Positions 1-64,000 of a DNA stretch of 64,000 bases are shown here, piece by piece. Each line of letters starts with the position of its first letter. Position 1 is the stretch's first letter. The notes beneath the pieces were generated by a model. It saw only the letters and a program-made list of their open reading frames with translations. It was not told the DNA's origin and made no database searches. Both the position numbers and the translations under genes were made by a program. This DNA comes from Dyella silvae (GTDB taxonomy: Bacteria; Pseudomonadota; Gammaproteobacteria; Xanthomonadales; Rhodanobacteraceae). The stretch covers positions 62,001 to 126,000 of the forward strand of contig NZ_JAPJBQ010000001.1 of the NCBI RefSeq assembly GCF_026421305.1, read 5' to 3'.

Positions 1-126
1 AATCGTGTACGTCGATGCGCGACACGTTGCCGCATCTCAAGTGATTGCGTGCAACACACGCATGGTCTGCCTGAACCTTCGTTCACCAAGCTCGTCTCTT
101 AATGCGTGCGATGAACTTAACGGTTT

Positions 127-135
127 TGCTACACT
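127..135 (+). promoter_or_regulatory. possible extended -10 of the ompA-family gene
   Basis: TGCTACACT has the TGn-TAnAnT form of an extended -10 element, about 150 bases before the ATG at 285. No good -35 lies upstream. A short stem (AGGGAC at 185-190 with GTCCCT at 198-203) would sit in the leader. The rest of 1-284 shows no gene I can support. Confidence 0.25.
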
Positions 136-284
136 TCGCGGCGCTTTGGATCTTGTGACACTTTTTAGATCGGGACGCAAAGCAAGGGACGGCAATTGTC
201 CCTGGACGTAGAAGCAGTTTTTATGCGCGTTTTCCGTCTGGGGTGGAACGGACGCGAATACCAATAAAAGTGAGGAGACACCTG

Positions 285-1385
285 ATGAATCGTAAGGGCC
301 TGTATTTTGTTATCGCCCTAGCCCTGGGCGGCGTTGGTGCCGCACACGCGCAAGACAACGCTGCCGGTGCGACCACACCGAGCTATGACGGCCGTTGGTA
401 CATCGCTCCGACGGTGGGCGGCTACTACAACGACTCCGATCGCAACACCAACAGCCGCCAGGTCTACTACGGTCTGGGCGTTGGTCGTTTCATTAACTCG
501 TACACCTCGATCGACCTGTTCTTCGACCGCACCAAGCGTGACGTCGACAACGCCGTCGGCGGTGGTCGCTGGTCCAACAACAATGCTGGCGTGACCGCTC
601 GCTTCTACTACGGCGACTGGAATGCATGGCGTCCGTACGCCCTCGTTGGCGTGATGGGCAGCTACCACCAGAACCCGGGTGACCACGGCTGGTCGCCGGC
701 TGCTCAGCTGGGCGCTGGTATCTCCAAGACCATCACCGATAGCACCGACTTCCGCGCTGAAGCCGGCTACCGCTACGACTGGGACGACAAGAGCCAGCCG
801 AGCAAGAACGGTTACGGCGACTGGTTCCTGGGCTTCAGCATCGTTGCCCGCTTCGGCGAGCCGGCTGCTGCTCCGGCCCCGGCTCCGGTGGCTCCGGCCG
901 CTCCGGACTGCTCCAAGCAGATCCGCAACGGCGTGAACCTGTGCGACAACAAGTGCCCGGATCTGCCGGAAGGCACGATCGTTGGTCCGGACGGCTGCCC
1001 GCAGAAGGTCGTGATCGACCTGCGTGGCGTCAACTTCAAGTTCGACCGTCCGAAGAAGGGCGAGAAGGACATCAAGAAGGCGCTGGCTGAGCCGACCGCT
1101 GACTCCGTGGCCATCCTCGACCAGGCTGTCGACACCCTGCAGCGTTACCCGCAGGTCAAGGTCACGGTTGCCGGTTACTCCGACGCTGTCGGTAAGGACC
1201 AGTACAACCAGGATCTGTCGGAGCGTCGCGCGAAGATCGTGTACGACTACCTGACCGCTCATGGCATCACCGCCGACCGTCTGGCGGGTCCGTTCGGTCA
1301 TGGCAAGAACGATCCGATCGGCAGCAACGACACGGAAGCTGGCCGCGCCCAGAACCGTCGTACGGAACTGCAGGTCCAGCAGTAA
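285..1385 (+). CDS. OmpA-family outer membrane protein
   Basis: A 366-residue outer membrane protein. A signal peptide (MNRKGLYFVIALALGG..., cleavage after AHA, about residue 22) leads into an N-terminal beta-barrel of about 170 residues rich in Tyr, Trp and Asn. An Ala-Pro hinge follows (about residues 190-206), then a cysteine-containing CPDLPEGT segment like a thrombospondin type 3 calcium repeat. The C-terminal OmpA domain carries GYSDAVG and LSERRA and binds peptidoglycan in this family. It should tether the outer membrane to the wall. The ATG at 285 is chosen because GAGGAG lies 7 bases upstream and the signal peptide starts there. An intrinsic terminator follows, so it is probably a single-gene unit. 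Confidence 0.9.
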   Translation: MNRKGLYFVIALALGGVGAAHAQDNAAGATTPSYDGRWYIAPTVGGYYNDSDRNTNSRQVYYGLGVGRFINSYTSIDLFFDRTKRDVDNAVGGGRWSNNNAGVTARFYYGDWNAWRPYALVGVMGSYHQNPGDHGWSPAAQLGAGISKTITDSTDFRAEAGYRYDWDDKSQPSKNGYGDWFLGFSIVARFGEPAAAPAPAPVAPAAPDCSKQIRNGVNLCDNKCPDLPEGTIVGPDGCPQKVVIDLRGVNFKFDRPKKGEKDIKKALAEPTADSVAILDQAVDTLQRYPQVKVTVAGYSDAVGKDQYNQDLSERRAKIVYDYLTAHGITADRLAGPFGHGKNDPIGSNDTEAGRAQNRRTELQVQQ

Positions 1386-1406
1386 TCGGATCTGTTCGCA
1401 GTACCG

Positions 1407-1438
1407 AAAAGCCCGGCGCAAGCCGGGCTTTTCTTTTT
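1407..1438 (+). terminator. intrinsic terminator of the ompA-family gene
   Basis: AAAAGCCCGGC (1407-1417) pairs with GCCGGGCTTTT (1422-1432) around a GCAA loop and is followed by CTTTTT. It lies 22 bases after the stop codon at 1385. Confidence 0.9.
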
Positions 1439-1480
1439 GGCGTGGCGTATGGCGCACGCCGATCATCTACCATCAATCGC

Positions 1481-2248
1481 ATGCGTCCCTCCCGACCTTA
1501 TCCTCCCAAGCGTCCTGTTGCTGGCGTACCGAAGCACGGCTTGGCTCGCGTGCTTAGCAAGGCGGGCGTGTGCTCACGCAGCCAGGCGGAGAAAGCGATA
1601 CGCGAAGGGCGCGTGACCGTGGATGGCAAGGTCGTGCTCGATCCTGAGCGGCCGGCCGATGCGCAGCGTCAACGCATTGCACTGGATGGCGTCCCCGTGG
1701 CGGAGGCATCGCGTGTCTACATTGTGCTCAACAAACCTCGCGGCATCGTTGTCAGTGCAGCTGACGAGCGTGGACGCGATACGGTGTACGACCTGCTGAA
1801 AGACGCGGGCCTGCCGTGGTTGGGGCCAGTGGGCCGCCTCGACAAGGCCAGCGAAGGCTTATTGCTGTTGAGCAATGACAGCGTGTGGGCAGCGCATCTG
1901 ACCGAACCGAAACACCACGTGGACAAGACGTATCACGTGCAGGTGGACAGTGTGCCCGATCAGACATTGCTCGACGCACTGCTCGGTGGCGTAGTGGAGC
2001 AGGGCGAGCGCCTTGCCGCGCGTAAAGCCACGTTGTTGCGGCATGGCGAGAAGAATGCGTGGCTGGAGATTGTGCTCGACGAAGGACGCAACCGGCATAT
2101 TCGCCGCTTGTTGGCAGCGCACGATGTGGCTGTGCTGCGACTGATACGCGTAGCTATCGGGCCGTTGGCGCTGGGTGAACTGCCCAAGGGGCAGTGGCGG
2201 CATTTGTCGCCGGAAGAGGTTCGGTTGCTGGGGCCGAAGCCGCGCTAA
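1481..2248 (+). CDS. RsuA/RluB-family pseudouridine synthase
   Basis: A 255-residue RNA-modifying enzyme that isomerises a uridine in rRNA. An S4 RNA-binding domain (LSKAGVCSRSQAEKAIREG, about residues 20-38) precedes the catalytic domain, whose signature GRLDKASEGLLLLSND contains the catalytic aspartate. The family includes RsuA, RluB, RluE and RluF; the sequence alone does not tell me which rRNA position it modifies. An upstream in-frame start at 1442 lies too close to the preceding terminator, so the ATG at 1481 is preferred, although no strong ribosome binding site is seen. A REP-like repeat lies directly downstream. Confidence 0.85.
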   Translation: MRPSRPYPPKRPVAGVPKHGLARVLSKAGVCSRSQAEKAIREGRVTVDGKVVLDPERPADAQRQRIALDGVPVAEASRVYIVLNKPRGIVVSAADERGRDTVYDLLKDAGLPWLGPVGRLDKASEGLLLLSNDSVWAAHLTEPKHHVDKTYHVQVDSVPDQTLLDALLGGVVEQGERLAARKATLLRHGEKNAWLEIVLDEGRNRHIRRLLAAHDVAVLRLIRVAIGPLALGELPKGQWRHLSPEEVRLLGPKPR

Positions 2249-2266
2249 CAGCTGGAATGGGTTTCT

Positions 2267-2343
2267 GTAAGAGCGCACGTGTGCGCGACCTGCGACAGGC
2301 TGGACGCCACGCTTCGCAGGGTCGCGCACAAGTGCGCTCCTGC
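2267..2343. repeat. REP-like inverted repeat pair, copy 1
   Basis: GTAAGAGCGCACGTGTGCGC at 2267-2286 and its inverted partner at 2320-2343 (ending GTGCGCTCCTGC) frame a 29-base spacer that can also pair with itself (TGCGA with TCGCA). Each half is palindromic (GCGCACGTGTGCGC). The same paired element recurs at 10897-10964. Position just after a stop codon and the nested palindromes fit bacterial REP/BIME elements. Confidence 0.75.
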
Positions 2344-2349
2344 AGAGAG

Positions 2350-2381
2350 GCATCGCCTTGCCGCGGAGGGCAAGGCGATGC
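2350..2381. terminator. strong stem-loop between convergent genes
   Basis: GCATCGCCTTGCC (2350-2362) and GGCAAGGCGATGC (2369-2381) form a perfect 13-bp stem with a six-base loop, between the convergent pseudouridine synthase gene and kbl. There is no T-run on either side, so it may end transcription in a factor-dependent way or protect 3' ends. Confidence 0.5.
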
Positions 2382-2389
2382 GTTGATGC

Positions 2390-3610
2390 TCAGATCACGC
2401 CCAACTTCTTGCCGACCTTGGTGAAGGCAGCAATCGCCTGATCGAGATGCTCACGCGTGTGCGCCGCACTCATCTGCGTACGAATGCGCGCCTGGCCCTG
2501 TGGCACCACCGGGTAGAAGAAGCCGGTGACATAGATGCCTTCATCGAGCAGCTCAGTCGCCATCGACTGCGCTTTCTTCGCGTCGTAAATCATCACCGGC
2601 ACGATCGGATGCACGCCTGGCTTGATGTCGAAGCCGGCCTTGGTCATCTGCTCGCGGAAGTAGCGCGTGTTCTCCTTAACCTGATCGCGCAGGTCACCCG
2701 CGGCAGCCAGCATGTCGAACACCTTGATGCCGGCAGCCACGACGTGCGGCGGCAACGAGTTGGAGAACAGATAGGGACGCGAGCGCTGGCGCAGCATTTC
2801 GATCACTTCGCGGGGGCCTGTGGTGAAGCCGCCCAAGGCGCCGCCGAGGGCCTTGCCCAGGGTGCCGGTGATGATGTCGATCTTGTTGAGCACGCCGTTG
2901 ACTTCAGCCGAGCCGCGGCCGGTGTCGCCGAGGAAGCCGGTGCAATGGCATTCGTCGATATGCACGAGGGCGTTGTACTTCTCGGCCAGCGCGGTGATCT
3001 TGTCGAGTGGCGCGATGAAGCCGTCCATCGAGAACGCGCCATCGGTGGTGATCAACTTGGTGCGCGCACCGGCGGCATCAGCCGCCTGCAGCTGCTTTTC
3101 CAGATCGGCCATGTCGCAATTGGCGTAGCGGAAGCGCTTGGCCTTGCACAGGCGGATGCCGTCGATGATCGAGGCGTGATTGAGCGCGTCGGAGATGATC
3201 GCGTCCTCTTCGCCGAGCAGCGGTTCAAACAGGCCACCGTTGGCGTCGAAGCAGGCGGCGTAGAGGATGGTGTCCTCAGTGCCGAAGAAGTCGGCGATCT
3301 TCTTCTCCAGCTGCTTGTGCAGATCCTGCGTTCCGCAGATGAAGCGTACCGACGCCATGCCGAAGCCGTGGGTGTCCAGCGCGTCCTTCGCGGCCTGGAT
3401 CACTTCCGGGTGGTCGGCGAGGCCGAGGTAGTTGTTGGCGCAGAAGTTGAGCACTTCCTTGCCGCTGTCCAGGCGGATCTTTGCCGACTGCGGCGAGGTG
3501 ATGATGCGCTCGGCCTTGAACAGGCCTTGCTCACGGATCGATTCGAGTTCGCTGGCAAAGCGCGACTGGCCGGGGTAGCTCATGGGGATATTCCAGCTGG
3601 GCAAAGCCAT
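2390..3610 (-). CDS. kbl: 2-amino-3-ketobutyrate CoA ligase (glycine C-acetyltransferase)
   Basis: A 406-residue PLP enzyme of the alpha-oxoamine synthase family. It cleaves 2-amino-3-ketobutyrate with CoA to glycine and acetyl-CoA, the second step of threonine degradation after Tdh. The sequence shows [14 protein letters not shown], the His of [29 protein letters not shown] and the PLP-lysine motif GTLGKALGG. The ATG at 3610 (MALPSWNIP) is preferred over an upstream in-frame start because AGAGGG lies a suitable distance before it. Its usual partner tdh lies 4 kb away on the same strand, separated by a large unrelated gene and a terminator, so the two are probably not one transcript here. Confidence 0.95.
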
Positions 3611-3651
3611 ATTTTGATCCCTCTGGGCGGTGCTGTGAAGAAAGCACAACG

Positions 3652-3683
3652 AAAAAGGGCGCCCGATGTATCCGGGCGCCCTT
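3652..3683 (-). terminator. intrinsic terminator of the DUF748 gene
   Basis: Read on the minus strand, AAGGGCGCCCG (3683-3673) pairs with CGGGCGCCCTT (3665-3655) and is followed by TTTTTC. It lies between the DUF748 gene and kbl, so kbl should have its own promoter. Confidence 0.8.
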
Positions 3684-3706
3684 GGGGATGGAGAGAGTGA
3701 ATGCGG

Positions 3707-6700
3707 TCAGCCCTGATGCAGACCGAACTCCGCCCTCGTGGTCTTGCCCTTGTCGTCAATGCCTTCGGTATTGAGCTTGGGATCCTTGATGGCGACGCGC
3801 TTGTCGTCCAGCTTGCCCTTCAGCCAGGCCTGTACGGCGGCGGCACGCCGGCTGGCCAGGTCACGCATGGCCTGGTCATCGACCGAGACGTTAGTTTCCA
3901 TCAGGCTGCGCATTTCGTCGGGTTCGAGGGACTTTTTCAGGCCCAGAACGTTCTTGGGCTTGCCCTTGAAGTCGTCGTCTTTGTAAGCGCGCTTGAGGTA
4001 CTTCTCGTACTCGTCGGGCGTCACGTTCACCTCGGCCAGGGCGGCGTCCGAGGTATCGGCGTTCTTGCCCGACTGGTCCAGCACCTTCTGGCGGCGAACC
4101 AGGTTGTCGACGGTGACCTTGCGCAAGCCATCCTGGTCCTTGCTCGGGTCGACACGGCCGATGATGTCGAGATTCAGGGCGGTCTTCTGATTCAGCATAG
4201 TCACGATCTTGCCGAGCCTTTCCTGCGCACCCTTGTCGAGCACGGCCGAGCCCGGGTCGAATTCGACGTAGCCCAGATCCTCATGACTGCCACCGCCGAA
4301 GGCTGCACCGAGGAGGCGGAACGGGGCAGTGGCCGCCTTGGCGATCAGATTGCCGATGGCGCGCCAGATCAAGCCGCCCATGCTGAATTGCGGATCGTCC
4401 AGTGATCCGGAAACCGGCACGTTCACATCGATGTTGCCCTGCGTGTCCTTCAGCAAGGCAACCGCCAGTTTCACCGGCAGATGCTGGACACCCGGGCTTT
4501 CGTCGCGCTCGCCAAAGGTCAACTGGGTGATGAAGATGTGGTTTTCAGCGTTGAGCTTGCGCTGGTCCAGCATGTAGTGGACGTCCACCGTCAACTTGCC
4601 GGCCGTAATCGGATAGCCGGTGTACTTGGTGGAGTAGGCGGTAAGGTTGGTCAGCTCGACCTCGTTCGCCTTGCCCTTGATGTCGAGGAATGCCACCGGC
4701 TGCAGCGGATTGATGGTGCCGTCGATGTCGACGGGCGAGTTGTCATCGAGTGCAGCCTGCACCGATAGGTCGGCAGGCGGATCGCCGGGTGTGGTGCCAA
4801 AACCGCCGATCTTGCCGGTGAGCTTGGTCAGGTTGGCGGTGTAGTTGGGCTTGATGAAGTTATCGGTGTAATTGAGCTGGCCGTTCAGCAGTGTGATGCC
4901 ACCAATGTGGATGTCGGCGGCGGGCGCTGCGGGTGCGCTCGGGGCTGCTGCTACAGTCGTGGCTGGCGTCGTCGCTGCCGGAGCAGGTGCTTGCGGCTTG
5001 GGCGCCGTCGCCGCAGCAGCAGGCTGATTGTTCTCGGTACGCGTCACCGAGACCGGCGCCTCCTCGGGCTTGGCCACCACATCCGATAGATTCAGCTTGC
5101 CGCTCGGGTTGACGATCATGCGCGCATAGAACGAGCTCAGTACCAGAGCACCCACGTGCATGCGCGGCGTGCCAGGCCCGTACACCACATCAAGGTTGGA
5201 CCCGCTGAGCGTGCGCCAGCGCAGAAAGTCGTCGCCAGTGAGCTTGTCCTGAATTCGCACCTGCTCCAGTGCGGCATTGCCTTTGTACGTGAACGCCAGT
5301 TCGGCGCCGCGGCCGTCGTAATGCACCTTACCGTTGCTGCTGATGCGTGCGCTGGAGATGGTGACGTTGAGCGGTACGCTGATATACGGCTGGAAGTTGG
5401 AGATATCGAGCTGCTTGGTGGTCAACTGGATGTCGGCCAGCATGGGCATTGGCTGCAGCTTGCCCGTGGCAGAAAAGCTGCCCTTGCCGATGTTGCCGTC
5501 GAACTTGAGATCACGCGGCTCATTGAGCTTGTCGCTCAGGTTGTCCATGCCGCCGCTGAGCGAGTCCACCTTGATCTTCACTGGCTTGTCGCCAACGGCC
5601 ATATCAGTGAATGCGACGGCGGCTTTCTCAAAGCCAAGGTGAGCAATGCTCCAGTGCCAGGGTGGGCTGTTGGCCGCGGGTTTCTTGTTCTTGGCGTCCT
5701 TGGCCGCGAACAGCTGAAGCAGGCTGATGTACTTTTTACTGTCACGTTGCACGTCGAGGCTGAGGCCAGTGGCCGTGACTTTGCCCAACTCGGCTTGCTG
5801 GGTGGTCATGTCGACCTGATGGATCTCGGCCTCCAGCGTGTTCCAGGCCACCGGCGAACCCTGGCCTTTGAACTGGGGCTCCATCGCGAAGTCCGTCACG
5901 GTCGCATGCGCATTGCTAAGGTGCACATTGACGGTTTTGGCCCAGTCGACCTGAAGTTGCCCCGTGGCATCCAGCTTGCCCTTGGTGAGGCGGGCTGCCA
6001 GGCCCTGATAGGCGGCAGCCTGCAGGGAGGCCAGGTCGACATGCTTCTGATCCAATGTCGCTGCCAATTTGCTCGCCGCCAGATCCACCGTTCCGCGCAT
6101 GGCGAGTTCGCCACCAAAGAACGTCGCCGCCGTGTCGAGTTTTGCTGGCGGTGCAGGCAGCATGCTCAGCCCCTGCATGCTGCCATGCACGTTGCTCAGG
6201 TCGATCTTGTTCTGATCGGCATTGGTGTAGTGGATGGCGCTGCCAGCGAGCACCATCGAGGCAATGCGCATATCGGTAGGCGTCGCCTTCTTGTTGGCTT
6301 CCGCGGGCGCGGAAGGCGCCAGCAGCGTGTCGAAGTTGCTGTGGCCGCCTTCGCCGGACGTGTAGTGCAGCTGGGCCTGATCGAGCTTCAGCGCACCAAG
6401 GTAATAGCGTGAAATCAGCGGCTGCACATCGGTCAGTTCAGCCGTGCCGTGACCGAGGTTGAGAATGGCCTCACCCTTGCTGCTGTTGAGCGTGAACTCA
6501 TCGAGCTGCAAGTTGCCGGTGAGTTTCAGCTCAGGGGTGGGCTTGGCCTGCACGAAGTGCAGTGCCAGTGCGCCGCTCAGGAAACCCTTGGGAATAGCCA
6601 CCGGGAGCTGGGTGGGCACGTAGCCCATGTAGCGCCCCAGATCCAGTCGGTTGAGTTGAAAGTCGATGGTTGATTCGCGATTGTCAGCGAAGGGTTTGGT

Positions 6701-7378
6701 GCGGCCCTCGATGCGCAGCGGACTGCCATCCACATTCATGGAAAGCAGCGGTTGCACAAAGATGTCGGTATCGCTGGGCAAGTTGGCGATAAATGGAATG
6801 CCCAGCTCCAGTTGCTGCACGTGGTGGCTGGCTTTCAGTGCCTCGTCGTCAAACTGAATGTCGCCGTTGTGTACGTGAATGTTTGACAACGCATAGCGTG
6901 TGGGCGGCGCGTTCGGATCCGAGGTGGCGGCGAAGCGATCGACGATGTCGCTGAAGTTGAAGCGCTGATCCCCGGTGCGCACGATGCGGATGCGCGGGTG
7001 TTGCAGGGCAAGCTCGTCCAGTACCGGTTTCAGGCGGAACACGGATGACCATGACGCATTGATGACGGTCTGGTCGATATCCACGAAAGCGGATTTGCCA
7101 TCGCGATCGGCAATGTGCAGCTGGTCCAGCTGTAGCCGCAGCGTGTATGGATTGAGATGCACGCCGCCCAATGTCACCGGGCGCTGCAATGCAGCGCTGG
7201 CGCGCGTTTCAATTTGACTTCGAATCAGTGAGGGGGCGGCGAAAAAGCCGATCAGGCCAAAGATCACCAGCACAATGGCGGTGATCAACAGCCATTTGCG
7301 CATCCGATGTGATCGGTATATGGCCAGGGCGCGGTCGCGTCCCGCGGCCAGGTGAGGGTTGCTGAGTAAGTCAGCCAT
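3707..7378 (-). CDS. very large DUF748/AsmA-like envelope protein
   Basis: A 1223-residue protein with one N-terminal membrane anchor (KWLLITAIVLVIFGLIGFFA, about residues 29-48) and a long periplasmic part made of repeated beta-strand units. It resembles the DUF748 family within the AsmA/TamB-like group, which is linked in general to lipid transport between membranes. Around residues 780-823 lies a low-complexity Ala-Pro-Thr linker. The C-terminal part (VEFDPGSAVLDKGAQERLG... NLDIIGRVDP) resembles an OmpA-like domain. The exact function is unknown. Start 7378 (MADLLSNP) is chosen for GGGAG upstream; starts at 7399 and 7417 are possible. It sits between tdh and kbl and ends at its own terminator. 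Confidence 0.8.
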   Translation of the reverse strand: MADLLSNPHLAAGRDRALAIYRSHRMRKWLLITAIVLVIFGLIGFFAAPSLIRSQIETRASAALQRPVTLGGVHLNPYTLRLQLDQLHIADRDGKSAFVDIDQTVINASWSSVFRLKPVLDELALQHPRIRIVRTGDQRFNFSDIVDRFAATSDPNAPPTRYALSNIHVHNGDIQFDDEALKASHHVQQLELGIPFIANLPSDTDIFVQPLLSMNVDGSPLRIEGRTKPFADNRESTIDFQLNRLDLGRYMGYVPTQLPVAIPKGFLSGALALHFVQAKPTPELKLTGNLQLDEFTLNSSKGEAILNLGHGTAELTDVQPLISRYYLGALKLDQAQLHYTSGEGGHSNFDTLLAPSAPAEANKKATPTDMRIASMVLAGSAIHYTNADQNKIDLSNVHGSMQGLSMLPAPPAKLDTAATFFGGELAMRGTVDLAASKLAATLDQKHVDLASLQAAAYQGLAARLTKGKLDATGQLQVDWAKTVNVHLSNAHATVTDFAMEPQFKGQGSPVAWNTLEAEIHQVDMTTQQAELGKVTATGLSLDVQRDSKKYISLLQLFAAKDAKNKKPAANSPPWHWSIAHLGFEKAAVAFTDMAVGDKPVKIKVDSLSGGMDNLSDKLNEPRDLKFDGNIGKGSFSATGKLQPMPMLADIQLTTKQLDISNFQPYISVPLNVTISSARISSNGKVHYDGRGAELAFTYKGNAALEQVRIQDKLTGDDFLRWRTLSGSNLDVVYGPGTPRMHVGALVLSSFYARMIVNPSGKLNLSDVVAKPEEAPVSVTRTENNQPAAAATAPKPQAPAPAATTPATTVAAAPSAPAAPAADIHIGGITLLNGQLNYTDNFIKPNYTANLTKLTGKIGGFGTTPGDPPADLSVQAALDDNSPVDIDGTINPLQPVAFLDIKGKANEVELTNLTAYSTKYTGYPITAGKLTVDVHYMLDQRKLNAENHIFITQLTFGERDESPGVQHLPVKLAVALLKDTQGNIDVNVPVSGSLDDPQFSMGGLIWRAIGNLIAKAATAPFRLLGAAFGGGSHEDLGYVEFDPGSAVLDKGAQERLGKIVTMLNQKTALNLDIIGRVDPSKDQDGLRKVTVDNLVRRQKVLDQSGKNADTSDAALAEVNVTPDEYEKYLKRAYKDDDFKGKPKNVLGLKKSLEPDEMRSLMETNVSVDDQAMRDLASRRAAAVQAWLKGKLDDKRVAIKDPKLNTEGIDDKGKTTRAEFGLHQG

Positions 7379-7458
7379 CCGACGATGCTCCCATGACATC
7401 GCGCGCCGACCGTGCACGGCCCTCGGGCCCTACACCTTCACAATCCCAGCGATTCTGT

Positions 7459-7492
7459 CGGCCGCCCTGGCAGAAGTGTACTAGGGCGGCCG
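7459..7492. other. stem-loop downstream of tdh
   Basis: CGGCCGCCCT (7459-7468) and AGGGCGGCCG (7483-7492) form a perfect 10-bp stem with a 14-base loop, 53 bases after the tdh stop codon. No T-run follows. It may end or stabilise the tdh message. Confidence 0.45.
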
Positions 7493-7544
7493 AGATTTCA
7501 GCATGGCATTCCGTGTGAATATGCCAAGGTGTGACAGGTTACGC

Positions 7545-8579
7545 TCAGGTCCAGGAGCAGACGACCTTGCCGCACTTGCCGGCGTCCATCAGGTCGAAGC
7601 CCTTCTGGAAATCGTCGATATGGATTTGGTGCGTGAGCACCTTCTGCAGCGGGAAGCCGGTCAACACCATCTGGGTCATCTTGTACCAGGTCTCGTACAT
7701 GCGGCGGCCATAGATGCCCTGCATGGTGAGGCCCTTGAAGATCACCTTGTCCCAGTCGATGCCGGCGCCCTTGGGCAGGATGCCGAGCAGGGCGATCTTG
7801 CCGCCGTGGTACATGCAGTCGAGCATGTCGTTGAAGGCGCGCGGGTTGCCGCTCATCTCCAGGCCCACGTCGAAGCCTTCCATGTGCAGATCTTTCATCA
7901 CGTCCTTCAGCGACTGGTTGGCCACGTTCACCACGCGTGTGGCGCCCATGTCCGCCGCCAGCTTGAGGCGGTAATCGTTGATATCGGTGACCACCACGTT
8001 GCGGGCACCCACGTGCTTGGCGATGCCGGCGGCGATGATGCCGATCGGGCCGGCGCCGGTGATCAGCACGTCTTCGCCGATCAGGTCGAACTCCAGCGCG
8101 CAATGCGCGGCATTGCCGTAAGGGTCGAAGAACGCAGCCAGCTCCGACGGGATCTGGTCGGGAATCGGCCACAGGTTCGAGGCCGGCATCGTCATGTATT
8201 CGGCGAACGCACCATTGCGGTTCACGCCGATGCCGACGGTGTTGGGGCACAAATGCTGGCGGCCGGCGCGACAGTTGCGGCAGTGGCCGCAGACGATATG
8301 GCCTTCGGCCGAAACGCGGTCGCCGATCTTGTAGCCGGTCACGCCCGGGCCGATCTCCACGATGCGTCCGACGAACTCGTGGCCGATGGTCAGGCCCGGC
8401 TTGATGGTGCGCTGGGACCAGTCGTCCCACTTATAGATATGCAGGTCGGTACCGCAGATCGCGGTCTTTTCCATCTTGATCAGCACCTCATTGGGGCCGA
8501 CCTCGGGAACAGGCACTTCTTCCATCCAGATGCCCTGTTCGGGGTTGCGCTTGACCAGGGCTTTCATCATCTGAGGCAT
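7545..8579 (-). CDS. tdh: L-threonine 3-dehydrogenase
   Basis: A 344-residue zinc-dependent medium-chain dehydrogenase. It oxidises L-threonine with NAD+ to 2-amino-3-ketobutyrate, the substrate of Kbl. Catalytic zinc ligands are Cys42 ([10 protein letters not shown]) and His67-Glu68 (GHEFVG). The structural zinc cysteines are 97, 100, 103 and 111 (CGHCRNC...C), and the NAD site is [13 protein letters not shown]. Length matches the family (about 341). The start could instead be the Met at 8567, since relatives begin MKALV. It is divergent from the S46 peptidase gene with 137 bases between them, room for two promoters. Confidence 0.95.
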
Positions 8580-8716
8580 GGGATTTCCGTGGGGAAGGGC
8601 GGGAAAACATTCATTATAGGACGCCGCGCGAGACTGACCTCTTGCACTGCAGCGTTGCCCGGGGAGCCGTCAGGGATTATGGTCGCAATTTTTTGCGATG
8701 GCCCGAGGGCAAGACG

Positions 8717-10876
8717 ATGCGAGCAATGAACAAACTGCTGGCTGCAGCGATAGGACTGGCCATGGCGACCGCCGCGCAAGCCGATGAAGGTATGTGGATG
8801 CCCTCGCAGTTGCCGGCCATTGGCAAGCAGCTGCGTGCGGCTGGCTACCAGGGCAACCCTGCCGATCTGGCCGACCTGACCAAGGCGCCGCTGAACGCGG
8901 TGGTGAAAGTGGGCGGCGCCACGGGTGCCTTTGTCAGCAGCGATGGCCTGGTGCTTACCAATCACCACGTGGCGTTCGGGGTCATTCAGTACAACAGCAA
9001 TGCGCAGCGCGACCTGATCCAGAACGGCTTCGTGTCGCACGAGCGCGCGGAAGAGCTGCCCGCCAATCCGGATTTCCGTCTGCGCGTCACCACCGGTTTC
9101 GACAAGGTCACCGACAAGGTGCTGGCCACCTCCAGAGGCAAGAGCGGGCGGGCCTATTTCGATGCGGTCGACGCCAGCAGCAAGGCGCTGGTGGCCGAGT
9201 GCGAGCGTGAGCCGGGCATGCGCTGCAGCGTGGTCAACATGTTCTACGGGCGCGACTTCTATCTGGTCAAACAGCTCGAGCTGCGGGACGTGCGACTGGT
9301 CTATGCGCCGCCGCGTGCCATCGGCAACTACGGCGACGAGGTCGACAACTTCGTTTGGCCGCGTCATGCCGGCGACTTCACTCTGCTGCGTGCCTACGTC
9401 GGACCCGACGGCAAGCCGGCGGATTACGCCAAGGACAACGTGCCTTATCACCCTCCGGCCCATCTGCAGGTGGCCACGCAGGGCGTCCGCGAAGGGGATT
9501 TCGTGATGCTGGCCGGCTACCCGGGCATCACCTATCGCCACCGTACGGCCGCCGAGTTCGCAGATCAGGTGCAATGGCGCTTGCCGACGACGGTCCAGGT
9601 GATGCAGCAACTGCAGGCGGTGATCGAGGACACCGGGCGGGAGGACCGTCAGGCAGCTATCCGCTACGCCTCTCAACTGCAATCGCTGAAGAACGGCATT
9701 AAGCGTTTCATCGGTGAACTGGATGGCCTTAAGCGCAGTGATGCTGTCGCTATCCGGCGCAAGGACGAGGATGCGATGCTGGCCTGGCTTGCGTCGCAGC
9801 AAGAGGCAAGTACCTTGCGTCCGCAGATTGACCAGATGAATCAGCTCATCGCAACGGCCAATGCCATGCGCGAACGCGATTTGTTGCTGGGGCTGCTGCA
9901 ATCGCAGACGCAGCTGATGCGCTCGGCGCTGACCTTGCAGCGGCTCGCCCACGAGCGCGGCAAGCCGGATGCGCAACGCGAAGCGGGTTATCAGCAACGT
10001 GACGAGGATCTGATCGCCGGCATGTTGCGTCAGGTGCAGCGTCGCTACGATTCGGCGGTCGAAAAGCAGCTGCTGAGCGCTTTGCTCATTCGCTACCAGA
10101 AGCTGCCCGATGCACAGCGGGTGCCCGAATTCGACGCCGCCTTCGGGCGCACGCCTGCCGAGCTGAAAGCGAAACTGGATCATGTGTACGCAGCCACTCG
10201 ACTGGGTGACGAGGCACAGCGGCTGCAATGGTTGAAGGCCGATGCGATGGCGTTCCATCAGTCGGACGATGCGCTGTTGGAGCTGGCCGCACAGCTGCAG
10301 CCGGCACTGCTGCGCATGGACGATGAGCGCAAAGCGCGCGAAGGCGATCTGCTGCGTCTGCGACCGGCTTACATGGAGGCGTTGATCGCGTATCGTGAAA
10401 AGCAGGGGCGCGCGGTGTATCCGGACGCGAACGCCACGCTGCGCGTGAGCTACGGCAAGGTGACGCCGCTGAAGGCGCGTGATGGCGTTTCGTACGAACC
10501 GCTGACCACCACCCGGGGCATCGTTGAAAAGAACACCGGCGCCGAGCCGTTCGACGCACCCAAGCCGTTGCTGGACGCCATTGCGAAGGGCGATTACCGG
10601 GGCTATGCCGACGCCGGGAGCGGCGTCATGCCGGTGGACTTCCTCAGCAACCTCGACACGACGGGCGGCAACTCCGGTTCGCCCGTGCTCAATGCCAAGG
10701 GCGAACTGGTGGGCCTCAACTTTGACAGCAACTGGGAAGCGGTCAGCGCCAGCTGGATGTTCGACCCCCGCTACAAGCGCGCCATCCACGTTGACCTGCG
10801 CTACATGCGCTGGCTGATGGACAAGGTCTACCCGGCGCCGCGGCTGCTTGAAGAGTTGGGCGTGCCCGCGCACTGA
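8717..10876 (+). CDS. S46-family dipeptidyl-peptidase (DPP7/DPP11 type)
   Basis: A 719-residue exported serine exopeptidase that removes dipeptides from the N-terminus of peptides in the periplasm. A signal peptide (MNKLLAAAIGLAMATAAQA) is followed by DEGMWMPSQLP, typical of the mature N-terminus. Catalytic residues visible are His83/His84 (LTNHHVAFG), the Asp in GDFTLLR, and Ser653 (TTGGNSGSPVLN). Family length is about 700-720. I cannot decide from sequence whether it prefers hydrophobic (DPP7) or acidic (DPP11) residues. The ATG at 8717 has CGAGGG upstream; the ATG at 8726 is also possible. A REP-like repeat follows the stop codon. Confidence 0.92.
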   Translation: MRAMNKLLAAAIGLAMATAAQADEGMWMPSQLPAIGKQLRAAGYQGNPADLADLTKAPLNAVVKVGGATGAFVSSDGLVLTNHHVAFGVIQYNSNAQRDLIQNGFVSHERAEELPANPDFRLRVTTGFDKVTDKVLATSRGKSGRAYFDAVDASSKALVAECEREPGMRCSVVNMFYGRDFYLVKQLELRDVRLVYAPPRAIGNYGDEVDNFVWPRHAGDFTLLRAYVGPDGKPADYAKDNVPYHPPAHLQVATQGVREGDFVMLAGYPGITYRHRTAAEFADQVQWRLPTTVQVMQQLQAVIEDTGREDRQAAIRYASQLQSLKNGIKRFIGELDGLKRSDAVAIRRKDEDAMLAWLASQQEASTLRPQIDQMNQLIATANAMRERDLLLGLLQSQTQLMRSALTLQRLAHERGKPDAQREAGYQQRDEDLIAGMLRQVQRRYDSAVEKQLLSALLIRYQKLPDAQRVPEFDAAFGRTPAELKAKLDHVYAATRLGDEAQRLQWLKADAMAFHQSDDALLELAAQLQPALLRMDDERKAREGDLLRLRPAYMEALIAYREKQGRAVYPDANATLRVSYGKVTPLKARDGVSYEPLTTTRGIVEKNTGAEPFDAPKPLLDAIAKGDYRGYADAGSGVMPVDFLSNLDTTGGNSGSPVLNAKGELVGLNFDSNWEAVSASWMFDPRYKRAIHVDLRYMRWLMDKVYPAPRLLEELGVPAH

Positions 10877-10896
10877 GCAGAACGTAACTCCCTTAG

Positions 10897-10964
10897 GTAA
10901 GGGCGCACTTGTGCGCGACCGGTGCGTAATGGTCTGCCCCGGTCGCGCACACGTGCGCTCCTGC
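10897..10964. repeat. REP-like inverted repeat pair, copy 2
   Basis: GTAAGGGCGCACTTGTGCGC at 10897-10916 faces an inverted partner at 10941-10964 (ending GTGCGCTCCTGC). Both halves match copy 1 at 2267-2343 apart from a few bases. Copy 2 has a shorter, unrelated 20-base spacer. It also lies just after a stop codon on the plus strand. Confidence 0.75.
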
Positions 10965-11059
10965 AAGCGGAAGGATTGGCAGGAGTTCACACCGGTTTCA
11001 TCGCTGGAGGCGTCCAGTTAACGTCTCTTTTGGGGGCCATACAGGCCTTTGGGGGCGTT

Positions 11060-11815
11060 ATGAATCTCCACGAGAATGACTGCTGTACGACACAGGCAGA
11101 CGCCGGGCGCCGCACGCTTTTGAAATCCGCTCTAGGCCTCACTGCCTTAGGGCTCCTGGGAGGCGTACCCGCGCTTATCCCGGGTGTGGCGGAAGCGGCT
11201 GCGTTGACCAAGGAGCAACGCGACCGTCTGTCGCCTGATCAGATCATCGCGCTGATGAAGGAAGGCAACGAGCGCTTCCGTACCGGCAAAATGCAGTCGC
11301 ACGACTATCTTGCACAGAAGCGCGCGAGCGCCGCTGGCCAATATCCCGCCGCCGTCATCCTCAGTTGCATCGATTCGCGTGCGCCTGCCGAGATCATTCT
11401 GGACGCAGGTATAGGCGATACATTCAATGCCCGCGTGGCCGGCAACATCATCAATGACGATCTGCTGGGCAGCCTGGAATTTGCGTGTGCACTGGCGGGC
11501 GCCAAGGTCGTACTGGTGATGGGGCATACGGCCTGCGGTGCTATCAAAGGTGCCATTGATAGCGCCAAGCTCGGCAACCTCACTGGTTTGCTCGACAAGA
11601 TCAAGCCGGCCGTCGAAGCCACGCAGTTCACTGGCGAGCGAAGCAGCAAGAATGACGCTTTTGTCGATGCCGTAGCCGCTACCAATGTACGTCGGACCAT
11701 CGATGAGATGCGCCGCCGCAGCGAGGTGCTCGCGGGGCTGGAGAAGGACGGCAAGATCAAGATCGTCGGCTCGATGTATCAGCTCGTCGGCGGCAAGGTG
11801 GAGTTCTACGCCTGA
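11060..11815 (+). CDS. TAT-exported beta-class carbonic anhydrase
   Basis: A 251-residue carbonic anhydrase interconverting CO2 and bicarbonate. Zinc ligands Cys103 (LSCIDSRAPAE), His156 and Cys159 (GHTACGA) and the Asp105-Arg107 dyad are all present, which marks the beta class. Unlike most beta enzymes it starts with a twin-arginine signal: GRRTLLKSALGLTALGLL (residues 16-33), with a likely cleavage near AEA at 44-46. It should therefore fold in the cytoplasm with zinc and act in the periplasm. ATG 11060 is chosen because the longer frame runs into the upstream REP element. A second, cytosolic beta enzyme lies at 60088-60771. Confidence 0.9.
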   Translation: MNLHENDCCTTQADAGRRTLLKSALGLTALGLLGGVPALIPGVAEAAALTKEQRDRLSPDQIIALMKEGNERFRTGKMQSHDYLAQKRASAAGQYPAAVILSCIDSRAPAEIILDAGIGDTFNARVAGNIINDDLLGSLEFACALAGAKVVLVMGHTACGAIKGAIDSAKLGNLTGLLDKIKPAVEATQFTGERSSKNDAFVDAVAATNVRRTIDEMRRRSEVLAGLEKDGKIKIVGSMYQLVGGKVEFYA

Positions 11816-11864
11816 GCCTTCGCGCTCCTGCTGGAATCGGCAGATTCGCCGGTAGAATGGGCGG

Positions 11865-12815
11865 ATGCCGATCGATCAGCGCCCGCTTGCCGTGTTTCTG
11901 ATGGGCCCGACCGCGTCGGGCAAGACCGCGCTTGCGTGCGAATTGAGCGAACAATTTCCGGTAGAACTGATCAGCGTCGATTCCGCGCTGGTCTATCGCG
12001 GCATGGATATCGGTACCGCGAAGCCGGATGCCGCCACGCTCGCGCGCTATCCTCACCGCCTCATCGATATCCGCGATCCCGCCGAGCCTTACTCGGCAGC
12101 GGACTTTCGGCAGGATGCCGTCGCAGCCATGCAGGGCATCACGGCCAAGGGCAAGGTGCCATTGCTGGTTGGCGGAACGGGTCTGTACTTCCGCGCTTTG
12201 CAACAGGGCTTGTCTCAGCTGCCGGTAGCGGACCCCGCCATTCGCGAACGGCTCACGAGCGAAGCCACGGCGCTGGGTTGGTCTGCGCTGCATGAACGAC
12301 TGCGACAAAAGGATCCCGCTGCCGCTGGCCGCATCGGCCCCAATGATGCGCAGCGCATACAACGCGCGCTGGAAGTGATCGAGCTCACCGGGCGCCCTTT
12401 GTCTGACCAGCAGCAAGGCGGCAACGGCCTGCGCTTCCCCTGGCGTGTGCTCAAGCTTGCTTTGTTGCCTGCGGATCGTGCGCCGCTACACGTCCGGATC
12501 GCCCAGCGCTTCGACGCCATGGTCGCTGCGAATTTTCTGGATGAAGTTCGCGCACTGCGCACGCGTGGCGACCTGCATGAGGATCTCCCGGCGATCCGGG
12601 CCGTCGGTTATCGCCAGGCCTGGGAATATCTGGACGGCCAGTCGGATGCGGCAACGTTTCGCGATCGCGGCATTTTTGCGACGCGCCAACTTGCCAAGCG
12701 GCAGATCACCTGGTTGCGCAGCGAGCTGGATGCTCGCGTGCTTGATCCGGACCGACCGCTTCTGAGAGAGCGGGCGCGGGACGCCCTGCAACTGTTTCTC
12801 GGCGAGCCGATGTAG
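11865..12815 (+). CDS. miaA: tRNA dimethylallyltransferase
   Basis: A 316-residue enzyme that transfers a dimethylallyl group to A37 of tRNAs reading UNN codons, the first step to ms2i6A. The P-loop GPTASGKT (residues 14-21), [16 protein letters not shown] and [11 protein letters not shown] are the family signatures. Length matches E. coli MiaA (316). It heads the conserved miaA-hfq-hflX-hflK-hflC order. There are 162 bases before hfq, so hfq may also have its own promoter. Confidence 0.97.
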
Positions 12816-12977
12816 CCATCGGTGAGACGCCATCTGAACGTCTTTTTCACACCTCGTAGATGGAAGCATTTTCTCTTTCATCAACGGTTTAAAAGTGGTT
12901 AATATTCATAAGTCTTGGGCCGGGGCGCCTTGCGCGTCTTTTCTCCGGCCCGTCCGTTTGCAAGGGGAGAACAAGAA

Positions 12978-13247
12978 ATGTCCAAAGGGCAATCGTTGCA
13001 AGATCCATTTCTCAATGCACTGCGCCGGGAGCGCGTTCCGGTCGCCATCTACCTGGTCAACGGCATCAAGCTTCAGGGCACCATCGAATCTTTCGATCAG
13101 TTCGTCGTGCTGTTGCGCAACCAGGTGAGCCAGATGGTCTACAAGCACGCCATCTCCACCGTGGTGCCGAGCCGCAACGTGCGTGTCGGCAATGGTCATG
13201 AGGGTCATCCCGACACGGCCATGGCGGCCGGCGACACGGAAGGTTGA
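12978..13247 (+). CDS. hfq: RNA chaperone Hfq
   Basis: An 89-residue Sm-like hexamer-forming protein that pairs small RNAs with target mRNAs. Residues 1-66 match the conserved core: [33 protein letters not shown] (Sm1) and [12 protein letters not shown] (Sm2 with the YKH signature). The C-terminal tail is short (about 20 residues) against about 36 in E. coli. The ATG at 12978 follows AAGGGGAGAA. Upstream, TAATAT at 12900-12905 with TTCATC 17 bases before it could be a promoter, but the -35 match is weak. Confidence 0.97.
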
Positions 13248-13385
13248 TTCAGCGAGGCGGGCAACCCATCTGAGTAGGGACGGCGCCTGGCTAGTCCGGC
13301 GTCGACATACACTCTCCACTCCAGCCAACGCTGCGGGCGATCGTGCCCGCGGCGTGGCATCGCTGATATAGGTCTATCCGCCCTC

Positions 13386-14702
13386 GTGTTTGATCGTCAA
13401 AAGAAAGGCGAACGCGCCGTACTGGTTCTCCCGCACTCGCGCGGCATGGGTGATGCGGAGCGACGCGCCGAAGAGTTCGCCGAGCTGGCCGGGTCGGCTG
13501 GTGCCGAGATTCTCGGCAGCATCACTGCACGCGTCGACGTTCCCAATCCCCGCTATTACATCGGCACCGGCAAGGCCGATGAGGTGGCCGAGGCCGCGCG
13601 CGCTCTCGAAGCGGATCTGGTGCTGATCGACCACCTCCTGACGCCCGTGCAGGAGCGCAACCTCGAAAAGCTGCTCAATATCCGTGTGGTGGACCGCGCT
13701 GGCCTGATCCTGGACATCTTTGCCCAGCGTGCCCGCTCGCACGAAGGCAAGCTGGAAGTAGAACTGGCTCAGCTCAAGCACCTTGCTACCCGTTTGGTGC
13801 GTGGCTGGACCCATCTGGATGCCCAGCGTGGCGGTGCCATCGGCAACCGCGGTCCGGGCGAAACTCAGCTTGAAACCGATCGCCGCCTGCTCGCCGAGCG
13901 GGTGAAGATGCTCAGCAAGCGGCTGGAGAAGGTGCAGACCCAGCGTGTGCAGCAGCGCCGCGCCCGTCTGCGCAACACTGTGCCCAGGGTGGCGCTGGTG
14001 GGTTACACCAACGCCGGCAAGTCCACGCTGTTCAATGTGCTCACCGAAGGTGAGGTGTTTGCCGCTGATCTGCTGTTCGCCACGCTGGACCCGACGGTGC
14101 GCAAGCTCGATGGTCTGTCCTGCGGGCCGGCGGTGCTGGCCGATACCGTCGGTTTCATCCGCGAACTGCCGCACGACCTGGTGGCCGCTTTCCGCGGCAC
14201 CCTGGCCGAGGCGCGCGACGCCGACTTGTTGCTGCACGTCAGCGATGCCGCCGACGAGGAGCGCGAGCGGCTGGCGCGGGTGGTCGACACCGTGCTCGAA
14301 GAGATCGACGCGGGCGACCTGCCGCAGCTGCGCGTCATGAACAAGATCGACCTGGCGGGGATGGAGCCGCGCATCGATCGCGATGGCGATGGCCGGCCGA
14401 CCACGGTCTGGCTGTCGGCGGCGACCGGACAGGGGCTGGATCTGTTGCGTCAGGCGCTGGGCGAGCTGCTGGGCGGGGAGCGCGTGCAATCGGAGTTGCG
14501 TCTGCCACATTCCGCTGGCCGTCTGCATGCCCGCCTCAAGGCGGCTGGCGCCATTGCCGGCGAAGAGGTGGACGAAGAAGGCTGGCGCCTGAGCATCGAC
14601 GCTCCGCGCAGCGTCATCGCCCCGCTCAGTGGTGGCAGCGCCGCTGAGGCCGCGCTGCTGCGCAGCCTGCTCGGCACCGCAGAAGAGCCTGAAACCCTGT
14701 AG
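13386..14702 (+). CDS. hflX: ribosome-associated GTPase HflX
   Basis: A 438-residue GTPase that splits stalled or heat-damaged ribosomes. The N-terminal HflX domain contains YYIGTGKADEV and the glycine-rich GGAIGNRGPGETQLETDRR. The GTPase domain carries G1 GYTNAGKST, G3 DTVGFI and G4 NKID. Translation appears to start at a GTG (13386, GTGTTTGATCGT) with a poor ribosome binding site, since no in-frame ATG fits the family N-terminus. It lies between hfq and hflKC as in E. coli. Confidence 0.95.
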   Translation: MFDRQKKGERAVLVLPHSRGMGDAERRAEEFAELAGSAGAEILGSITARVDVPNPRYYIGTGKADEVAEAARALEADLVLIDHLLTPVQERNLEKLLNIRVVDRAGLILDIFAQRARSHEGKLEVELAQLKHLATRLVRGWTHLDAQRGGAIGNRGPGETQLETDRRLLAERVKMLSKRLEKVQTQRVQQRRARLRNTVPRVALVGYTNAGKSTLFNVLTEGEVFAADLLFATLDPTVRKLDGLSCGPAVLADTVGFIRELPHDLVAAFRGTLAEARDADLLLHVSDAADEERERLARVVDTVLEEIDAGDLPQLRVMNKIDLAGMEPRIDRDGDGRPTTVWLSAATGQGLDLLRQALGELLGGERVQSELRLPHSAGRLHARLKAAGAIAGEEVDEEGWRLSIDAPRSVIAPLSGGSAAEAALLRSLLGTAEEPETL

Positions 14703-14879
14703 GAGCGGGACGAGGAGGGAATCCCTGTCCGGCTCTGATAGAATGCCCAGTGTTTGTGCGGCCATCCGTGCCTCGGCGGCACACTTGCCACGACAAGCCC
14801 CCGACACCATGCCCAAACCCGCTCAACGCGCTTTCCGGCTAATGCTGCCGGCCTCCCAGCGGCCTCAAGGAGACTGACC

Positions 14880-16034
14880 ATGGCCTGGAACGAACCCGGC
14901 AACAACGGGCAACGTGATCCCTGGGGCAAGAACCGCCAGCCCGGCAACAAGCCGGGTCTGGAGGACATGCTCAAGCAAATCCGCGACCGCCTCGGCAAAC
15001 TGGGTGGCGGTGCCGGTGGCGTGTTCACCATCCTGCTGGCCTTTCTGCTGGTGTGGCTGGTGATGAGCAGCTACACCATTGTCGATGCCCGTCAGGCTGG
15101 CGTGGTACTGCGTTTCGGCAAGTACTCCCGTACGTTGCCGCCGGGTTTCCACTTCAAGTTACCGGGTCCGGTGGAGACGGTGACCAAGGTCGGTACCACC
15201 GAAGTGCGTTCGGTGTCCGACAAAGTGCGCATGCTGACCAGCGACGAGAACATCATCTCGGTCGATTTCAACGTGCAGTACCAGGTGTCCGATGCCCGCA
15301 AGTACCTGTTCTCGCTGAGCGGTCCGCCGGAGGACACGCTGCGCCAGGCAGCTGAGGCCGCCGTGCGCACGGTGGTGGGCGCCAACATCATGGACAACAT
15401 TCTTACCAGTCAGGGTACGGAGCCGGTCGCCGCGCCTGCATCGGCCAGCAGCACGACGGCCCCCGCCGCGCCAGCCGCTACGGCAGTCAATGCGCAGACG
15501 CGCGACACGCTGCAGCAGCAGACTCGCGAGATCCTCCAGGCCACTCTGAACGAATACGACGCCGGCCTGGTGGTCACTGACGTGAGCTTCCAGAACGTGG
15601 CGCCGCCGCAGGAAGTGAAGGACGCCTTCGACGACGTCAACGCCGCCCGCGAAGACAAGCAAGGTACCGAGAATAACGCGCGCGCCTACGCCAGCCAGGT
15701 GGTGCCGGTGGCTCGCGGCGATGCCTCGCGCATCTCCGCCGAAGCCCAGGGCTATTCCGCGCAACGCGTGGCAACGGCCACGGGCGATGCCTCCCGCTTC
15801 AATCTGATTCTCAAGGAATACAAGGCTGCGCCGGACGTGACCCGCCGCCGCCTGTGGCTCGAAACCGTCGAGGACGTGATGTCCAACAACCCGAAGGTGC
15901 TGGATGGTTCCGGTGGCCGCAACATGATTTATCTGCCGCTCGATCGCGCGGCGGGTAAGGAAGTGCAGGGCGTGGGCGCGGTGATGCAGTCCGCTGCCAG
16001 CGACAGCCTGACTGGCAAGGAGAAGCAGCCATGA
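14880..16034 (+). CDS. hflK: FtsH protease modulator HflK
   Basis: A 384-residue SPFH/prohibitin-family membrane protein. With HflC it forms a large periplasmic cage around the FtsH protease. A Gly/Asn-rich cytoplasmic start (MAWNEPGNNGQRDPWG) precedes one membrane segment (about residues 45-65, VFTILLAFLLVWLVMSSY) and the SPFH domain. About residues 180-207 form a low-complexity Ala/Ser/Thr/Pro insert inside the SPFH domain (AAPASASSTTAPAAPAAT) that I do not know from E. coli HflK. The ATG at 14880 follows AAGGAGA. The stop overlaps the hflC start by 4 bases (ATGA), indicating coupled translation. Confidence 0.93.
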   Translation: MAWNEPGNNGQRDPWGKNRQPGNKPGLEDMLKQIRDRLGKLGGGAGGVFTILLAFLLVWLVMSSYTIVDARQAGVVLRFGKYSRTLPPGFHFKLPGPVETVTKVGTTEVRSVSDKVRMLTSDENIISVDFNVQYQVSDARKYLFSLSGPPEDTLRQAAEAAVRTVVGANIMDNILTSQGTEPVAAPASASSTTAPAAPAATAVNAQTRDTLQQQTREILQATLNEYDAGLVVTDVSFQNVAPPQEVKDAFDDVNAAREDKQGTENNARAYASQVVPVARGDASRISAEAQGYSAQRVATATGDASRFNLILKEYKAAPDVTRRRLWLETVEDVMSNNPKVLDGSGGRNMIYLPLDRAAGKEVQGVGAVMQSAASDSLTGKEKQP

Positions 16035-16900
16035 AATTCGCCGTCGGCATTATCGCCGTGCTGATCGCGCTGCTCGGCTTCAACAGCCTGTTCGTGGTGC
16101 ACGAAGGCCAGACTGCGCTCGTGTTGCAGTTCGGCCGCATCGTGCGCACCGGCGACCAGCCGGGCCTGCATGCCAAGCTGCCCTTCATCCAGCAGGTGAT
16201 GACCTTCGATAACCGCATCCTCACGCTGGAAGCGCAGCCCGAGCGTTATTTCACCTCCGAGAAGAAGAGCGTCAACGTCGACTTCTACGTGAAGTGGCGC
16301 ATCGCCGACAACGCCGCGTATTACCGCGCGACCGCCGGCGACGAGTTGCAGGCAGCCAACCGCCTGTCTCCCATCGTGAAGGACGCGCTGCGCTTTGAGT
16401 TCAATGGCCGCACCCTGCAGGAACTGGTTGCCGCCGGCCGCAAGGACGTTACCGAACGCGTGCGCAAGCAGACCGATGCAGCCTCGCGCAAGAATCTCGG
16501 AATCGCCGTGGTTGATGTGCGCATCAAGCGTATCGACCTGCCGGACGAAGTGAGCGAGTCGGTGTACAAGCGTATGCGTGCCGAGCGCGCGCAGCTGGCC
16601 AACGAGCTGCGCTTCACCGGCCAGCAGGCCGCCGAAACCATCAAGGCTGATGCCGATCGCCAGTCGCAGGTCATCAAGGCCGAAGCCGAGCGTGACGCGG
16701 CCAAGGTGCGCGGTGAGGGCGATGCCCAGGCGGCTGCCATCTACGCCCAGGCCTACGGCCAGGACCCGGAGTTCTTCGCGTTTTATCGAAGCCTCTCCGC
16801 GTACCGTACGTCGTTCAAGGACGGCAAGGGTGTGCTGGTGCTCAAGCCGGATTCGGAGTTCTTGCGGTATTTCAACGACGGCGCGTCGTCACGGCACTGA
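16031..16900 (+). CDS. hflC: FtsH protease modulator HflC
   Basis: A 289-residue SPFH-domain partner of HflK. An N-terminal membrane anchor (KFAVGIIAVLIALLGFNSLF) is followed by VVHEGQTALVLQFGRIV, typical of HflC. The SPFH domain and an Ala/Glu/Arg-rich helical part (RQSQVIKAEAERDAAKVRGE) build the cage wall in the known complex, and the end shows FFAFYRSLSAYR. Start overlaps the hflK stop by 4 bases. It lies in the hflX-hflK-hflC-DUF2065-purA order. Confidence 0.95.
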   Translation: MKFAVGIIAVLIALLGFNSLFVVHEGQTALVLQFGRIVRTGDQPGLHAKLPFIQQVMTFDNRILTLEAQPERYFTSEKKSVNVDFYVKWRIADNAAYYRATAGDELQAANRLSPIVKDALRFEFNGRTLQELVAAGRKDVTERVRKQTDAASRKNLGIAVVDVRIKRIDLPDEVSESVYKRMRAERAQLANELRFTGQQAAETIKADADRQSQVIKAEAERDAAKVRGEGDAQAAAIYAQAYGQDPEFFAFYRSLSAYRTSFKDGKGVLVLKPDSEFLRYFNDGASSRH

Positions 16901-16913
16901 GTGGTGACGGGCG

Positions 16914-17099
16914 ATGCCGCGTGAGCTGGTGGTTGCATTGTGTCTGGTGCTGGTGATCGAAGGGCTGGTGCTGTTCGCCGCGCCGCGTGGCTGGCAAGCC
17001 ACCATGCGCGAAGCGGTGAAACTCAGCCCGCGCATGCTGCGCTTGTTTGGCGCAGCGGCTATCGGCGTCGGATTGATAGCGCTGCAGCTGGTGCATTGA
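16914..17099 (+). CDS. DUF2065 (YjeT-like) small membrane protein
   Basis: A 61-residue protein with two membrane segments (ELVVALCLVLVIEGLVLFA and RLFGAAAIGVGLIALQLV) around an AAPRGWQATMREA loop. It matches the DUF2065 family, encoded between hflC and purA in many gammaproteobacteria. Its role is not known. Position suggests a link to the HflKC-FtsH membrane complex, which is inference. It starts 14 bases after hflC. Confidence 0.85.
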   Translation: MPRELVVALCLVLVIEGLVLFAAPRGWQATMREAVKLSPRMLRLFGAAAIGVGLIALQLVH

Positions 17100-17111
17100 G
17101 TTAATACGGCG

Positions 17112-18544
<1,433 letters not shown>

Positions 18545-18565
18545 TCGTTGCCACGCATGGATGAC

Positions 18566-18594
18566 AAAAAGCCCCGCCATGTGCGGGGCTTTTT
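18566..18594 (+). terminator. intrinsic terminator after purA
   Basis: AAAAAGCCCCGC (18566-18577) pairs with GCGGGGCTTTTT (18583-18594) around CATGT. The A-run on the left makes it usable on both strands, so it may also serve the convergent chitinase gene. Confidence 0.9.
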
Positions 18595-18658
18595 GTTTCC
18601 CTATGCAACGAGGAGGGGATCGCGAGCCGGATGATGAGCCCGGCTCGCGTGGTGTCAA

Positions 18659-20245
18659 TCAACGCCCCAGATCGCTGAGGAACCGTTTCGTGTACTGCAG
18701 CGGCGTGCTGCTCGGCACCGAGTTGCAGGTTGCCGAGGCGGTGGTCTGGCTGCACGGGTTGTCGCGGTCCAGCGACCAGAAGTGAAGGCCGGCAAGTCCG
18801 TTGGACACCGCGTAGCTGGTGATGGTGTCGGCGTTGGCGACGCTGAAGTTCTCGCTCGACACATCGTTGACACCGATCATCGGAGTCAGCTCGATCTTGT
18901 TGGGCGAGATGCCGTAGGTGTGTTCCAGATTGACGGCGGCCTGGATAGCGCTCTGGCCCATATCGCACACGCTCCCCGAGACCACGCAGACGCTGGCGCT
19001 TGGGCCGCCGAAGTCCATCACCATCAGGTTGATGGTGTAGTTGGTGAGCGAGGAAGCCTTGATGGCCTTCACCACCATATCGCCCAGGCTGTTCACGCCG
19101 CCGTAGCTGCCGTCGGATGCGCCGAGCGTGGCGATGGTGAAGGAGAAGCGCAGAGTGGGATACAGCGACTGGCCGTAGGCGGCGGCAGCGACAAGGTTGT
19201 TGATGTCGGTTTGCGATTGGCCACCTTCGATGTCGAAGTCCACGCCCACCATTTGCGGCGACATGTAGCGCGACAGGAACGTAGCGAAGTTGGCGGTACT
19301 GCCGCAGGTGAAGGTGCCTGCTTCGCCGCCGGTGGAGACCACGTAGGGCAGGCCAGCACTGGAAAGTGCAGAGATGTTTGCGCTGGCGAAGCTTGCGCCC
19401 GGTACGCCGCCCCAGTTTTCGCTGCCGCATTCGCCCGTAGCGAAGGCAAGGGTGAGTGCACTGAGGTTGGTCACGTAGTTCGACTTGAGGCTGCCGGCGC
19501 CGACGACGGGAATGGCCGAGCCCGTTGCGGTCGCCGTCTGCATGGCATTGGTGTTCCAGTTGAGATTGACCGTGACGTCCTTGTACGGGCTGAACAGCAG
19601 GTTGGCGCCGGTACCCGGCGGATTGGTTGTGCCACCACCACCGGTGCCGCCACCTGTGCCACCGCCCGTTCCTCCACCGGTGCCGCCACCCGTGCCACCA
19701 CCACTGCTACCAGTACAGGAGCCTTGCGAGGTCCACGGCTGGCCGGAGCCCGAGGGGCCACTACTGGTGGCGGGATCGTTGCCCTGGGTCCACCAATTGG
19801 CGACGTAGTTGGTGCTGTTTTCGCTCACGACGGCGCCGCCGTTGTAAGCGGTGGTCGATGTCCATGCAGCGGCGCAGGTGCCCGATGAACCGCCACCGCC
19901 ACCGCCGCCGCCGCTACCCGTGCCACCACCGGAGCTTCCGCTGCCGCCGCAGGCGCCTTGCGAGGTCCATGGTTGTCCGGAGCCGGTCACGCCATGGTTG
20001 GTGGCTGGGTCATTGCCCTGGGTCCACCAGTTGGCGACGTAGTTGATGCCGCTCTCGCTGACGACGGCGCCGCCGCTGTAGGCGGTACTCGCACTCCACG
20101 CTGCAGCACAGGCGGGCGCGCTTTGCGCATGCGCCGTTTGTACGGGAGCCATCGTCATCAAACTCATCGCCATCGCGCCACCTGCGGCAGTGCCGATGGC
20201 ATGGAGTGCCGTGCGTAGCCAAACAACCGACTTCTTCAAGCGCAT
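18659..20245 (-). CDS. secreted GH18 chitinase with two chitin-binding modules
   Basis: A 528-residue secreted enzyme that hydrolyses chitin. A long signal region (residues 1-41, ending AHAQ) precedes two near-identical CBM5/12 chitin-binding modules (about residues 46-99 and 124-177, both with YVANWWTQGNDPAT and GQPWTSQG). Gly/Ser-rich linkers follow, including five GGGT units (about 183-203), then a GH18 domain (about 213-528). The catalytic glutamate is Glu340 in GVDFDIEGG; the first Asp of the usual DxxDxDxE motif is Val here. Four conserved-looking Cys in the GH18 part suggest disulfides. The ATG at 20245 follows AGGAGG. Two palindromic operator candidates lie upstream (20399-20410, 20565-20576). 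Confidence 0.93.
   Translation of the reverse strand: MRLKKSVVWLRTALHAIGTAAGGAMAMSLMTMAPVQTAHAQSAPACAAAWSASTAYSGGAVVSESGINYVANWWTQGNDPATNHGVTGSGQPWTSQGACGGSGSSGGGTGSGGGGGGGGSSGTCAAAWTSTTAYNGGAVVSENSTNYVANWWTQGNDPATSSGPSGSGQPWTSQGSCTGSSGGGTGGGTGGGTGGGTGGGTGGGGTTNPPGTGANLLFSPYKDVTVNLNWNTNAMQTATATGSAIPVVGAGSLKSNYVTNLSALTLAFATGECGSENWGGVPGASFASANISALSSAGLPYVVSTGGEAGTFTCGSTANFATFLSRYMSPQMVGVDFDIEGGQSQTDINNLVAAAAYGQSLYPTLRFSFTIATLGASDGSYGGVNSLGDMVVKAIKASSLTNYTINLMVMDFGGPSASVCVVSGSVCDMGQSAIQAAVNLEHTYGISPNKIELTPMIGVNDVSSENFSVANADTITSYAVSNGLAGLHFWSLDRDNPCSQTTASATCNSVPSSTPLQYTKRFLSDLGR
19622..19706. repeat. in-gene short tandem repeat coding the GGGT linker
   Basis: Twelve-base units of the CCACCNGTGCCG type repeat about five times and code for the GGGT linker between the second CBM and the catalytic domain of the chitinase. 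Such runs expand and contract by slippage, so linker length may vary between strains. Confidence 0.7.
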
Positions 20246-20398
20246 GGGAGGGCCTCCTGGTTGTGTTGCGTGACTAAAGCGGAAGGTGTCAGTGGCGAAC
20301 GGCTGCGGGTCTCTGGCCTTGTGACCCCTTGGGATTGGCCAACCCTGCGTGCCGTGGCCGGCCAGGGCCGGAGACGTGTCGTCTTCGCGCCCTGCAAT

Positions 20399-20410
20399 GA
20401 CAACGTTGTC
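20399..20410. promoter_or_regulatory. palindromic operator candidate, site 1, chitinase
   Basis: GACAACGTTGTC is a perfect 12-bp palindrome with a central CG, the layout of LacI-family operators. It lies 154 bases before the chitinase start and shares TGACAACGTTGTCT with site 2. Confidence 0.6.
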
Positions 20411-20564
20411 TTCAACGGGTTTGGCAAACTGTGATGTCTCGCGTGAAATCAAATAGGCAGGAATTTGCGACAAAAATTCGACGATGTGCATCGCCTTTCT
20501 ATTGCGATGCAGCAGTCTTTCGGCAGGGACTGGGTCACTACTGGTCGAGAACCATCCATGCGCT

Positions 20565-20576
20565 GACAACGTTGTC
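20565..20576. promoter_or_regulatory. palindromic operator candidate, site 2, chitinase
   Basis: A second exact copy of GACAACGTTGTC, 166 bases from site 1, inside the same 451-base gap between the divergent chitinase gene and the membrane-protein gene at 20697. Two sites at this distance could allow looping by a tetrameric LacI-family repressor. The rest of the gap holds no gene I can support. Confidence 0.6.
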
Positions 20577-20696
20577 TATCTGGCAAGGAGGCGATGAATC
20601 ACGTAGGCCATACCGCCGGCTCTGTCGAGTCGCTAGCATGCGTTCGACCACGGTGCGGAGGGCGCCGGCGGCACTCAACGTGACAGGGGACATCAC

Positions 20697-21134
20697 GTGG
20701 CAAGGAGCAGCAAACCAGATCGTATGTATTGGCCCGAGATCGGCAATCTTGCCGACGCGGAGCAGGCCTCGAATCAAGGATTTTGGGCAGCAGTGGTCTG
20801 TGCGGTGATAACGGCGCTTTTTGCGACCATCGCCGCGACGTCCGGCAATGCAGTGGCGGGCATCGGCCCGGTGGCCTACGCGGACGCGGCAGTGTTCGCG
20901 GTGATCGCCTGGCGTATTCGCGCGCGCTCAAAGAGTTTTGCTGTCATTGGCCTGGTGCTGTTCGTGATCGAGAAGATCTTTCAGCTCGCTACGCAGCCGT
21001 TGAGTCTAGGGTTCGGCATTCTTGTCGCGATAGCACTGCTGCTGGCTTTCATCACTGGCGTTCGCGGCACGTTTGCCTATCACCGAATCAAGGAAGCCCA
21101 GTCGCTGGAGCAGGCAGCGACTCAGGACGCCTGA
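20697..21134 (+). CDS. uncharacterised four-helix membrane protein
   Basis: A 145-residue protein I do not recognise. Four hydrophobic segments are visible: about residues 29-50 (FWAAVVCAVITALFATIAA), 58-72, 80-97 (FAVIGLVLFVIEKIFQL) and 103-122 (FGILVAIALLLAFITGVRG). Short polar ends suggest an inner membrane protein. I place the start at GTG 20697 because AGGGGA lies 7 bases upstream; the Met at 20724 is an alternative. It is divergent from the chitinase gene, and its stop is followed by a bidirectional terminator shared with gcvP. Confidence 0.7.
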   Translation: MARSSKPDRMYWPEIGNLADAEQASNQGFWAAVVCAVITALFATIAATSGNAVAGIGPVAYADAAVFAVIAWRIRARSKSFAVIGLVLFVIEKIFQLATQPLSLGFGILVAIALLLAFITGVRGTFAYHRIKEAQSLEQAATQDA

Positions 21135-21171
21135 GGGCGCGATGTGAAATACCACTAAGGCTTGCAAACAA

Positions 21172-21199
21172 AAAAGGGCTCCGCATGCGGAGCCCTTTT
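21172..21199. terminator. bidirectional terminator between the membrane-protein gene and gcvP
   Basis: AAAAGGGCTCCGC (21172-21184) is complementary to GCGGAGCCCTTTT (21187-21199). A-rich and T-rich flanks let it work for both convergent genes. Confidence 0.85.
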
Positions 21200-21219
21200 C
21201 GTTCACAGCGCGAGCGCGA

Positions 21220-24111
<2,892 letters not shown>

Positions 24112-24153
24112 GGCAGGGGCGTCCGTAAGAAACGTGCAAGCCGCACGCGAAGC

Positions 24154-24322
24154 GCCCCTCTGTCCTTTTGCCTGAGAGTTTGGAAGCTTGCGCTTCGTGC
24201 CCCTTCGGCGCCGGATTCAACCGGTCTCTCCAGAGTTTTGCGCGTGTGATGGTCTGGGGCCTGAGCGATTACGGGCGTTGCGCCTTCGGCAGCGGTTCGC
24301 ACCGCTTCTCCCACCACACGCT
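24154..24322 (-). promoter_or_regulatory. tandem glycine riboswitch of gcvP
   Basis: On the minus strand two aptamers follow each other. The first (about 24322-24245) holds GGGAGAAGCGG, the core GCCGAAGGCGCAACGCCC and CGCTCAGGCCCCAGACCA. The second (about 24236-24154) holds CTCTGGAGAGACCGG, GGCGCCGAAGGGGCA and the end CTCTCAGGCAAAAGGACAGA. These are the conserved cores of the glycine riboswitch in its cooperative two-aptamer form. It ends about 40 bases before the gcvP start and leaves room for a short expression platform. Confidence 0.92.
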
Positions 24323-24441
24323 AAACAGCGATTATAGATTGCCTTGGCCTCGTTTGCCTCCCCGGTCGGCTGGGCTTCACCTGCGGTGCGGCCCGGGTCT
24401 CAAACGGCATTAAGATGGAAGGCCCCCTTGGAGCCTTCCCC

Positions 24442-24861
24442 ATGCCCCAGCCTCCGTTTCAATTGGCCAGAATCGATCACGTGGTGCTGCGTGTTACCGA
24501 CACCGCCGCCATGCAGCGTTTTTACTGCGAAGTGTTGGGGTGCCGGGAAGAGCGCCGCCAGGATGAGATCGGCCTGGTTCAGTTGCGCGCCGGCGATTCG
24601 CTGATCGACCTGGTGGCGCTGGACAGCAAGCTGGGCCGCATGGGCGGCGCGGGCCCGGGCGAGGAAGGGCACAACATGGATCACCTGTGCCTGCAGGTGG
24701 AGGGCTATGACGAGGCCGCCATCGTGGCGCATCTCAAGGCCCATGGCGTGCGCATGGGCGAGACCGGCTCGCGCTACGGCGCCAAGGGCGAGGGTCCGTC
24801 CATCTACCTGTATGACCCGCAGGGCAACATGGTCGAGCTGAAGGGGCCGCCGGACGCCTGA
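24442..24861 (+). CDS. VOC-family (glyoxalase/dioxygenase fold) protein
   Basis: A 139-residue protein of the vicinal oxygen chelate superfamily with two beta-alpha-beta-beta-beta modules. IDHVVLRVTDTAAMQRFYCEVLG at the start gives the first metal His; MDHLCLQV gives the second; IYLYDPQGNMVELKG gives the metal Glu. Metal ligands for an active enzyme therefore seem present, but the substrate (methylglyoxal, antibiotic or aromatic ring) cannot be read from the sequence. The ATG at 24442 is chosen as the start of the domain. It stands alone, divergent from gcvP. Confidence 0.82.
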   Translation: MPQPPFQLARIDHVVLRVTDTAAMQRFYCEVLGCREERRQDEIGLVQLRAGDSLIDLVALDSKLGRMGGAGPGEEGHNMDHLCLQVEGYDEAAIVAHLKAHGVRMGETGSRYGAKGEGPSIYLYDPQGNMVELKGPPDA

Positions 24862-25072
24862 ACGGCCCTCGCCATCCTGCGGCACCACTTTCACCTGGCG
24901 GTCGCAAAATCTTGCCTATAGTCGCCCCCCGTTGGTCCCGGTGGCGTGGATGTCATGCCACCGGAGGTGCCCCGTCCCTGGCAAGCCGCGGTCCGGCGCC
25001 ACGGGACAAGCGCAATGTCTGATGCCGCCCAGCGTCCCATTGTCACGTTGGATCCAACACGGGAGAACGAGC

Positions 25073-25366
25073 ATGGCGACATACATCGCGCTTACGCACA
25101 TAACCGAGCAGGGTATGCGATCGATCAAGGACACCACCAAGCGGGGCGAGGCGGTGAAAGCCGCGGCGGGAAAGTTCGGTGCCAAGGTCAAAGATCTGTA
25201 CTGGACGCTCGGGCAATATGACCTGGTGGCCATTATCGAGGCACCAGACGAGGTGTCAGCAACCGCTTTCGGCTTGACCATCAGTGCATCCGGAAATACG
25301 CGCTCCGAAACGTTGCGGGCATTCTCTGGCGAGGAGATGCAGGCGGTGCTCGTCAAGATGGGGTAG
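25073..25366 (+). CDS. GYD-domain protein
   Basis: A 97-residue protein matching the GYD family: MATYIALTHITEQGMRSIKD, GAKVKDLYWTLGQYDLVAI and SATAFGLTISASGNTRSETLRAF. The fold is a ferredoxin-like dimer; the function of the family is unknown. The ATG at 25073 follows GGGAG 7 bases upstream. The 211 bases before it hold nothing I recognise. Confidence 0.82.
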   Translation: MATYIALTHITEQGMRSIKDTTKRGEAVKAAAGKFGAKVKDLYWTLGQYDLVAIIEAPDEVSATAFGLTISASGNTRSETLRAFSGEEMQAVLVKMG

Positions 25367-25449
25367 GACGTTCCAACCGGGACGGACCGAACCCGTCACG
25401 ATGGGTTTGGTCCTTCTCGCTGAAAGACCTGTGCATGTTCCGCAAGCCG

Positions 25450-26340
25450 CTAGAACTGATAGATGGTGCCGAATCCGCCGCCGTTGGTGTTGAGTTTGAT
25501 CTGGTTGCCGTCCTCGTGGCTGCTCTCGTCTTGTGAGTAGTAGCGATGGAACAGATAGGCCGACAGTTTCCAATGAGGCGACAGGGTGTATTCCAGACCA
25601 AATACGGCCTCCCAGTTGGTCTGCGCCGTTTTCACCTCACCGCCTTCGGTGCGAAAGCTGTTGACCCATGGCAGGCGGCCCCAGGTGCCATCGGCAGTGA
25701 ACCTGAGTGAGTCGGTCAGCGGATAGCGCAGGTGCAGGCCGAAGATGGGCACGGGCATTTCCTGCACGTAAAAGTCTTCCTTCAGCTCATTGCCCACACT
25801 GTCAGCGGCGATGGTGCCGCTGACCTTGAAGTTGAGCATCACGTAGGTAGCGCCGACGCTGCCCCAGAGCTGACCGTCGCCCCCGAAGGTCATCAGCTGA
25901 TGCCAATACGAAGCGTCGAAGGCAATGAAGTCCTGAAAGTGCGTGGTGGTGTCGAGCCGCCCCGGCGCGATGGTGGTGCCGTTGAAGTACACCGGCACGT
26001 CGGTGCTTGAATGGCCGTCCAGTTGGCTCGTGGAAAACCCGAAATGCAGCTCACTGACATCCGAAAACGGCTTCCAGGCCAGTAGCCGGATGGTCTCCAT
26101 GTCGTTGACGTTGAGGTCGCTGCCGAAATGCAGCCGGGTGCCCTGAATGGCGTTTTCGCGCACCTGCACCCAACCGTTGGGGGAGCTCAGCTCACCCGCA
26201 AGCTCAAGGTGCCAGGAGGTGTCGTTGTCAGCGCGCGCTGGTAAGGCCAGCAGCATCCCCACGATCGGCAGCAGGATCAGCCCGCTCCGAGCACTTGAAG
26301 CATGCCGCATTGTCGCTGGCGTAAACGCGATCATGGTCAT
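25450..26340 (-). CDS. predicted outer membrane beta-barrel protein
   Basis: A 296-residue protein with a signal peptide (LILLPIVGMLLALPARA) and alternating hydrophobic and polar strands, ending in IYQF, the aromatic C-terminus used by outer membrane barrels. Strands such as LSPHWKLSAYLFHRYYS are amphipathic. I do not recognise the family; it is not clearly OmpW. Start is uncertain: ATG 26340, 26334 or 26310 all keep a signal sequence and none has a good ribosome binding site. It lies downstream of napC on the same strand with a 147-base gap, so a link to the nap operon is possible but unproven. Confidence 0.7.
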   Translation of the reverse strand: MTMIAFTPATMRHASSARSGLILLPIVGMLLALPARADNDTSWHLELAGELSSPNGWVQVRENAIQGTRLHFGSDLNVNDMETIRLLAWKPFSDVSELHFGFSTSQLDGHSSTDVPVYFNGTTIAPGRLDTTTHFQDFIAFDASYWHQLMTFGGDGQLWGSVGATYVMLNFKVSGTIAADSVGNELKEDFYVQEMPVPIFGLHLRYPLTDSLRFTADGTWGRLPWVNSFRTEGGEVKTAQTNWEAVFGLEYTLSPHWKLSAYLFHRYYSQDESSHEDGNQIKLNTNGGGFGTIYQF

Positions 26341-26487
26341 CAAGGCGGCGACATGTCATGCGCCATCCCTTGCTAGCGATGCCAGTCGCTGTGCCTCAAT
26401 CCGTTAGCCTACTCTCCCGGCGTCATCCGGCAATGCGCGTTATGTGAAAGCGGAGTGATCCGGAGACGCCGGTGGACAAGCCCAGGA

Positions 26488-27087
26488 TCATCCCTGAGGG
26501 ATTCCCGTCATGTCAGGCAAATGATGGGCGATGCCCTTGTGGCAGTCGATACAGGTTTTCTCGCCCGTACCCAACCAACGCTTATGGATTTCCGCCGCGC
26601 GCGTTGATTGCCGGGTGAGGTCCATCGACGTGTAGTTGTGGCAGTTGCGGCACTCGAGCGAATCGTTCGCTTTCAGGCGTGCCCACTCGTGCTCTGCCAA
26701 TTCCAGCCGATGGTCGAGAAATTTCTCGCGTGTGTCGACGGTGCCAAAAATCTTGCCCCACACTTCCTTGGAAGCCTGCATCTTTCGGGCGATCTTGTCG
26801 GTCCAGTTGTGGGGCACATGACAGTCGGGGCAGGTGGCGCGTACGCCCGAGCGATTGGTGTAGTGGATGGTGGTCTTCAGCTCCTGAAACACGTTGTCGC
26901 GCATTTCGTGGCAGCCGGTGCAGAACGCCTCGGTATTGGTGGTCTCAAGAGCGGTATTGAACGCCCCCCAGAACATGACGCCGGCGATAAAACCTCCCAG
27001 CGTCAAAAAGCCCAGGCTGTAATGAACGCTGGGCCGGCGCAGCGTGCGCCAGACGCTGGCGCCCCACGACTTCATTCGCGACCACAT
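26488..27087 (-). CDS. napC: cytochrome c-type quinol oxidase NapC
   Basis: A 199-residue tetrahaem cytochrome of the NapC/NirT family. It is anchored by one N-terminal membrane helix ([19 protein letters not shown]) with the haems in the periplasm. Four haem motifs are visible: CTGCH, CPDCH, CRNCH and CIDCH. It takes electrons from membrane quinol and passes them to NapB and NapA. The ATG at 27087 lies 2 bases after the napB stop. It is the last gene of napEDABC. Confidence 0.96.
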
Positions 27088-27089
27088 GG

Positions 27090-27668
27090 TCAGTTCGCCT
27101 TCTGCTGTGGCTGTTCGGACAGCACCGTGTCGATGTCCTTGAAGTTGTTTGCAACAAGGGGTTTGGCATCGGTTTGCACAACGTGGCACTGATTACAGAA
27201 GTAGCGTCGCGGCGAGATGGTGGCAAGAAACTGATCGTCACGATCCATGTAGTGAGTGACGCTGACCGGTGGTGCCTGGAATTTGTCGGCATTGGCACGC
27301 GCGTGACACAGCAGGCAGCGATTGGAGTTCTTGTCGATCTGGTAATTGTCGATGGTGTGCGGAATGGTCGGCGGCTGCATGGGGTAGGCGCGATTACGCT
27401 TGATGTCCGCGTTTTCGACGCGCGCCATGAGCGGCGGTGTGCCTTCCTGGTCGATCGGTGTGCCGCGACGGATCCCGTCGATCTGATTGCCACGAGGCGC
27501 TGCTTCCGTGGTGGATGGTGCGGCCGGTGTCTGCGATGCCGTGGCTGCGGTTGCCACGACGGGATGCGGTGACGGTTCGCCGCCCGACTTGCGGCCTGCC
27601 ATGAAGGCAATGGCAGCCACGACCAGGACAACCAGCGTGCCGATGGCAATAAGCGGTTTGTCGCGCAT
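27090..27668 (-). CDS. napB: dihaem cytochrome subunit of periplasmic nitrate reductase NapB
   Basis: A 192-residue periplasmic dihaem c-type cytochrome that passes electrons from NapC to NapA. Haem motifs CLLCH and CNQCH and the family segment [16 protein letters not shown] are visible. The N-terminus has a hydrophobic segment ([20 protein letters not shown]) that may be an uncleaved anchor, followed by an Ala/Pro/Thr-rich linker. That makes it longer than E. coli NapB (149). It lies 12 bases after napA and 2 bases before napC. Confidence 0.95.
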
Positions 27669-27680
27669 AGGGATGTCCTC

Positions 27681-30182
27681 TTAAACAGCCACTACTTTGA
27701 CGGCGCACTTCTTGTAATCGGTTTGCTTGGAGATGGGGTCGGTGGCATCAAGCGTCACCTTGTTGATCAACTGGCCGGCATCGAACCAGGGTACGAACAC
27801 TACTCCGGGCGGCATGTGGTTGCGTCCACGCGTTTCGATGCGCGAGCGCATCTCGCCACGGCGCGACACCACTTTGACCTGATCGCCGCGCTTGAATCCG
27901 CGAGACCTGGCGTCATCGGGGTTCATGAACACGACCGCCTCGGGGAAGCTGCGATACAGCTCAGGCACACGCATCGTCATCGAGCCGGAATGCCAGTGCT
28001 CAAGTACGCGGCCAGTCACCAGCCACAGGTTGAATTCATCATCCGGTATTTCGGCGGGCGGTTCGTAGGGCAACGCCCAGATCACCGCGCGCCCATCGGG
28101 GTTGCCATAGAACTGGAAGCCGGTACCCGCCTTGACGTAAGGGTCGCTGCCCTCGCGATAGCGCCAGCGCGTCTCCTTGCCATCGACCACCGGCCAACGC
28201 AGACCGCGCGCCTGGTGATAAGCGTCGAAGGGCGCGAGGTCGTGACCATGGCCGCGGCCGAACTCGGCGTACTCTTCGAACAAACCCTTCTGTACATAGA
28301 AGCCGAAAGCAGCTGATTCGTCGTTGTCGTAACCGGCTTCGATGTCCGAAACGGGGAAGCGATCCACCTTGCCGTTCTTGAACAGCACGTCGAACAAGGC
28401 CTTGCCCTTGAACTGCGGGTTGGCGGCGAGAATATCCGCAGGCCAGCATTCGTCGGTGGTGAAGCGTTTGGAGAATTCCATCAGTTGCCACAGGTCTGAG
28501 CGCGCCTGGCCCGGTGCTTTCACCAACTGATGCCAGAACTGGGTGCGGCGTTCGGCGTTGCCATAAGCGCCTTCCTTCTCCACCCACATCGCGGCGGGAA
28601 GAATCAAATCAGCAGCCTGCGCCGTGACGGTGGGGTAGGCATCGGAAACGACGATGAAATTCCGGGGGTCGCGATAACCCGGATACGTTTCCTGCATCAG
28701 GTTGGCACCCGCCTGCATATTGTTGTTCACCTGCACCCAGTAGGCATTGAGCAGGCCATCCTTGAGCGCGCGGTTCTGCTGGACGGCGTGAAAACCGGGC
28801 TTGGGCTGAATGATGCCGTGCGGGATCTTCCAGATGTCCTCCGCATGTTTGCGATGTTCGGGATTGGCGACCAGCATGTCGGCCGGCAGGCGATGGCTGA
28901 ACGTGCCGACTTCGCGCGCTGTGCCACACGCAGAGGGCTGGCCAGTCAACGAGAACGGACTGTTGCCCGGCGTGGAGATCTTGCCGGTGAGCAAATGGAT
29001 GTTGTAGACCATGTTGTTGGCCCACACACCGCGTGTGTGCTGATTGAAGCCCATGGTCCAGAACGACACGACCTTGGTTTTCGGGTCCGCATAGAGTTCG
29101 GCCAGCTGCTCCAGCCAACCCTTCTCCACGCCAGTCATTTCCACCGCTTTTTCCAGCGTGTATGGCGCGACAAAGGCGGCAAACTGGTCAAAGTCGATCG
29201 CTTCGCTCGCGTTAGGATCCTTCGCGTTCTTCGCTTTCAGTTCCAGCGGATTGTCAGGCCGCAAGCCATAGCCAATGTCCGTGACGCCGCGCTTGAAGGT
29301 CGTGTGCTGGTTGACGAAATCCTTGTTGACCCGCCCTGTCTTGATGATGTGGTTGGCGATGTAGTTGAGCATGACCAGATCGGTCTGCGGCGTGAACACG
29401 ATGGGAATGTCCGCCAGCTCGAAACTTCGATGCTCGAAGGTCGATAGCACCGCCACCTTGACGTGCGGATTGGAGAGGCGGCGGTCGGTCACACGCGTCC
29501 ACAGAATGGGATGCATCTCCGCCATGTTCGAACCCCATAGCACGAACGCATCGGCGGCCTCGATGTCGTCGTAGCAACCCATCGGCTCGTCCATGCCGAA
29601 GGAGCGCATGAAACCCATGACGGCCGAGGCCATGCAATGGCGAGCGTTGGGATCGAGGTTGTTGGTGCGGAACCCCGCCTTGAACAGTTTGTTGGCGGCG
29701 TAACCCTCCCATACCGTCCACTGGCCGGAGCCGAACATGCCGACGGCGCCGGGGCCTTTCTCTTTCAGCACGCGCTTGAATTGCGCTGCCATCACATCGA
29801 AGGCTTCATCCCACGATACGGGCGTGAACTCGCCGTCTTTGGCATAAGCACCATCCTTTTTGCGCAGCATGGGCTGCGTCAAACGGTCGGCGCCATACAT
29901 GATCTTGGAAAGGAAATAGCCCTTGACGCAGTTGATGCCGCGATTGACCTCGGCGAGCTGGTCGCCATGCGTCGCCACCACGCGGCCATCCTTCACGGCA
30001 ACATTGACACCGCAGCCGGTGCCGCAGAAGCGGCACGGAGCTTTGCTCCATTTGAGCTTGGTCATGTCCCCTTCCAGCAGGACATTGGTCGCGCTTGCCG
30101 GCAAGGCCAGACCGGCCACGTTGGCCGCCACCGCGATGGCGGTGTTGCGGATAAAGTCCCGTCGCGTCATGGTCAGCGTCAT
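27681..30182 (-). CDS. napA: periplasmic nitrate reductase catalytic subunit NapA
   Basis: An 833-residue molybdoenzyme that reduces nitrate to nitrite in the periplasm. A twin-arginine signal ([20 protein letters not shown]) allows export after cofactor insertion. The [4Fe-4S] ligands are Cys50, Cys53, Cys57 and Cys85; the Mo ligand is Cys183 ([10 protein letters not shown]). The cofactor is bis-MGD, made by the Moa/Moe/Mob genes 10 kb away. Length matches E. coli NapA (828). The start overlaps the napD stop by 4 bases (ATGA). Confidence 0.98.
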
Positions 30183-30466
30183 ATGCCTGCTCCTTGAAGC
30201 GGGGATACCCGTTCGTCCATAGCGGCCTGGGGCTCCACGTGGTGGTAGATCAGCGATACGTTGATGATGCCGGGCAGCGCTTCCAGTGCGTCGATGAGAT
30301 CCATCACGGCTCGCTGACTGTCGGTTTCGCACACCATCACGCAGCGGCAATCGCCCCGCACGGCGATGTCCAGCGCGGGGTACTGATCAACGAAGGCTTT
30401 CAGTCTGTCAGCGGCATCGGGGCGATGCAGGACGACAAGGCTGGAGATGTGGTGATCGTCTTTCAT
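30179..30466 (-). CDS. napD: NapA signal-peptide chaperone NapD
   Basis: A 95-residue cytoplasmic chaperone that binds the twin-arginine signal of NapA until the cofactor is inserted. The family pattern [16 protein letters not shown] ... [10 protein letters not shown] ... [15 protein letters not shown] is present. The start at 30466 (MKDDHHIS) fits the family; a further start 6 codons upstream has no support. It is translationally coupled to napA. Confidence 0.93.
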
Positions 30467-30493
30467 GGTATTCCCCGGCGGCATGAGGGAACT

Positions 30494-30652
30494 TCAGACA
30501 TGGGGTGGGCCACTCACGAACATCTGCCAAAACCACACCGCGAAGCCGAAGGCTGCAATGAACATCACCGACAACACGGGAAACAGCACTAGCAGCAATA
30601 GAAACGTCGTTCGTTCCAGCTTGCGGGTGCCGATAGAGGTCGATGGTTCCAC
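30494..30652 (-). CDS. napE: small membrane protein NapE
   Basis: A 52-residue protein with a single membrane helix: a short polar start (MEPSTSIGTRKLERTT), then FLLLLVLFPVLSVMFIAAFG and VWFWQMFVSGPPHV. The L-F-P-V-L and G-F-x-V-W-x-x-Q-M pattern with the GPP end fits NapE, whose role is unknown. It starts with GTG, 5 bases after AGGAGG, and ends 27 bases before napD. It is the first gene of the nap operon and was recovered by reading the sequence directly. Confidence 0.85.
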   Translation of the reverse strand: MEPSTSIGTRKLERTTFLLLLVLFPVLSVMFIAAFGFAVWFWQMFVSGPPHV

Positions 30653-30700
30653 GCGCACCTCCTTTCAGTAGGGCGGCTCTAACCAGATCTACGCGTCAAG

Positions 30701-30739
30701 CTGAATCAGTGGCTTCCCTGGGCTGCTGACCTGAATCAG
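30701..30739. promoter_or_regulatory. two CTGAATCAG repeats in the nap upstream region
   Basis: CTGAATCAG occurs at 30701-30709 and again at 30731-30739. Each copy is a palindrome around a central A (CTGA-A-TCAG), and the copies are exactly 30 bases apart, about three helical turns. They lie 49-87 bases upstream of napE and 126-164 bases upstream of the divergent gene at 30865. I do not know the protein that binds this sequence. Confidence 0.4.
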
Positions 30740-30864
30740 ATCGACACGCTGGTGTTGGCAATGGTCTGCAAAGCATGCTTGGGTGCGAGCCTGATGCAGT
30801 GTACGCGGCGCGGTTTTTCCATACTATGAAAACCGCGTGAATTCCCTTGATAAAGGAGCAAGGC

Positions 30865-31401
30865 GTGACAAAACCGGTGGGTACGTGGTTTTACTTAAGT
30901 AGCTTCTTTCTTGGTGCCTGCCTGGTGTTTGCGGCTCATGCAAACGATGCGCCCACGGCCGTAACACCGGCGGGAGTGCAGGTGCTGGCGGCGGGCAAGT
31001 CCCCGTTGACGCTGGACGCGAAAACCTTGGCCGGCATGCCGCACGAGGAAGTCACGGCGTCGTCGCATGACGAGCCTGCCAGTCAATGGCGGGGCGTGAA
31101 GCTGGTCGATGTGCTGGCGAAGGCGGGCGTGTCGCTTGAAAAGCCACTACACGGAAGGTCATTGGCCTCGTTCGTTCGCGTCACGGCGGCGGATCGGTAT
31201 CAAGTCGTGTTTGCTCTTTCCGACCTCGATCCTACGTTAGGCAACACGCGGGTGCTGTTGGTCGACATGCGCGATGGCAAGCCGCTGGAAAAAGATGGCC
31301 CATTCCGGTTGTTGGTGCCGGGTGACAAACGACCGGCGCGCTGGGTGCGCAATGTCACGGTGATAGAAGTGGTGGACGGCAGCTCATCAGACGCGCGTTG
31401 A
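30865..31401 (+). CDS. small exported protein with a sulfite-oxidase-like (Oxidored_molyb) fold
   Basis: A 178-residue exported protein. A signal peptide (LSSFFLGACLVFAAHA) precedes a domain like the Moco-binding domain of sulfite oxidase-type enzymes: SPLTLDAKTLAGMPHEEVTA, WRGVKLVDVLAKAG, VVFALSDLDP and the end PFRLLVPGDKRPARWVRNV. The mature protein has no cysteine, so the usual Mo-ligating Cys is missing. It may not carry the cofactor, or may bind another ligand. Translation most likely starts at GTG 30865, 6 bases after AAGGAG. It lies between the nap and fds operons, divergent from nap. Confidence 0.75.
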   Translation: MTKPVGTWFYLSSFFLGACLVFAAHANDAPTAVTPAGVQVLAAGKSPLTLDAKTLAGMPHEEVTASSHDEPASQWRGVKLVDVLAKAGVSLEKPLHGRSLASFVRVTAADRYQVVFALSDLDPTLGNTRVLLVDMRDGKPLEKDGPFRLLVPGDKRPARWVRNVTVIEVVDGSSSDAR

Positions 31402-31413
31402 TGAGGGGTTCGC

Positions 31414-31644
31414 TCAGGGTGCGTCTGCCGGTGGCGCATCCAATCCGGTAACCGCTTCTCTGGCAAGCGGAAGCAACCCCTCGCCACCTTCGGCGAGATA
31501 GGTTTTTAGCTGGCGGCGCATCACCGGATCCCAGAACCGCTTGAGGTGATCGCGCACGCCACCCACGGCTGCGGCATGGTCAGGCTCGACCGCGAAGTAG
31601 GTCGCGATGTCGTTGGCCATGGTGATGAGTCGTTCGATTCTCAT
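31414..31644 (-). CDS. fdsD: NAD-dependent formate dehydrogenase subunit delta
   Basis: A 76-residue small subunit found with soluble NAD-dependent formate dehydrogenases. The family pattern is present: RLITMANDIATYFAVEP, HLKRFWDPVMRRQL and GLLPLAREAV. It is needed for assembly or stability of the complex in known systems. The start overlaps the fdhD stop by 4 bases, and it is the last gene of fdsGBA-fdhD-fdsD. Confidence 0.92.
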   Translation of the reverse strand: MRIERLITMANDIATYFAVEPDHAAAVGGVRDHLKRFWDPVMRRQLKTYLAEGGEGLLPLAREAVTGLDAPPADAP

Positions 31645-32483
31645 GGCCGCTCCTGTTGTGCCGCGGGTAGCAGGCGTTGAGAGTGGGTGTAGACATTGTG
31701 GCTGCCGGGGCGCGCAAAGCCCACCAGGGTCATGCCTGCGCTGCGTGCCAATTCGATGGCCAGCGCGGTTGGGGCGGAGATGGCCGCCAGCAGGGGAATG
31801 CCTGCACTGGCGGCCTTGGTGACCATTTCGTAGCTTGCCCGGCTGGTGACGAGCGCCATGCCATCGTTCGAAGGGATACCCGCGCGGCGCATCGCGCCAA
31901 TCAGCTTGTCCAGTGCGTTGTGCCGGCCCACGTCTTCACGCACAAGTACGATGTGCCCGGTCCTGTCAGCCCATGCCGCAGCGTGAACGGCGCCGGTGGC
32001 GCTATTCATCGGCTGCAAGGTTTGGAGTTGGTGCAAGGCAATCTCGAGCGCATCGCGCGTCAAGGTCACACCGGCGGCCACGGAACCGCTTTGGCGAATG
32101 GCGTGCTCCAGGTCGCGGGTACCGCAGATGCCACAACCGCTACGGCCCGGCATCAAGCGCTGCTGTTCGATACGCGCCCCCGGGGCATCGTCGGTTACGC
32201 GCATGGTCAACTCGATGCCTTCGAGCAGCGCATGGCTTTTCACTTCCAGCAACTGAGCGGCATCGTTGATCAACCCTTCGCTCAGCGAGAAGCCAAGCGC
32301 AAAGTCGTCAAGGTCATGCGGTGTCGCCATCATCACCGCAAAACTGCTGCCGTTGTAGACCATGGCTACGGGCACCTCTTCGGCAACGAAGTCGTCCTCA
32401 TGCACGGGCTTGCCGTGACGCCAGCGGTCGATCGCGCGGCGCACGAATCCTTTAGAGGTGCCTTCTTGCTCGGGCGTGCTCAA
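31641..32483 (-). CDS. fdhD: formate dehydrogenase accessory sulfurtransferase FdhD (FdsC)
   Basis: A 280-residue cytoplasmic protein that passes sulfur from the cysteine desulfurase to the molybdenum cofactor of formate dehydrogenase. It carries the sulfur-transfer loop CGICGT, the VREDVGRHNALDKLIG motif and the end GMTLVGFARPG. In fds operons it is also called FdsC. I place the start at TTG 32483, where TTGA overlaps the fdsA stop like the other joints of this operon. An ATG at 32552 would reach 73 bases into fdsA and seems less likely. The resulting 280 residues match E. coli FdhD (277). Confidence 0.88.
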   Translation of the reverse strand: MSTPEQEGTSKGFVRRAIDRWRHGKPVHEDDFVAEEVPVAMVYNGSSFAVMMATPHDLDDFALGFSLSEGLINDAAQLLEVKSHALLEGIELTMRVTDDAPGARIEQQRLMPGRSGCGICGTRDLEHAIRQSGSVAAGVTLTRDALEIALHQLQTLQPMNSATGAVHAAAWADRTGHIVLVREDVGRHNALDKLIGAMRRAGIPSNDGMALVTSRASYEMVTKAASAGIPLLAAISAPTALAIELARSAGMTLVGFARPGSHNVYTHSQRLLPAAQQERP

Positions 32484-35362
32484 GCGGGTTTCACCGACTG
32501 TTCCAGCAGCGCCTCCTGCGCCTCGGTAAACGCCCGATGGCGCCGTTGCCATTCGGATGGCTGGGTGACACGCGTGACCTGTACGGCCGTGACCTTGTAC
32601 TCCGGACAGTTGGTGGCCCAGTCCGAGTTCTCCGTGGTGATCACGTTGGCGCCAGAGCCGGGAAAGTGGAAGGTGGTATAGACAACGCCCGGTTGCATGC
32701 GTTCGGAGAGGGTCGCGCGCAGCACGGTTTCGCCGGCGCGGCTTGCGATGCCGACCCAGTCGCCTTCAAGAATGCCGCGTTCTTCCGCATCGTGCGGGTG
32801 AATTTCCAGCCGGTCCTCGTCGTGCCACATCACGTTGGCGGTACGCCGTGTCTGTGCGCCGACGTTGTACTGGCTGAGGATGCGCCCGGTAGTAAGAATC
32901 AGTGGATGCTCGGCAGTGACCTTTTCTGAGGTGGGCACGTACTCGGTGAGCATGAAGCGCCCCTTGCCGCGCACGAACTCGCCGACGTGCATGACCGGCG
33001 TGCCGGAGGGGTGCTCTTCGTTACATGGCCACTGGATGGAGCCCAGCTGATCGATCTTTTCGAAGCTCACGCCATGGAAGGTGGGTGTGAGTCGCGCAAT
33101 CTCATCCATGATTTGCGAGGTATGCGTGTAGTTCATGGGATAGCCCATCGCCTGTGCGAGCAGCTGCGTGACCTCCCAGTCCGCGTAGCCGCCTTTGGGT
33201 TCCATCACCTTGCGCACGCGGGAGATGCGTCGCTCGGCATTGGTGAACGTGCCGTCTTTCTCCAGGAACGAGCTGCCGGGCAGGAACACGTGAGCGAACT
33301 TGGCGGTCTCGTTGAGAAACAGATCCTGCACCACGATGCATTCCATGGCGGTGAGAGCGGCGGTCACGTGCTGGGTATCCGGATCGGACTGGGCGATGTC
33401 CTCGCCCTCGATGTAGAGCCCTTTGAAACTGCCGTCCAAAGCCGCTTCGAACATGTTGGGAATGCGCAGGCCCGGTTCGGCCAGCAGCGGCACGCCCCAG
33501 GCTTCCTCGAAGGAATGACGCACGGCGTCGTCGCTGACGTGGCGATAGCCCGGAAACTCGTGCGGGAACGAGCCCATGTCGCACGAGCCCTGCACATTGT
33601 TCTGTCCTCGCAGCGGATTCACGCCCACGCCTTCGCGGCCGATATTGCCGGTGGCCATGGCGAGGTTGGCGATGGCCATCACCGCCGTGGAGCCTTGCGC
33701 GTGCTCAGTGACACCCAGGCCGTAATAAATGGCACCGTTGCCACCGGTTGCGTACAAACGCGCCGCGGCGCGTGCCGACGCTGCCGGCACGCCAGTGACG
33801 TTTTCCATGGCCTCGGGGCTGTATTTCTCCTGCGCGACGAAAGCCCGCCATTTCGCGAAGGCTTCCGTCTCGCAACGACTGGCAACAAACGTCTCGTTCA
33901 CCAGATCCTCGGTCACGATGACATGGGCCAGCGTATTGAGGAGCGCGACGTTGGTGCCGGGGCGAAGACGCAGGTGGTGGTCGGCCTTGATATGCGGTGT
34001 ACGCACCAGGTCGATCCGGCGCGGATCGATGACGATCAGGCGCGCGCCGGCGCGCAGGCGCTGTTTCATCTGCGAGCCGAATACGGGGTGCGCATCCGTC
34101 GGGTTGGCACCGATGACCAACACGACGTCGGTGGATGCGATGGAATCGAAATCCTGCGTGCCGGCGGATTCGCCCAGCGTCGCCTTGAGTCCATAGCCGG
34201 TGGGCGAGTGGCAAACGCGGGCGCAGGTATCGACGTTGTTATTGCCGAAACCCGCGCGCACCAGCTTTTGCACGAGGTACGTTTCCTCGTTCGTGCAGCG
34301 CGAGGAGGTGATGCCGCCAATGGCATGGTTGCCGTAAGCGGCCTGCAGTCGCCTGAACTCGCTGGCGACATGAGCGATGGCTTCGTCCCAGCTGACGGCA
34401 CGCCACGGGTCGGAGATCTTCGAGCGGACCATGGGCGTGGTTATGCGATCCGGGTGCGTGGCATAGCCCATGGCGAAGCGGCCTTTTACGCACGAATGAC
34501 CGTGATTGGCGTGGCCGTCTTTGTTCGGGACCATGCGCACCAGATCCTGGCCCTTCATTTCCGCGCGGAAGCTGCAGCCCACGCCGCAATAGGCGCAGGT
34601 GGTGACAACGCTGTGCTCCGCCTGGCCTTTGTCTATCAATGAGGTTTCTGAAAGCGTCGCCGTGGGACAGGCCTGCACGCAGGCGCCGCAGGACACACAC
34701 TCCGATTCAAGAAAACGATTGTCCTGGCTGGCCGATACCTTGGATTCAAAACCGCGCCCCTGGATGGTCAGCGCGAACGTTCCCTGGATTTCGTCGCAGG
34801 CGCGCACGCAGCGCGAACAGGCAATGCACTTGGAGGGGTCGAACGTGAAGTACGGGTTGGATTCGTCCTTGGCCGCGAACAGCGGATTGGCCGTGCCGTC
34901 CTTTTGCTTCGCATAGACGTGGTTGGCGCCGTCGTAGCCGTAACGTACTTCGCGCAGGCCAACCACGCCGGCCATATCTTGCAGTTCGCAATGGCCGTTG
35001 GCGGGGCAGGTAAGGCAGTCCAGTGGGTGATCGGAGATGTAAAGCTCCATCACGCCGCGGCGGATCTGAGCCAGCTTGGGCGTCTGCGTGGCGATCTTCA
35101 TGCCTGCGCTGACGGGCGTGGTGCAGGAGGCGGGATAGCCCTTGCGGCCCTCGATCTCTACCAGGCACAGGCGGCACGATCCGAACGCTTCCAGCATCTC
35201 CGTTGCGCACAACTTGGGGATGCTGATGCCAGCTTGTGCCGCCGCACGCATGACCGAGGTCCCTTCGGGCACTTCGATGCGCTGGCCGTCAATCTCCAGC
35301 GCAACCATGGTTTCTGACCGGGACTTGGGCGTGCCGTAGTCGATCTCGACGATGGAAAGCAT
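32480..35362 (-). CDS. fdsA: NAD-dependent formate dehydrogenase alpha subunit (Mo, Cys type)
   Basis: A 960-residue catalytic subunit oxidising formate to CO2. The N-terminus has a [2Fe-2S] domain (Cys52, 63, 66, 80), then the NuoG-like cluster (Cys116, 119, 125), two [4Fe-4S] clusters (Cys179, 182, 185, 189 and 222, 225, 228, 232) and a further cluster (Cys256, 259, 263, 291). The Mo ligand is Cys384 (ARVCHSPTGYG), not selenocysteine. Electrons pass to FMN and NAD in FdsB. The cofactor is bis-MGD. It lies 15 bases after fdsB and overlaps fdhD by 4 bases. Confidence 0.97.
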   Translation of the reverse strand: MLSIVEIDYGTPKSRSETMVALEIDGQRIEVPEGTSVMRAAAQAGISIPKLCATEMLEAFGSCRLCLVEIEGRKGYPASCTTPVSAGMKIATQTPKLAQIRRGVMELYISDHPLDCLTCPANGHCELQDMAGVVGLREVRYGYDGANHVYAKQKDGTANPLFAAKDESNPYFTFDPSKCIACSRCVRACDEIQGTFALTIQGRGFESKVSASQDNRFLESECVSCGACVQACPTATLSETSLIDKGQAEHSVVTTCAYCGVGCSFRAEMKGQDLVRMVPNKDGHANHGHSCVKGRFAMGYATHPDRITTPMVRSKISDPWRAVSWDEAIAHVASEFRRLQAAYGNHAIGGITSSRCTNEETYLVQKLVRAGFGNNNVDTCARVCHSPTGYGLKATLGESAGTQDFDSIASTDVVLVIGANPTDAHPVFGSQMKQRLRAGARLIVIDPRRIDLVRTPHIKADHHLRLRPGTNVALLNTLAHVIVTEDLVNETFVASRCETEAFAKWRAFVAQEKYSPEAMENVTGVPAASARAAARLYATGGNGAIYYGLGVTEHAQGSTAVMAIANLAMATGNIGREGVGVNPLRGQNNVQGSCDMGSFPHEFPGYRHVSDDAVRHSFEEAWGVPLLAEPGLRIPNMFEAALDGSFKGLYIEGEDIAQSDPDTQHVTAALTAMECIVVQDLFLNETAKFAHVFLPGSSFLEKDGTFTNAERRISRVRKVMEPKGGYADWEVTQLLAQAMGYPMNYTHTSQIMDEIARLTPTFHGVSFEKIDQLGSIQWPCNEEHPSGTPVMHVGEFVRGKGRFMLTEYVPTSEKVTAEHPLILTTGRILSQYNVGAQTRRTANVMWHDEDRLEIHPHDAEERGILEGDWVGIASRAGETVLRATLSERMQPGVVYTTFHFPGSGANVITTENSDWATNCPEYKVTAVQVTRVTQPSEWQRRHRAFTEAQEALLEQSVKPA

Positions 35363-35377
35363 GTCAGTGTTACCTCG

Positions 35378-36934
35378 TCAGACCACGGTCTTGCCGTGGC
35401 CCAGGAAATCGTCGTGGAAATGATCGAGCGCGCTGAGCACGGGGAAGGGTGTCATGCCGCCCAGGGCACACAGCGATCCGGCCACCATGGTTTCGCACAG
35501 GTCGCGCAGCAGTGTCTCGTGGCGTTCCCGTTCGGCGCGGTCACCGGCAAGCATGCGGTCGATCACTTCCACGCCGCGCGTGGAGCCGATACGGCACGGG
35601 GTGCATTTGCCGCAGGATTCAATCGCGCAGAAAGCCATCGCATAACGCGCCTGTGCCGCCATGTTGACCGTGTCGTCGAACACGACCACGCCGCCATGGC
35701 CCAGCATGCCGCCGATGGCGGCAAGGGCTTCGTAATCGATCGGCGTATCCCATTGCGACGCGGGAATATAAGCGCCCAACGGGCCGCCCACCTGCACCGC
35801 ACGCACCGGTCGCCCACTCGCGGTACCTCCGCCATAGCCCTCGATGAGTTCGCGCAGCGTCAGGCCAAAGGCGCGTTCTACCAGACCCGGCCGCTTGACG
35901 TTACCGGCCAGCTGCAGGGGCAGGGTGCCGCGCGATTTACCCGTTCCATAGTCGCGGTAATACGCAGCGCCCTTGTCGAGTATCAGCGGCACGCAGGCGA
36001 AGGTCACCACGTTGTTGATTACCGTGGGTTTGCCGAACAAGCCGCTTATGGCTGGCAGCGGTGGCTTCACGCGAACCTGACCACGCTTGCCCTCGATGGA
36101 TTCGAGCATCGAGGTCTCCTCGCCACAAATATAGGCACCACCACCCATGCGAACTTCGAGGTGAAAGGCCTTGCCGCTGCCGCGCACATCATCCCCCAGA
36201 TAACCTTGGGCCTTCGCCACGGCGATGGCTGCCTCCATGGCACGCTGCGCGTGGGGATACTCGACGCGTAGATAGACGTAACCGTGGGTGGCGCCCACGG
36301 TAAGGCCGGCAATGGTCATGCCTTCGATCAACATGAAGGGATCGCCTTCCATGATCATGCGGTCGGCAAAGGTGCCCGAATCGCCTTCGTCGGCATTGCA
36401 CACCACGTATTTGCGATCGGCCTGGGCGTCCAGGCAGGTTTTCCACTTGACGCCGGTGGGAAAGGCCGCGCCGCCCCGGCCACGCAGGCCGGACTCTGTG
36501 ACCGCCTGCACGATCTCCGTGCCGCTCATGCGCAAGCAGGCTTCCAGGCCGCGGTAGCCGCCGTGCGCCAGATAGTCGTCCAGGCTGCGCGGATCGACCA
36601 CGCCGACACGTGCGAATGTGAGTCGCTGCTGGTTCTTCAGATACGGAATCGATTCCGTAGGCCCCCATGCCAATGCGTGGCCGCCGCCATGCAGGAAATC
36701 GGCTTCAAACAAGCCAGGCACGTCTTCCGACTGCACTGGGCCATAAGCGATACGCCCTTGCGCCGTTTCGACTTCCACCAGCGGTTCCAGCCAGTACAAA
36801 CCGCGTGAGCCGTTGCGCACGATGCGTACATCGATATCACGCCGCTTTGCCTCGTTGGCGATCGACTCAGCCACCGCCTTGGCCCCCAGCGAAAGAGCGC
36901 CCGCATCACGCGGTACATAAACGGTGATGCTCAT
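35378..36934 (-). CDS. fdsB: NAD-dependent formate dehydrogenase beta subunit
   Basis: A 518-residue NuoF-like subunit that carries FMN and reduces NAD+. A thioredoxin-like [2Fe-2S]-type N-terminal domain (SITVYVPRDAGALSLGAKAV) is followed by the FMN/NADH region (GLRGRGGAAFPTGVKW, CNADEGDSGTFADR, GAYICGEETSML). The [4Fe-4S] site is SCGKCTPCRIGS with a later Cys. The start at 36934 overlaps the fdsG stop by 4 bases. Confidence 0.96.
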   Translation of the reverse strand: MSITVYVPRDAGALSLGAKAVAESIANEAKRRDIDVRIVRNGSRGLYWLEPLVEVETAQGRIAYGPVQSEDVPGLFEADFLHGGGHALAWGPTESIPYLKNQQRLTFARVGVVDPRSLDDYLAHGGYRGLEACLRMSGTEIVQAVTESGLRGRGGAAFPTGVKWKTCLDAQADRKYVVCNADEGDSGTFADRMIMEGDPFMLIEGMTIAGLTVGATHGYVYLRVEYPHAQRAMEAAIAVAKAQGYLGDDVRGSGKAFHLEVRMGGGAYICGEETSMLESIEGKRGQVRVKPPLPAISGLFGKPTVINNVVTFACVPLILDKGAAYYRDYGTGKSRGTLPLQLAGNVKRPGLVERAFGLTLRELIEGYGGGTASGRPVRAVQVGGPLGAYIPASQWDTPIDYEALAAIGGMLGHGGVVVFDDTVNMAAQARYAMAFCAIESCGKCTPCRIGSTRGVEVIDRMLAGDRAERERHETLLRDLCETMVAGSLCALGGMTPFPVLSALDHFHDDFLGHGKTVV

Positions 36935-37431
36935 GGCGCCTCCGCAGCGAGCCACGCGTCGAAGCGTTCGGGTGTGATTCGGCCTTTCAGTTCGCCGTCG
37001 ACCATCATCGCCGGCGAGCAGGCGCAGTTACCCAGGCAGTAGACGGGTTCCAGCGTATAGGCGCCGTCGGCGGTGGTCTCGTGAAAGCCGATACCGAGTC
37101 CTTGCTTCACATGCTGCTCAAGCCGTGCCGCGCCCATCGCCTGACAGGATTCCGCCCGGCACAGATGAATGACGTGCCGCCCGGACGGCTTCTGGCGGAA
37201 GTAGTGATAGAAACTGATGACACCGTGCACGTCGGCGCGCGAGAGGTTCAGCTCGCGAGCGATGAGCGATACGGCTTGATCCGGCACATAGCCAAGCAAG
37301 TCCTGCACCCCGTGAAGTACGGGCAGCAGGGCGCCGGGCGTGTCTTTCAGCCTTTCCGTGACGTCGAGCACGACGGCTCGGATGGGTTCGGGAATGTCCG
37401 GCAGCGTGGTGCCGTTGGCCGTGCGTTTCAT
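36931..37431 (-). CDS. fdsG: NAD-dependent formate dehydrogenase gamma subunit
   Basis: A 166-residue NuoE-like [2Fe-2S] subunit. Cluster ligands are in HLCRAESCQ and YCLGNCACSPA. HGVQDLLGYVPDQAVSLIA and ADVHGVISFYHYF are typical of the family. It is the first gene of the fds operon. The 415 bases upstream to moeA (37432-37846) contain no gene or known regulatory motif I can support. Confidence 0.96.
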   Translation of the reverse strand: MKRTANGTTLPDIPEPIRAVVLDVTERLKDTPGALLPVLHGVQDLLGYVPDQAVSLIARELNLSRADVHGVISFYHYFRQKPSGRHVIHLCRAESCQAMGAARLEQHVKQGLGIGFHETTADGAYTLEPVYCLGNCACSPAMMVDGELKGRITPERFDAWLAAEAP

Positions 37432-37846
37432 GTTTCCACCATCCAGATATCTTTCACAGCAGGCCTGCCACCGTAGTCATCGTTACCCATACACCGATCG
37501 GTCAATGAATGCCAAGGAGCCTCCGGCTACCCAATGGGTGCCATCCAGGGCCGGCCCAGCCGCTTTGAACGAGCGGACAGGGATAGTCGCAGCCTCATGT
37601 TGCACAGCGTGCTTACGTTCCGGTTCCCTGTATGCCACCGAAGCCCTGATGCATCCGCAAACCGCACTCATGATCGAGCGCCGTGGGCGATGGATGCCGA
37701 CAATACCGGGACTGTAGGAGGGTGCGTTGTTGCGCCGCAGCGAGCGATATTCACAAAATGACCAGAACCCTTGCGCGGCGCCGTGTGTCCGCCGAGCATG
37801 TCGGTGGTTCTGCTTTCTCTTTCAGTAACAAACCCTTCAAGGCCCC

Positions 37847-39115
37847 ATGATCGGTTACGAACAGGCACTCGAACGACTCATGGCGCACGCTCGTCAGCTA
37901 CCCGCTGAGCGGTGCGCGAGGTCTGCAGCACTCGGACGTGTGTTGGCGAGCGACGTGATCAGCCCCATGGCGTTGCCCTCGTTCGACCATGCGGCGATGG
38001 ACGGCTATGCGCTCAACGCCAGTCAGCCTTGCGAGGCGGGCTCCGAGCATGTGGTGATCGGCTCGCAGGCCGCGGGCGACAAAGCGCAGTCATCGTCTGG
38101 CATGGCGTGGGAAATCATGACCGGGGCGCATTTGCCGGATGGCCTGAACGCGGTGGTGCCGGTCGAGCGAACCCAACTGCTGGAGACGCGCGCCGATGGC
38201 GCGCCCCAACGCATTCGTTTGCTCGACAGGTTGGAGCAGGGCGCCAACGTGCGCTATGCGGGCAGCGATGTGGCGGAAGGGCGTACCGTGATCACGGCCG
38301 GTACCCGCATCGAACCGGCGCATGTCATGTTGCTCGCCGCGCTCGGTGTGGCGACCGTTGCGGTGGTGCGTGCGCCGCGCGTGGCGGTGATAGCGACGGG
38401 TAAGGAATTGCAGCCGGATCCCACCCAGCCACTCGTGCCCGGTCAAATTTACGGATCCAACGGCCCTTATCTGGTTGCGGCATTGGCGGCTGCCGGCGCG
38501 CAAGTGCTGTCGTGCGACACCGTGGACGACACGGCTGACACCTATGCCGATGCCATACAGCGCGCCCATCGCGCGGGTGCCGATGTGATCATCAGCACCG
38601 GCGCTGTCTCGATGGGGCGTTACGACTTTGTGCCCGATACCTTGCGCGCGCTAGGCGCCGAGCTGTTGTTTCACAAGGTCGCCATGCGTCCCGGCAAGCC
38701 ACTGCTGGCCGCCAGGCTCGCTAACGGCACGTTGGTGATGGCCCTGCCGGGCACACCGATGGCGGTGGCGGTGGGATTCCGGTTTTTCGTGGTGCCCGTG
38801 CTGCGGGCCATGCGTGGTCAGGCGACCGAGCGGCCGCTTTACGCGGTACTCGATGCCCCGCAGCAGTCCAAGCCGGGTCTTTGCCATTTCCTGCGTGCCA
38901 CGGTGACCCAGGATAGGGAAGGGCGTTTGCACGCCCATGTACTCAGTCGTCCGCAGCCATTTCGGATGGAGCCGTTCGTCCAGGCCGATGTCTGGGTGGT
39001 GCTGCCCGAGAATGCCGGTGAATGCCTGGCGGGCAGCATGGTGCTCATTGCTGGCTTGCAACCCGGTGCACTGTTTGCCGAGATGAGTCAGATGCCGCAG
39101 GAGGCAGCTTCATGA
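37847..39115 (+). CDS. moeA: MoeA-family molybdopterin molybdotransferase, diverged paralogue
   Basis: A 422-residue MoeA-type protein, the family that inserts molybdate into adenylylated molybdopterin. The fold is clear (FDHAAMDGYAL, MTGAHLPDG, GQIYGSNGPYLVAAL, and a MoeA C-terminal domain). Several conserved loops differ from the canonical enzyme: STGDEL is ATGKEL, SSGGVSxG is STGAVSMG, and LPGNP is LPGTP. The second copy at 42163 keeps the canonical forms. This copy may serve a special partner, such as formate dehydrogenase or nitrate reductase, or bind rather than catalyse. The stop overlaps the next gene by 4 bases. Confidence 0.88.
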   Translation: MIGYEQALERLMAHARQLPAERCARSAALGRVLASDVISPMALPSFDHAAMDGYALNASQPCEAGSEHVVIGSQAAGDKAQSSSGMAWEIMTGAHLPDGLNAVVPVERTQLLETRADGAPQRIRLLDRLEQGANVRYAGSDVAEGRTVITAGTRIEPAHVMLLAALGVATVAVVRAPRVAVIATGKELQPDPTQPLVPGQIYGSNGPYLVAALAAAGAQVLSCDTVDDTADTYADAIQRAHRAGADVIISTGAVSMGRYDFVPDTLRALGAELLFHKVAMRPGKPLLAARLANGTLVMALPGTPMAVAVGFRFFVVPVLRAMRGQATERPLYAVLDAPQQSKPGLCHFLRATVTQDREGRLHAHVLSRPQPFRMEPFVQADVWVVLPENAGECLAGSMVLIAGLQPGALFAEMSQMPQEAAS

Positions 39116-39456
39116 AACTTCAGATTGAAGGACAGCATTTGCGCGTGCGCATCGGTGAGGATGAGCTGGCCCAATTGCTGGCGGGCGAGCCGGTGCGTGC
39201 CAGCACGCAGTTTGCGCAGGCGTTTGCCATGACTTGCACGTTGCGCCTCGCTGCGGGCAGTGAAGCCCGGTTTGCCGGGCAGCCCGGGGCCTGGATCATC
39301 GACATGCCTGAAGCTGCCGTGCGAGAGCATACGGCACGACTGCCTACGCGTGAGGGGCTCACCTTCATCCTGGCTGGCAACGATGCTGGCGAAGCGCTCG
39401 AGTTATTGTTCGACGTCGATGTGCGGGACAGCGTGCGTCAGCGCCTATCTCGTTAA
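39112..39456 (+). CDS. small uncharacterised protein coupled to moeA
   Basis: A 114-residue soluble protein without signal or membrane segment. MKLQIEGQHLRVRIGEDELA at the start, a PGAWIIDMPEAAVREH middle and GLTFILAGNDAGEALELLFD near the end suggest a small beta-rich domain. It may belong to the DUF7009 group, proteins that start MKxRIxGNxxRxRL; I am unsure. The start overlaps the moeA stop (ATGA) and modA begins 70 bases later, so a role in molybdate handling is likely by context only. Confidence 0.7.
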   Translation: MKLQIEGQHLRVRIGEDELAQLLAGEPVRASTQFAQAFAMTCTLRLAAGSEARFAGQPGAWIIDMPEAAVREHTARLPTREGLTFILAGNDAGEALELLFDVDVRDSVRQRLSR

Positions 39457-39526
39457 AACACATGCACCAGGACCCGATTCGGCTACTCTCGGGGTATCGC
39501 CGACATGAGCGCGAAGGAATAGCCGA

Positions 39527-40303
39527 ATGAACCGTGGGATATGGCGTGGACTGTTGTTGCTCGGCGTCGCACTCGTGCCCTGGTCGATGGCTTCGGCGGC
39601 CGATGATCACATCACCGTCGCAGCGGCCGCCGACCTGCACCACGCCATGGACCAGGTCGTCGAGGCCTATCGGCATGACCATCCAGGCAGCCGCATCGAG
39701 GTGGTCTACGGTTCCTCCGGCAATCTGCTGACCCAAATAGAGCAAGGCGCGCCATTCGAGCTGTTTTTTTCCGCCGACAGCGACTACCCGCAGCAGCTGG
39801 TGGCACATGGCAAGGCGGGTGGAACGCCGGTGCCTTACGCGCTCGGTCATCTCGTGCTGTGGAGCGCCAGCCTCGACATGACCAACGTGCAGGTCGCCGA
39901 CCTTGCCCAGCCGCGCTTCGGCCGCATTGCCATCGCCAATCCGCAGCACGCGCCGTATGGCAAGCGTGCCGAGCAGGCGCTGCGCAAAGCGGGCGTATGG
40001 GACAAAGTGCAGGACCGGCTCGTATTCGGAGACAACATTGCGCAGACGGCGCAGTTCACACAGAGCGGCAATGCCCAGGTCGGCCTGGTTGCCGAGTCGC
40101 TGGTGCTCGCCTCCCCCGGTAAGGGTAGTTACGTACCCGTACCGCAGGCGTTGTATGAACCGTTGCGCCAGAGTTTCGTGGTGACCCAGCGTGGTGCTCA
40201 AAACGCGCTGGCGCAGGACTTTTCGCATTATGTGCAGGGCGCACAGGCAAGGGCGATTTTGAGCCGTTTCGGATTCAGCCTGCCTGACAACACGGTGCCC
40301 TAA
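39527..40303 (+). CDS. modA: molybdate-binding periplasmic protein ModA
   Basis: A 258-residue periplasmic binding protein for molybdate (and tungstate). The signal peptide ends ASAADD. Family features are VAAAADLHHAMDQVVEAY, YGSSGNLLTQIEQGAPFELFFSAD, IANPQHAPYGKRAEQAL and NIAQTAQFTQSGNAQVGLV, which supply the oxyanion-binding Ser, Ala and Tyr sites. It is the first gene of modABC; no ModE-type operator was recognised in the 70 bases upstream. Confidence 0.95.
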   Translation: MNRGIWRGLLLLGVALVPWSMASAADDHITVAAAADLHHAMDQVVEAYRHDHPGSRIEVVYGSSGNLLTQIEQGAPFELFFSADSDYPQQLVAHGKAGGTPVPYALGHLVLWSASLDMTNVQVADLAQPRFGRIAIANPQHAPYGKRAEQALRKAGVWDKVQDRLVFGDNIAQTAQFTQSGNAQVGLVAESLVLASPGKGSYVPVPQALYEPLRQSFVVTQRGAQNALAQDFSHYVQGAQARAILSRFGFSLPDNTVP

Positions 40304-40312
40304 GCGACGAAC

Positions 40313-40996
40313 ATGACGCTGCTGTCCGACCAGGATCTGCAAGCACTCGGGCTGACGTTGCGGCTGGCCACAACGGTCACCGCGCTGCTGCTTTTGCTCG
40401 GCACGCCGTTGGCGTGGTGGCTGGCGCACACGCATTCTCGCTGGCGGCGCCCGGTAGCGGCGGTGGTGGCATTGCCGCTGGTGTTGCCGCCGACCGTGCT
40501 GGGTTTCTATCTGCTGATGTTATTGGGCCCTGATGGCGCCGTTGGACGGCTTATCGCTGCACTGGGTTTGTCGGCGCTGCCGTTCACCTTCAAGGGTCTG
40601 ATGGTGGCCTCGATGCTGTATTCGTTGCCGTTCGTGGTGCAGCCGCTCAACAACGCTTTCGAAGCCATCGGCAACCGGCCGATGGAAGTGGCTTCATGCC
40701 TGGGTGCCGGTCCGTTGGACCGCTTTCTCACGGTAGCGCTTCCGCTGGCGTTGCCTGGCATCCTGACCGCCACCGTGCTGGGTTTCGCACACACCGTGGG
40801 TGAGTTTGGCGTGGTGCTCATGATCGGCGGCAACATCCCGGGGCAGACGCGCGTGCTGTCGATGCGTATCTACGATCACGTGCAGGCGGGCGAATATCAC
40901 CAGGCGAACGTGTTGTCGTTGTGCCTGCTGGTGGTGTCGTTCACCGCGCTGTTGGCGATGTCGTTGTTACGCACTCGCAGGTATCCGCGTGACTGA
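40313..40996 (+). CDS. modB: molybdate ABC transporter permease ModB
   Basis: A 227-residue inner membrane permease with about five membrane segments. VVALPLVLPPTVLGFYLLML at the start and the EAA loop (LGAGPLDRFLTVALPLALPG) that docks with ModC are clear. It starts 9 bases after modA and overlaps modC by 8 bases. Confidence 0.96.
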   Translation: MTLLSDQDLQALGLTLRLATTVTALLLLLGTPLAWWLAHTHSRWRRPVAAVVALPLVLPPTVLGFYLLMLLGPDGAVGRLIAALGLSALPFTFKGLMVASMLYSLPFVVQPLNNAFEAIGNRPMEVASCLGAGPLDRFLTVALPLALPGILTATVLGFAHTVGEFGVVLMIGGNIPGQTRVLSMRIYDHVQAGEYHQANVLSLCLLVVSFTALLAMSLLRTRRYPRD

Positions 40997-42074
40997 GGCG
41001 CTGCACGGTCTGGATGCCCGGCTTTCCTGGCGGCGAGGAGATCTCGCGCTGGATATCGATATTGCCTTGCCGCCGCGCGGTATCACCGCCTTGTTCGGGC
41101 CCTCTGGTGCAGGCAAAACCAGCTGCCTGCGCGCCATCGCAGGCCTGGAACGAGCGGAGGGGCGCGTCTCGTTTGGTCACCAGATGTGGCAGGACAGCGC
41201 AAGCCGCGTATTCGTGCCGCCGCACCGGCGGAAACTGGGCTACGTGTTTCAGGAAGCCAGCCTGTTCAGCCATCACACGGTGGAAGGTAATCTCGATTAT
41301 GGCTATCGGCGTGCGGGCAGACCGGCACATCTCGATCGCGAAGGGCTGATTGATCGCTTCGGCGTGCGGCCCCTGTTGAAGCGGCGCGTCAGCGGGCTCT
41401 CAGGCGGCGAGCGCCAGCGGGTATCCATGGCGCGGGCGCTGCTATCGGATCCCGCGTTATTGCTGTTTGACGAACCGTTGTCGGCGCTTGATGGAACGGC
41501 ACGATCGGACCTCCTCGGCTGCCTGGAAGATCTGCACGCCACGCTGCAGGTACCCATGATCTACGTAAGCCACAACGTCGATGAAGTGTCGCGGCTGGCC
41601 GATCATCTGGTGCTGATGGAGGCGGGCCATGTCGTGGCGCAGGGACCGCTGCAAGCCACGCTGACCCGCCTCGATCTGCCGCCGGCGCTGGGGGAGGCGG
41701 TGGGCGCGGTGATTGAAGGCGAGGTGGTCGGTTATGACGCCCACGACCAGCTGATCGGGCTTGCCTTTGCCGGAGGCCACCTGTGGCTGCCCTACCGTCA
41801 CGAGGTGGTGGGGCAGACCTTGCGCTGTCGCATCGGCGCACGCGATGTGGTGCTGACCCATGCGCCCCAGGAGGGGAGCAGCGCGCTGAACCAGATCCCG
41901 TGCCGCATCGTTGCCATGGCTGATGCGGATCATCCCTCGCAATGTCTGGTGCAGCTCGATGCCGGAGGCTGCACGCTGCTTGCACGCATCACGCGGCGGT
42001 CGTGGCACGCGCTGGGGCTTGAGCCGGGCGGCGAGGTTTGGGCTCAAGTCAAGGCTGTGGCATTAGGCCCCTGA
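40989..42074 (+). CDS. modC: molybdate ABC transporter ATP-binding protein ModC
   Basis: A 361-residue ATPase of the molybdate importer. Walker A is GPSGAGKTS, the signature is LSGGERQRV, and Walker B is LLLFDEPLSALD. The C-terminal third is a TOBE/molybdate-binding domain (VIEGEVVGYDAHDQL ... LLARITRRSWHALGLEPG). The start is GTG 40989 inside the end of modB, giving an 8-base overlap. Confidence 0.95.
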   Translation: MTEALHGLDARLSWRRGDLALDIDIALPPRGITALFGPSGAGKTSCLRAIAGLERAEGRVSFGHQMWQDSASRVFVPPHRRKLGYVFQEASLFSHHTVEGNLDYGYRRAGRPAHLDREGLIDRFGVRPLLKRRVSGLSGGERQRVSMARALLSDPALLLFDEPLSALDGTARSDLLGCLEDLHATLQVPMIYVSHNVDEVSRLADHLVLMEAGHVVAQGPLQATLTRLDLPPALGEAVGAVIEGEVVGYDAHDQLIGLAFAGGHLWLPYRHEVVGQTLRCRIGARDVVLTHAPQEGSSALNQIPCRIVAMADADHPSQCLVQLDAGGCTLLARITRRSWHALGLEPGGEVWAQVKAVALGP

Positions 42075-42162
42075 CGCAAACCCCTTTCGTGGTTGCGAGC
42101 AGGCACTACCGTGACCATGATGGTCGGCAGCACCCCGTCTATCGGTATCCACCCCACTAGTC

Positions 42163-43371
42163 ATGTCCATGACCGAGCTGATCAGCGTTGCCCAGGCCGA
42201 AGCCCTGATAGCCGAACACATGCCATCCTTTGGCAGTGAGCGGATTCCCCTGGAGCAAGCGGCGGGCCGCGTTTTGCGCCAGGTAGTGCAGGCCGAGCAC
42301 GATCATCCGCCATTTGACCGCGTGATGATGGACGGCATTGCGTTGCGCTGGAGCGAGCCGCTGCCCCGAGAGTTTGCCTTCGCCGGTACGCAAGTGGCCG
42401 GCATGGTCAGGCAGGCGCTGCAAGCCGGCGACACCTGCATCGAAGTAACCACGGGCGCCATGCTGCCGGCCGGCTGTGATTGCGTCGTTCCGGTAGAGCA
42501 GCTTCGTCGCGACGGTTCGCACTATCAGCTGGTCGACGGCTATCAGCCCGCCCGGGGACAATTCATTCATCCGCGTGGCTCGGACTGCCTCGCAGGGGCG
42601 AAATTGCTGGCCCCTGGTACGCGCATTGGTCCGCCAGAGGCAGCGTTGCTCGCGGCAAACGGTGTCGCGGCCGTCGAAGTCGCGTGCATTCCATCGATCG
42701 CCATCGTCTCGACCGGCGATGAGTTGGTGGACGTCGAGGCCGCGCTCGGGGAGGGGCAAATCCGCCGCTCCAACGACATGGCCATTGCCACCGCATTGCG
42801 TCTGGATGGCTTCGACCGCGTGACGATGGAACATATCCCCGACGACGCGTCCCTGACCCAGGATAAGCTGGCCCAGCTGCTGGAAAGGCATGACGTGCTG
42901 GTGCTCTCCGGTGGCGTCTCGATGGGGCAGCGTGATTTCGTGCCAGGGGCGCTTGATGCGCTGGGTGTGCGCCGCGTTTTCCACCGCATCGCCCAGAAGC
43001 CCGGCAAACCCATGTGGTTTGGCATGGGTTCGCGCCGGCAGGCCGTGTTCGCCTTGCCGGGTAACCCTCTGTCTGCCTTGGTTTGCGCCAGCCGATACGT
43101 AAGGCAAGCCCTACGGTTATCCCTGGGTATCCCGACATCACCGCCGGAATTTGCCTGCTTGGACGCCGCCGTAGATACCAGCACCATGTTGACCTGTTTC
43201 GTACCCGCCCATGTCCAGACCGATCCGCAGGGCCGGTTCATCGCCTATCCGGTTCCTTCACGCACCTCGGGTGATTTTTCTACCCTGCCGCGTACGCAGG
43301 GGGTGGTGCAGTTGCCACCCGGCGAGAGCCGCGCGGCGGCGGGTACCGTTGTAGCGTTCTACCGGTGGTGA
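42163..43371 (+). CDS. moeA: MoeA-family molybdopterin molybdotransferase, canonical copy
   Basis: A 402-residue enzyme that inserts molybdate into molybdopterin. Canonical loops are present: TTGAMLPAGCD, VSTGDELVDVE, LSGGVSMGQRDFV and LPGNPLSALV. The N-terminal motif reads PPFDRVMMDGIAL, slightly different from the E. coli FDNSAMDGYA. The start at 42163 or 42169 has no clear ribosome binding site. It runs into moaA with one base between stop and start. Confidence 0.93.
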   Translation: MSMTELISVAQAEALIAEHMPSFGSERIPLEQAAGRVLRQVVQAEHDHPPFDRVMMDGIALRWSEPLPREFAFAGTQVAGMVRQALQAGDTCIEVTTGAMLPAGCDCVVPVEQLRRDGSHYQLVDGYQPARGQFIHPRGSDCLAGAKLLAPGTRIGPPEAALLAANGVAAVEVACIPSIAIVSTGDELVDVEAALGEGQIRRSNDMAIATALRLDGFDRVTMEHIPDDASLTQDKLAQLLERHDVLVLSGGVSMGQRDFVPGALDALGVRRVFHRIAQKPGKPMWFGMGSRRQAVFALPGNPLSALVCASRYVRQALRLSLGIPTSPPEFACLDAAVDTSTMLTCFVPAHVQTDPQGRFIAYPVPSRTSGDFSTLPRTQGVVQLPPGESRAAAGTVVAFYRW

Positions 43372-43372
43372 C

Positions 43373-44422
43373 ATGAGTGCAATCGATGCCGTTTCCGAAC
43401 TGACCGAGGCGCTGCCCCGCGACCAGCGAGGCCGGCCGCTGCACGACCTGCGCATCTCGGTGATGGATCGCTGCAACTTTCGCTGCCCCTACTGCATGCC
43501 CGAGGCCACCTACGGCGAGCACTTCACCTTTCTGCGCAACGACGAGCGGTTGAGCTTTGACGAAATCGAGCGCTTGTGCCGCCTGGCCGCTTCGCTGGGA
43601 GTGAGCAAGCTGCGTCTGACCGGCGGCGAGCCTTTGCTGCGCCCGCAGTTGGCCGAACTGGTGGCGCGGCTGCGTCGACTGAATGGCATCACCGATCTGG
43701 CGCTCACCACCAACGGCGTATTGCTGGCACGGCACGCCACCGAACTGCGCGAGGCCGGCCTGGATCGCGTCACCATCAGCCTGGATACGCTCGACCCCGC
43801 GTTGTTCCATCGCATGAGTGGCGGGCGTGGCGCGCTGGACGATGTACTGGCTGGCGTTGAAGCGGCGCAGGCCGCCGGCTTCCCTAATGGCGTGAAGCTC
43901 AACACCGTCGTGCAGCGCGGCGTCAACGAACACACCGTCACCGATCTGGTGGAGCGCTTTCGCGGCACCGGTATCGTGGTGCGTTTCATCGAATATATGG
44001 ACGTTGGTAACCGCAATGACTGGCGCCGGGAGGCAGTGGTGCCATCGCAGGAGTTGGTGCAGCGGATTCATGATCGCTGGCCGCTGCGAGCCGTGCCGCC
44101 CAAATACCCCGGTGAGGTGGCCACGCGGTATCGCTTCGAGGATGGTGCCGGCGAGATTGGCATGATTTCCTCGATCAGCCAGCCGTTCTGCGGCGGCTGC
44201 TCGCGAGCCCGGTTGTCCTCGGAGGGCATGCTTTACACCTGCCTGTTCGCCGATCACGGCACCGACCTGCGCCATCCGTTGCGTCAGGGAGCCAGCGACG
44301 ACGAACTGACCCGGTTGCTCCGTGATGTCTGGCTGCGCCGCAACGACCGCTACAGCGAAGAACGCGCGGAGCGCCATAGCAAACCCAGCCACAAGATCGA
44401 GATGCATTACATCGGCGGTTAG
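43373..44422 (+). CDS. moaA: GTP 3',8-cyclase MoaA
   Basis: A 349-residue radical SAM enzyme that, with MoaC, turns GTP into cyclic pyranopterin monophosphate. The N-terminal [4Fe-4S] site is CNFRCPYC and the C-terminal cluster is FCGGCSRARLSSEG with a later Cys in YTCLF. The protein ends in Gly-Gly, as required for activity in this family. It directly follows moeA; moaC starts 88 bases later. Confidence 0.97.
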   Translation: MSAIDAVSELTEALPRDQRGRPLHDLRISVMDRCNFRCPYCMPEATYGEHFTFLRNDERLSFDEIERLCRLAASLGVSKLRLTGGEPLLRPQLAELVARLRRLNGITDLALTTNGVLLARHATELREAGLDRVTISLDTLDPALFHRMSGGRGALDDVLAGVEAAQAAGFPNGVKLNTVVQRGVNEHTVTDLVERFRGTGIVVRFIEYMDVGNRNDWRREAVVPSQELVQRIHDRWPLRAVPPKYPGEVATRYRFEDGAGEIGMISSISQPFCGGCSRARLSSEGMLYTCLFADHGTDLRHPLRQGASDDELTRLLRDVWLRRNDRYSEERAERHSKPSHKIEMHYIGG

Positions 44423-44510
44423 AGGGTTTCCTCTAGACAGTTTCTTAATGTCTGTGCTGCCCACCGGGAAGATAATCGTAAATGCCGACACCATTCATTC
44501 GGAGCACGCC

Positions 44511-45005
44511 GTGACCGTCACGTCTGCCACGCTGTCCCACGTCGACGAGGCGCAGCAGCCGCGCATGGTCGATGTTGGCGCCAAGCCGGTCACGCATCGC
44601 ACCGCGCAGGCGCGGGCGCGGGTGACTTTTCCGCACGACGTTGCCCAGACGTTGCACGCTGCCGGCTATGTCACGCCGAAGGGCGCCGTGCTTACCGTGG
44701 CGCAGATTGCCGGCGTGATGGGTGCCAAGGCGACGCCGCAGCTGATTCCGCTGTGCCATCCGCTCAGCATCGACCGATGCGATATCGCCATCCACATGGA
44801 CGGCGACGATGCGTTGATCGACTGCACCGTGTCCTGCCGTGGCAGCACGGGCGTGGAGATGGAAGCGCTGACGGGCGCTTCCATCGCGGCACTGACCATC
44901 TATGACATGTGCAAGGCGATGTCGCATGACATCGTGATTGCCGAGATCCGCCTGGTGAAGAAGACCGGCGGCAAGCACGATTTTGGTGCGCAGGAGCAGG
45001 CATGA
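44511..45005 (+). CDS. moaC: cyclic pyranopterin monophosphate synthase MoaC
   Basis: A 164-residue enzyme for the second half of the GTP rearrangement. PRMVDVGAKPVTHRTAQARA, LIPLCHPLSID and VEMEALTGASIAALTIYDMCKA are family signatures. I choose the GTG at 44511, with CGGAG 6 bases upstream, because it gives a length like E. coli MoaC (161); an ATG at 44448 would add 21 residues. The stop overlaps mobA by 4 bases. Confidence 0.95.
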   Translation: MTVTSATLSHVDEAQQPRMVDVGAKPVTHRTAQARARVTFPHDVAQTLHAAGYVTPKGAVLTVAQIAGVMGAKATPQLIPLCHPLSIDRCDIAIHMDGDDALIDCTVSCRGSTGVEMEALTGASIAALTIYDMCKAMSHDIVIAEIRLVKKTGGKHDFGAQEQA

Positions 45006-45601
45006 ACGCATCACGTCCGCCACTTTATGGCCTGTTGCTTAGCGGTGGCGCCAGCCAGCGCATGCGGCAGGACAAGGCGGCGCTCGCTTATCGCGGGGAG
45101 CCGCAACTGTTGCGTGCGTGGCATCTACTGGAGGCAGTGACCGAACGCTGCTTCCTTTCGGTGCGCGAGAGTCAGCGCGACGACACCTTACGCGCAGGCT
45201 TACCGCAGATCGTGGATAGCTACGACGCGATCGGCCCTGCTGCCGGCATCCTCTCCGCACAGGAGCGTTACCCCGAAGCCGCCTGGTTGGTGCTCGCCTG
45301 CGATCTTCCCTTGCTCGGTGCCGATACGCTGCGCTCGTTAATTGCGGCACGCGACGCCGGCGTCGATGCCACGGCTTTTACCAGCCGCCACGATGGCCTG
45401 CCCGAGCCGCTGTGCGCTATCTGGGAGCCATCTACCCATGCGCTGCTGAAGCAACGGTATGACGCAGGCAGTTATTGTCCGCGAAAGACATTGATTCAAT
45501 CCCGCACCGTTTTGCTGCCAGCGCCCGGCGAGGCGCTGGATAACGTCAACACACCCGAAGAAAGAGAAGCCATGCAACATCGGTTGGAGTCGCTGGCATG
45601 A
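45002..45601 (+). CDS. mobA: molybdenum cofactor guanylyltransferase MobA
   Basis: A 199-residue nucleotidyltransferase joining GMP to Mo-molybdopterin to form the MGD cofactor used by NapA and FdsA. YGLLLSGGASQRMRQDKAAL is the GTP-binding start; LACDLPLLGADTL and DNVNTPEE complete the family pattern. It overlaps moaC and moaD by 4 bases each. Confidence 0.93.
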   Translation: MNASRPPLYGLLLSGGASQRMRQDKAALAYRGEPQLLRAWHLLEAVTERCFLSVRESQRDDTLRAGLPQIVDSYDAIGPAAGILSAQERYPEAAWLVLACDLPLLGADTLRSLIAARDAGVDATAFTSRHDGLPEPLCAIWEPSTHALLKQRYDAGSYCPRKTLIQSRTVLLPAPGEALDNVNTPEEREAMQHRLESLA

Positions 45602-45840
45602 CCGTGGTGAATTTGCAGTATTACGCACAGCTGCGCGAGCAAGCCGGCACCAGCAGCGAGCAGGTGACGACAACGGCCGCGTCCCTGCAGGAACTGTATG
45701 AAGAATTACGCGTACGTCGCGGCTTCTCGCTGACGGCTGAAGCGCTGAAGGTTGCCGTCAACGCTCAGTTCAGCGCCTGGGATCGCCCGCTACGCGATGG
45801 CGACACGATTGTTTTCATTCCGCCGGTGGCAGGTGGCTGA
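45598..45840 (+). CDS. moaD: molybdopterin synthase small subunit MoaD
   Basis: An 80-residue ubiquitin-like sulfur carrier ending in Gly-Gly (FIPPVAGG). The C-terminus is adenylylated by MoeB, thiocarboxylated, and gives its sulfur to MoaE. It overlaps mobA by 4 bases and shares one base with the fusion gene that encodes its two partners. Confidence 0.96.
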   Translation: MTVVNLQYYAQLREQAGTSSEQVTTTAASLQELYEELRVRRGFSLTAEALKVAVNAQFSAWDRPLRDGDTIVFIPPVAGG

Positions 45841-47396
45841 TGCGTTTTCGTCTTTCCAGCGAGGCCGTGGATTCGGCGCAGCTGCGCGATGCGCTGCGGC
45901 ATCCTGCAAGTGGTGGCTTCTGCGCCTTCGAGGGCTGGGTGCGCAACAGCAATGAGGGGCAGGAGGTCGACGGGCTCTCCTATGAGGCTTATGCCGATCT
46001 TGCGATGGCGGAAGGCGAGCGCATCGTTGCCGAGGCGATCGAGCGTTATGGCGTCACCGATGCGTGCTGCCTGCATCGCACGGGTGATCTGAAGATTGGT
46101 GACATGGCCGTGTGGGTCGGTGCGTCCGCCCCGCATCGCGACGAAGCGTTTCGTGCCTGCCGCTACATCATCGACGAAATCAAACACCGGCTGCCGATCT
46201 GGAAGAAGGAGCACTACGTTACCGGTGAATCCGACTGGGTTGCCTGCACGCACGTGTATCGCGAGCACGAACACGAGCGGCATCACCATCATGGGCACGC
46301 GCACCACACCCATGCGGAAGCCTTCGTTCCGGATTACTCACGACAGGTGCGGCTGCGCGAAGTGGGCGAGGCGGGGCAGGCGAAACTGGCGGCCGCACGG
46401 GTCCTGGTAATTGGTGCGGGTGGCCTGGGGTGTCCCGTCATCAGCTATCTGGCGGGAGCAGGGGTGGGAACGCTCGGCTTGGTCGACGGCGATCGCCTCG
46501 ATGCCAGCAATCTGCATCGGCAGACGATGTACCACGCCCGCGACATCGGTGAGCTTAAGGTGGATCTGGCGGCTCGGCGCGTCGCTGAGCTCAATCCCAC
46601 CGTTACCGTGCAGACGTGGACGGAGCCGCTGGACGTTGCGAATGCGGTCGACGTGTTCGGTCAGTTCGATCTGGTGGTGGAGTGCACCGACGACATGCGT
46701 AGCCGCTATCTGAGCAGCGACGCAGCGGTGGTCAGCGGTACGCCGCTGATACTCGCCAGCATCTACCAGTACGAAGGGCAGCTTCAGTTTGTGTCGGCAC
46801 AGCCCGGTCAGCCTTGCCTGCGCTGCCTGTGGCCGGATGAGCCGGCGCCGCATGCTGTGGGCAGTTGCGCGCAATCGGGCGTGCTGGGTCCCGTGCCGGG
46901 CGTGCTCGGCGCAATGCAGGCGACGGAGGCGTTGAAAGTGCTGCTGGGGTTGCCGCAGCCGAGCGGATCATCATTGGTATTGGTGAATCTGCTCGATTTC
47001 ACTATCCAGCATCTGCCGATCGATTCCGCCCAGGGCTGTGCTCTTCACGGTGGCTGCGTCGAGGTAGCGCGTCGCGCGTTGTCTGAGGCAGAAGATGAGG
47101 CAGGGATCGATCTCGCGTTCGGGCGATTGGAAGACGCCATGGCCCAGGGTTTCACCATCGTGGATTTGCGCGATGCAGATGAGATCGCCCTGGAGCCGAT
47201 GCCGGTAACGGTTGCGCGATGGATTCCTTCCGCACAGGTCATGGCTCGCTCTTGCGAACTGACCGCGGGGAGGCAGTTGCTGGTGTGCGCCAGCGGTCGC
47301 CGTAGTGCGCATGCGGCGCGTCAGTTGCGCGCCAGGGGGATGCGAGAGGTGTATTCGTTGGCAGGCGGCTTGGCTGCGCTGCGCCTGACGATCTGA
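45840..47396 (+). CDS. MoaE-MoeB-rhodanese fusion protein
   Basis: A 518-residue protein with three fused parts. Residues 1-140 are MoaE, the large subunit of molybdopterin synthase (FEGWVRNSNEG, HRTGDLKIGD, the lysine-rich KHRLPIWKKEHY). Residues 141-160 are a His-rich linker (HEHERHHHHGHAHHTH). Residues 166-400 are MoeB, the MoaD-adenylating enzyme (GAGGLGCPVISYLAGAG, NLHRQ, CLRCLWPD); its second zinc motif reads CALH where E. coli MoeB has CxxC. The end (about 415-518) is a rhodanese domain with Cys483 in LLVCASGRRSAHAA. It could adenylylate MoaD, load sulfur and use it on precursor Z. It ends the moa operon. Confidence 0.92.
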   Translation: MRFRLSSEAVDSAQLRDALRHPASGGFCAFEGWVRNSNEGQEVDGLSYEAYADLAMAEGERIVAEAIERYGVTDACCLHRTGDLKIGDMAVWVGASAPHRDEAFRACRYIIDEIKHRLPIWKKEHYVTGESDWVACTHVYREHEHERHHHHGHAHHTHAEAFVPDYSRQVRLREVGEAGQAKLAAARVLVIGAGGLGCPVISYLAGAGVGTLGLVDGDRLDASNLHRQTMYHARDIGELKVDLAARRVAELNPTVTVQTWTEPLDVANAVDVFGQFDLVVECTDDMRSRYLSSDAAVVSGTPLILASIYQYEGQLQFVSAQPGQPCLRCLWPDEPAPHAVGSCAQSGVLGPVPGVLGAMQATEALKVLLGLPQPSGSSLVLVNLLDFTIQHLPIDSAQGCALHGGCVEVARRALSEAEDEAGIDLAFGRLEDAMAQGFTIVDLRDADEIALEPMPVTVARWIPSAQVMARSCELTAGRQLLVCASGRRSAHAARQLRARGMREVYSLAGGLAALRLTI

Positions 47397-47400
47397 GCAT

Positions 47401-47420
47401 GAGCTGCGGAAACGCAGCTC
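47401..47420 (+). other. stem-loop after the moa operon
   Basis: GAGCTGCG and CGCAGCTC form a perfect 8-bp stem with a GAAA tetraloop, 5 bases after the fusion gene stop. There is no T-run, so it may protect the 3' end. Confidence 0.5.
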
Positions 47421-47445
47421 GAAAACCCGATCTCCAGAAACGAAA

Positions 47446-47470
47446 AAGCCCGCATCGCTGCGGGCTTCTT
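47446..47470. terminator. terminator of tRNA-Leu (and possibly the moa operon)
   Basis: AAGCCCGCA (47446-47454) pairs with TGCGGGCTT (47459-47467). On the minus strand it is followed by TTTTTCG after the tRNA; on the plus strand the tail CTTCTT is weaker. Confidence 0.8.
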
Positions 47471-47477
47471 CTATAAT

Positions 47478-47562
<85 letters not shown>

Positions 47563-47601
47563 AGGTGTCACGCTTCGCTAAGTGGTCTGCGTGAGCCGCG
47601 T

Positions 47602-47630
47602 AGATTAGGCATGTGCCGGTGAGTTGTCAA
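47602..47630 (-). promoter_or_regulatory. sigma-70 promoter of tRNA-Leu
   Basis: On the minus strand a consensus -35 TTGACA (47630-47625) lies exactly 17 bases before TAATCT (47607-47602). A GC-rich ACGCGG discriminator follows, as in stringently controlled tRNA promoters. The tRNA starts 40 bases downstream of the -10. Confidence 0.8.
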
Positions 47631-47708
47631 CTATTCTTTCACTGATTTTTCATTGGAACGCCTCACCCGCGCTCCCACGCCCTCAGAAAACCAAATAAAG
47701 GCAAGGAT

Positions 47709-50273
47709 GTGACCAGAAAAAAAGAACCGCGCAACGGCAAGCAGGAGGCCAAGCACGGCCCGCAGGCGCCGAAGAAAGGCGCTGGCCGTATTAAGCGCTC
47801 GGCGGTCGATCCGTCGCGCCGCCAGGTGGGTGTCGTCAGTGACCCGCAGGCCGAGCGCGAGGCGCAGCGGTATGAGCGCCCCATCCCCAGCCGTGAGGCC
47901 ATCCTCGCGTTGCTCGAACAACGCGGCGAACTGCTGACCGAGGCGCGCATCGCCGAGGCGCTTTCGCTTCTCGACGAATACGAACTCAACGCCCTGCGCA
48001 AGCGCCTCGGTGCCATGGTGCGCGATGGTCAGTTGTTGCTGGGCCGCCGGGGCGGTTATGCGCCGGCCAGCAAGCTGGATCTGCTCCAGGGCGTGGTGCT
48101 GGCTAACGCCGAGGGCTACGGGTTTCTGCGGCCGGATGACGGCAGCGAGGATCTGTACCTCTCGCCACAACAGATGCGCAGCGTGCTGCATGGCGATCGC
48201 GTGCTGGGCAGCGTGGTCGGTCTCGACCGGCGCGGCCGCCGGCAGGGCGCCATTGTGGAGGTGCTTCAGCGCCGTTCGCCGCGTCTGGTGGGGCGGGTGG
48301 TCATCGAGAACGGCGTGACGCTGGTCGCGCCCGACGATCGCCGTCTGCACCAGGATGTGATGATCGTGCCCGGGCAGGATATGGGTGCGCGCTCCGGTCA
48401 GATCGTCGTGGCCGAGATCACCGATCCGCCGACGCCGCATCGTGGTCCGATGGGTGCGATCCGCGCCGTACTGGGTGAGCGCCTGCAGCCGTCTTTGTTG
48501 GTCGAGATGGCCATTGCCAGCCACGACCTGCCGCACGATTGGCCCGATGCAGTAACGCGCGACGCGGCTCAGGTCGAACCGCAGGTGACCGCGGCCGAAC
48601 GCGAGGGCAGGGTGGATCTGCGCTCGCTGCCGTTGGTCACCATCGATGGCGCCGATGCGCGCGACTTCGACGATGCGGTTTACGCCGAGCCCAAGCGAGG
48701 CGGCGGTTACCGGCTTGTGGTGGCCATTGCCGATGTCTCCCATTACGTCAAGGTCGGCTCAGCGCTGGACAAGGAAGCCTACGAGCGCAGCACCTCCACT
48801 TATTTCCCGGGCTTCGTGGTGCCGATGCTGCCGGAGACGCTCTCCAACGGCATCTGCTCGCTCAATCCCAAGGTCGAACGCCTGTGCATGGTGTGCGACA
48901 TGCACGTCAATACCGAAGGCGAAGTCACCCGCTCGAAGTTCTACGACGCGGTGATGCGCTCGCACGCCCGGCTTACTTACGATCGTGTGTGGCAGGCCAT
49001 CGGCCTCAATGATGCGGATGCACGCCACGAACTGGCCGACGTCATGCCGCAGATCGAGCACCTGCACGGCCTCTACAAGCTGATGGCTGCGCAGCGCAAA
49101 CGACGTGGTGCCATTGATTTCGAAACACCGGAAGTGAAGTTCCGTCTCGATCAGCGAGGCGAGGTCGAGCAAGCAAGCGCCACGGAGCGCAACGATGCGC
49201 ACAAGCTGATCGAGGAATGCATGATCGCCGCCAACGTGCAGGCGGCGTTGTTCCTCGACAAGAAAAAGATTCCCGCCTTGTTCCGCGCGCACGAGCCGCC
49301 GCCGGCGGAGAAGTACGAAGATCTGCAGCAGTTTTTGCGCGAGTTCAAACTGCGCATGCCACCGGTGGAGGAAGTAACGCCCGGCGATTATGCCGATGTG
49401 CTGCGCCTGGTGCAGGATCGCCCTGAGCGTGAGCTGATCCAGTCCGTATTGCTGCGCTCGCAGAGCATGGCAGCCTATCAGCCTGACAATCGCGGCCACT
49501 TTGGCCTGGCGCTGGAGGCTTACGCCCATTTCACCTCGCCCATTCGGCGGTATCCGGATCTGCTGGTCCACCGCGCGATTCGCTATGCCATCGCCGGTGG
49601 CAAGCCCTCCGGCTATAGCTACAGCCCGGGTGAAATGGCAGCCATGGCCGTGCATTGCTCGCAGCGCGAGCGCCGCGCCGAAGAAGCCGAGCGCGATGTG
49701 GACGAGCGCTTCAAGTGTGCATGGATGTCCAAGCACGTGGGCAGCGAATTCGACGGTACTGTCACCGGCGTCACCTCGTTCGGCCTGTTTGTCGAACTGG
49801 ACGAATCGAAGGTGTCGGGTCTGGTGCATATCAGCCAGCTTTCCAACGACTACTACCACTTCGATCCGGTACGCCACCTGCTGAAGGGCGAGCGGTCGGG
49901 CATGCAGTTCCGCCTTGGCGATCACGTGCGCATCCAGGTACTGCGCGCCAGTCTGGAGGATCGAAAGATCGATTTCCGGCTGGTGTCGCCCCGCAAGGAG
50001 AAAGCGACGGTACCGCCACCGCGTACCGAGCGGCGCTACGACTATGCCGCAGCCGGCGAACGCTACTCGCTGCCGCCGGGCAGGGGGACGCCGCGCCCCG
50101 CGCCGCGCGATAATGCGCAACCGGTGTCGTCGCGCAAGACGGCAGAGGGCAAGCCGACCAGCAGCCAGGGTGTGTTCGGCAAGGTCAAGTCGGCCGCCAA
50201 GGGCAAGTTGAAGGCGGCCAAGGACGCGGTAACCAAAGCCCGCAACGCAGGCAAGAAGAAAGGCAAACGATGA
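47709..50273 (+). CDS. rnr: ribonuclease R
   Basis: An 854-residue 3'-5' exoribonuclease that degrades structured RNA. A basic N-terminus and helix-turn-helix-like region precede cold-shock domains (VLANAEGYGFLRPDDGSEDLYL), the catalytic RNB domain (TIDGADARDFDDAVYAE with the metal aspartates) and an S1 domain (EFDGTVTGVTSFGLFVELDE). The C-terminus (about 790-854) is Lys/Ala-rich, as in proteins that bind ribosomes. The start is GTG 47709, preceded by AAGG. The stop overlaps rlmB by 4 bases. Confidence 0.95.
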   Translation: MTRKKEPRNGKQEAKHGPQAPKKGAGRIKRSAVDPSRRQVGVVSDPQAEREAQRYERPIPSREAILALLEQRGELLTEARIAEALSLLDEYELNALRKRLGAMVRDGQLLLGRRGGYAPASKLDLLQGVVLANAEGYGFLRPDDGSEDLYLSPQQMRSVLHGDRVLGSVVGLDRRGRRQGAIVEVLQRRSPRLVGRVVIENGVTLVAPDDRRLHQDVMIVPGQDMGARSGQIVVAEITDPPTPHRGPMGAIRAVLGERLQPSLLVEMAIASHDLPHDWPDAVTRDAAQVEPQVTAAEREGRVDLRSLPLVTIDGADARDFDDAVYAEPKRGGGYRLVVAIADVSHYVKVGSALDKEAYERSTSTYFPGFVVPMLPETLSNGICSLNPKVERLCMVCDMHVNTEGEVTRSKFYDAVMRSHARLTYDRVWQAIGLNDADARHELADVMPQIEHLHGLYKLMAAQRKRRGAIDFETPEVKFRLDQRGEVEQASATERNDAHKLIEECMIAANVQAALFLDKKKIPALFRAHEPPPAEKYEDLQQFLREFKLRMPPVEEVTPGDYADVLRLVQDRPERELIQSVLLRSQSMAAYQPDNRGHFGLALEAYAHFTSPIRRYPDLLVHRAIRYAIAGGKPSGYSYSPGEMAAMAVHCSQRERRAEEAERDVDERFKCAWMSKHVGSEFDGTVTGVTSFGLFVELDESKVSGLVHISQLSNDYYHFDPVRHLLKGERSGMQFRLGDHVRIQVLRASLEDRKIDFRLVSPRKEKATVPPPRTERRYDYAAAGERYSLPPGRGTPRPAPRDNAQPVSSRKTAEGKPTSSQGVFGKVKSAAKGKLKAAKDAVTKARNAGKKKGKR

Positions 50274-51016
50274 GTGAGAGCTGGATTGTCGGAATCAACC
50301 CGGTCGAGGGTGCGCTGACCAACGATGCGTCGCGCGTGCGCGAAGTACTGGTGGAGCAGGGTCAGCGCAACGCGCGTGTACAGGAGCTGGCAACGCGGGC
50401 CAAAGCGTTGAACATTCCAGTACACCATCGCCCACGCGAGCAGCTCGACAAGCTGGCCGGTGAAGCCCGGCATCAGGGTGTGGTGGCGCTGTATGAGGCG
50501 CCGCCGATGGGCAACGAAAACGATATCTTGGGTCTGGTGGAAGCGGCAGGACAGGATGCTTTGGTGCTGGTGCTGGATGGCGTGACCGATCCGCACAACC
50601 TGGGTGCCTGTCTGCGCAGCGCAGCGGCAGCCCGTGCGACGGCCGTGATCGTGCCGAAGGATCGCGCAGTGGGCCTGACGCCCGTGGTGCGTCGTGCGTC
50701 TGCTGGTGGCGCCGATCGTGTGCCATTGATCGCGGCTACCAATCTTGCGCGCGCCCTGCGAACGCTCAAGGATGCCGGTGTTTGGATCACGGGTCTCGCC
50801 GGAGATACCGACACAAGCATTTACAGCATCGACATGAAGGGACCTGTCGCATTGGTACTCGGCAGCGAAGGCGAGGGCATGCGCCGCCTCACGCGCGAGA
50901 CCTGCGACTTCGTAGCAAAGATTCCCATGCCGGGCACTATGGAAAGCCTCAATGTATCGGTGGCTACCGGCGTCGTCCTGTTTGAAGCACTGCGTCAAAG
51001 GAGTGAAAAGCGATGA
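50270..51016 (+). CDS. rlmB: 23S rRNA (guanosine-2'-O)-methyltransferase RlmB
   Basis: A 248-residue SpoU-family methyltransferase for Gm2251 of 23S rRNA. It has a substrate-binding N-terminal domain and a knotted SPOUT domain with VTDPHNLGACLRSAAA, VLGSEGEGMRRL and IPMPGTMESLNVSVA. rnr and rlmB are neighbours in E. coli too. It overlaps both neighbours by 4 bases. Confidence 0.96.
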   Translation: MSESWIVGINPVEGALTNDASRVREVLVEQGQRNARVQELATRAKALNIPVHHRPREQLDKLAGEARHQGVVALYEAPPMGNENDILGLVEAAGQDALVLVLDGVTDPHNLGACLRSAAAARATAVIVPKDRAVGLTPVVRRASAGGADRVPLIAATNLARALRTLKDAGVWITGLAGDTDTSIYSIDMKGPVALVLGSEGEGMRRLTRETCDFVAKIPMPGTMESLNVSVATGVVLFEALRQRSEKR

Positions 51017-51300
51017 CCTTCTTATGGCACGACTGGGCGGGTTACATCGGCGTGGTACTAGTGCTGCTGGCGTTCCTGCTGCTACAGGCTCACAAACTGC
51101 ATGGCAACGGGCTTGTCTATCAGTTGATGAACGTGCTCGGTGCTCTGGGCGTGATCCTGTCACTGGTGTTCGGCACGGCCATGAATTGGCCGGCCTTCCT
51201 GATGCAGGTCGCGTGGGTCGTCATCGGCGTGTACGGCATCATGCATTCGGCGCGCGCGCGGCGCGAAGCACGTGAGCTGGGCGACAAGATCGCTTCCTGA
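51013..51300 (+). CDS. small membrane protein, CBU_0592-like
   Basis: A 95-residue protein with three hydrophobic segments (YIGVVLVLLAFLLLQAHKL, LMNVLGALGVILSLVFG, WPAFLMQVAWVVIGVYGIM) and a basic C-terminal tail. The pattern, with NGLVYQLMNVLGA in the middle, fits a small membrane domain seen in proteins such as Coxiella CBU_0592; function is unknown. The start overlaps the rlmB stop by 4 bases, so it is co-translated with it. Confidence 0.75.
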   Translation: MTFLWHDWAGYIGVVLVLLAFLLLQAHKLHGNGLVYQLMNVLGALGVILSLVFGTAMNWPAFLMQVAWVVIGVYGIMHSARARREARELGDKIAS

Positions 51301-51360
51301 ATAAGGAATTCAGGCGGCTTGTGTAAAATGGAGCGACTGGTCCCGCAATGGGGCCAGTCT

Positions 51361-51406
51361 GCGGGGACGACTCCGCAAGCATGTGTTATCGCAGGGACGG
51401 CCCTGC
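51361..51406 (+). promoter_or_regulatory. guanidine-II (mini-ykkC) riboswitch
   Basis: Two hairpins with the diagnostic ACGR loops: GCGGGG-ACGA-CTCCGC (51361-51376) and GCAGGG-ACGG-CCCTGC (51391-51406), 14 bases apart. The second ends 22 bases before the SMR exporter start, beside its ribosome binding site AGAGGAG. Guanidine binding is known to free translation of such genes. A further hairpin at about 51335-51358 precedes it. Confidence 0.93.
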
Positions 51407-51428
51407 GCTTCATCCAGAGGAGCACATC

Positions 51429-51752
51429 ATGCCCTGGATTTATCTTGCTCTTGCCGGCCTGTTCGAAGTGATCTGGGCCATCGGGCTCAAATACACCGAA
51501 GGCTTCAGCCGCCTGTGGCCCAGTGCTATTACCGTGTCCGCCATGACGGTCAGCATCATCCTGCTCGCGATGGCGGTGAAGACATTGCCAATCGGTACTG
51601 CTTATGCGATCTGGACCGGCATTGGTGCAGTGGGTGCCGTTATTCTCGGCATGGTGCTGTTCGGTGACTCGGCCTCGCCATTGCGTTTGGCCTGTGTGGG
51701 TCTGGTGCTGGCTGGCATCGTCGGTCTGAAGCTCACCAGCGGTCAGACCTGA
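51429..51752 (+). CDS. gdx: guanidinium exporter of the SMR family (SugE/Gdx)
   Basis: A 107-residue proton-coupled exporter with four membrane helices. [20 protein letters not shown] carries the essential Glu of helix 1 in the SugE/Gdx form ([14 protein letters not shown]); [14 protein letters not shown] is typical of SMR proteins. The guanidine-II riboswitch upstream supports guanidinium as substrate. The ATG at 51429 follows AGAGGAG. A strong terminator follows. Confidence 0.95.
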
Positions 51753-51768
51753 TCGCCGGCTCAAAAAC

Positions 51769-51808
51769 AAAAAAAGCCCCGGATCCATGTCCGGGGCTTT
51801 TTTTTGTT
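51769..51808. terminator. bidirectional terminator between gdx and phoU
   Basis: A long A-run and AGCCCCGGA (51775-51783) pair with TCCGGGGCT and a T-run of nine. It ends both gdx (plus) and the pst-phoU operon (minus). Confidence 0.9.
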
Positions 51809-51824
51809 TCGATGCTTACGGCGC

Positions 51825-52559
51825 TCAGTCGTCCTTGTTGCCCAGCTTGGTCAACTCAGGATTGGACGTGAAGTCGCGCTTGGCACGCTGGGCGTTGAGC
51901 GGTTCGCCGTTGACCTGATACCAAATGCTTTCGGCGATGTTGGTGGCGTGGTCGCCGATGCGCTCGATGTTCTTGGCCATGAACAGCAGATGCGTGCACG
52001 GCGTGATGTTGCGCGGATCTTCCATCATGTAGGTGAGCAGCTGGCGGAAGTAACCGGTATAGGCTTCGTCCAGCTCGGCGTCGTCCTTCCACACCTGATA
52101 GGCGCGCTCGGCATCGCGGTCGCGATAGGCGATCAGCACGTCACGCACTTCCTGCGCAGCCAGCTCGGCGAGATAGCCCAGGCCTTTGGTCGGAGCGATG
52201 GGAGCGACCATCGACAGCGGGATGGAGCGCTTGGCCACGTTGGCGGCGTAGTCGCCGATGCGCTCGATATCGGCGGCGATGCGCAGCGCGGCGAACACGT
52301 TGCGAAGATCGCCGGCGATGGGTGCGCGCAGGGCCAGCAGACGCACCACGTCGTGGCTGATTTCCTGCTCGAGCTGATCGATGGCGTCGTCGTTGTTGAC
52401 CACGTGTTGCGCGGCGCGCTCATCGCGGCGGTCGATGACATCGATGGCCGATTCCAACTGGCTCACCGCAAGCTCGCCCATGCGAACGATCTCGCCGGTG
52501 AGGCGTGTCAGCTCGTCGTCGTAGCTCTTGATGATGTGTTCTTTGCTGCTGCCGCTCAT
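51825..52559 (-). CDS. phoU: phosphate signalling regulator PhoU
   Basis: A 244-residue two-bundle helical protein that connects the PstSCAB transporter to PhoR and keeps the Pho regulon off when phosphate is plentiful. Two repeats of the PhoU metal motif are visible (DxxER-type: RIADIERIGDYAANVAK and FMAKNIERIGDHATNIAE). The start at 52559 fits the family; relatives begin with a short polar tail. It is the last gene of pstSCAB-phoU. Confidence 0.96.
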   Translation of the reverse strand: MSGSSKEHIIKSYDDELTRLTGEIVRMGELAVSQLESAIDVIDRRDERAAQHVVNNDDAIDQLEQEISHDVVRLLALRAPIAGDLRNVFAALRIAADIERIGDYAANVAKRSIPLSMVAPIAPTKGLGYLAELAAQEVRDVLIAYRDRDAERAYQVWKDDAELDEAYTGYFRQLLTYMMEDPRNITPCTHLLFMAKNIERIGDHATNIAESIWYQVNGEPLNAQRAKRDFTSNPELTKLGNKDD

Positions 52560-52596
52560 GGGGGAGTCCCTATCAGTGGAGGGTGAGGCGGCGTGG

Positions 52597-52633
52597 CCCC
52601 TCACCCCAGCCCTCTCTCCGGAAGGGAGAGGGA
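52597..52633. repeat. CCCTCACCCCAGCCCTCTC-type intergenic repeat
   Basis: CCCCTCACCCCAGCCCTCTC followed by TCCGGAAGGGAGAGGGA can fold into a hairpin. GAGGGTGAGG just before (52580-52588) is complementary to CCTCACCC. Similar elements are scattered between genes in many proteobacteria. It sits between phoU and pstB. Confidence 0.6.
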
Positions 52634-52646
52634 GTGACGTCGTGTT

Positions 52647-53462
52647 TTAACCGAAACGACCGGTAATGTAATCCTCGGTCTGCTTCTTGCTCGGCTTGGT
52701 GAAGATCTGCTCGGTACGGTCGAACTCGATCAGCTCGCCCAGGTACATGAAAGCCGTGAGGTCCGAACAACGGGCCGCCTGTTGCATGTTGTGGGTGACG
52801 ATGACGATGGTGTACTGGCTCTTGAGCTCTTCGACCAGCTGCTCGATGCGGCCGGTGGCGATCGGGTCCAGCGCCGAGGTGGGTTCGTCCAGCAGCAGCA
52901 CTTCCGGCTTGAGCGCGATGCCGCGGGCGATACACAGACGCTGCTGCTGACCGCCGGAGAGGCCCAGCGCGCTCTGCTTGAGCTTGTCCTTCACCTCGTC
53001 CCACAGGGCGGCGCTGCGCAGCGCCTGCTCCACACGGATATCCATATCGGCGCGCGACAGCTTCTCGTGGTGACGAATGCCGTAGGCAACGTTTTCGAAA
53101 ATGGTCATCGGAAACGGCACCGGCTTCTGGAACACCATGCCGACCTTGCTGCGCAGTCGGTTCATGGAATAGCTGGCATCGAGAATGTTCTCGTCATCCA
53201 GAACGATCTCGCCCTTGGCTTCCAGCTTGGGATAGATCGCGTAGATGCGGTTGAAAATGCGCAGCAAGGTGGACTTGCCACAACCGGAGGGGCCGATGAT
53301 GGCCGTAACCTTCTTCTCCGGAATATCCATGTTGATGCCTTTCAGCGCATGGAAACCGTCGTAGTAGAAGTGCAGGTCGCGCACCTTCAGCTTGGTGGGC
53401 GCGATAGGGGCCGACGTAGCCGCGGACTGCGGGTGGATGCCGGCGGCGGCGGACTCAGTCAT
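52647..53462 (-). CDS. pstB: phosphate ABC transporter ATP-binding protein PstB
   Basis: A 271-residue ATPase. Walker A is GPSGCGKS, the signature is LSGGQQQRL, Walker B is [11 protein letters not shown], and ITHN-like VTHNMQQA holds the switch His. [18 protein letters not shown] is typical of PstB. The start at 53462 overlaps pstA by 8 bases. Confidence 0.97.
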
Positions 53463-54330
53463 GGGACACCTTATTGCGTGAAAGGACCAGACGGGAAGCA
53501 AGACTCAGCAGCAGCACGAACATGGTGAGCACGAACGCGCCGGCCCAGGCGATGGCGTGCATCGCGTCACCCGGATCGTTGGCGTACTGATAGATCACCT
53601 GGGGCAGGCTGGACATCTTGTCCGACGGGTTGAAGGTCATGTAGTTGTTGCCGAAGGACGTGAACAGCAGCGGGGCGGTTTCACCGCTGATGCGCGCCAA
53701 AGCCAGCAACACACCGGTGATGATGCCCGAGCGTGCGGCACGGACGAGAATCTGCAGGGTCAGCTTCCACTGCGGAATACCGAGCGATAGCGCGGCCTCG
53801 CGCAGGGTGGAGGGCACCAGGCGCAGCATTTCGTCCGACGTGCGAACGATTACCGGCAGTGCGATCAGCGCCAGCGCCAGACCGCCGGCCCAGCCGGAGA
53901 AGGTGGTCGAGCCGCTGGTGAGCGCCGTGGTCGGCAGCACGATGATGGTGTACACGAACAGACCCAGCACGATCGATGGCGCCGACAGCAGAATGTCGTT
54001 GAGGAAGCGAATCGACTCGCCCAACCGGGTGCCGTTCGCGTACTCGGCCAGCCAGGTGCCGGCCAGCACGCCGATCGGCGTGGCGATAAGGATGCCGATC
54101 AGGTTGACGATGAGGCTGCCCACCATGGCGTTGGCCAGGCCGCCGTCTTCGCCGTAAGCGGTGATCTTGGTGAACAGCTGCGGATGCAGCGCGCCGATGC
54201 CCTGGCGCAGCGTTTCCCACAAGATCCAGGCAAGGAACAGCAGGCCAACCAACGTAGCGCACATGCTCAGCGTCAGCGCCACGATGTTTTTGATGCGGCG
54301 GTGTGTGTAGAGGAAATTGCTGCTGGCCAT
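53455..54330 (-). CDS. pstA: phosphate ABC transporter permease PstA
   Basis: A 291-residue permease with about six membrane helices. [39 protein letters not shown] and the EAA loop ([19 protein letters not shown]) are typical. It overlaps pstB by 8 bases and shares one base with the pstC stop. Confidence 0.96.
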
Positions 54331-55349
54331 CAGCGGCCCTCCTTATGAGCCAGCTGGCGCAGCATCCAGCGTGCGATCAACAGCACGATGAAAGTAACCA
54401 CGAACAGCAGGAAGGCCAATGCCATCAGCGTCGACTTCTGCAGGCCGGCGGCCTCGCTGAACTGGTTGGCGATGGTGGATGCAATGGAAGCACCCGGATC
54501 GAGAATGGATGCCGACAGCGTCATCGCATTGCCCAGCACGAAGGTCACCGCCATGGTTTCACCCAGCGCGCGACCCAGGCCCAGGAAAATGCCGCCAATC
54601 ACGGCCGAGCGGGTGTAGGGCAGCACGATGTCCCATACCACTTCCCAGGTGCTGGAGCCGAGCGCATAGGCCGACTCCTTCAGGCGCGACGGTACGGTTT
54701 GGAACACTTCGCGCATCACCGAGGAGATGAACGGGATGATCATCACCGCCAGCACCATGCCCGCGGTAAGCACGCTAGCGCCAAACGGATAGTCACTGCC
54801 GAACAGCTTGCCGACGAACGGAACGTGCTGTGCCACCCAGGAAAGCTTGCCGTCATCCGGCTTGTTGCCCAGATAGTTGGTCAGCCAGGGCTTGATGTGG
54901 TCGGCGAAGAAGGGCGCAAAAATAAACAGGCCCCACATGCCGTAAATGATCGAAGGGATACCGGCCAGCAGTTCGATGGCCGAAGCCACCGGCGTGCGCA
55001 GCCATGGCGGTGCCACTTCGGAAAGGTAGAGTGCGATGCCAAAGCTCACCGGCACCGCGATCAGCAGGGCAATCAGCGAGGTGGCGATGGTGCCGTACAC
55101 CGGCACGAGCGCGCCGTAGGTGTCGGAACTCGGATCCCAGGTGTCGCTGACCAGGAAATGCCAGCCGAATGTGCCGAAGGCATGGCGGCCGCCCCACAGA
55201 GTGGCGCCTGCGGCACCAAGCAGACAGGCCAACACGAGCAGGGCGCAACCTTTGAGCACCCAGCTGAACAGCCGGTCGTGCCTTGCGTCGCGATGCGCAC
55301 GCGCTTCCTGTGCCAGGGTGGAGGCGACGGCGCCAACATTCGCTTGCAT
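54330..55349 (-). CDS. pstC: phosphate ABC transporter permease PstC
   Basis: A 339-residue permease with about six helices. The N-terminus is polar (MQANVGAVASTLAQEARAHRD). The EAA loop is LKESAYALGSSTWEVVWDIVLP, followed by GRALGETMAVTFVLGN. An insert around residues 195-225 (NKPDDGKLSWVAQHVPFVGK) lengthens one periplasmic loop, as in many PstC. Start 55349 is chosen for GAGGGA upstream; 55370 is possible. Confidence 0.95.
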   Translation of the reverse strand: MQANVGAVASTLAQEARAHRDARHDRLFSWVLKGCALLVLACLLGAAGATLWGGRHAFGTFGWHFLVSDTWDPSSDTYGALVPVYGTIATSLIALLIAVPVSFGIALYLSEVAPPWLRTPVASAIELLAGIPSIIYGMWGLFIFAPFFADHIKPWLTNYLGNKPDDGKLSWVAQHVPFVGKLFGSDYPFGASVLTAGMVLAVMIIPFISSVMREVFQTVPSRLKESAYALGSSTWEVVWDIVLPYTRSAVIGGIFLGLGRALGETMAVTFVLGNAMTLSASILDPGASIASTIANQFSEAAGLQKSTLMALAFLLFVVTFIVLLIARWMLRQLAHKEGR

Positions 55350-55441
55350 GTGGAGTGCTTCCCTCAACATTGGGTCCGGCCGGCACGAGGGCCTGTCCGG
55401 TCGGTGGACGATGCGCCGCTTCCCGGCGCCTTTCAACGACA

Positions 55442-55467
55442 GGCCGCCCGAGGTTAGTCGGGCGGCC
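55442..55467 (-). other. stem-loop between pstS and pstC
   Basis: GGCCGCCCGA (55442-55451) and TCGGGCGGCC (55458-55467) form a perfect 10-bp stem with a 6-base loop in the 190-base gap between pstS and pstC. No T-run follows. Such stems often leave a stable, more abundant message for the binding protein. Confidence 0.6.
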
Positions 55468-55539
55468 GTGGTCATGCAGTCAAGCGGTCAGAGTAGGGCT
55501 CGTCGGTTGCCGTAGCATGACCGAGCGAGACTCCTCGGC

Positions 55540-56574
55540 TTAGTGCTTGTACTCGGTGCTCCAGTAAGCCGCGATCTTCTTGACCAGGCTGTCCGGCAGG
55601 GCGACGTAGTCGAGCGAGGCGGCGTCCTTCTGGCCGTTCTCGAGCGCCCACTTGAAGAACTCGAACGCCACCTTGGTGTGCTCGGCGTTCTTCGGCTTCT
55701 TGTACATCACCACCCAGGTGGTCGCCGTGATCGGCCATGCCTGCGCACCCGAGGCATTGGTCATGATCACGTTGAAGTCCTTGGCGCTGCCCCAGTCGGC
55801 GGTAGCGGCGGCAGCGGCGAAGGCCTCGGCGCTCGGCGCGACGACCTGGCCAGCGGCGTTCTTCAGGTTCACCCAGCTGATTTTGTTCTTCACGGCATAG
55901 GCGTATTCGACGTAGCCGATCGAACCGTTGATCTGCTTCACGTACTGCGACACGCCTTCGTTGCCCTTGCCGCCCACACCGGTCGGCCACTCAACGGCCG
56001 TGCCGAACTTCACCTTGGATGCCCAATCCGGGCTGACCTTGGAGAGGTAGTTGGTGAAGTTGAACGAGGTGCCCGAACCATCCGAACGATGCACAACGGT
56101 GATCTTCTTGGCCGGCAGGTTCACGCCAGCGTTCATCGCGGCGATCTTGGGGTCGTTCCACATGGTGATCTTGCCGAGGAAGATGTCGGCGAGGGTGGCG
56201 CCGTCCAGCTTGATCTGGCCAGCCGTGATACCCGGGATGTTGACCACCGGCACGATGCCGCCCACCACGACCGGGAACTGACCCAGACCGTACTGTGCGA
56301 GGTCTTCAGCCTTCACCGGAGCATCGGTGGCGCCGAAGTCGATGGTGCCTTCCTTGATCTGGGCCACACCGGCGCCCGAACCGACGGACTGGTAGTTGAG
56401 CTTGTTGCCGGTCTTTTCGGCGTAGTTGGCCGACCACTTGGAGAGCACCGGGTAGACAAAGCTCGAGCCCGCACCGGTGATATCGGTGGCGTGCGCGGAC
56501 ATGCCGAACAGCGAAGCCGCAGCGAACACTGCGGTGGTGCCGATACGGGACAGGTATTTGGTTGAGGTCAACAC
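55540..56574 (-). CDS. pstS: phosphate-binding periplasmic protein PstS
   Basis: A 344-residue periplasmic protein that captures phosphate and delivers it to PstCA. The signal peptide ends SAHATD. Phosphate-binding loops ITGAGSSFVYPVLSKWS, GSGAGVAQIKEGTIDFGATDAP and RSDGSGTSFNFTNYL are present. Translation starts at GTG 56574, 6 bases after AAGGAGC; no ATG fits the signal peptide. It leads the operon and is preceded by TGTCAT-type repeats. Confidence 0.97.
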   Translation of the reverse strand: MLTSTKYLSRIGTTAVFAAASLFGMSAHATDITGAGSSFVYPVLSKWSANYAEKTGNKLNYQSVGSGAGVAQIKEGTIDFGATDAPVKAEDLAQYGLGQFPVVVGGIVPVVNIPGITAGQIKLDGATLADIFLGKITMWNDPKIAAMNAGVNLPAKKITVVHRSDGSGTSFNFTNYLSKVSPDWASKVKFGTAVEWPTGVGGKGNEGVSQYVKQINGSIGYVEYAYAVKNKISWVNLKNAAGQVVAPSAEAFAAAAATADWGSAKDFNVIMTNASGAQAWPITATTWVVMYKKPKNAEHTKVAFEFFKWALENGQKDAASLDYVALPDSLVKKIAAYWSTEYKH

Positions 56575-56668
56575 GGTGGCTCCTTAAGCGATAAGGGTCT
56601 CGGGGGATTCCCGCCCGCCGTTATTTCATGCGTCACGTGTTGCAATGAAATGAGCTCAATGTTTCACC

Positions 56669-56702
56669 CATATGACAATCCGCCGGGTGTTGTCATATGA
56701 CA
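56669..56702 (-). promoter_or_regulatory. possible PhoB-binding region of pstS
   Basis: TGTCATATGACA, a perfect 12-bp palindrome, lies at 56691-56702. A further TGTCATATG on the minus strand lies at 56677-56669. TGTCAT is the core of the Pho box, but no clean pair of 11-base direct repeats is seen here, unlike the porin upstream region at 57509. Confidence 0.45.
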
Positions 56703-56760
56703 TTGATAAAGAAGAGATTAAGAAAACAGGCCAGGCCGGAGTTCAGGCGCCTGATTCTCT

Positions 56761-57420
56761 TTACATGGACTCAACGCCTATATGTTCGCGTTCGAACATT
56801 TCGAGCGTGCGCCAGCGATTGACGATCGTGCAGAACAGCTCCGCCGTGCGCTCGGCATCGTAAATGGCCGAATGCGCCTCGCGCGTATCAAACGGAATGC
56901 CTGCCGCCTGCACGGCCTTGCTCAGCACGGTCTGGCCAAAAGCGAGGCCGCTCAGCGTGGCCGTATCGAAGCAGCTGAAGGGATGAAATGGATTGCGCTT
57001 GTGTCCCACGCGGCGCACGGCAGCATTGAGAAATCCCAGATCGAACGCCGCGTTGTGACCCACCAGAACGGCCCGCTGGCAATCGGCGTCACGCATGGCG
57101 TCACGTACCGGTTTGAACACGTGATCCAGCGCCAGGCGTTCGTCCAGCGCGCCGCGCAGCGGGTTGTCAGGGTCGATGCCGGTGATTTCCAGTGCACGGG
57201 GATCGATGTTGGCGCCTGGAAAGGGCTGCACATGGGCCGAGACAGCCGGCATCGGCTGCAGATACCCCTCGGGCGTCATGCGCAAGATGACGGCGGCGAT
57301 CTCCAGTAACGCATCGCGCTCGGCATCAAAACCGCCGGTTTCCACGTCCACGATGACCGGCAGAAAGCCACGAAATCGCTCGGCCATGCGGCCGGCCATG
57401 CTGTTGCAGAGGTTATCCAT
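56761..57420 (-). CDS. rnt: ribonuclease T
   Basis: A 219-residue DEDD-family 3'-5' exoribonuclease that trims tRNA and other stable RNA ends. Catalytic residues are Asp25 and Glu27 (VDVETGGF), the Asp in [10 protein letters not shown], and the His-Asp pair in [15 protein letters not shown]. The segment [20 protein letters not shown] and GQTVLSKA match E. coli RNase T closely. Length is similar (215). It is transcribed towards pstS. Confidence 0.96.
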
Positions 57421-57508
57421 TTACTAAGCATATCAGCCGGCGCAAGCCGCCCTGTCGACGGCTATTTCACATGGCCCGAGGGGATGTGTGCCGCTGCTTG
57501 TCTCCGTT

Positions 57509-57530
57509 CTGTCACATAACAGGCACATAA
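57509..57530 (+). promoter_or_regulatory. Pho box upstream of the porin gene
   Basis: Two 11-base direct repeats in tandem, CTGTCACATAA (57509-57519) and CAGGCACATAA (57520-57530), match the layout of PhoB sites (CTGTCAT with an AT-rich spacer, twice). They lie 113 bases before the porin ATG. Confidence 0.75.
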
Positions 57531-57642
57531 CGGTAAAGGCGCGAGCCCATCCTGCGCTCCGATCGTGCTTGAGCCGCCGGAGATCGATAGGGGATCAAAG
57601 GGGGCGGCTCAGGTGGTTCTTACCTACATGCGGAGAAAAACC

Positions 57643-59304
57643 ATGCGTTCCAAGTTGCTCGCGGTGGCTATTGCTGCCGGTTTGGGCGTTACCAGCTTCC
57701 ACGTTGTCGCCGATCCGGCGCCGGCGAAGTCGACCTCCAAGACCGGCACCAGCCAGTCCACCCAGGCCGCAGAGATCGAAGCGCTGAAGGCTCAGTTGCA
57801 GGCCCTTCAGGCGAAGGTCGTCGAGCTCGAGCAGCGCACGGACGCGCAGTCCGACATCAACGTCTCCACCGGCCAGGCCGTCGAGACCGTGCAGAAGCAG
57901 GTCGCTGCCACCGACGCACAGGTCAAGAAGTCGTCCGACAAGCTTGCCTACAAGGGCGTGAACATCACGCTGGGCGGCTTCCTCGCTGCCGAATCGATCT
58001 ACCGCTCGCACAACACGGGCTCGGACATCGCCAGCAACTTCAACACGATTCCGTTCAAGAACGTGCCGCAGGGCCACACCAGCGAATTCCGCCTGAGTGC
58101 TCGCCAGAGCCGCGTGTCGCTGCTTGCCCAGGGTGACGTCGACCCGAATACGCACCTGGCCGGTTACATCGAGGCGGACTTCCTCGGCGGCGCCCAGACC
58201 GCGAACCAGAACGAGAGCAACTCGTTCAACCCGCGCATGCGCAACGTCTACATGACCGCCGATTGGGACAACCAGGGCCTGCACCTGCTGGCTGGCCAGA
58301 ACTGGTCGCTGCTCACGCTCAACAGCAAGGGCATGCTGCCCCGCACCGAGCTGACCCCGCCGCAGATCGACGCCCAGTACGTGCCGGGCTTCACCTGGGC
58401 TCGTCAGCCGCAGCTGCGCCTGGTCAAGGATTGGGACAAGAAGTACTGGCTGGGTATCTCCATCGAGAACCCGCAGACCACGTTCTACCTCAACGGCAAC
58501 CAGGCTAAGGCGCCGGTGCCGGCAGTCGCCGCCGGTGGCGCCATTCCGGCCACGGGTCCGTACTCGATCTACAACATTGGTGCTGGTTCGGGTTACGACT
58601 CGGTCAACACCCTGTCGCTCAACCACATTCCTGACGTGATCGTGAAGTTCGCGGCTGACCCGGGTTTCGGTCACTACGAAATCTTCGGCCTCGGTCGTTC
58701 GTTCTACAACCGCTACGCCGGTGAGAACCACGACGCCTGGGGCGGCGGCGTTGGTATCGGCATGGTGCTGCCGCTTATCGACAAGACTCTCGACTGGCAG
58801 TTCTCGGGTATGACCGGCAAGGGCATCGGCCGTTACGGCAGCGTCCAGATGCCGGACGTGACGTTCAGCCCGAACGGCAACCTGGCTCCGATTAAGGAAA
58901 ACATGCTGCTGACGGGCCTGACCTGGCACGCCAACTCCGATGTGGACGTCTATCTGTTCGGCGGTCGCGAGCAGGAGTCCAAGAAGGATTTCAACGCCGG
59001 CAAGAACGGCTCGCTGGCCCTCGGTTACGGCAACCCGGCTTACAACAACAGCGGTTGCGACACCGAAGGTTCGACCGCTTGCGTGGGCAACACCAAGAAC
59101 GTCTGGCAGGGCACCACGGGTTTCTGGTGGAAGTTCTACCAGGGCAAGTTCGGCAAGATGCAGTTTGGTGCGCAGTACTCGTACACCAAGCGCGAAGCGT
59201 TCGCGGGCCAGGGTCTGGTCAACGGCGTGCTCGTCAACGGTGCTGCTACGCCGAAGGCCACGGAGAACATGTTCTTCACGTCCTTCCGCTACTACCCGTT
59301 CTAA
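57643..59304 (+). CDS. large outer membrane porin with N-terminal coiled coil, probably phosphate-regulated
   Basis: A 553-residue porin. A signal peptide (LLAVAIAAGLGVTSFHVVA) is followed by a coiled coil at about residues 40-95 (AAEIEALKAQLQALQAKVVELEQ), then a beta-barrel that ends in the aromatic RYYPF typical of outer membrane barrels. The layout (N-terminal helix for trimer formation, then barrel) recalls the DcaP family. Two Cys near the end (GCDTEGSTACVG) may bridge a loop. The Pho box at 57509 and the neighbouring pst operon suggest it admits phosphate or phosphorylated compounds, as OprP does in Pseudomonas; this is inference. The ATG at 57643 follows CGGAGAA. Confidence 0.85.
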   Translation: MRSKLLAVAIAAGLGVTSFHVVADPAPAKSTSKTGTSQSTQAAEIEALKAQLQALQAKVVELEQRTDAQSDINVSTGQAVETVQKQVAATDAQVKKSSDKLAYKGVNITLGGFLAAESIYRSHNTGSDIASNFNTIPFKNVPQGHTSEFRLSARQSRVSLLAQGDVDPNTHLAGYIEADFLGGAQTANQNESNSFNPRMRNVYMTADWDNQGLHLLAGQNWSLLTLNSKGMLPRTELTPPQIDAQYVPGFTWARQPQLRLVKDWDKKYWLGISIENPQTTFYLNGNQAKAPVPAVAAGGAIPATGPYSIYNIGAGSGYDSVNTLSLNHIPDVIVKFAADPGFGHYEIFGLGRSFYNRYAGENHDAWGGGVGIGMVLPLIDKTLDWQFSGMTGKGIGRYGSVQMPDVTFSPNGNLAPIKENMLLTGLTWHANSDVDVYLFGGREQESKKDFNAGKNGSLALGYGNPAYNNSGCDTEGSTACVGNTKNVWQGTTGFWWKFYQGKFGKMQFGAQYSYTKREAFAGQGLVNGVLVNGAATPKATENMFFTSFRYYPF

Positions 59305-59350
59305 GCATCACCGGTACGGTTATCGCAAAGGAGTTCCACCCAAGGATGGA

Positions 59351-59384
59351 GAGACGGCGGGCTTTGCCCGCCGTTTCTGTTTTT
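59351..59384 (+). terminator. intrinsic terminator after the porin gene
   Basis: ACGGCGGGC (59354-59362) and GCCCGCCGT (59366-59374) pair around TTT and are followed by TTCTGTTTTT. Confidence 0.85.
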
Positions 59385-59494
59385 GCTTTCTGCAAAGAAA
59401 ACCTATGGCGAAACACGCGCTACAGCGCTAAACGCTAGCTGACCCCTTTGGGAATGAAGCGCCTGAAAGTCATCGCAAACACTTGCGACTTAGG

Positions 59495-59872
59495 ATGGCT
59501 TTCGATAGTTTGCTCTGCATGTCTTCGCGTCGTTGCCACTCTCCGTTCGCTGTTTTCCTGGCGTGTCTGTTCGGCCTGCTCTTGCTGGTCGGCACGCCGG
59601 TGCGTTCGGTGCAGGCGTCCGCAGCTTCGTTCGAAGACAAGGCAGTGGCGACCCAAGTCATGTCCGATGACGTGGCGGACGCCGCAACCGATCACGGCGG
59701 CGACTGTTCGCTGGATGACAACACTGGCAACAACGGCATGGACGACATTCTCCATCCGTTCGACGTTGCTTACCTGTGGGCTCCGATGCCCTCCGTGGCT
59801 CCTGTAGCCGGCTCTTACGATGTAGGGCCGCACGACCCGGCGCGACTGCTGCGCCCGCCCGAATCCATCTGA
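59495..59872 (+). CDS. small exported protein upstream of the carbonic anhydrase gene
   Basis: A 125-residue protein I do not recognise. A hydrophobic stretch (FAVFLACLFGLLLLVGTPV, about residues 18-36) acts as signal or anchor. The rest is acidic and low in structure (KAVATQVMSDDVADAATDH, then GNNGMDDILHPFD) with a Pro-rich end. Start could be 59495 or the Met at 59519. It lies 215 bases before the carbonic anhydrase gene and on the same strand. Coding potential is moderate: it is short and without recognised relatives. Confidence 0.5.
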   Translation: MAFDSLLCMSSRRCHSPFAVFLACLFGLLLLVGTPVRSVQASAASFEDKAVATQVMSDDVADAATDHGGDCSLDDNTGNNGMDDILHPFDVAYLWAPMPSVAPVAGSYDVGPHDPARLLRPPESI

Positions 59873-60087
59873 TACGCCACCGCTGACGCGGTCTGCGTTC
59901 CACGTGCGCGCATGCGACGTTGCGTGCCGCCGTTGATGGCCATGCCTGTGTACTGACGTGTTTCGCTGCGAGCGCGTCGTGCGTTCGTGCGCCTTCCTGG
60001 CCATCCGTTCCTCTTTTTCTTTTGACGCCCGTTGTGTGGCGCGATGTGCCGTGGGCGTCGTCCCTGCATTTTGTCTGGAGTATTCGC

Positions 60088-60771
60088 ATGAAGCGTTTGA
60101 TCGAAGGTTTCGAACAGTTCCGCAATGAGGTTTTCCCTGCGCAGCGAGAGCTGTTCGGCAAGCTGGCCAAGGGCCAGAGTCCCAGCACCATGTTCATCAC
60201 TTGCGCCGACTCGCGTGTGATGCCGGAGATGATGTTCTCCTCGCAGCCCGGTGAGCTGTTTGTCTATCGCAACATCGGCAATATCGTGCCGCCGTACGCG
60301 CAGCACGTCAGTGGCGTGGTGGCTGCCATCGAATATGCCGTGAAAGTGATCAAGGTCCGCCATATCGTGATCTGTGGCCACTCCGACTGCGGCGCGATGA
60401 AAGCGCTGCAGTATCCGGAGCTGGTGCAGGACATGCCGTCGGTGGCGGCGTGGATGAAGCACGCCGATGTGGCGCGTTATGTGGTTGAGCAAAACGGGCC
60501 CAGCCTGCATGGTCCGGAGGGTCTGCGTTGCCTTACGGAAGAAAACGTCGTGGGCCAGCTGGAAAACCTGCGGACGCTGCCTGCCGTCGCTGCGGCGCTA
60601 GCAAGTGGTCAGCTGCGTATTCATGGCTGGGTGTACGACATCGCGCATGCGGAGCTGAAGGCCTTCGATGCGCAGCAGGGGCGTTTCGTCGCGATCGAGC
60701 CCGGTAAGGGCGACGTGCCCGAGGCGACACCGCATGCGCGCTTTTCCATGTCCGTGGCATCAGCCGCTTGA
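60088..60771 (+). CDS. beta-class carbonic anhydrase (cytosolic)
   Basis: A 227-residue zinc enzyme. Zinc ligands are Cys39 (FITCADSRV), His98 and Cys101 (ICGHSDCGA), with the Asp41-Arg43 dyad. No signal peptide is present, so it should act in the cytoplasm. Length and ASGQLRIHGWVYDI match the common bacterial type. The ATG at 60088 follows CTGGAG. It is followed at once by a SulP transporter, a pairing known in bicarbonate uptake and disposal. Confidence 0.95.
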   Translation: MKRLIEGFEQFRNEVFPAQRELFGKLAKGQSPSTMFITCADSRVMPEMMFSSQPGELFVYRNIGNIVPPYAQHVSGVVAAIEYAVKVIKVRHIVICGHSDCGAMKALQYPELVQDMPSVAAWMKHADVARYVVEQNGPSLHGPEGLRCLTEENVVGQLENLRTLPAVAAALASGQLRIHGWVYDIAHAELKAFDAQQGRFVAIEPGKGDVPEATPHARFSMSVASAA

Positions 60772-60785
60772 GGATGGCTGTCGTG

Positions 60786-62297
60786 ATGAGTCAGTACGTT
60801 AAACAGGGACTGTTCGGGCGCGATCTGCTCGGTTCCATTGTGGTGTTCCTGGTGGCGTTGCCCTTGTGCATGGGCATCGCCATCGCCTCGGGCATGCCGC
60901 CTGCGGCCGGTTTGATCACCGGCATCATCGGCGGCATCGTGGTCGGTGCCATCGCGGGCTCTCCACTGCAGGTCAGTGGGCCGGCTGCTGGTCTCGCCGT
61001 GCTGGTGTTCGAGCTGGTGCGGGAGCATGGCATCGTGGCGCTGGGGCCGGTGGTGTTGCTGGCGGGTGTTATCCAGATTGCGGCGGGTTTGTGTCGCGTC
61101 GGCATGTGGTTCCGCATGTGCTCGCCGGCCGTCGTGGCGGGCATGCTGTCGGGTATCGGCGTGCTGATCGTGGCTTCGCAGCTGCACGTGTTGATCGATG
61201 CCGTGCCCAAGGCGCGTGGCCTGGAAAACTTCGCGGCGCTGCCCGGCGCAGTGATGGATGCCGTGCAGGGTGAGGTGGGCAGCCTGTCCGCTTTGGCCGT
61301 GGGCGTGGCCACCATCGCGATCATGCTCGGTTGGGAGAAATTGCGCCCGGCGAAGCTGCGTTTCGTGCCGGGTGCGCTGCTGGCGGTGGTGGCTTTGACT
61401 GCGGTTGTGCAGTGGATGGGCCTTCCCGTGAAGACGGTAGATGTGCCGTCGAACCTGATGGCTGCCGTCACGTTGCCGACCTGGAGCAGCCTGTCGGGTC
61501 TGCTTGAGCCGGCGCTGCTGATCGCTGCGCTCACCTTTGCCTTCATCGCCAGTGCCGAGACGCTGCTTTCTGCCGCAGCCGTGGACCGCATGCACGATGG
61601 CGCACGAACCAAGTACGACCGCGAGTTGACCGCCCAGGGCGTCGGCAACCTCTTGTGCGGTCTGCTCGGCGCATTGCCGATGACCGGCGTGATTGTGCGC
61701 AGCGCGGCCAACGTGCAGGCCGGTTCGGCCACGCGGATGGCGACCATCATGCATGGCGCCTGGATCCTGGTATTTGCGTTGCTGCTGCCATGGCTGATGC
61801 GCATGACGCCCGTGGCGTGTCTGGCGGGCATCCTGGTCTTCACCGGCATCAAGATGGTGAATTTCAAGCAGGTAAAAGCGCTGGCGGTGTACGGCAAGGG
61901 CACCGCGTGGATCTACGTGGCCACCACGGTGGCGATTGTCGCGACGGATCTGCTGGCAGGTGTGCTGATTGGTTTCGCGTTGTCGCTGTTCCGCCTTGCG
62001 CTGCATTCATCCCGTCTGAAGGTGGGCCTGGATCAGCACGAGGAACCGGGCACGGCCTCGCTGCGGCTGGAAGGTTCGGCCACCTTCCTGCGCGTACCGT
62101 CGGTGGCTCGTACGCTTGAACGTGTGCCGCCGAATACGCGTTTGCAGCTGGTGGTGGATCGTCTTCACCACGTCGATCAGGCGTGTCTGGAATTGCTGCG
62201 CGAGTGGGGTCGCAATGCCTCGGCGCGCGGTTGCGAGCTGGTGGTGGACTGGCATCAGCTCAACCAGCGCGTCGAAGGCGTGCGGCGAGTGGCATAG
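60786..62297 (+). CDS. SulP-family anion transporter, probable bicarbonate transporter
   Basis: A 503-residue inner membrane transporter with about 10-12 helices. LGSIVVFLVALPLCMGIAIA at the start, SGPAAGLAVLVFELV and AETLLSAAAVDRMHDGARTK are SulP signatures. The C-terminus (ATFLRVPSVARTLERVPPNT... VVDRLHHVDQACLELL) is a short STAS domain. The carbonic anhydrase gene ends 14 bases upstream, so bicarbonate is the likely substrate; sulfate cannot be ruled out. The ATG at 60786 is chosen with GAGGA upstream; 60774 is possible. Confidence 0.88.
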   Translation: MSQYVKQGLFGRDLLGSIVVFLVALPLCMGIAIASGMPPAAGLITGIIGGIVVGAIAGSPLQVSGPAAGLAVLVFELVREHGIVALGPVVLLAGVIQIAAGLCRVGMWFRMCSPAVVAGMLSGIGVLIVASQLHVLIDAVPKARGLENFAALPGAVMDAVQGEVGSLSALAVGVATIAIMLGWEKLRPAKLRFVPGALLAVVALTAVVQWMGLPVKTVDVPSNLMAAVTLPTWSSLSGLLEPALLIAALTFAFIASAETLLSAAAVDRMHDGARTKYDRELTAQGVGNLLCGLLGALPMTGVIVRSAANVQAGSATRMATIMHGAWILVFALLLPWLMRMTPVACLAGILVFTGIKMVNFKQVKALAVYGKGTAWIYVATTVAIVATDLLAGVLIGFALSLFRLALHSSRLKVGLDQHEEPGTASLRLEGSATFLRVPSVARTLERVPPNTRLQLVVDRLHHVDQACLELLREWGRNASARGCELVVDWHQLNQRVEGVRRVA

Positions 62298-62313
62298 GGC
62301 CTCTCGTCATCAA

Positions 62314-62356
62314 GGAGCTCCTCGTGCTTCCCCTCCCTCTCTACATGAGGAGCTCC
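62314..62356. other. long inverted repeat between convergent genes
   Basis: GGAGCTCCTCGTG (62314-62326) and CATGAGGAGCTCC (62344-62356) pair with one wobble around a pyrimidine-rich 17-base loop. It lies between the SulP gene and the efflux gene, which converge; it may end both transcripts. Confidence 0.5.
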
Positions 62357-62397
62357 CAAGGTCCCCAGGCGGTCGCGACGGCGTAGGTACCGTCGCG

Positions 62398-63882
62398 TCA
62401 GCGGGCCTGGGTTGTGCTGTCGGCCATCGCGCTCGCGGTGGTCGACAGCTGGGCTGAGTCCCAGCCGCCGCCAAGGGCACGAATCAGATCCACGCTCGCC
62501 TGCAGGCGTCGCGTACGCACTTGTTCTGCACTGCGTTCGGCTTGCAGGGCCGCAGTCTGCGCACTCACCACGTCGAGATAATTCACCGCACCTTCGCGAT
62601 AGCGATTGGTGGCGATCGTTTGCGAGTCGTGCGCTGCGCTCGCCGCATCATCTTGCTGATGCGCTTCCTTGCCGAGTTGTTGCAACAAGGTGAGGTTGTC
62701 TTCCACCTGCTGGAACGCGTTCAACACGATGCCGCGGTACAAACCCGCCGATGCATCAAGATTTGCCTGCGCCGCCTGCACTTTCGAGCGACGCAGGCCG
62801 CCATCGAACAACGTCATGGCCAGCTCGGGACCCAGCGCCCAGTAGCGATTGCCTGCGCTAAGCAGATCGCCCATGCCGGTGTCCTGAAAGCCAAAGATGC
62901 CGGACAGACTCAGGCGCGGAAAGAACGCCGCGCGCGCCACGCCGATGTCCGCATTGGCCGCGTAAACGCGACGCTCAGCGGCAGCGATGTCGGGACGCCG
63001 TTCCAGCAATTGCGATGGCACGCCCAGTGGAATCGCAGGTACGTCCATCGGTGATTGGTCGGCGGGCAGTGAGAAGCGGGAGGCCGATTCGCCGACCAGC
63101 GTGGCAATGGCATGCTCGGTCAATGCGCGCTGCGCCACCACTTCGGAGACTTGCGCCTGGGCATCGGACAACTGCGTCTTCGCACGGCTCACGTCGAGAC
63201 CGGATGCTACGCCGCCCTCGAAGCGGCGTTCGGTCAGGTCGAGTCCCTGCTGATACGCATCGAGCGTGTCCTTGAGGATGCGCTCCTGCACGTCATAACC
63301 GCGCAGCGCGATGTAGAGATCCGCCAACTGAGCCTCGAGGCTCAGTTTCACCGACGCGAGATCGGCTTCCGCAGCCGTGGCGTTTGCCTTGCCGGCAGCG
63401 ACTTCGTTGCGTACGCGGCCCCACAGGTCCAGCTCGTAACTGAGTCCGAAGCCAAGCGTGTTCGCGCTGTATTCGTTGGGCTGATTGCTGCCGCGCAAGG
63501 GCCGGTTGTCTGACTGGCGGTTGCGGGTCGCGGCGGCGCCGACGCCTAGCGTCGGGTACTGATCCGAACGCGCTTCACCGAGTAGCGCACGCGCGGCGTC
63601 GTAGCGTGCGAGGGCGACGGCAAGGCTGGGATTGGAGTCGTCAAGCTGCTTTTCCAGCTTGTCGAGTTCCGGGTTGGCGTACACCGACCACCACGGACCT
63701 CGCGAGGCCGTGTCCGCCGGGTGTGCGGGTGACCACAGGCCATCGGCTGTCTGGCCGGCATAGCTATCGGGCACTGGGCCGACGTCGGGCTTTTGGTAAG
63801 TGGGTGCCAGCGAGCACGCTGGCAGCACGGCCACCAACGCGAGCGGCAGTAGTCGGCGCAGGAAGGGCAGGTTGAGCGTCAT
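62398..63882 (-). CDS. RND efflux outer membrane factor (NodT/OprM family lipoprotein)
   Basis: A 494-residue outer membrane channel of a tripartite efflux pump. The signal peptide ends in the lipobox LPAC (Cys23), so it is a lipoprotein. Two OEP repeats are visible: first LSYELDLWGRVRNEVAAGKA, second LAMTLFDGGLRRSKVQAAQA; LLERRPDIAAAERRVYAANA lies between. It trims drugs or metabolites through the outer membrane. The start lies 4 bases after the adaptor stop, so the genes form one operon whose other members lie beyond the window. Confidence 0.94.
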   Translation of the reverse strand: MTLNLPFLRRLLPLALVAVLPACSLAPTYQKPDVGPVPDSYAGQTADGLWSPAHPADTASRGPWWSVYANPELDKLEKQLDDSNPSLAVALARYDAARALLGEARSDQYPTLGVGAAATRNRQSDNRPLRGSNQPNEYSANTLGFGLSYELDLWGRVRNEVAAGKANATAAEADLASVKLSLEAQLADLYIALRGYDVQERILKDTLDAYQQGLDLTERRFEGGVASGLDVSRAKTQLSDAQAQVSEVVAQRALTEHAIATLVGESASRFSLPADQSPMDVPAIPLGVPSQLLERRPDIAAAERRVYAANADIGVARAAFFPRLSLSGIFGFQDTGMGDLLSAGNRYWALGPELAMTLFDGGLRRSKVQAAQANLDASAGLYRGIVLNAFQQVEDNLTLLQQLGKEAHQQDDAASAAHDSQTIATNRYREGAVNYLDVVSAQTAALQAERSAEQVRTRRLQASVDLIRALGGGWDSAQLSTTASAMADSTTQAR

Positions 63883-63886
63883 GGCG

Positions 63887-64000
63887 TCAGTTCCGCTTGG
63901 CCACGTTGTCAGCGTCGGCGTGCGCTATCTCGACGACATCGCCTTGCGCCAGCGAATCGGAAGGGTGGTTGATCACGCGGTCACCCGGCTGCAGGCCCTT
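63887..64000 (-). CDS. C-terminal end of an efflux periplasmic adaptor (partial)
   Basis: Only the last 37 residues are in the window. KGLQPGDRVINHPSDSLAQG followed by DVVEIAHADADNVAKRN and a stop fits the end of HlyD/AcrA-type membrane fusion proteins (G-L-x-P-G-D-x-V-I). It is cut by the window edge. The gene upstream of the outer membrane factor in such operons is the adaptor or the RND pump; the motif favours the adaptor. Confidence 0.75.
   Translation of the reverse strand, partial: KGLQPGDRVINHPSDSLAQGDVVEIAHADADNVAKRN

Follow-up and report, generated by a model that had tools for sequence, protein, structure and literature searches.

In known molybdopterin biochemistry, charging of the sulfur carrier MoaD takes place within a (MoaD-MoeB)2 complex, after which MoaD reassociates with MoaE2 (PMC5372717), and MoeBR and MoeZR thiocarboxylate MoaD (PMC3227635); sulfuration of MoaD-type carriers by MoeBR/MoeZR and MOCS3 is described in these two sources. 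Because MoaD is recharged after every sulfur transfer, it must leave MoaE, visit MoeB and return. Fusions of pathway components (MoaD-MoaE, MoaD-MoeB, MoaD-MoeBR, MoaC-MoaE and MoaE-MBIP) are mentioned across a group of papers (PMC1779556, PMC11237513, PMC6147048, PMC3227635, PMC4326299, PMC5372717, PMC9228816, PMC2948915, PMC9324259, PMC6321594). According to a supplement legend of PMC2948915, MoaE is one of the genes or domains that occur in association with E1-like enzymes of archaea, and a MoaE fusion may be among these cases. A search confined to PMC full text found no description of a MoaE-MoeB fusion. The Dyella silvae gene reported here is composed of known parts in an arrangement for which we found no description in the literature covered.

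The window analyzed is a 64,000-nucleotide stretch of the D. silvae genome, and all coordinates refer to it. A single 518-residue frame with an ATG start (45840–47396, plus strand) is assigned MoaE, ThiF/MoeB and rhodanese domains from the ORF list and Pfam and is conserved as one frame; its ATG overlaps the TGA of moaD. The MoaE domain (residues 6–117; 45855–46190) scores 120 bits against a Pfam cut-off of 23.4, the ThiF/MoeB adenylation domain (residues 166–396; 46335–47027) 236 bits against 28.1, and the rhodanese-like domain (residues 430–513; 47127–47378), with the active-site loop C483-A-S-G-R-R-S, 22.7 bits, barely above its cut-off of 22.2. A His-rich linker (residues 138–164; 46251–46331) precedes the ThiF domain and corresponds in a comparison of tails to the C-terminal tail of MoaE. 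All three Pfam domains are matched in 20 of 20 aligned fusions, and MoaE is matched in 49 of 50 fusions at E 0.001, with a single miss; L105 lacks most of MoaE, its contig beginning there. None of the 24 listed NCBIfam families reaches its equivalog cut-off on the fusion (the best, PRK08762, scores 299 of 449 bits, and the PRK10678 MoaE model 79 bits against 175), and by sequence its nearest PDB entry is Uba4.

The residues expected of the three activities are in place. Fusion F30, R35, H99, R100, K115 and K122 (the last just beyond the Pfam MoaE match) align with Escherichia coli MoaE F34, R39, H103, R104, K119 and K126, of which K119, K126, R39, H103 and R104 are presumably catalytic. Similarly, R168, N224, R227, K240, D284, C326, C329 and C343 align with E. 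coli MoeB R14, N70, R73, K86, D130, C172, C175 and C187. All of these positions are invariant across 20 fusions, and K115, K122, N224, R227, K240 and D284 are also invariant columns in a 50-fusion alignment. Rhodanese residues C483, G486, R488 and S489 are invariant in the 20 fusions, and the first three are kept at 90% or more in the 50-fusion alignment. The order of a ThiF domain followed by a C-terminal rhodanese with a C-x-x-G-x-R-S loop is that of MoeBR and MOCS3. The first zinc pair (C326-x2-C329) is present; the second is C400-x5-C406 in the Dyella branch rather than C-x2-C, with CPVC or a similar motif in several other phyla. The rhodanese is the least conserved part, at 40–62% identity compared with 61–89% for MoaE in the same three pairs; Pfam recognizes it in 35 fusions of a set of 50, a set in which four or more members are truncated by contig ends, and no rhodanese loop was recognized in L108 (4998–6122), a MoaE-ThiF fusion of an Opitutus bin.

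A structure model built from a 50-row alignment (mean pLDDT 90.8, pTM 0.68) is matched by Foldseek to a precursor Z-bound MPT synthase of Staphylococcus aureus (2qie_A; TM 0.94 by target, rmsd 1.3) and to MoeB of the MoeB-MoaD complex (1jw9_B; TM 0.88 by target), as well as to ThiF and Uba4, all in one chain. At this pTM the predicted placement of the domains relative to each other is uncertain. Residues 137–139 and 146–158, both in the linker, have pLDDT below 50, and the linker was likewise disordered in an earlier model (20 rows, pLDDT 76), for which a structural comparison (VIA-align) bore largely on the ThiF part and gave no match to a MoaE chain among those listed.

The fusion is a real, conserved variant of known parts. 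A full-length, stop-free match is present in 18 of 20 sampled genomes of its own genus (the Dyella group, D. silvae included), G005 and G017 being those without, and one frame is also kept in many independent assemblies; we therefore reject a frameshift or assembly error, which the initial annotation had named as grounds for abandoning its reading. That annotation, made from this sequence, had placed three activities in one chain next to a free moaD, and the domains, the residues matching three active-site sets and the lack of any other MoaE in the genome bear it out; its interpretation as a whole is partly supported.

The gene closes a row of molybdenum cofactor genes on the plus strand. The overlapping moaD (45598–45840) encodes a free 80-residue sulfur carrier of the Pfam ThiS family that ends in ...FIPPVAGG, with a C-terminal Gly-Gly, and is identical to E. 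coli MoaD at 26 of 78 positions. Upstream of it Pfam identifies a mobA-like gene (NTP_transf_3; 45002–45601), moaC (44322–45005; start within the ORF unsettled, domain at residues 82–217), moaA (GTP 3',8-cyclase; 43373–44422, also over the TIGR02666 cut-off), a moeA-like gene (42163–43371) and a modC-type molybdate ABC ATPase gene (ABC_tran and TOBE; 40989–42074), directly upstream of which are ModA- and ModB-like ORFs, named by eye, starting at 39527 and 40313. A domain scan finds a second moeA-like gene (37847–39115, plus strand) in the same molybdenum cluster. Farther left on the minus strand are genes for two likely cofactor clients, the formate dehydrogenase alpha subunit (32480–35362; over the TIGR01591 cut-off) and the periplasmic nitrate reductase NapA (27681–30350; over the TIGR01706 cut-off), together with an FdhD gene, so that the cofactor genes and their likely clients are grouped. 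A small Oxidored_molyb-domain protein is encoded between the NapA and FdhD genes (30847–31401). Just downstream of the fusion gene is a tRNA-Leu (cag) on the opposite, minus strand (47478–47562). A promoter and terminator scan gave nothing exceeding shuffled sequences.

The link to moaD is well conserved elsewhere. It is directly upstream of the fusion in 20 of 20 loci of a first set and in 37 of 40 fusions of a second set, five of which repeat the first; L105 is cut at its start, and L091 and L104 have no moaD within the stretch examined. Cofactor genes are found beside seven of nine fusions of other organisms whose flanks were scanned in part, with none in the one flanking ORF scanned at each of L100 and L104. 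In a Bacteriovorax bin, a MoaC fused to a MobA-like domain (L103:3724–4767) adjoins a MoaE-MoeB-rhodanese fusion.

The fused copy is the only MoaE in the D. silvae genome, and separate MoaE genes are also absent from 20 of 20 other fusion genomes, where all 22 MoaE matches are in frames of at least 391 residues; 14 of these 20 are metagenome bins and possibly incomplete. The fusion should therefore supply molybdopterin synthase. Genomes G919 and G923 have two MoaE matches each, every one in a frame that also holds ThiF. The fused copy is the sole ThiF match at E 1e-25 in six of the 20, and the additional ThiF matches in G919, G920 and G925 resemble TcdA by size and matched part. In D. silvae the ThiF-family matches are the fusion, a partial TcdA-like match and L001, a 388-residue rhodanese-ThiF protein encoded about 334 kb away that passes the NCBI PRK08762 MoeB equivalog cut-off; no dedicated thiF is thus seen, and thiS is located elsewhere, beside a gene resembling thiG (ThiG was named by eye). 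G005 and G021 have no MoaE match at E 0.001 and keep the rhodanese-ThiF protein, and Frateuria defendens (G925) has the fusion and no rhodanese-ThiF protein, a pattern suggesting that the L001 type serves ThiS and the fusion MoaD. L001 probably does serve ThiS, judging from these few genomes, and it could also charge MoaD. The moa operon has no separate moaE or moeB; the expectation that no separate moeB is needed holds for the operon only, as the genome has another MoeB-type gene in L001.

Outside Dyella the distribution is rare and patchy in the class and phylum samples, and wide when relatives are sought directly. Among 41 genomes scanned as relatives (D. silvae included), one genome of a further genus (G022) has a full-length, stop-free match. 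In the family sample 21 of 147 genomes carry a one-frame fusion: 12 of 12 genomes of the genus, six others, and three in which the match is split by a longer linker within one frame. The class and phylum samples give at least 2 of 369 and at least 2 of 398 full-length matches among the matches listed, the D. silvae genome included in each, and these figures may miss split matches. A separate search found MoaE in 130 of 185 class genomes, and only D. silvae and G056 have it in a frame of more than 300 residues. In one genus member (G017) a different, unfused MoaE (L170; 37% identical, its tail containing His) is present instead of the fusion.

A contig scan, from which we took the best 80 of at least 577 relatives, yielded 47 candidates for checking; 40 are single frames with MoaE and ThiF, and seven (L075, L095, L102, L106, L107, L109 and L113) are not. 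Earlier loci brought the single-frame cases to 60 (L064 being dropped as a repeat of L035), removal of four more repeats left 56, and six further distinct fusions (L152–L155, L167 and L169) raised the count to about 62. The distinct single-frame MoaE-ThiF fusions thus number at least about 62, of which four or more (L076, L099, L101 and L105) are truncated by contig ends. Record titles and NCBI lineages place them in nine phyla: Pseudomonadota, Hydrogenedentota, Kiritimatiellota, Lentisphaerota, Verrucomicrobiota, Melainabacteria (Obscuribacterales), Armatimonadota, Zixiibacteriota and Bdellovibrionota. The architecture, whose occurrence across genomes the initial annotation proposed to check, is far more widespread than expected there. 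Carriers outside Pseudomonadota are mostly single bins, and the distant carriers come mainly from metagenomes. We do not accept bin contamination as the whole explanation, given that Pontiellaceae bacterium B1224 is a carrier whose record is not labelled as a bin and that, of 145 genomes drawn from its phylum, 6 have a fusion (B1224 being one of the 6), with an identity to the query of only 40–43% in four cases; the single bins L100, L103 and L085 are doubtful carriers. Among 72,556 plasmid records 353 match in part, and none reaches 80% coverage of the protein at a single site.

Phylogenies of the two halves differ. In a careful ThiF tree, for which 88 of 130 rows were kept after dropping 42 near-duplicates, fragments and distant rows, 40 fused rows, six adjacent pairs and the split case G796 form one clade of 47 (support 100/99), and the fused or unfused state changes four times; a quick tree made earlier from 99 rows recovered this group with a support of 99 and three such changes. 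The clade falls among MoeB-rhodanese proteins, and its nearest neighbors, L043, L063, L115 and L171, joined at 88/93, also match in the rhodanese part. For MoaE, a quick tree of 81 of 117 rows rejects a single clade of fused, adjacent and split sequences (p-AU 7e-6) and gives 11 changes; an earlier 85-row MoaE tree was poorly resolved. In this sample the MoeB half makes up a single well-supported lineage that is fused or adjacent to moaE save for one split case. The sampling favors moaE-linked members, as the contig scan used MoaE motifs and unlinked MoeBR entered through protein scans only. In the adjacent pairs L075, L095 and L102 a single in-frame stop separates moaE and moeBR, and in L106, L107 and L109 they overlap or follow in other frames. 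The split case is in the Dyella family: G796 encodes a MoaE with a His tail (L166) and a MoeBR (L165; G796:C1) about 744 kb apart, and this MoeBR begins at the linker end, the split falling at the linker position. The history may have been one ancient fusion followed by splits that freed MoaE several times, or several fusions that each involved this one MoeBR lineage and a neighboring moaE.

The His-rich sequence to which the initial annotation drew attention is present exactly, at residues 143–158, and is not specific to the fusion. At least four His follow the catalytic lysine in 21 of 48 unfused MoaE (for example in Steroidobacter), a sample biased toward fusion-like MoaE, and four His are found in none of 28 readable tails of the E. 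coli type, drawn from the loci of the 30 best PF02391 matches and so favoring that type. A W-x-x-C motif, with a shift of a residue or two allowed, is present in 54 of the 55 fusions compared and in 42 of the 48 unfused MoaE; for C-x-x-C the corresponding counts are 23 and 35. The Cys/His segment is therefore a trait of a MoaE subtype. Linkers outside Pseudomonadota are often short and His-poor, with several His kept in L087, L101 and L103. Dyella ginsengisoli and relatives (L092, L167–L169) have an extra insert of about 30 residues beginning VVPA, which speaks for a tolerant tether; this insert is possibly a translated repeat element. That the tail, with its nearly constant cysteine and, in many members, a His cluster after it, is a metal site as well as a tether seems to us unlikely. 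It could in that case hold a soft metal (such as copper or zinc) beside the new dithiolene and shield the latter until MogA/MoeA take over; copper is reportedly found on the MPT dithiolene of plant Cnx1G. We found no paper on a His-rich MoaE in PMC full text.

The domains, active-site residues, operon, single MoaE and conservation make it very probable that the fusion joins the organism's only MPT synthase large subunit to the recharger of its sulfur carrier. A catalytic cycle in the uncut chain, presumably a homodimer, can be envisaged in which free MoaD would dock on the ThiF domain and have its C-terminal glycine adenylated with ATP. The persulfide of rhodanese Cys483 would attack the MoaD acyl-adenylate, and Cys343 would probably free the thiocarboxylated MoaD, the role proposed in MOCS3 for Cys239. 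MoaD-COSH would then move to a MoaE domain of the same homodimer and sulfurate cyclic pyranopterin monophosphate, each dithiolene requiring two sulfurs, and spent MoaD would go back to the ThiF domain. MoaD may stay a separate protein so that its C-terminus can get to both sites, and the His-rich MoaE tail would act as the tether. Taken with the biochemistry of the precedents, the fusion would put both docking sites in one molecule and leave the MoaD C-terminus free.

The persistence of one-frame fusions in many lineages bears on whether the chain works uncut, since the fusion might instead be a pro-protein whose His-rich linker is cut by a protease to give separate MoaE and MoeBR, as in the mycobacterial MoaX, which requires cleavage between MoaD and MoaE (PMC4326299). 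The linker is predicted with low confidence, varies in length and accepts an insert, and G796 of the same family has both halves as separate genes divided at that point. However, MoaX is cut to free the MoaD C-terminus, and the Dyella MoaD is already free and gives no need to cut; together with the persistent single frames this leaves processing unlikely. Highly improbable, in our estimation, is that the ThiF-rhodanese part acts mainly on another carrier (ThiS, or one for tRNA thiolation) and that only the MoaE part serves the cofactor. Uba4 as the closest PDB sequence and the best NCBIfam MoeB score of 299 against 449 bits would fit this, but the partner gene is moaD with the moa operon, thiS is elsewhere beside the thiG-like gene, and the rhodanese-ThiF type, being kept in G005 and G021, which show no MoaE match, is the better fit for ThiS.

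The joining could also be a neutral accident of neighboring operon genes that brings no gain, which is compatible with a joined synthase and recharger and to which we give a real if minor chance. The relatives in which moaE and moeBR are neighbors divided by an in-frame stop or lying in overlapping frames (L075, L095, L102, L106, L107 and L109) are what such an origin would leave, and fused and unfused states alternate in both directions; that the fusion is kept in 18 of 20 genus genomes and in distant lineages suggests nevertheless that it is at least not harmful. We favor the reading of a synthase subunit joined to its recharger, and with both docking sites in one chain a shuttle within one complex becomes directly testable. 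The MoeB half, marking a lineage fused or adjacent to moaE in several phyla of our sample, should also be useful for annotation, since none of the 24 matching NCBIfam models reaches its cut-off.

Compared with described systems, the fusion shares with MoeBR, MOCS3 and Uba4 the order of ThiF and rhodanese, the expected positions of Cys343 and C483 and, by inference, activation of a MoaD-type carrier, but differs from them in its N-terminal MoaE and the second zinc pair C-x5-C of its branch. It keeps the fold, lysines, arginines and histidine of E. coli and S. aureus MoaE, but belongs to another subtype, marked by W-x-x-C and in many cases by a His-rich tail at the C-terminus, and runs on into MoeBR. 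The PRK08762-type MoeB (L001) has the same two activities, but its rhodanese is N-terminal to ThiF, its position in the tree is separate and it has no MoaE. The fusions of MoaD to MoeB or MoeBR described from archaea and from some bacteria (PMC11237513) concern the same pathway step but fuse the carrier and not MoaE. MoaX of Mycobacterium tuberculosis and the Deinococcus radiodurans MoaD-MoaE likewise join MoaD-handling components; however, MoaX joins the carrier to the synthase and must be cut, whereas the Dyella carrier is free, encoded by its own moaD gene that overlaps the fusion gene, and it is the charger to which the synthase is joined. A fusion of the carrier thus needs cutting, whereas a fusion of the carrier's two partners does not.
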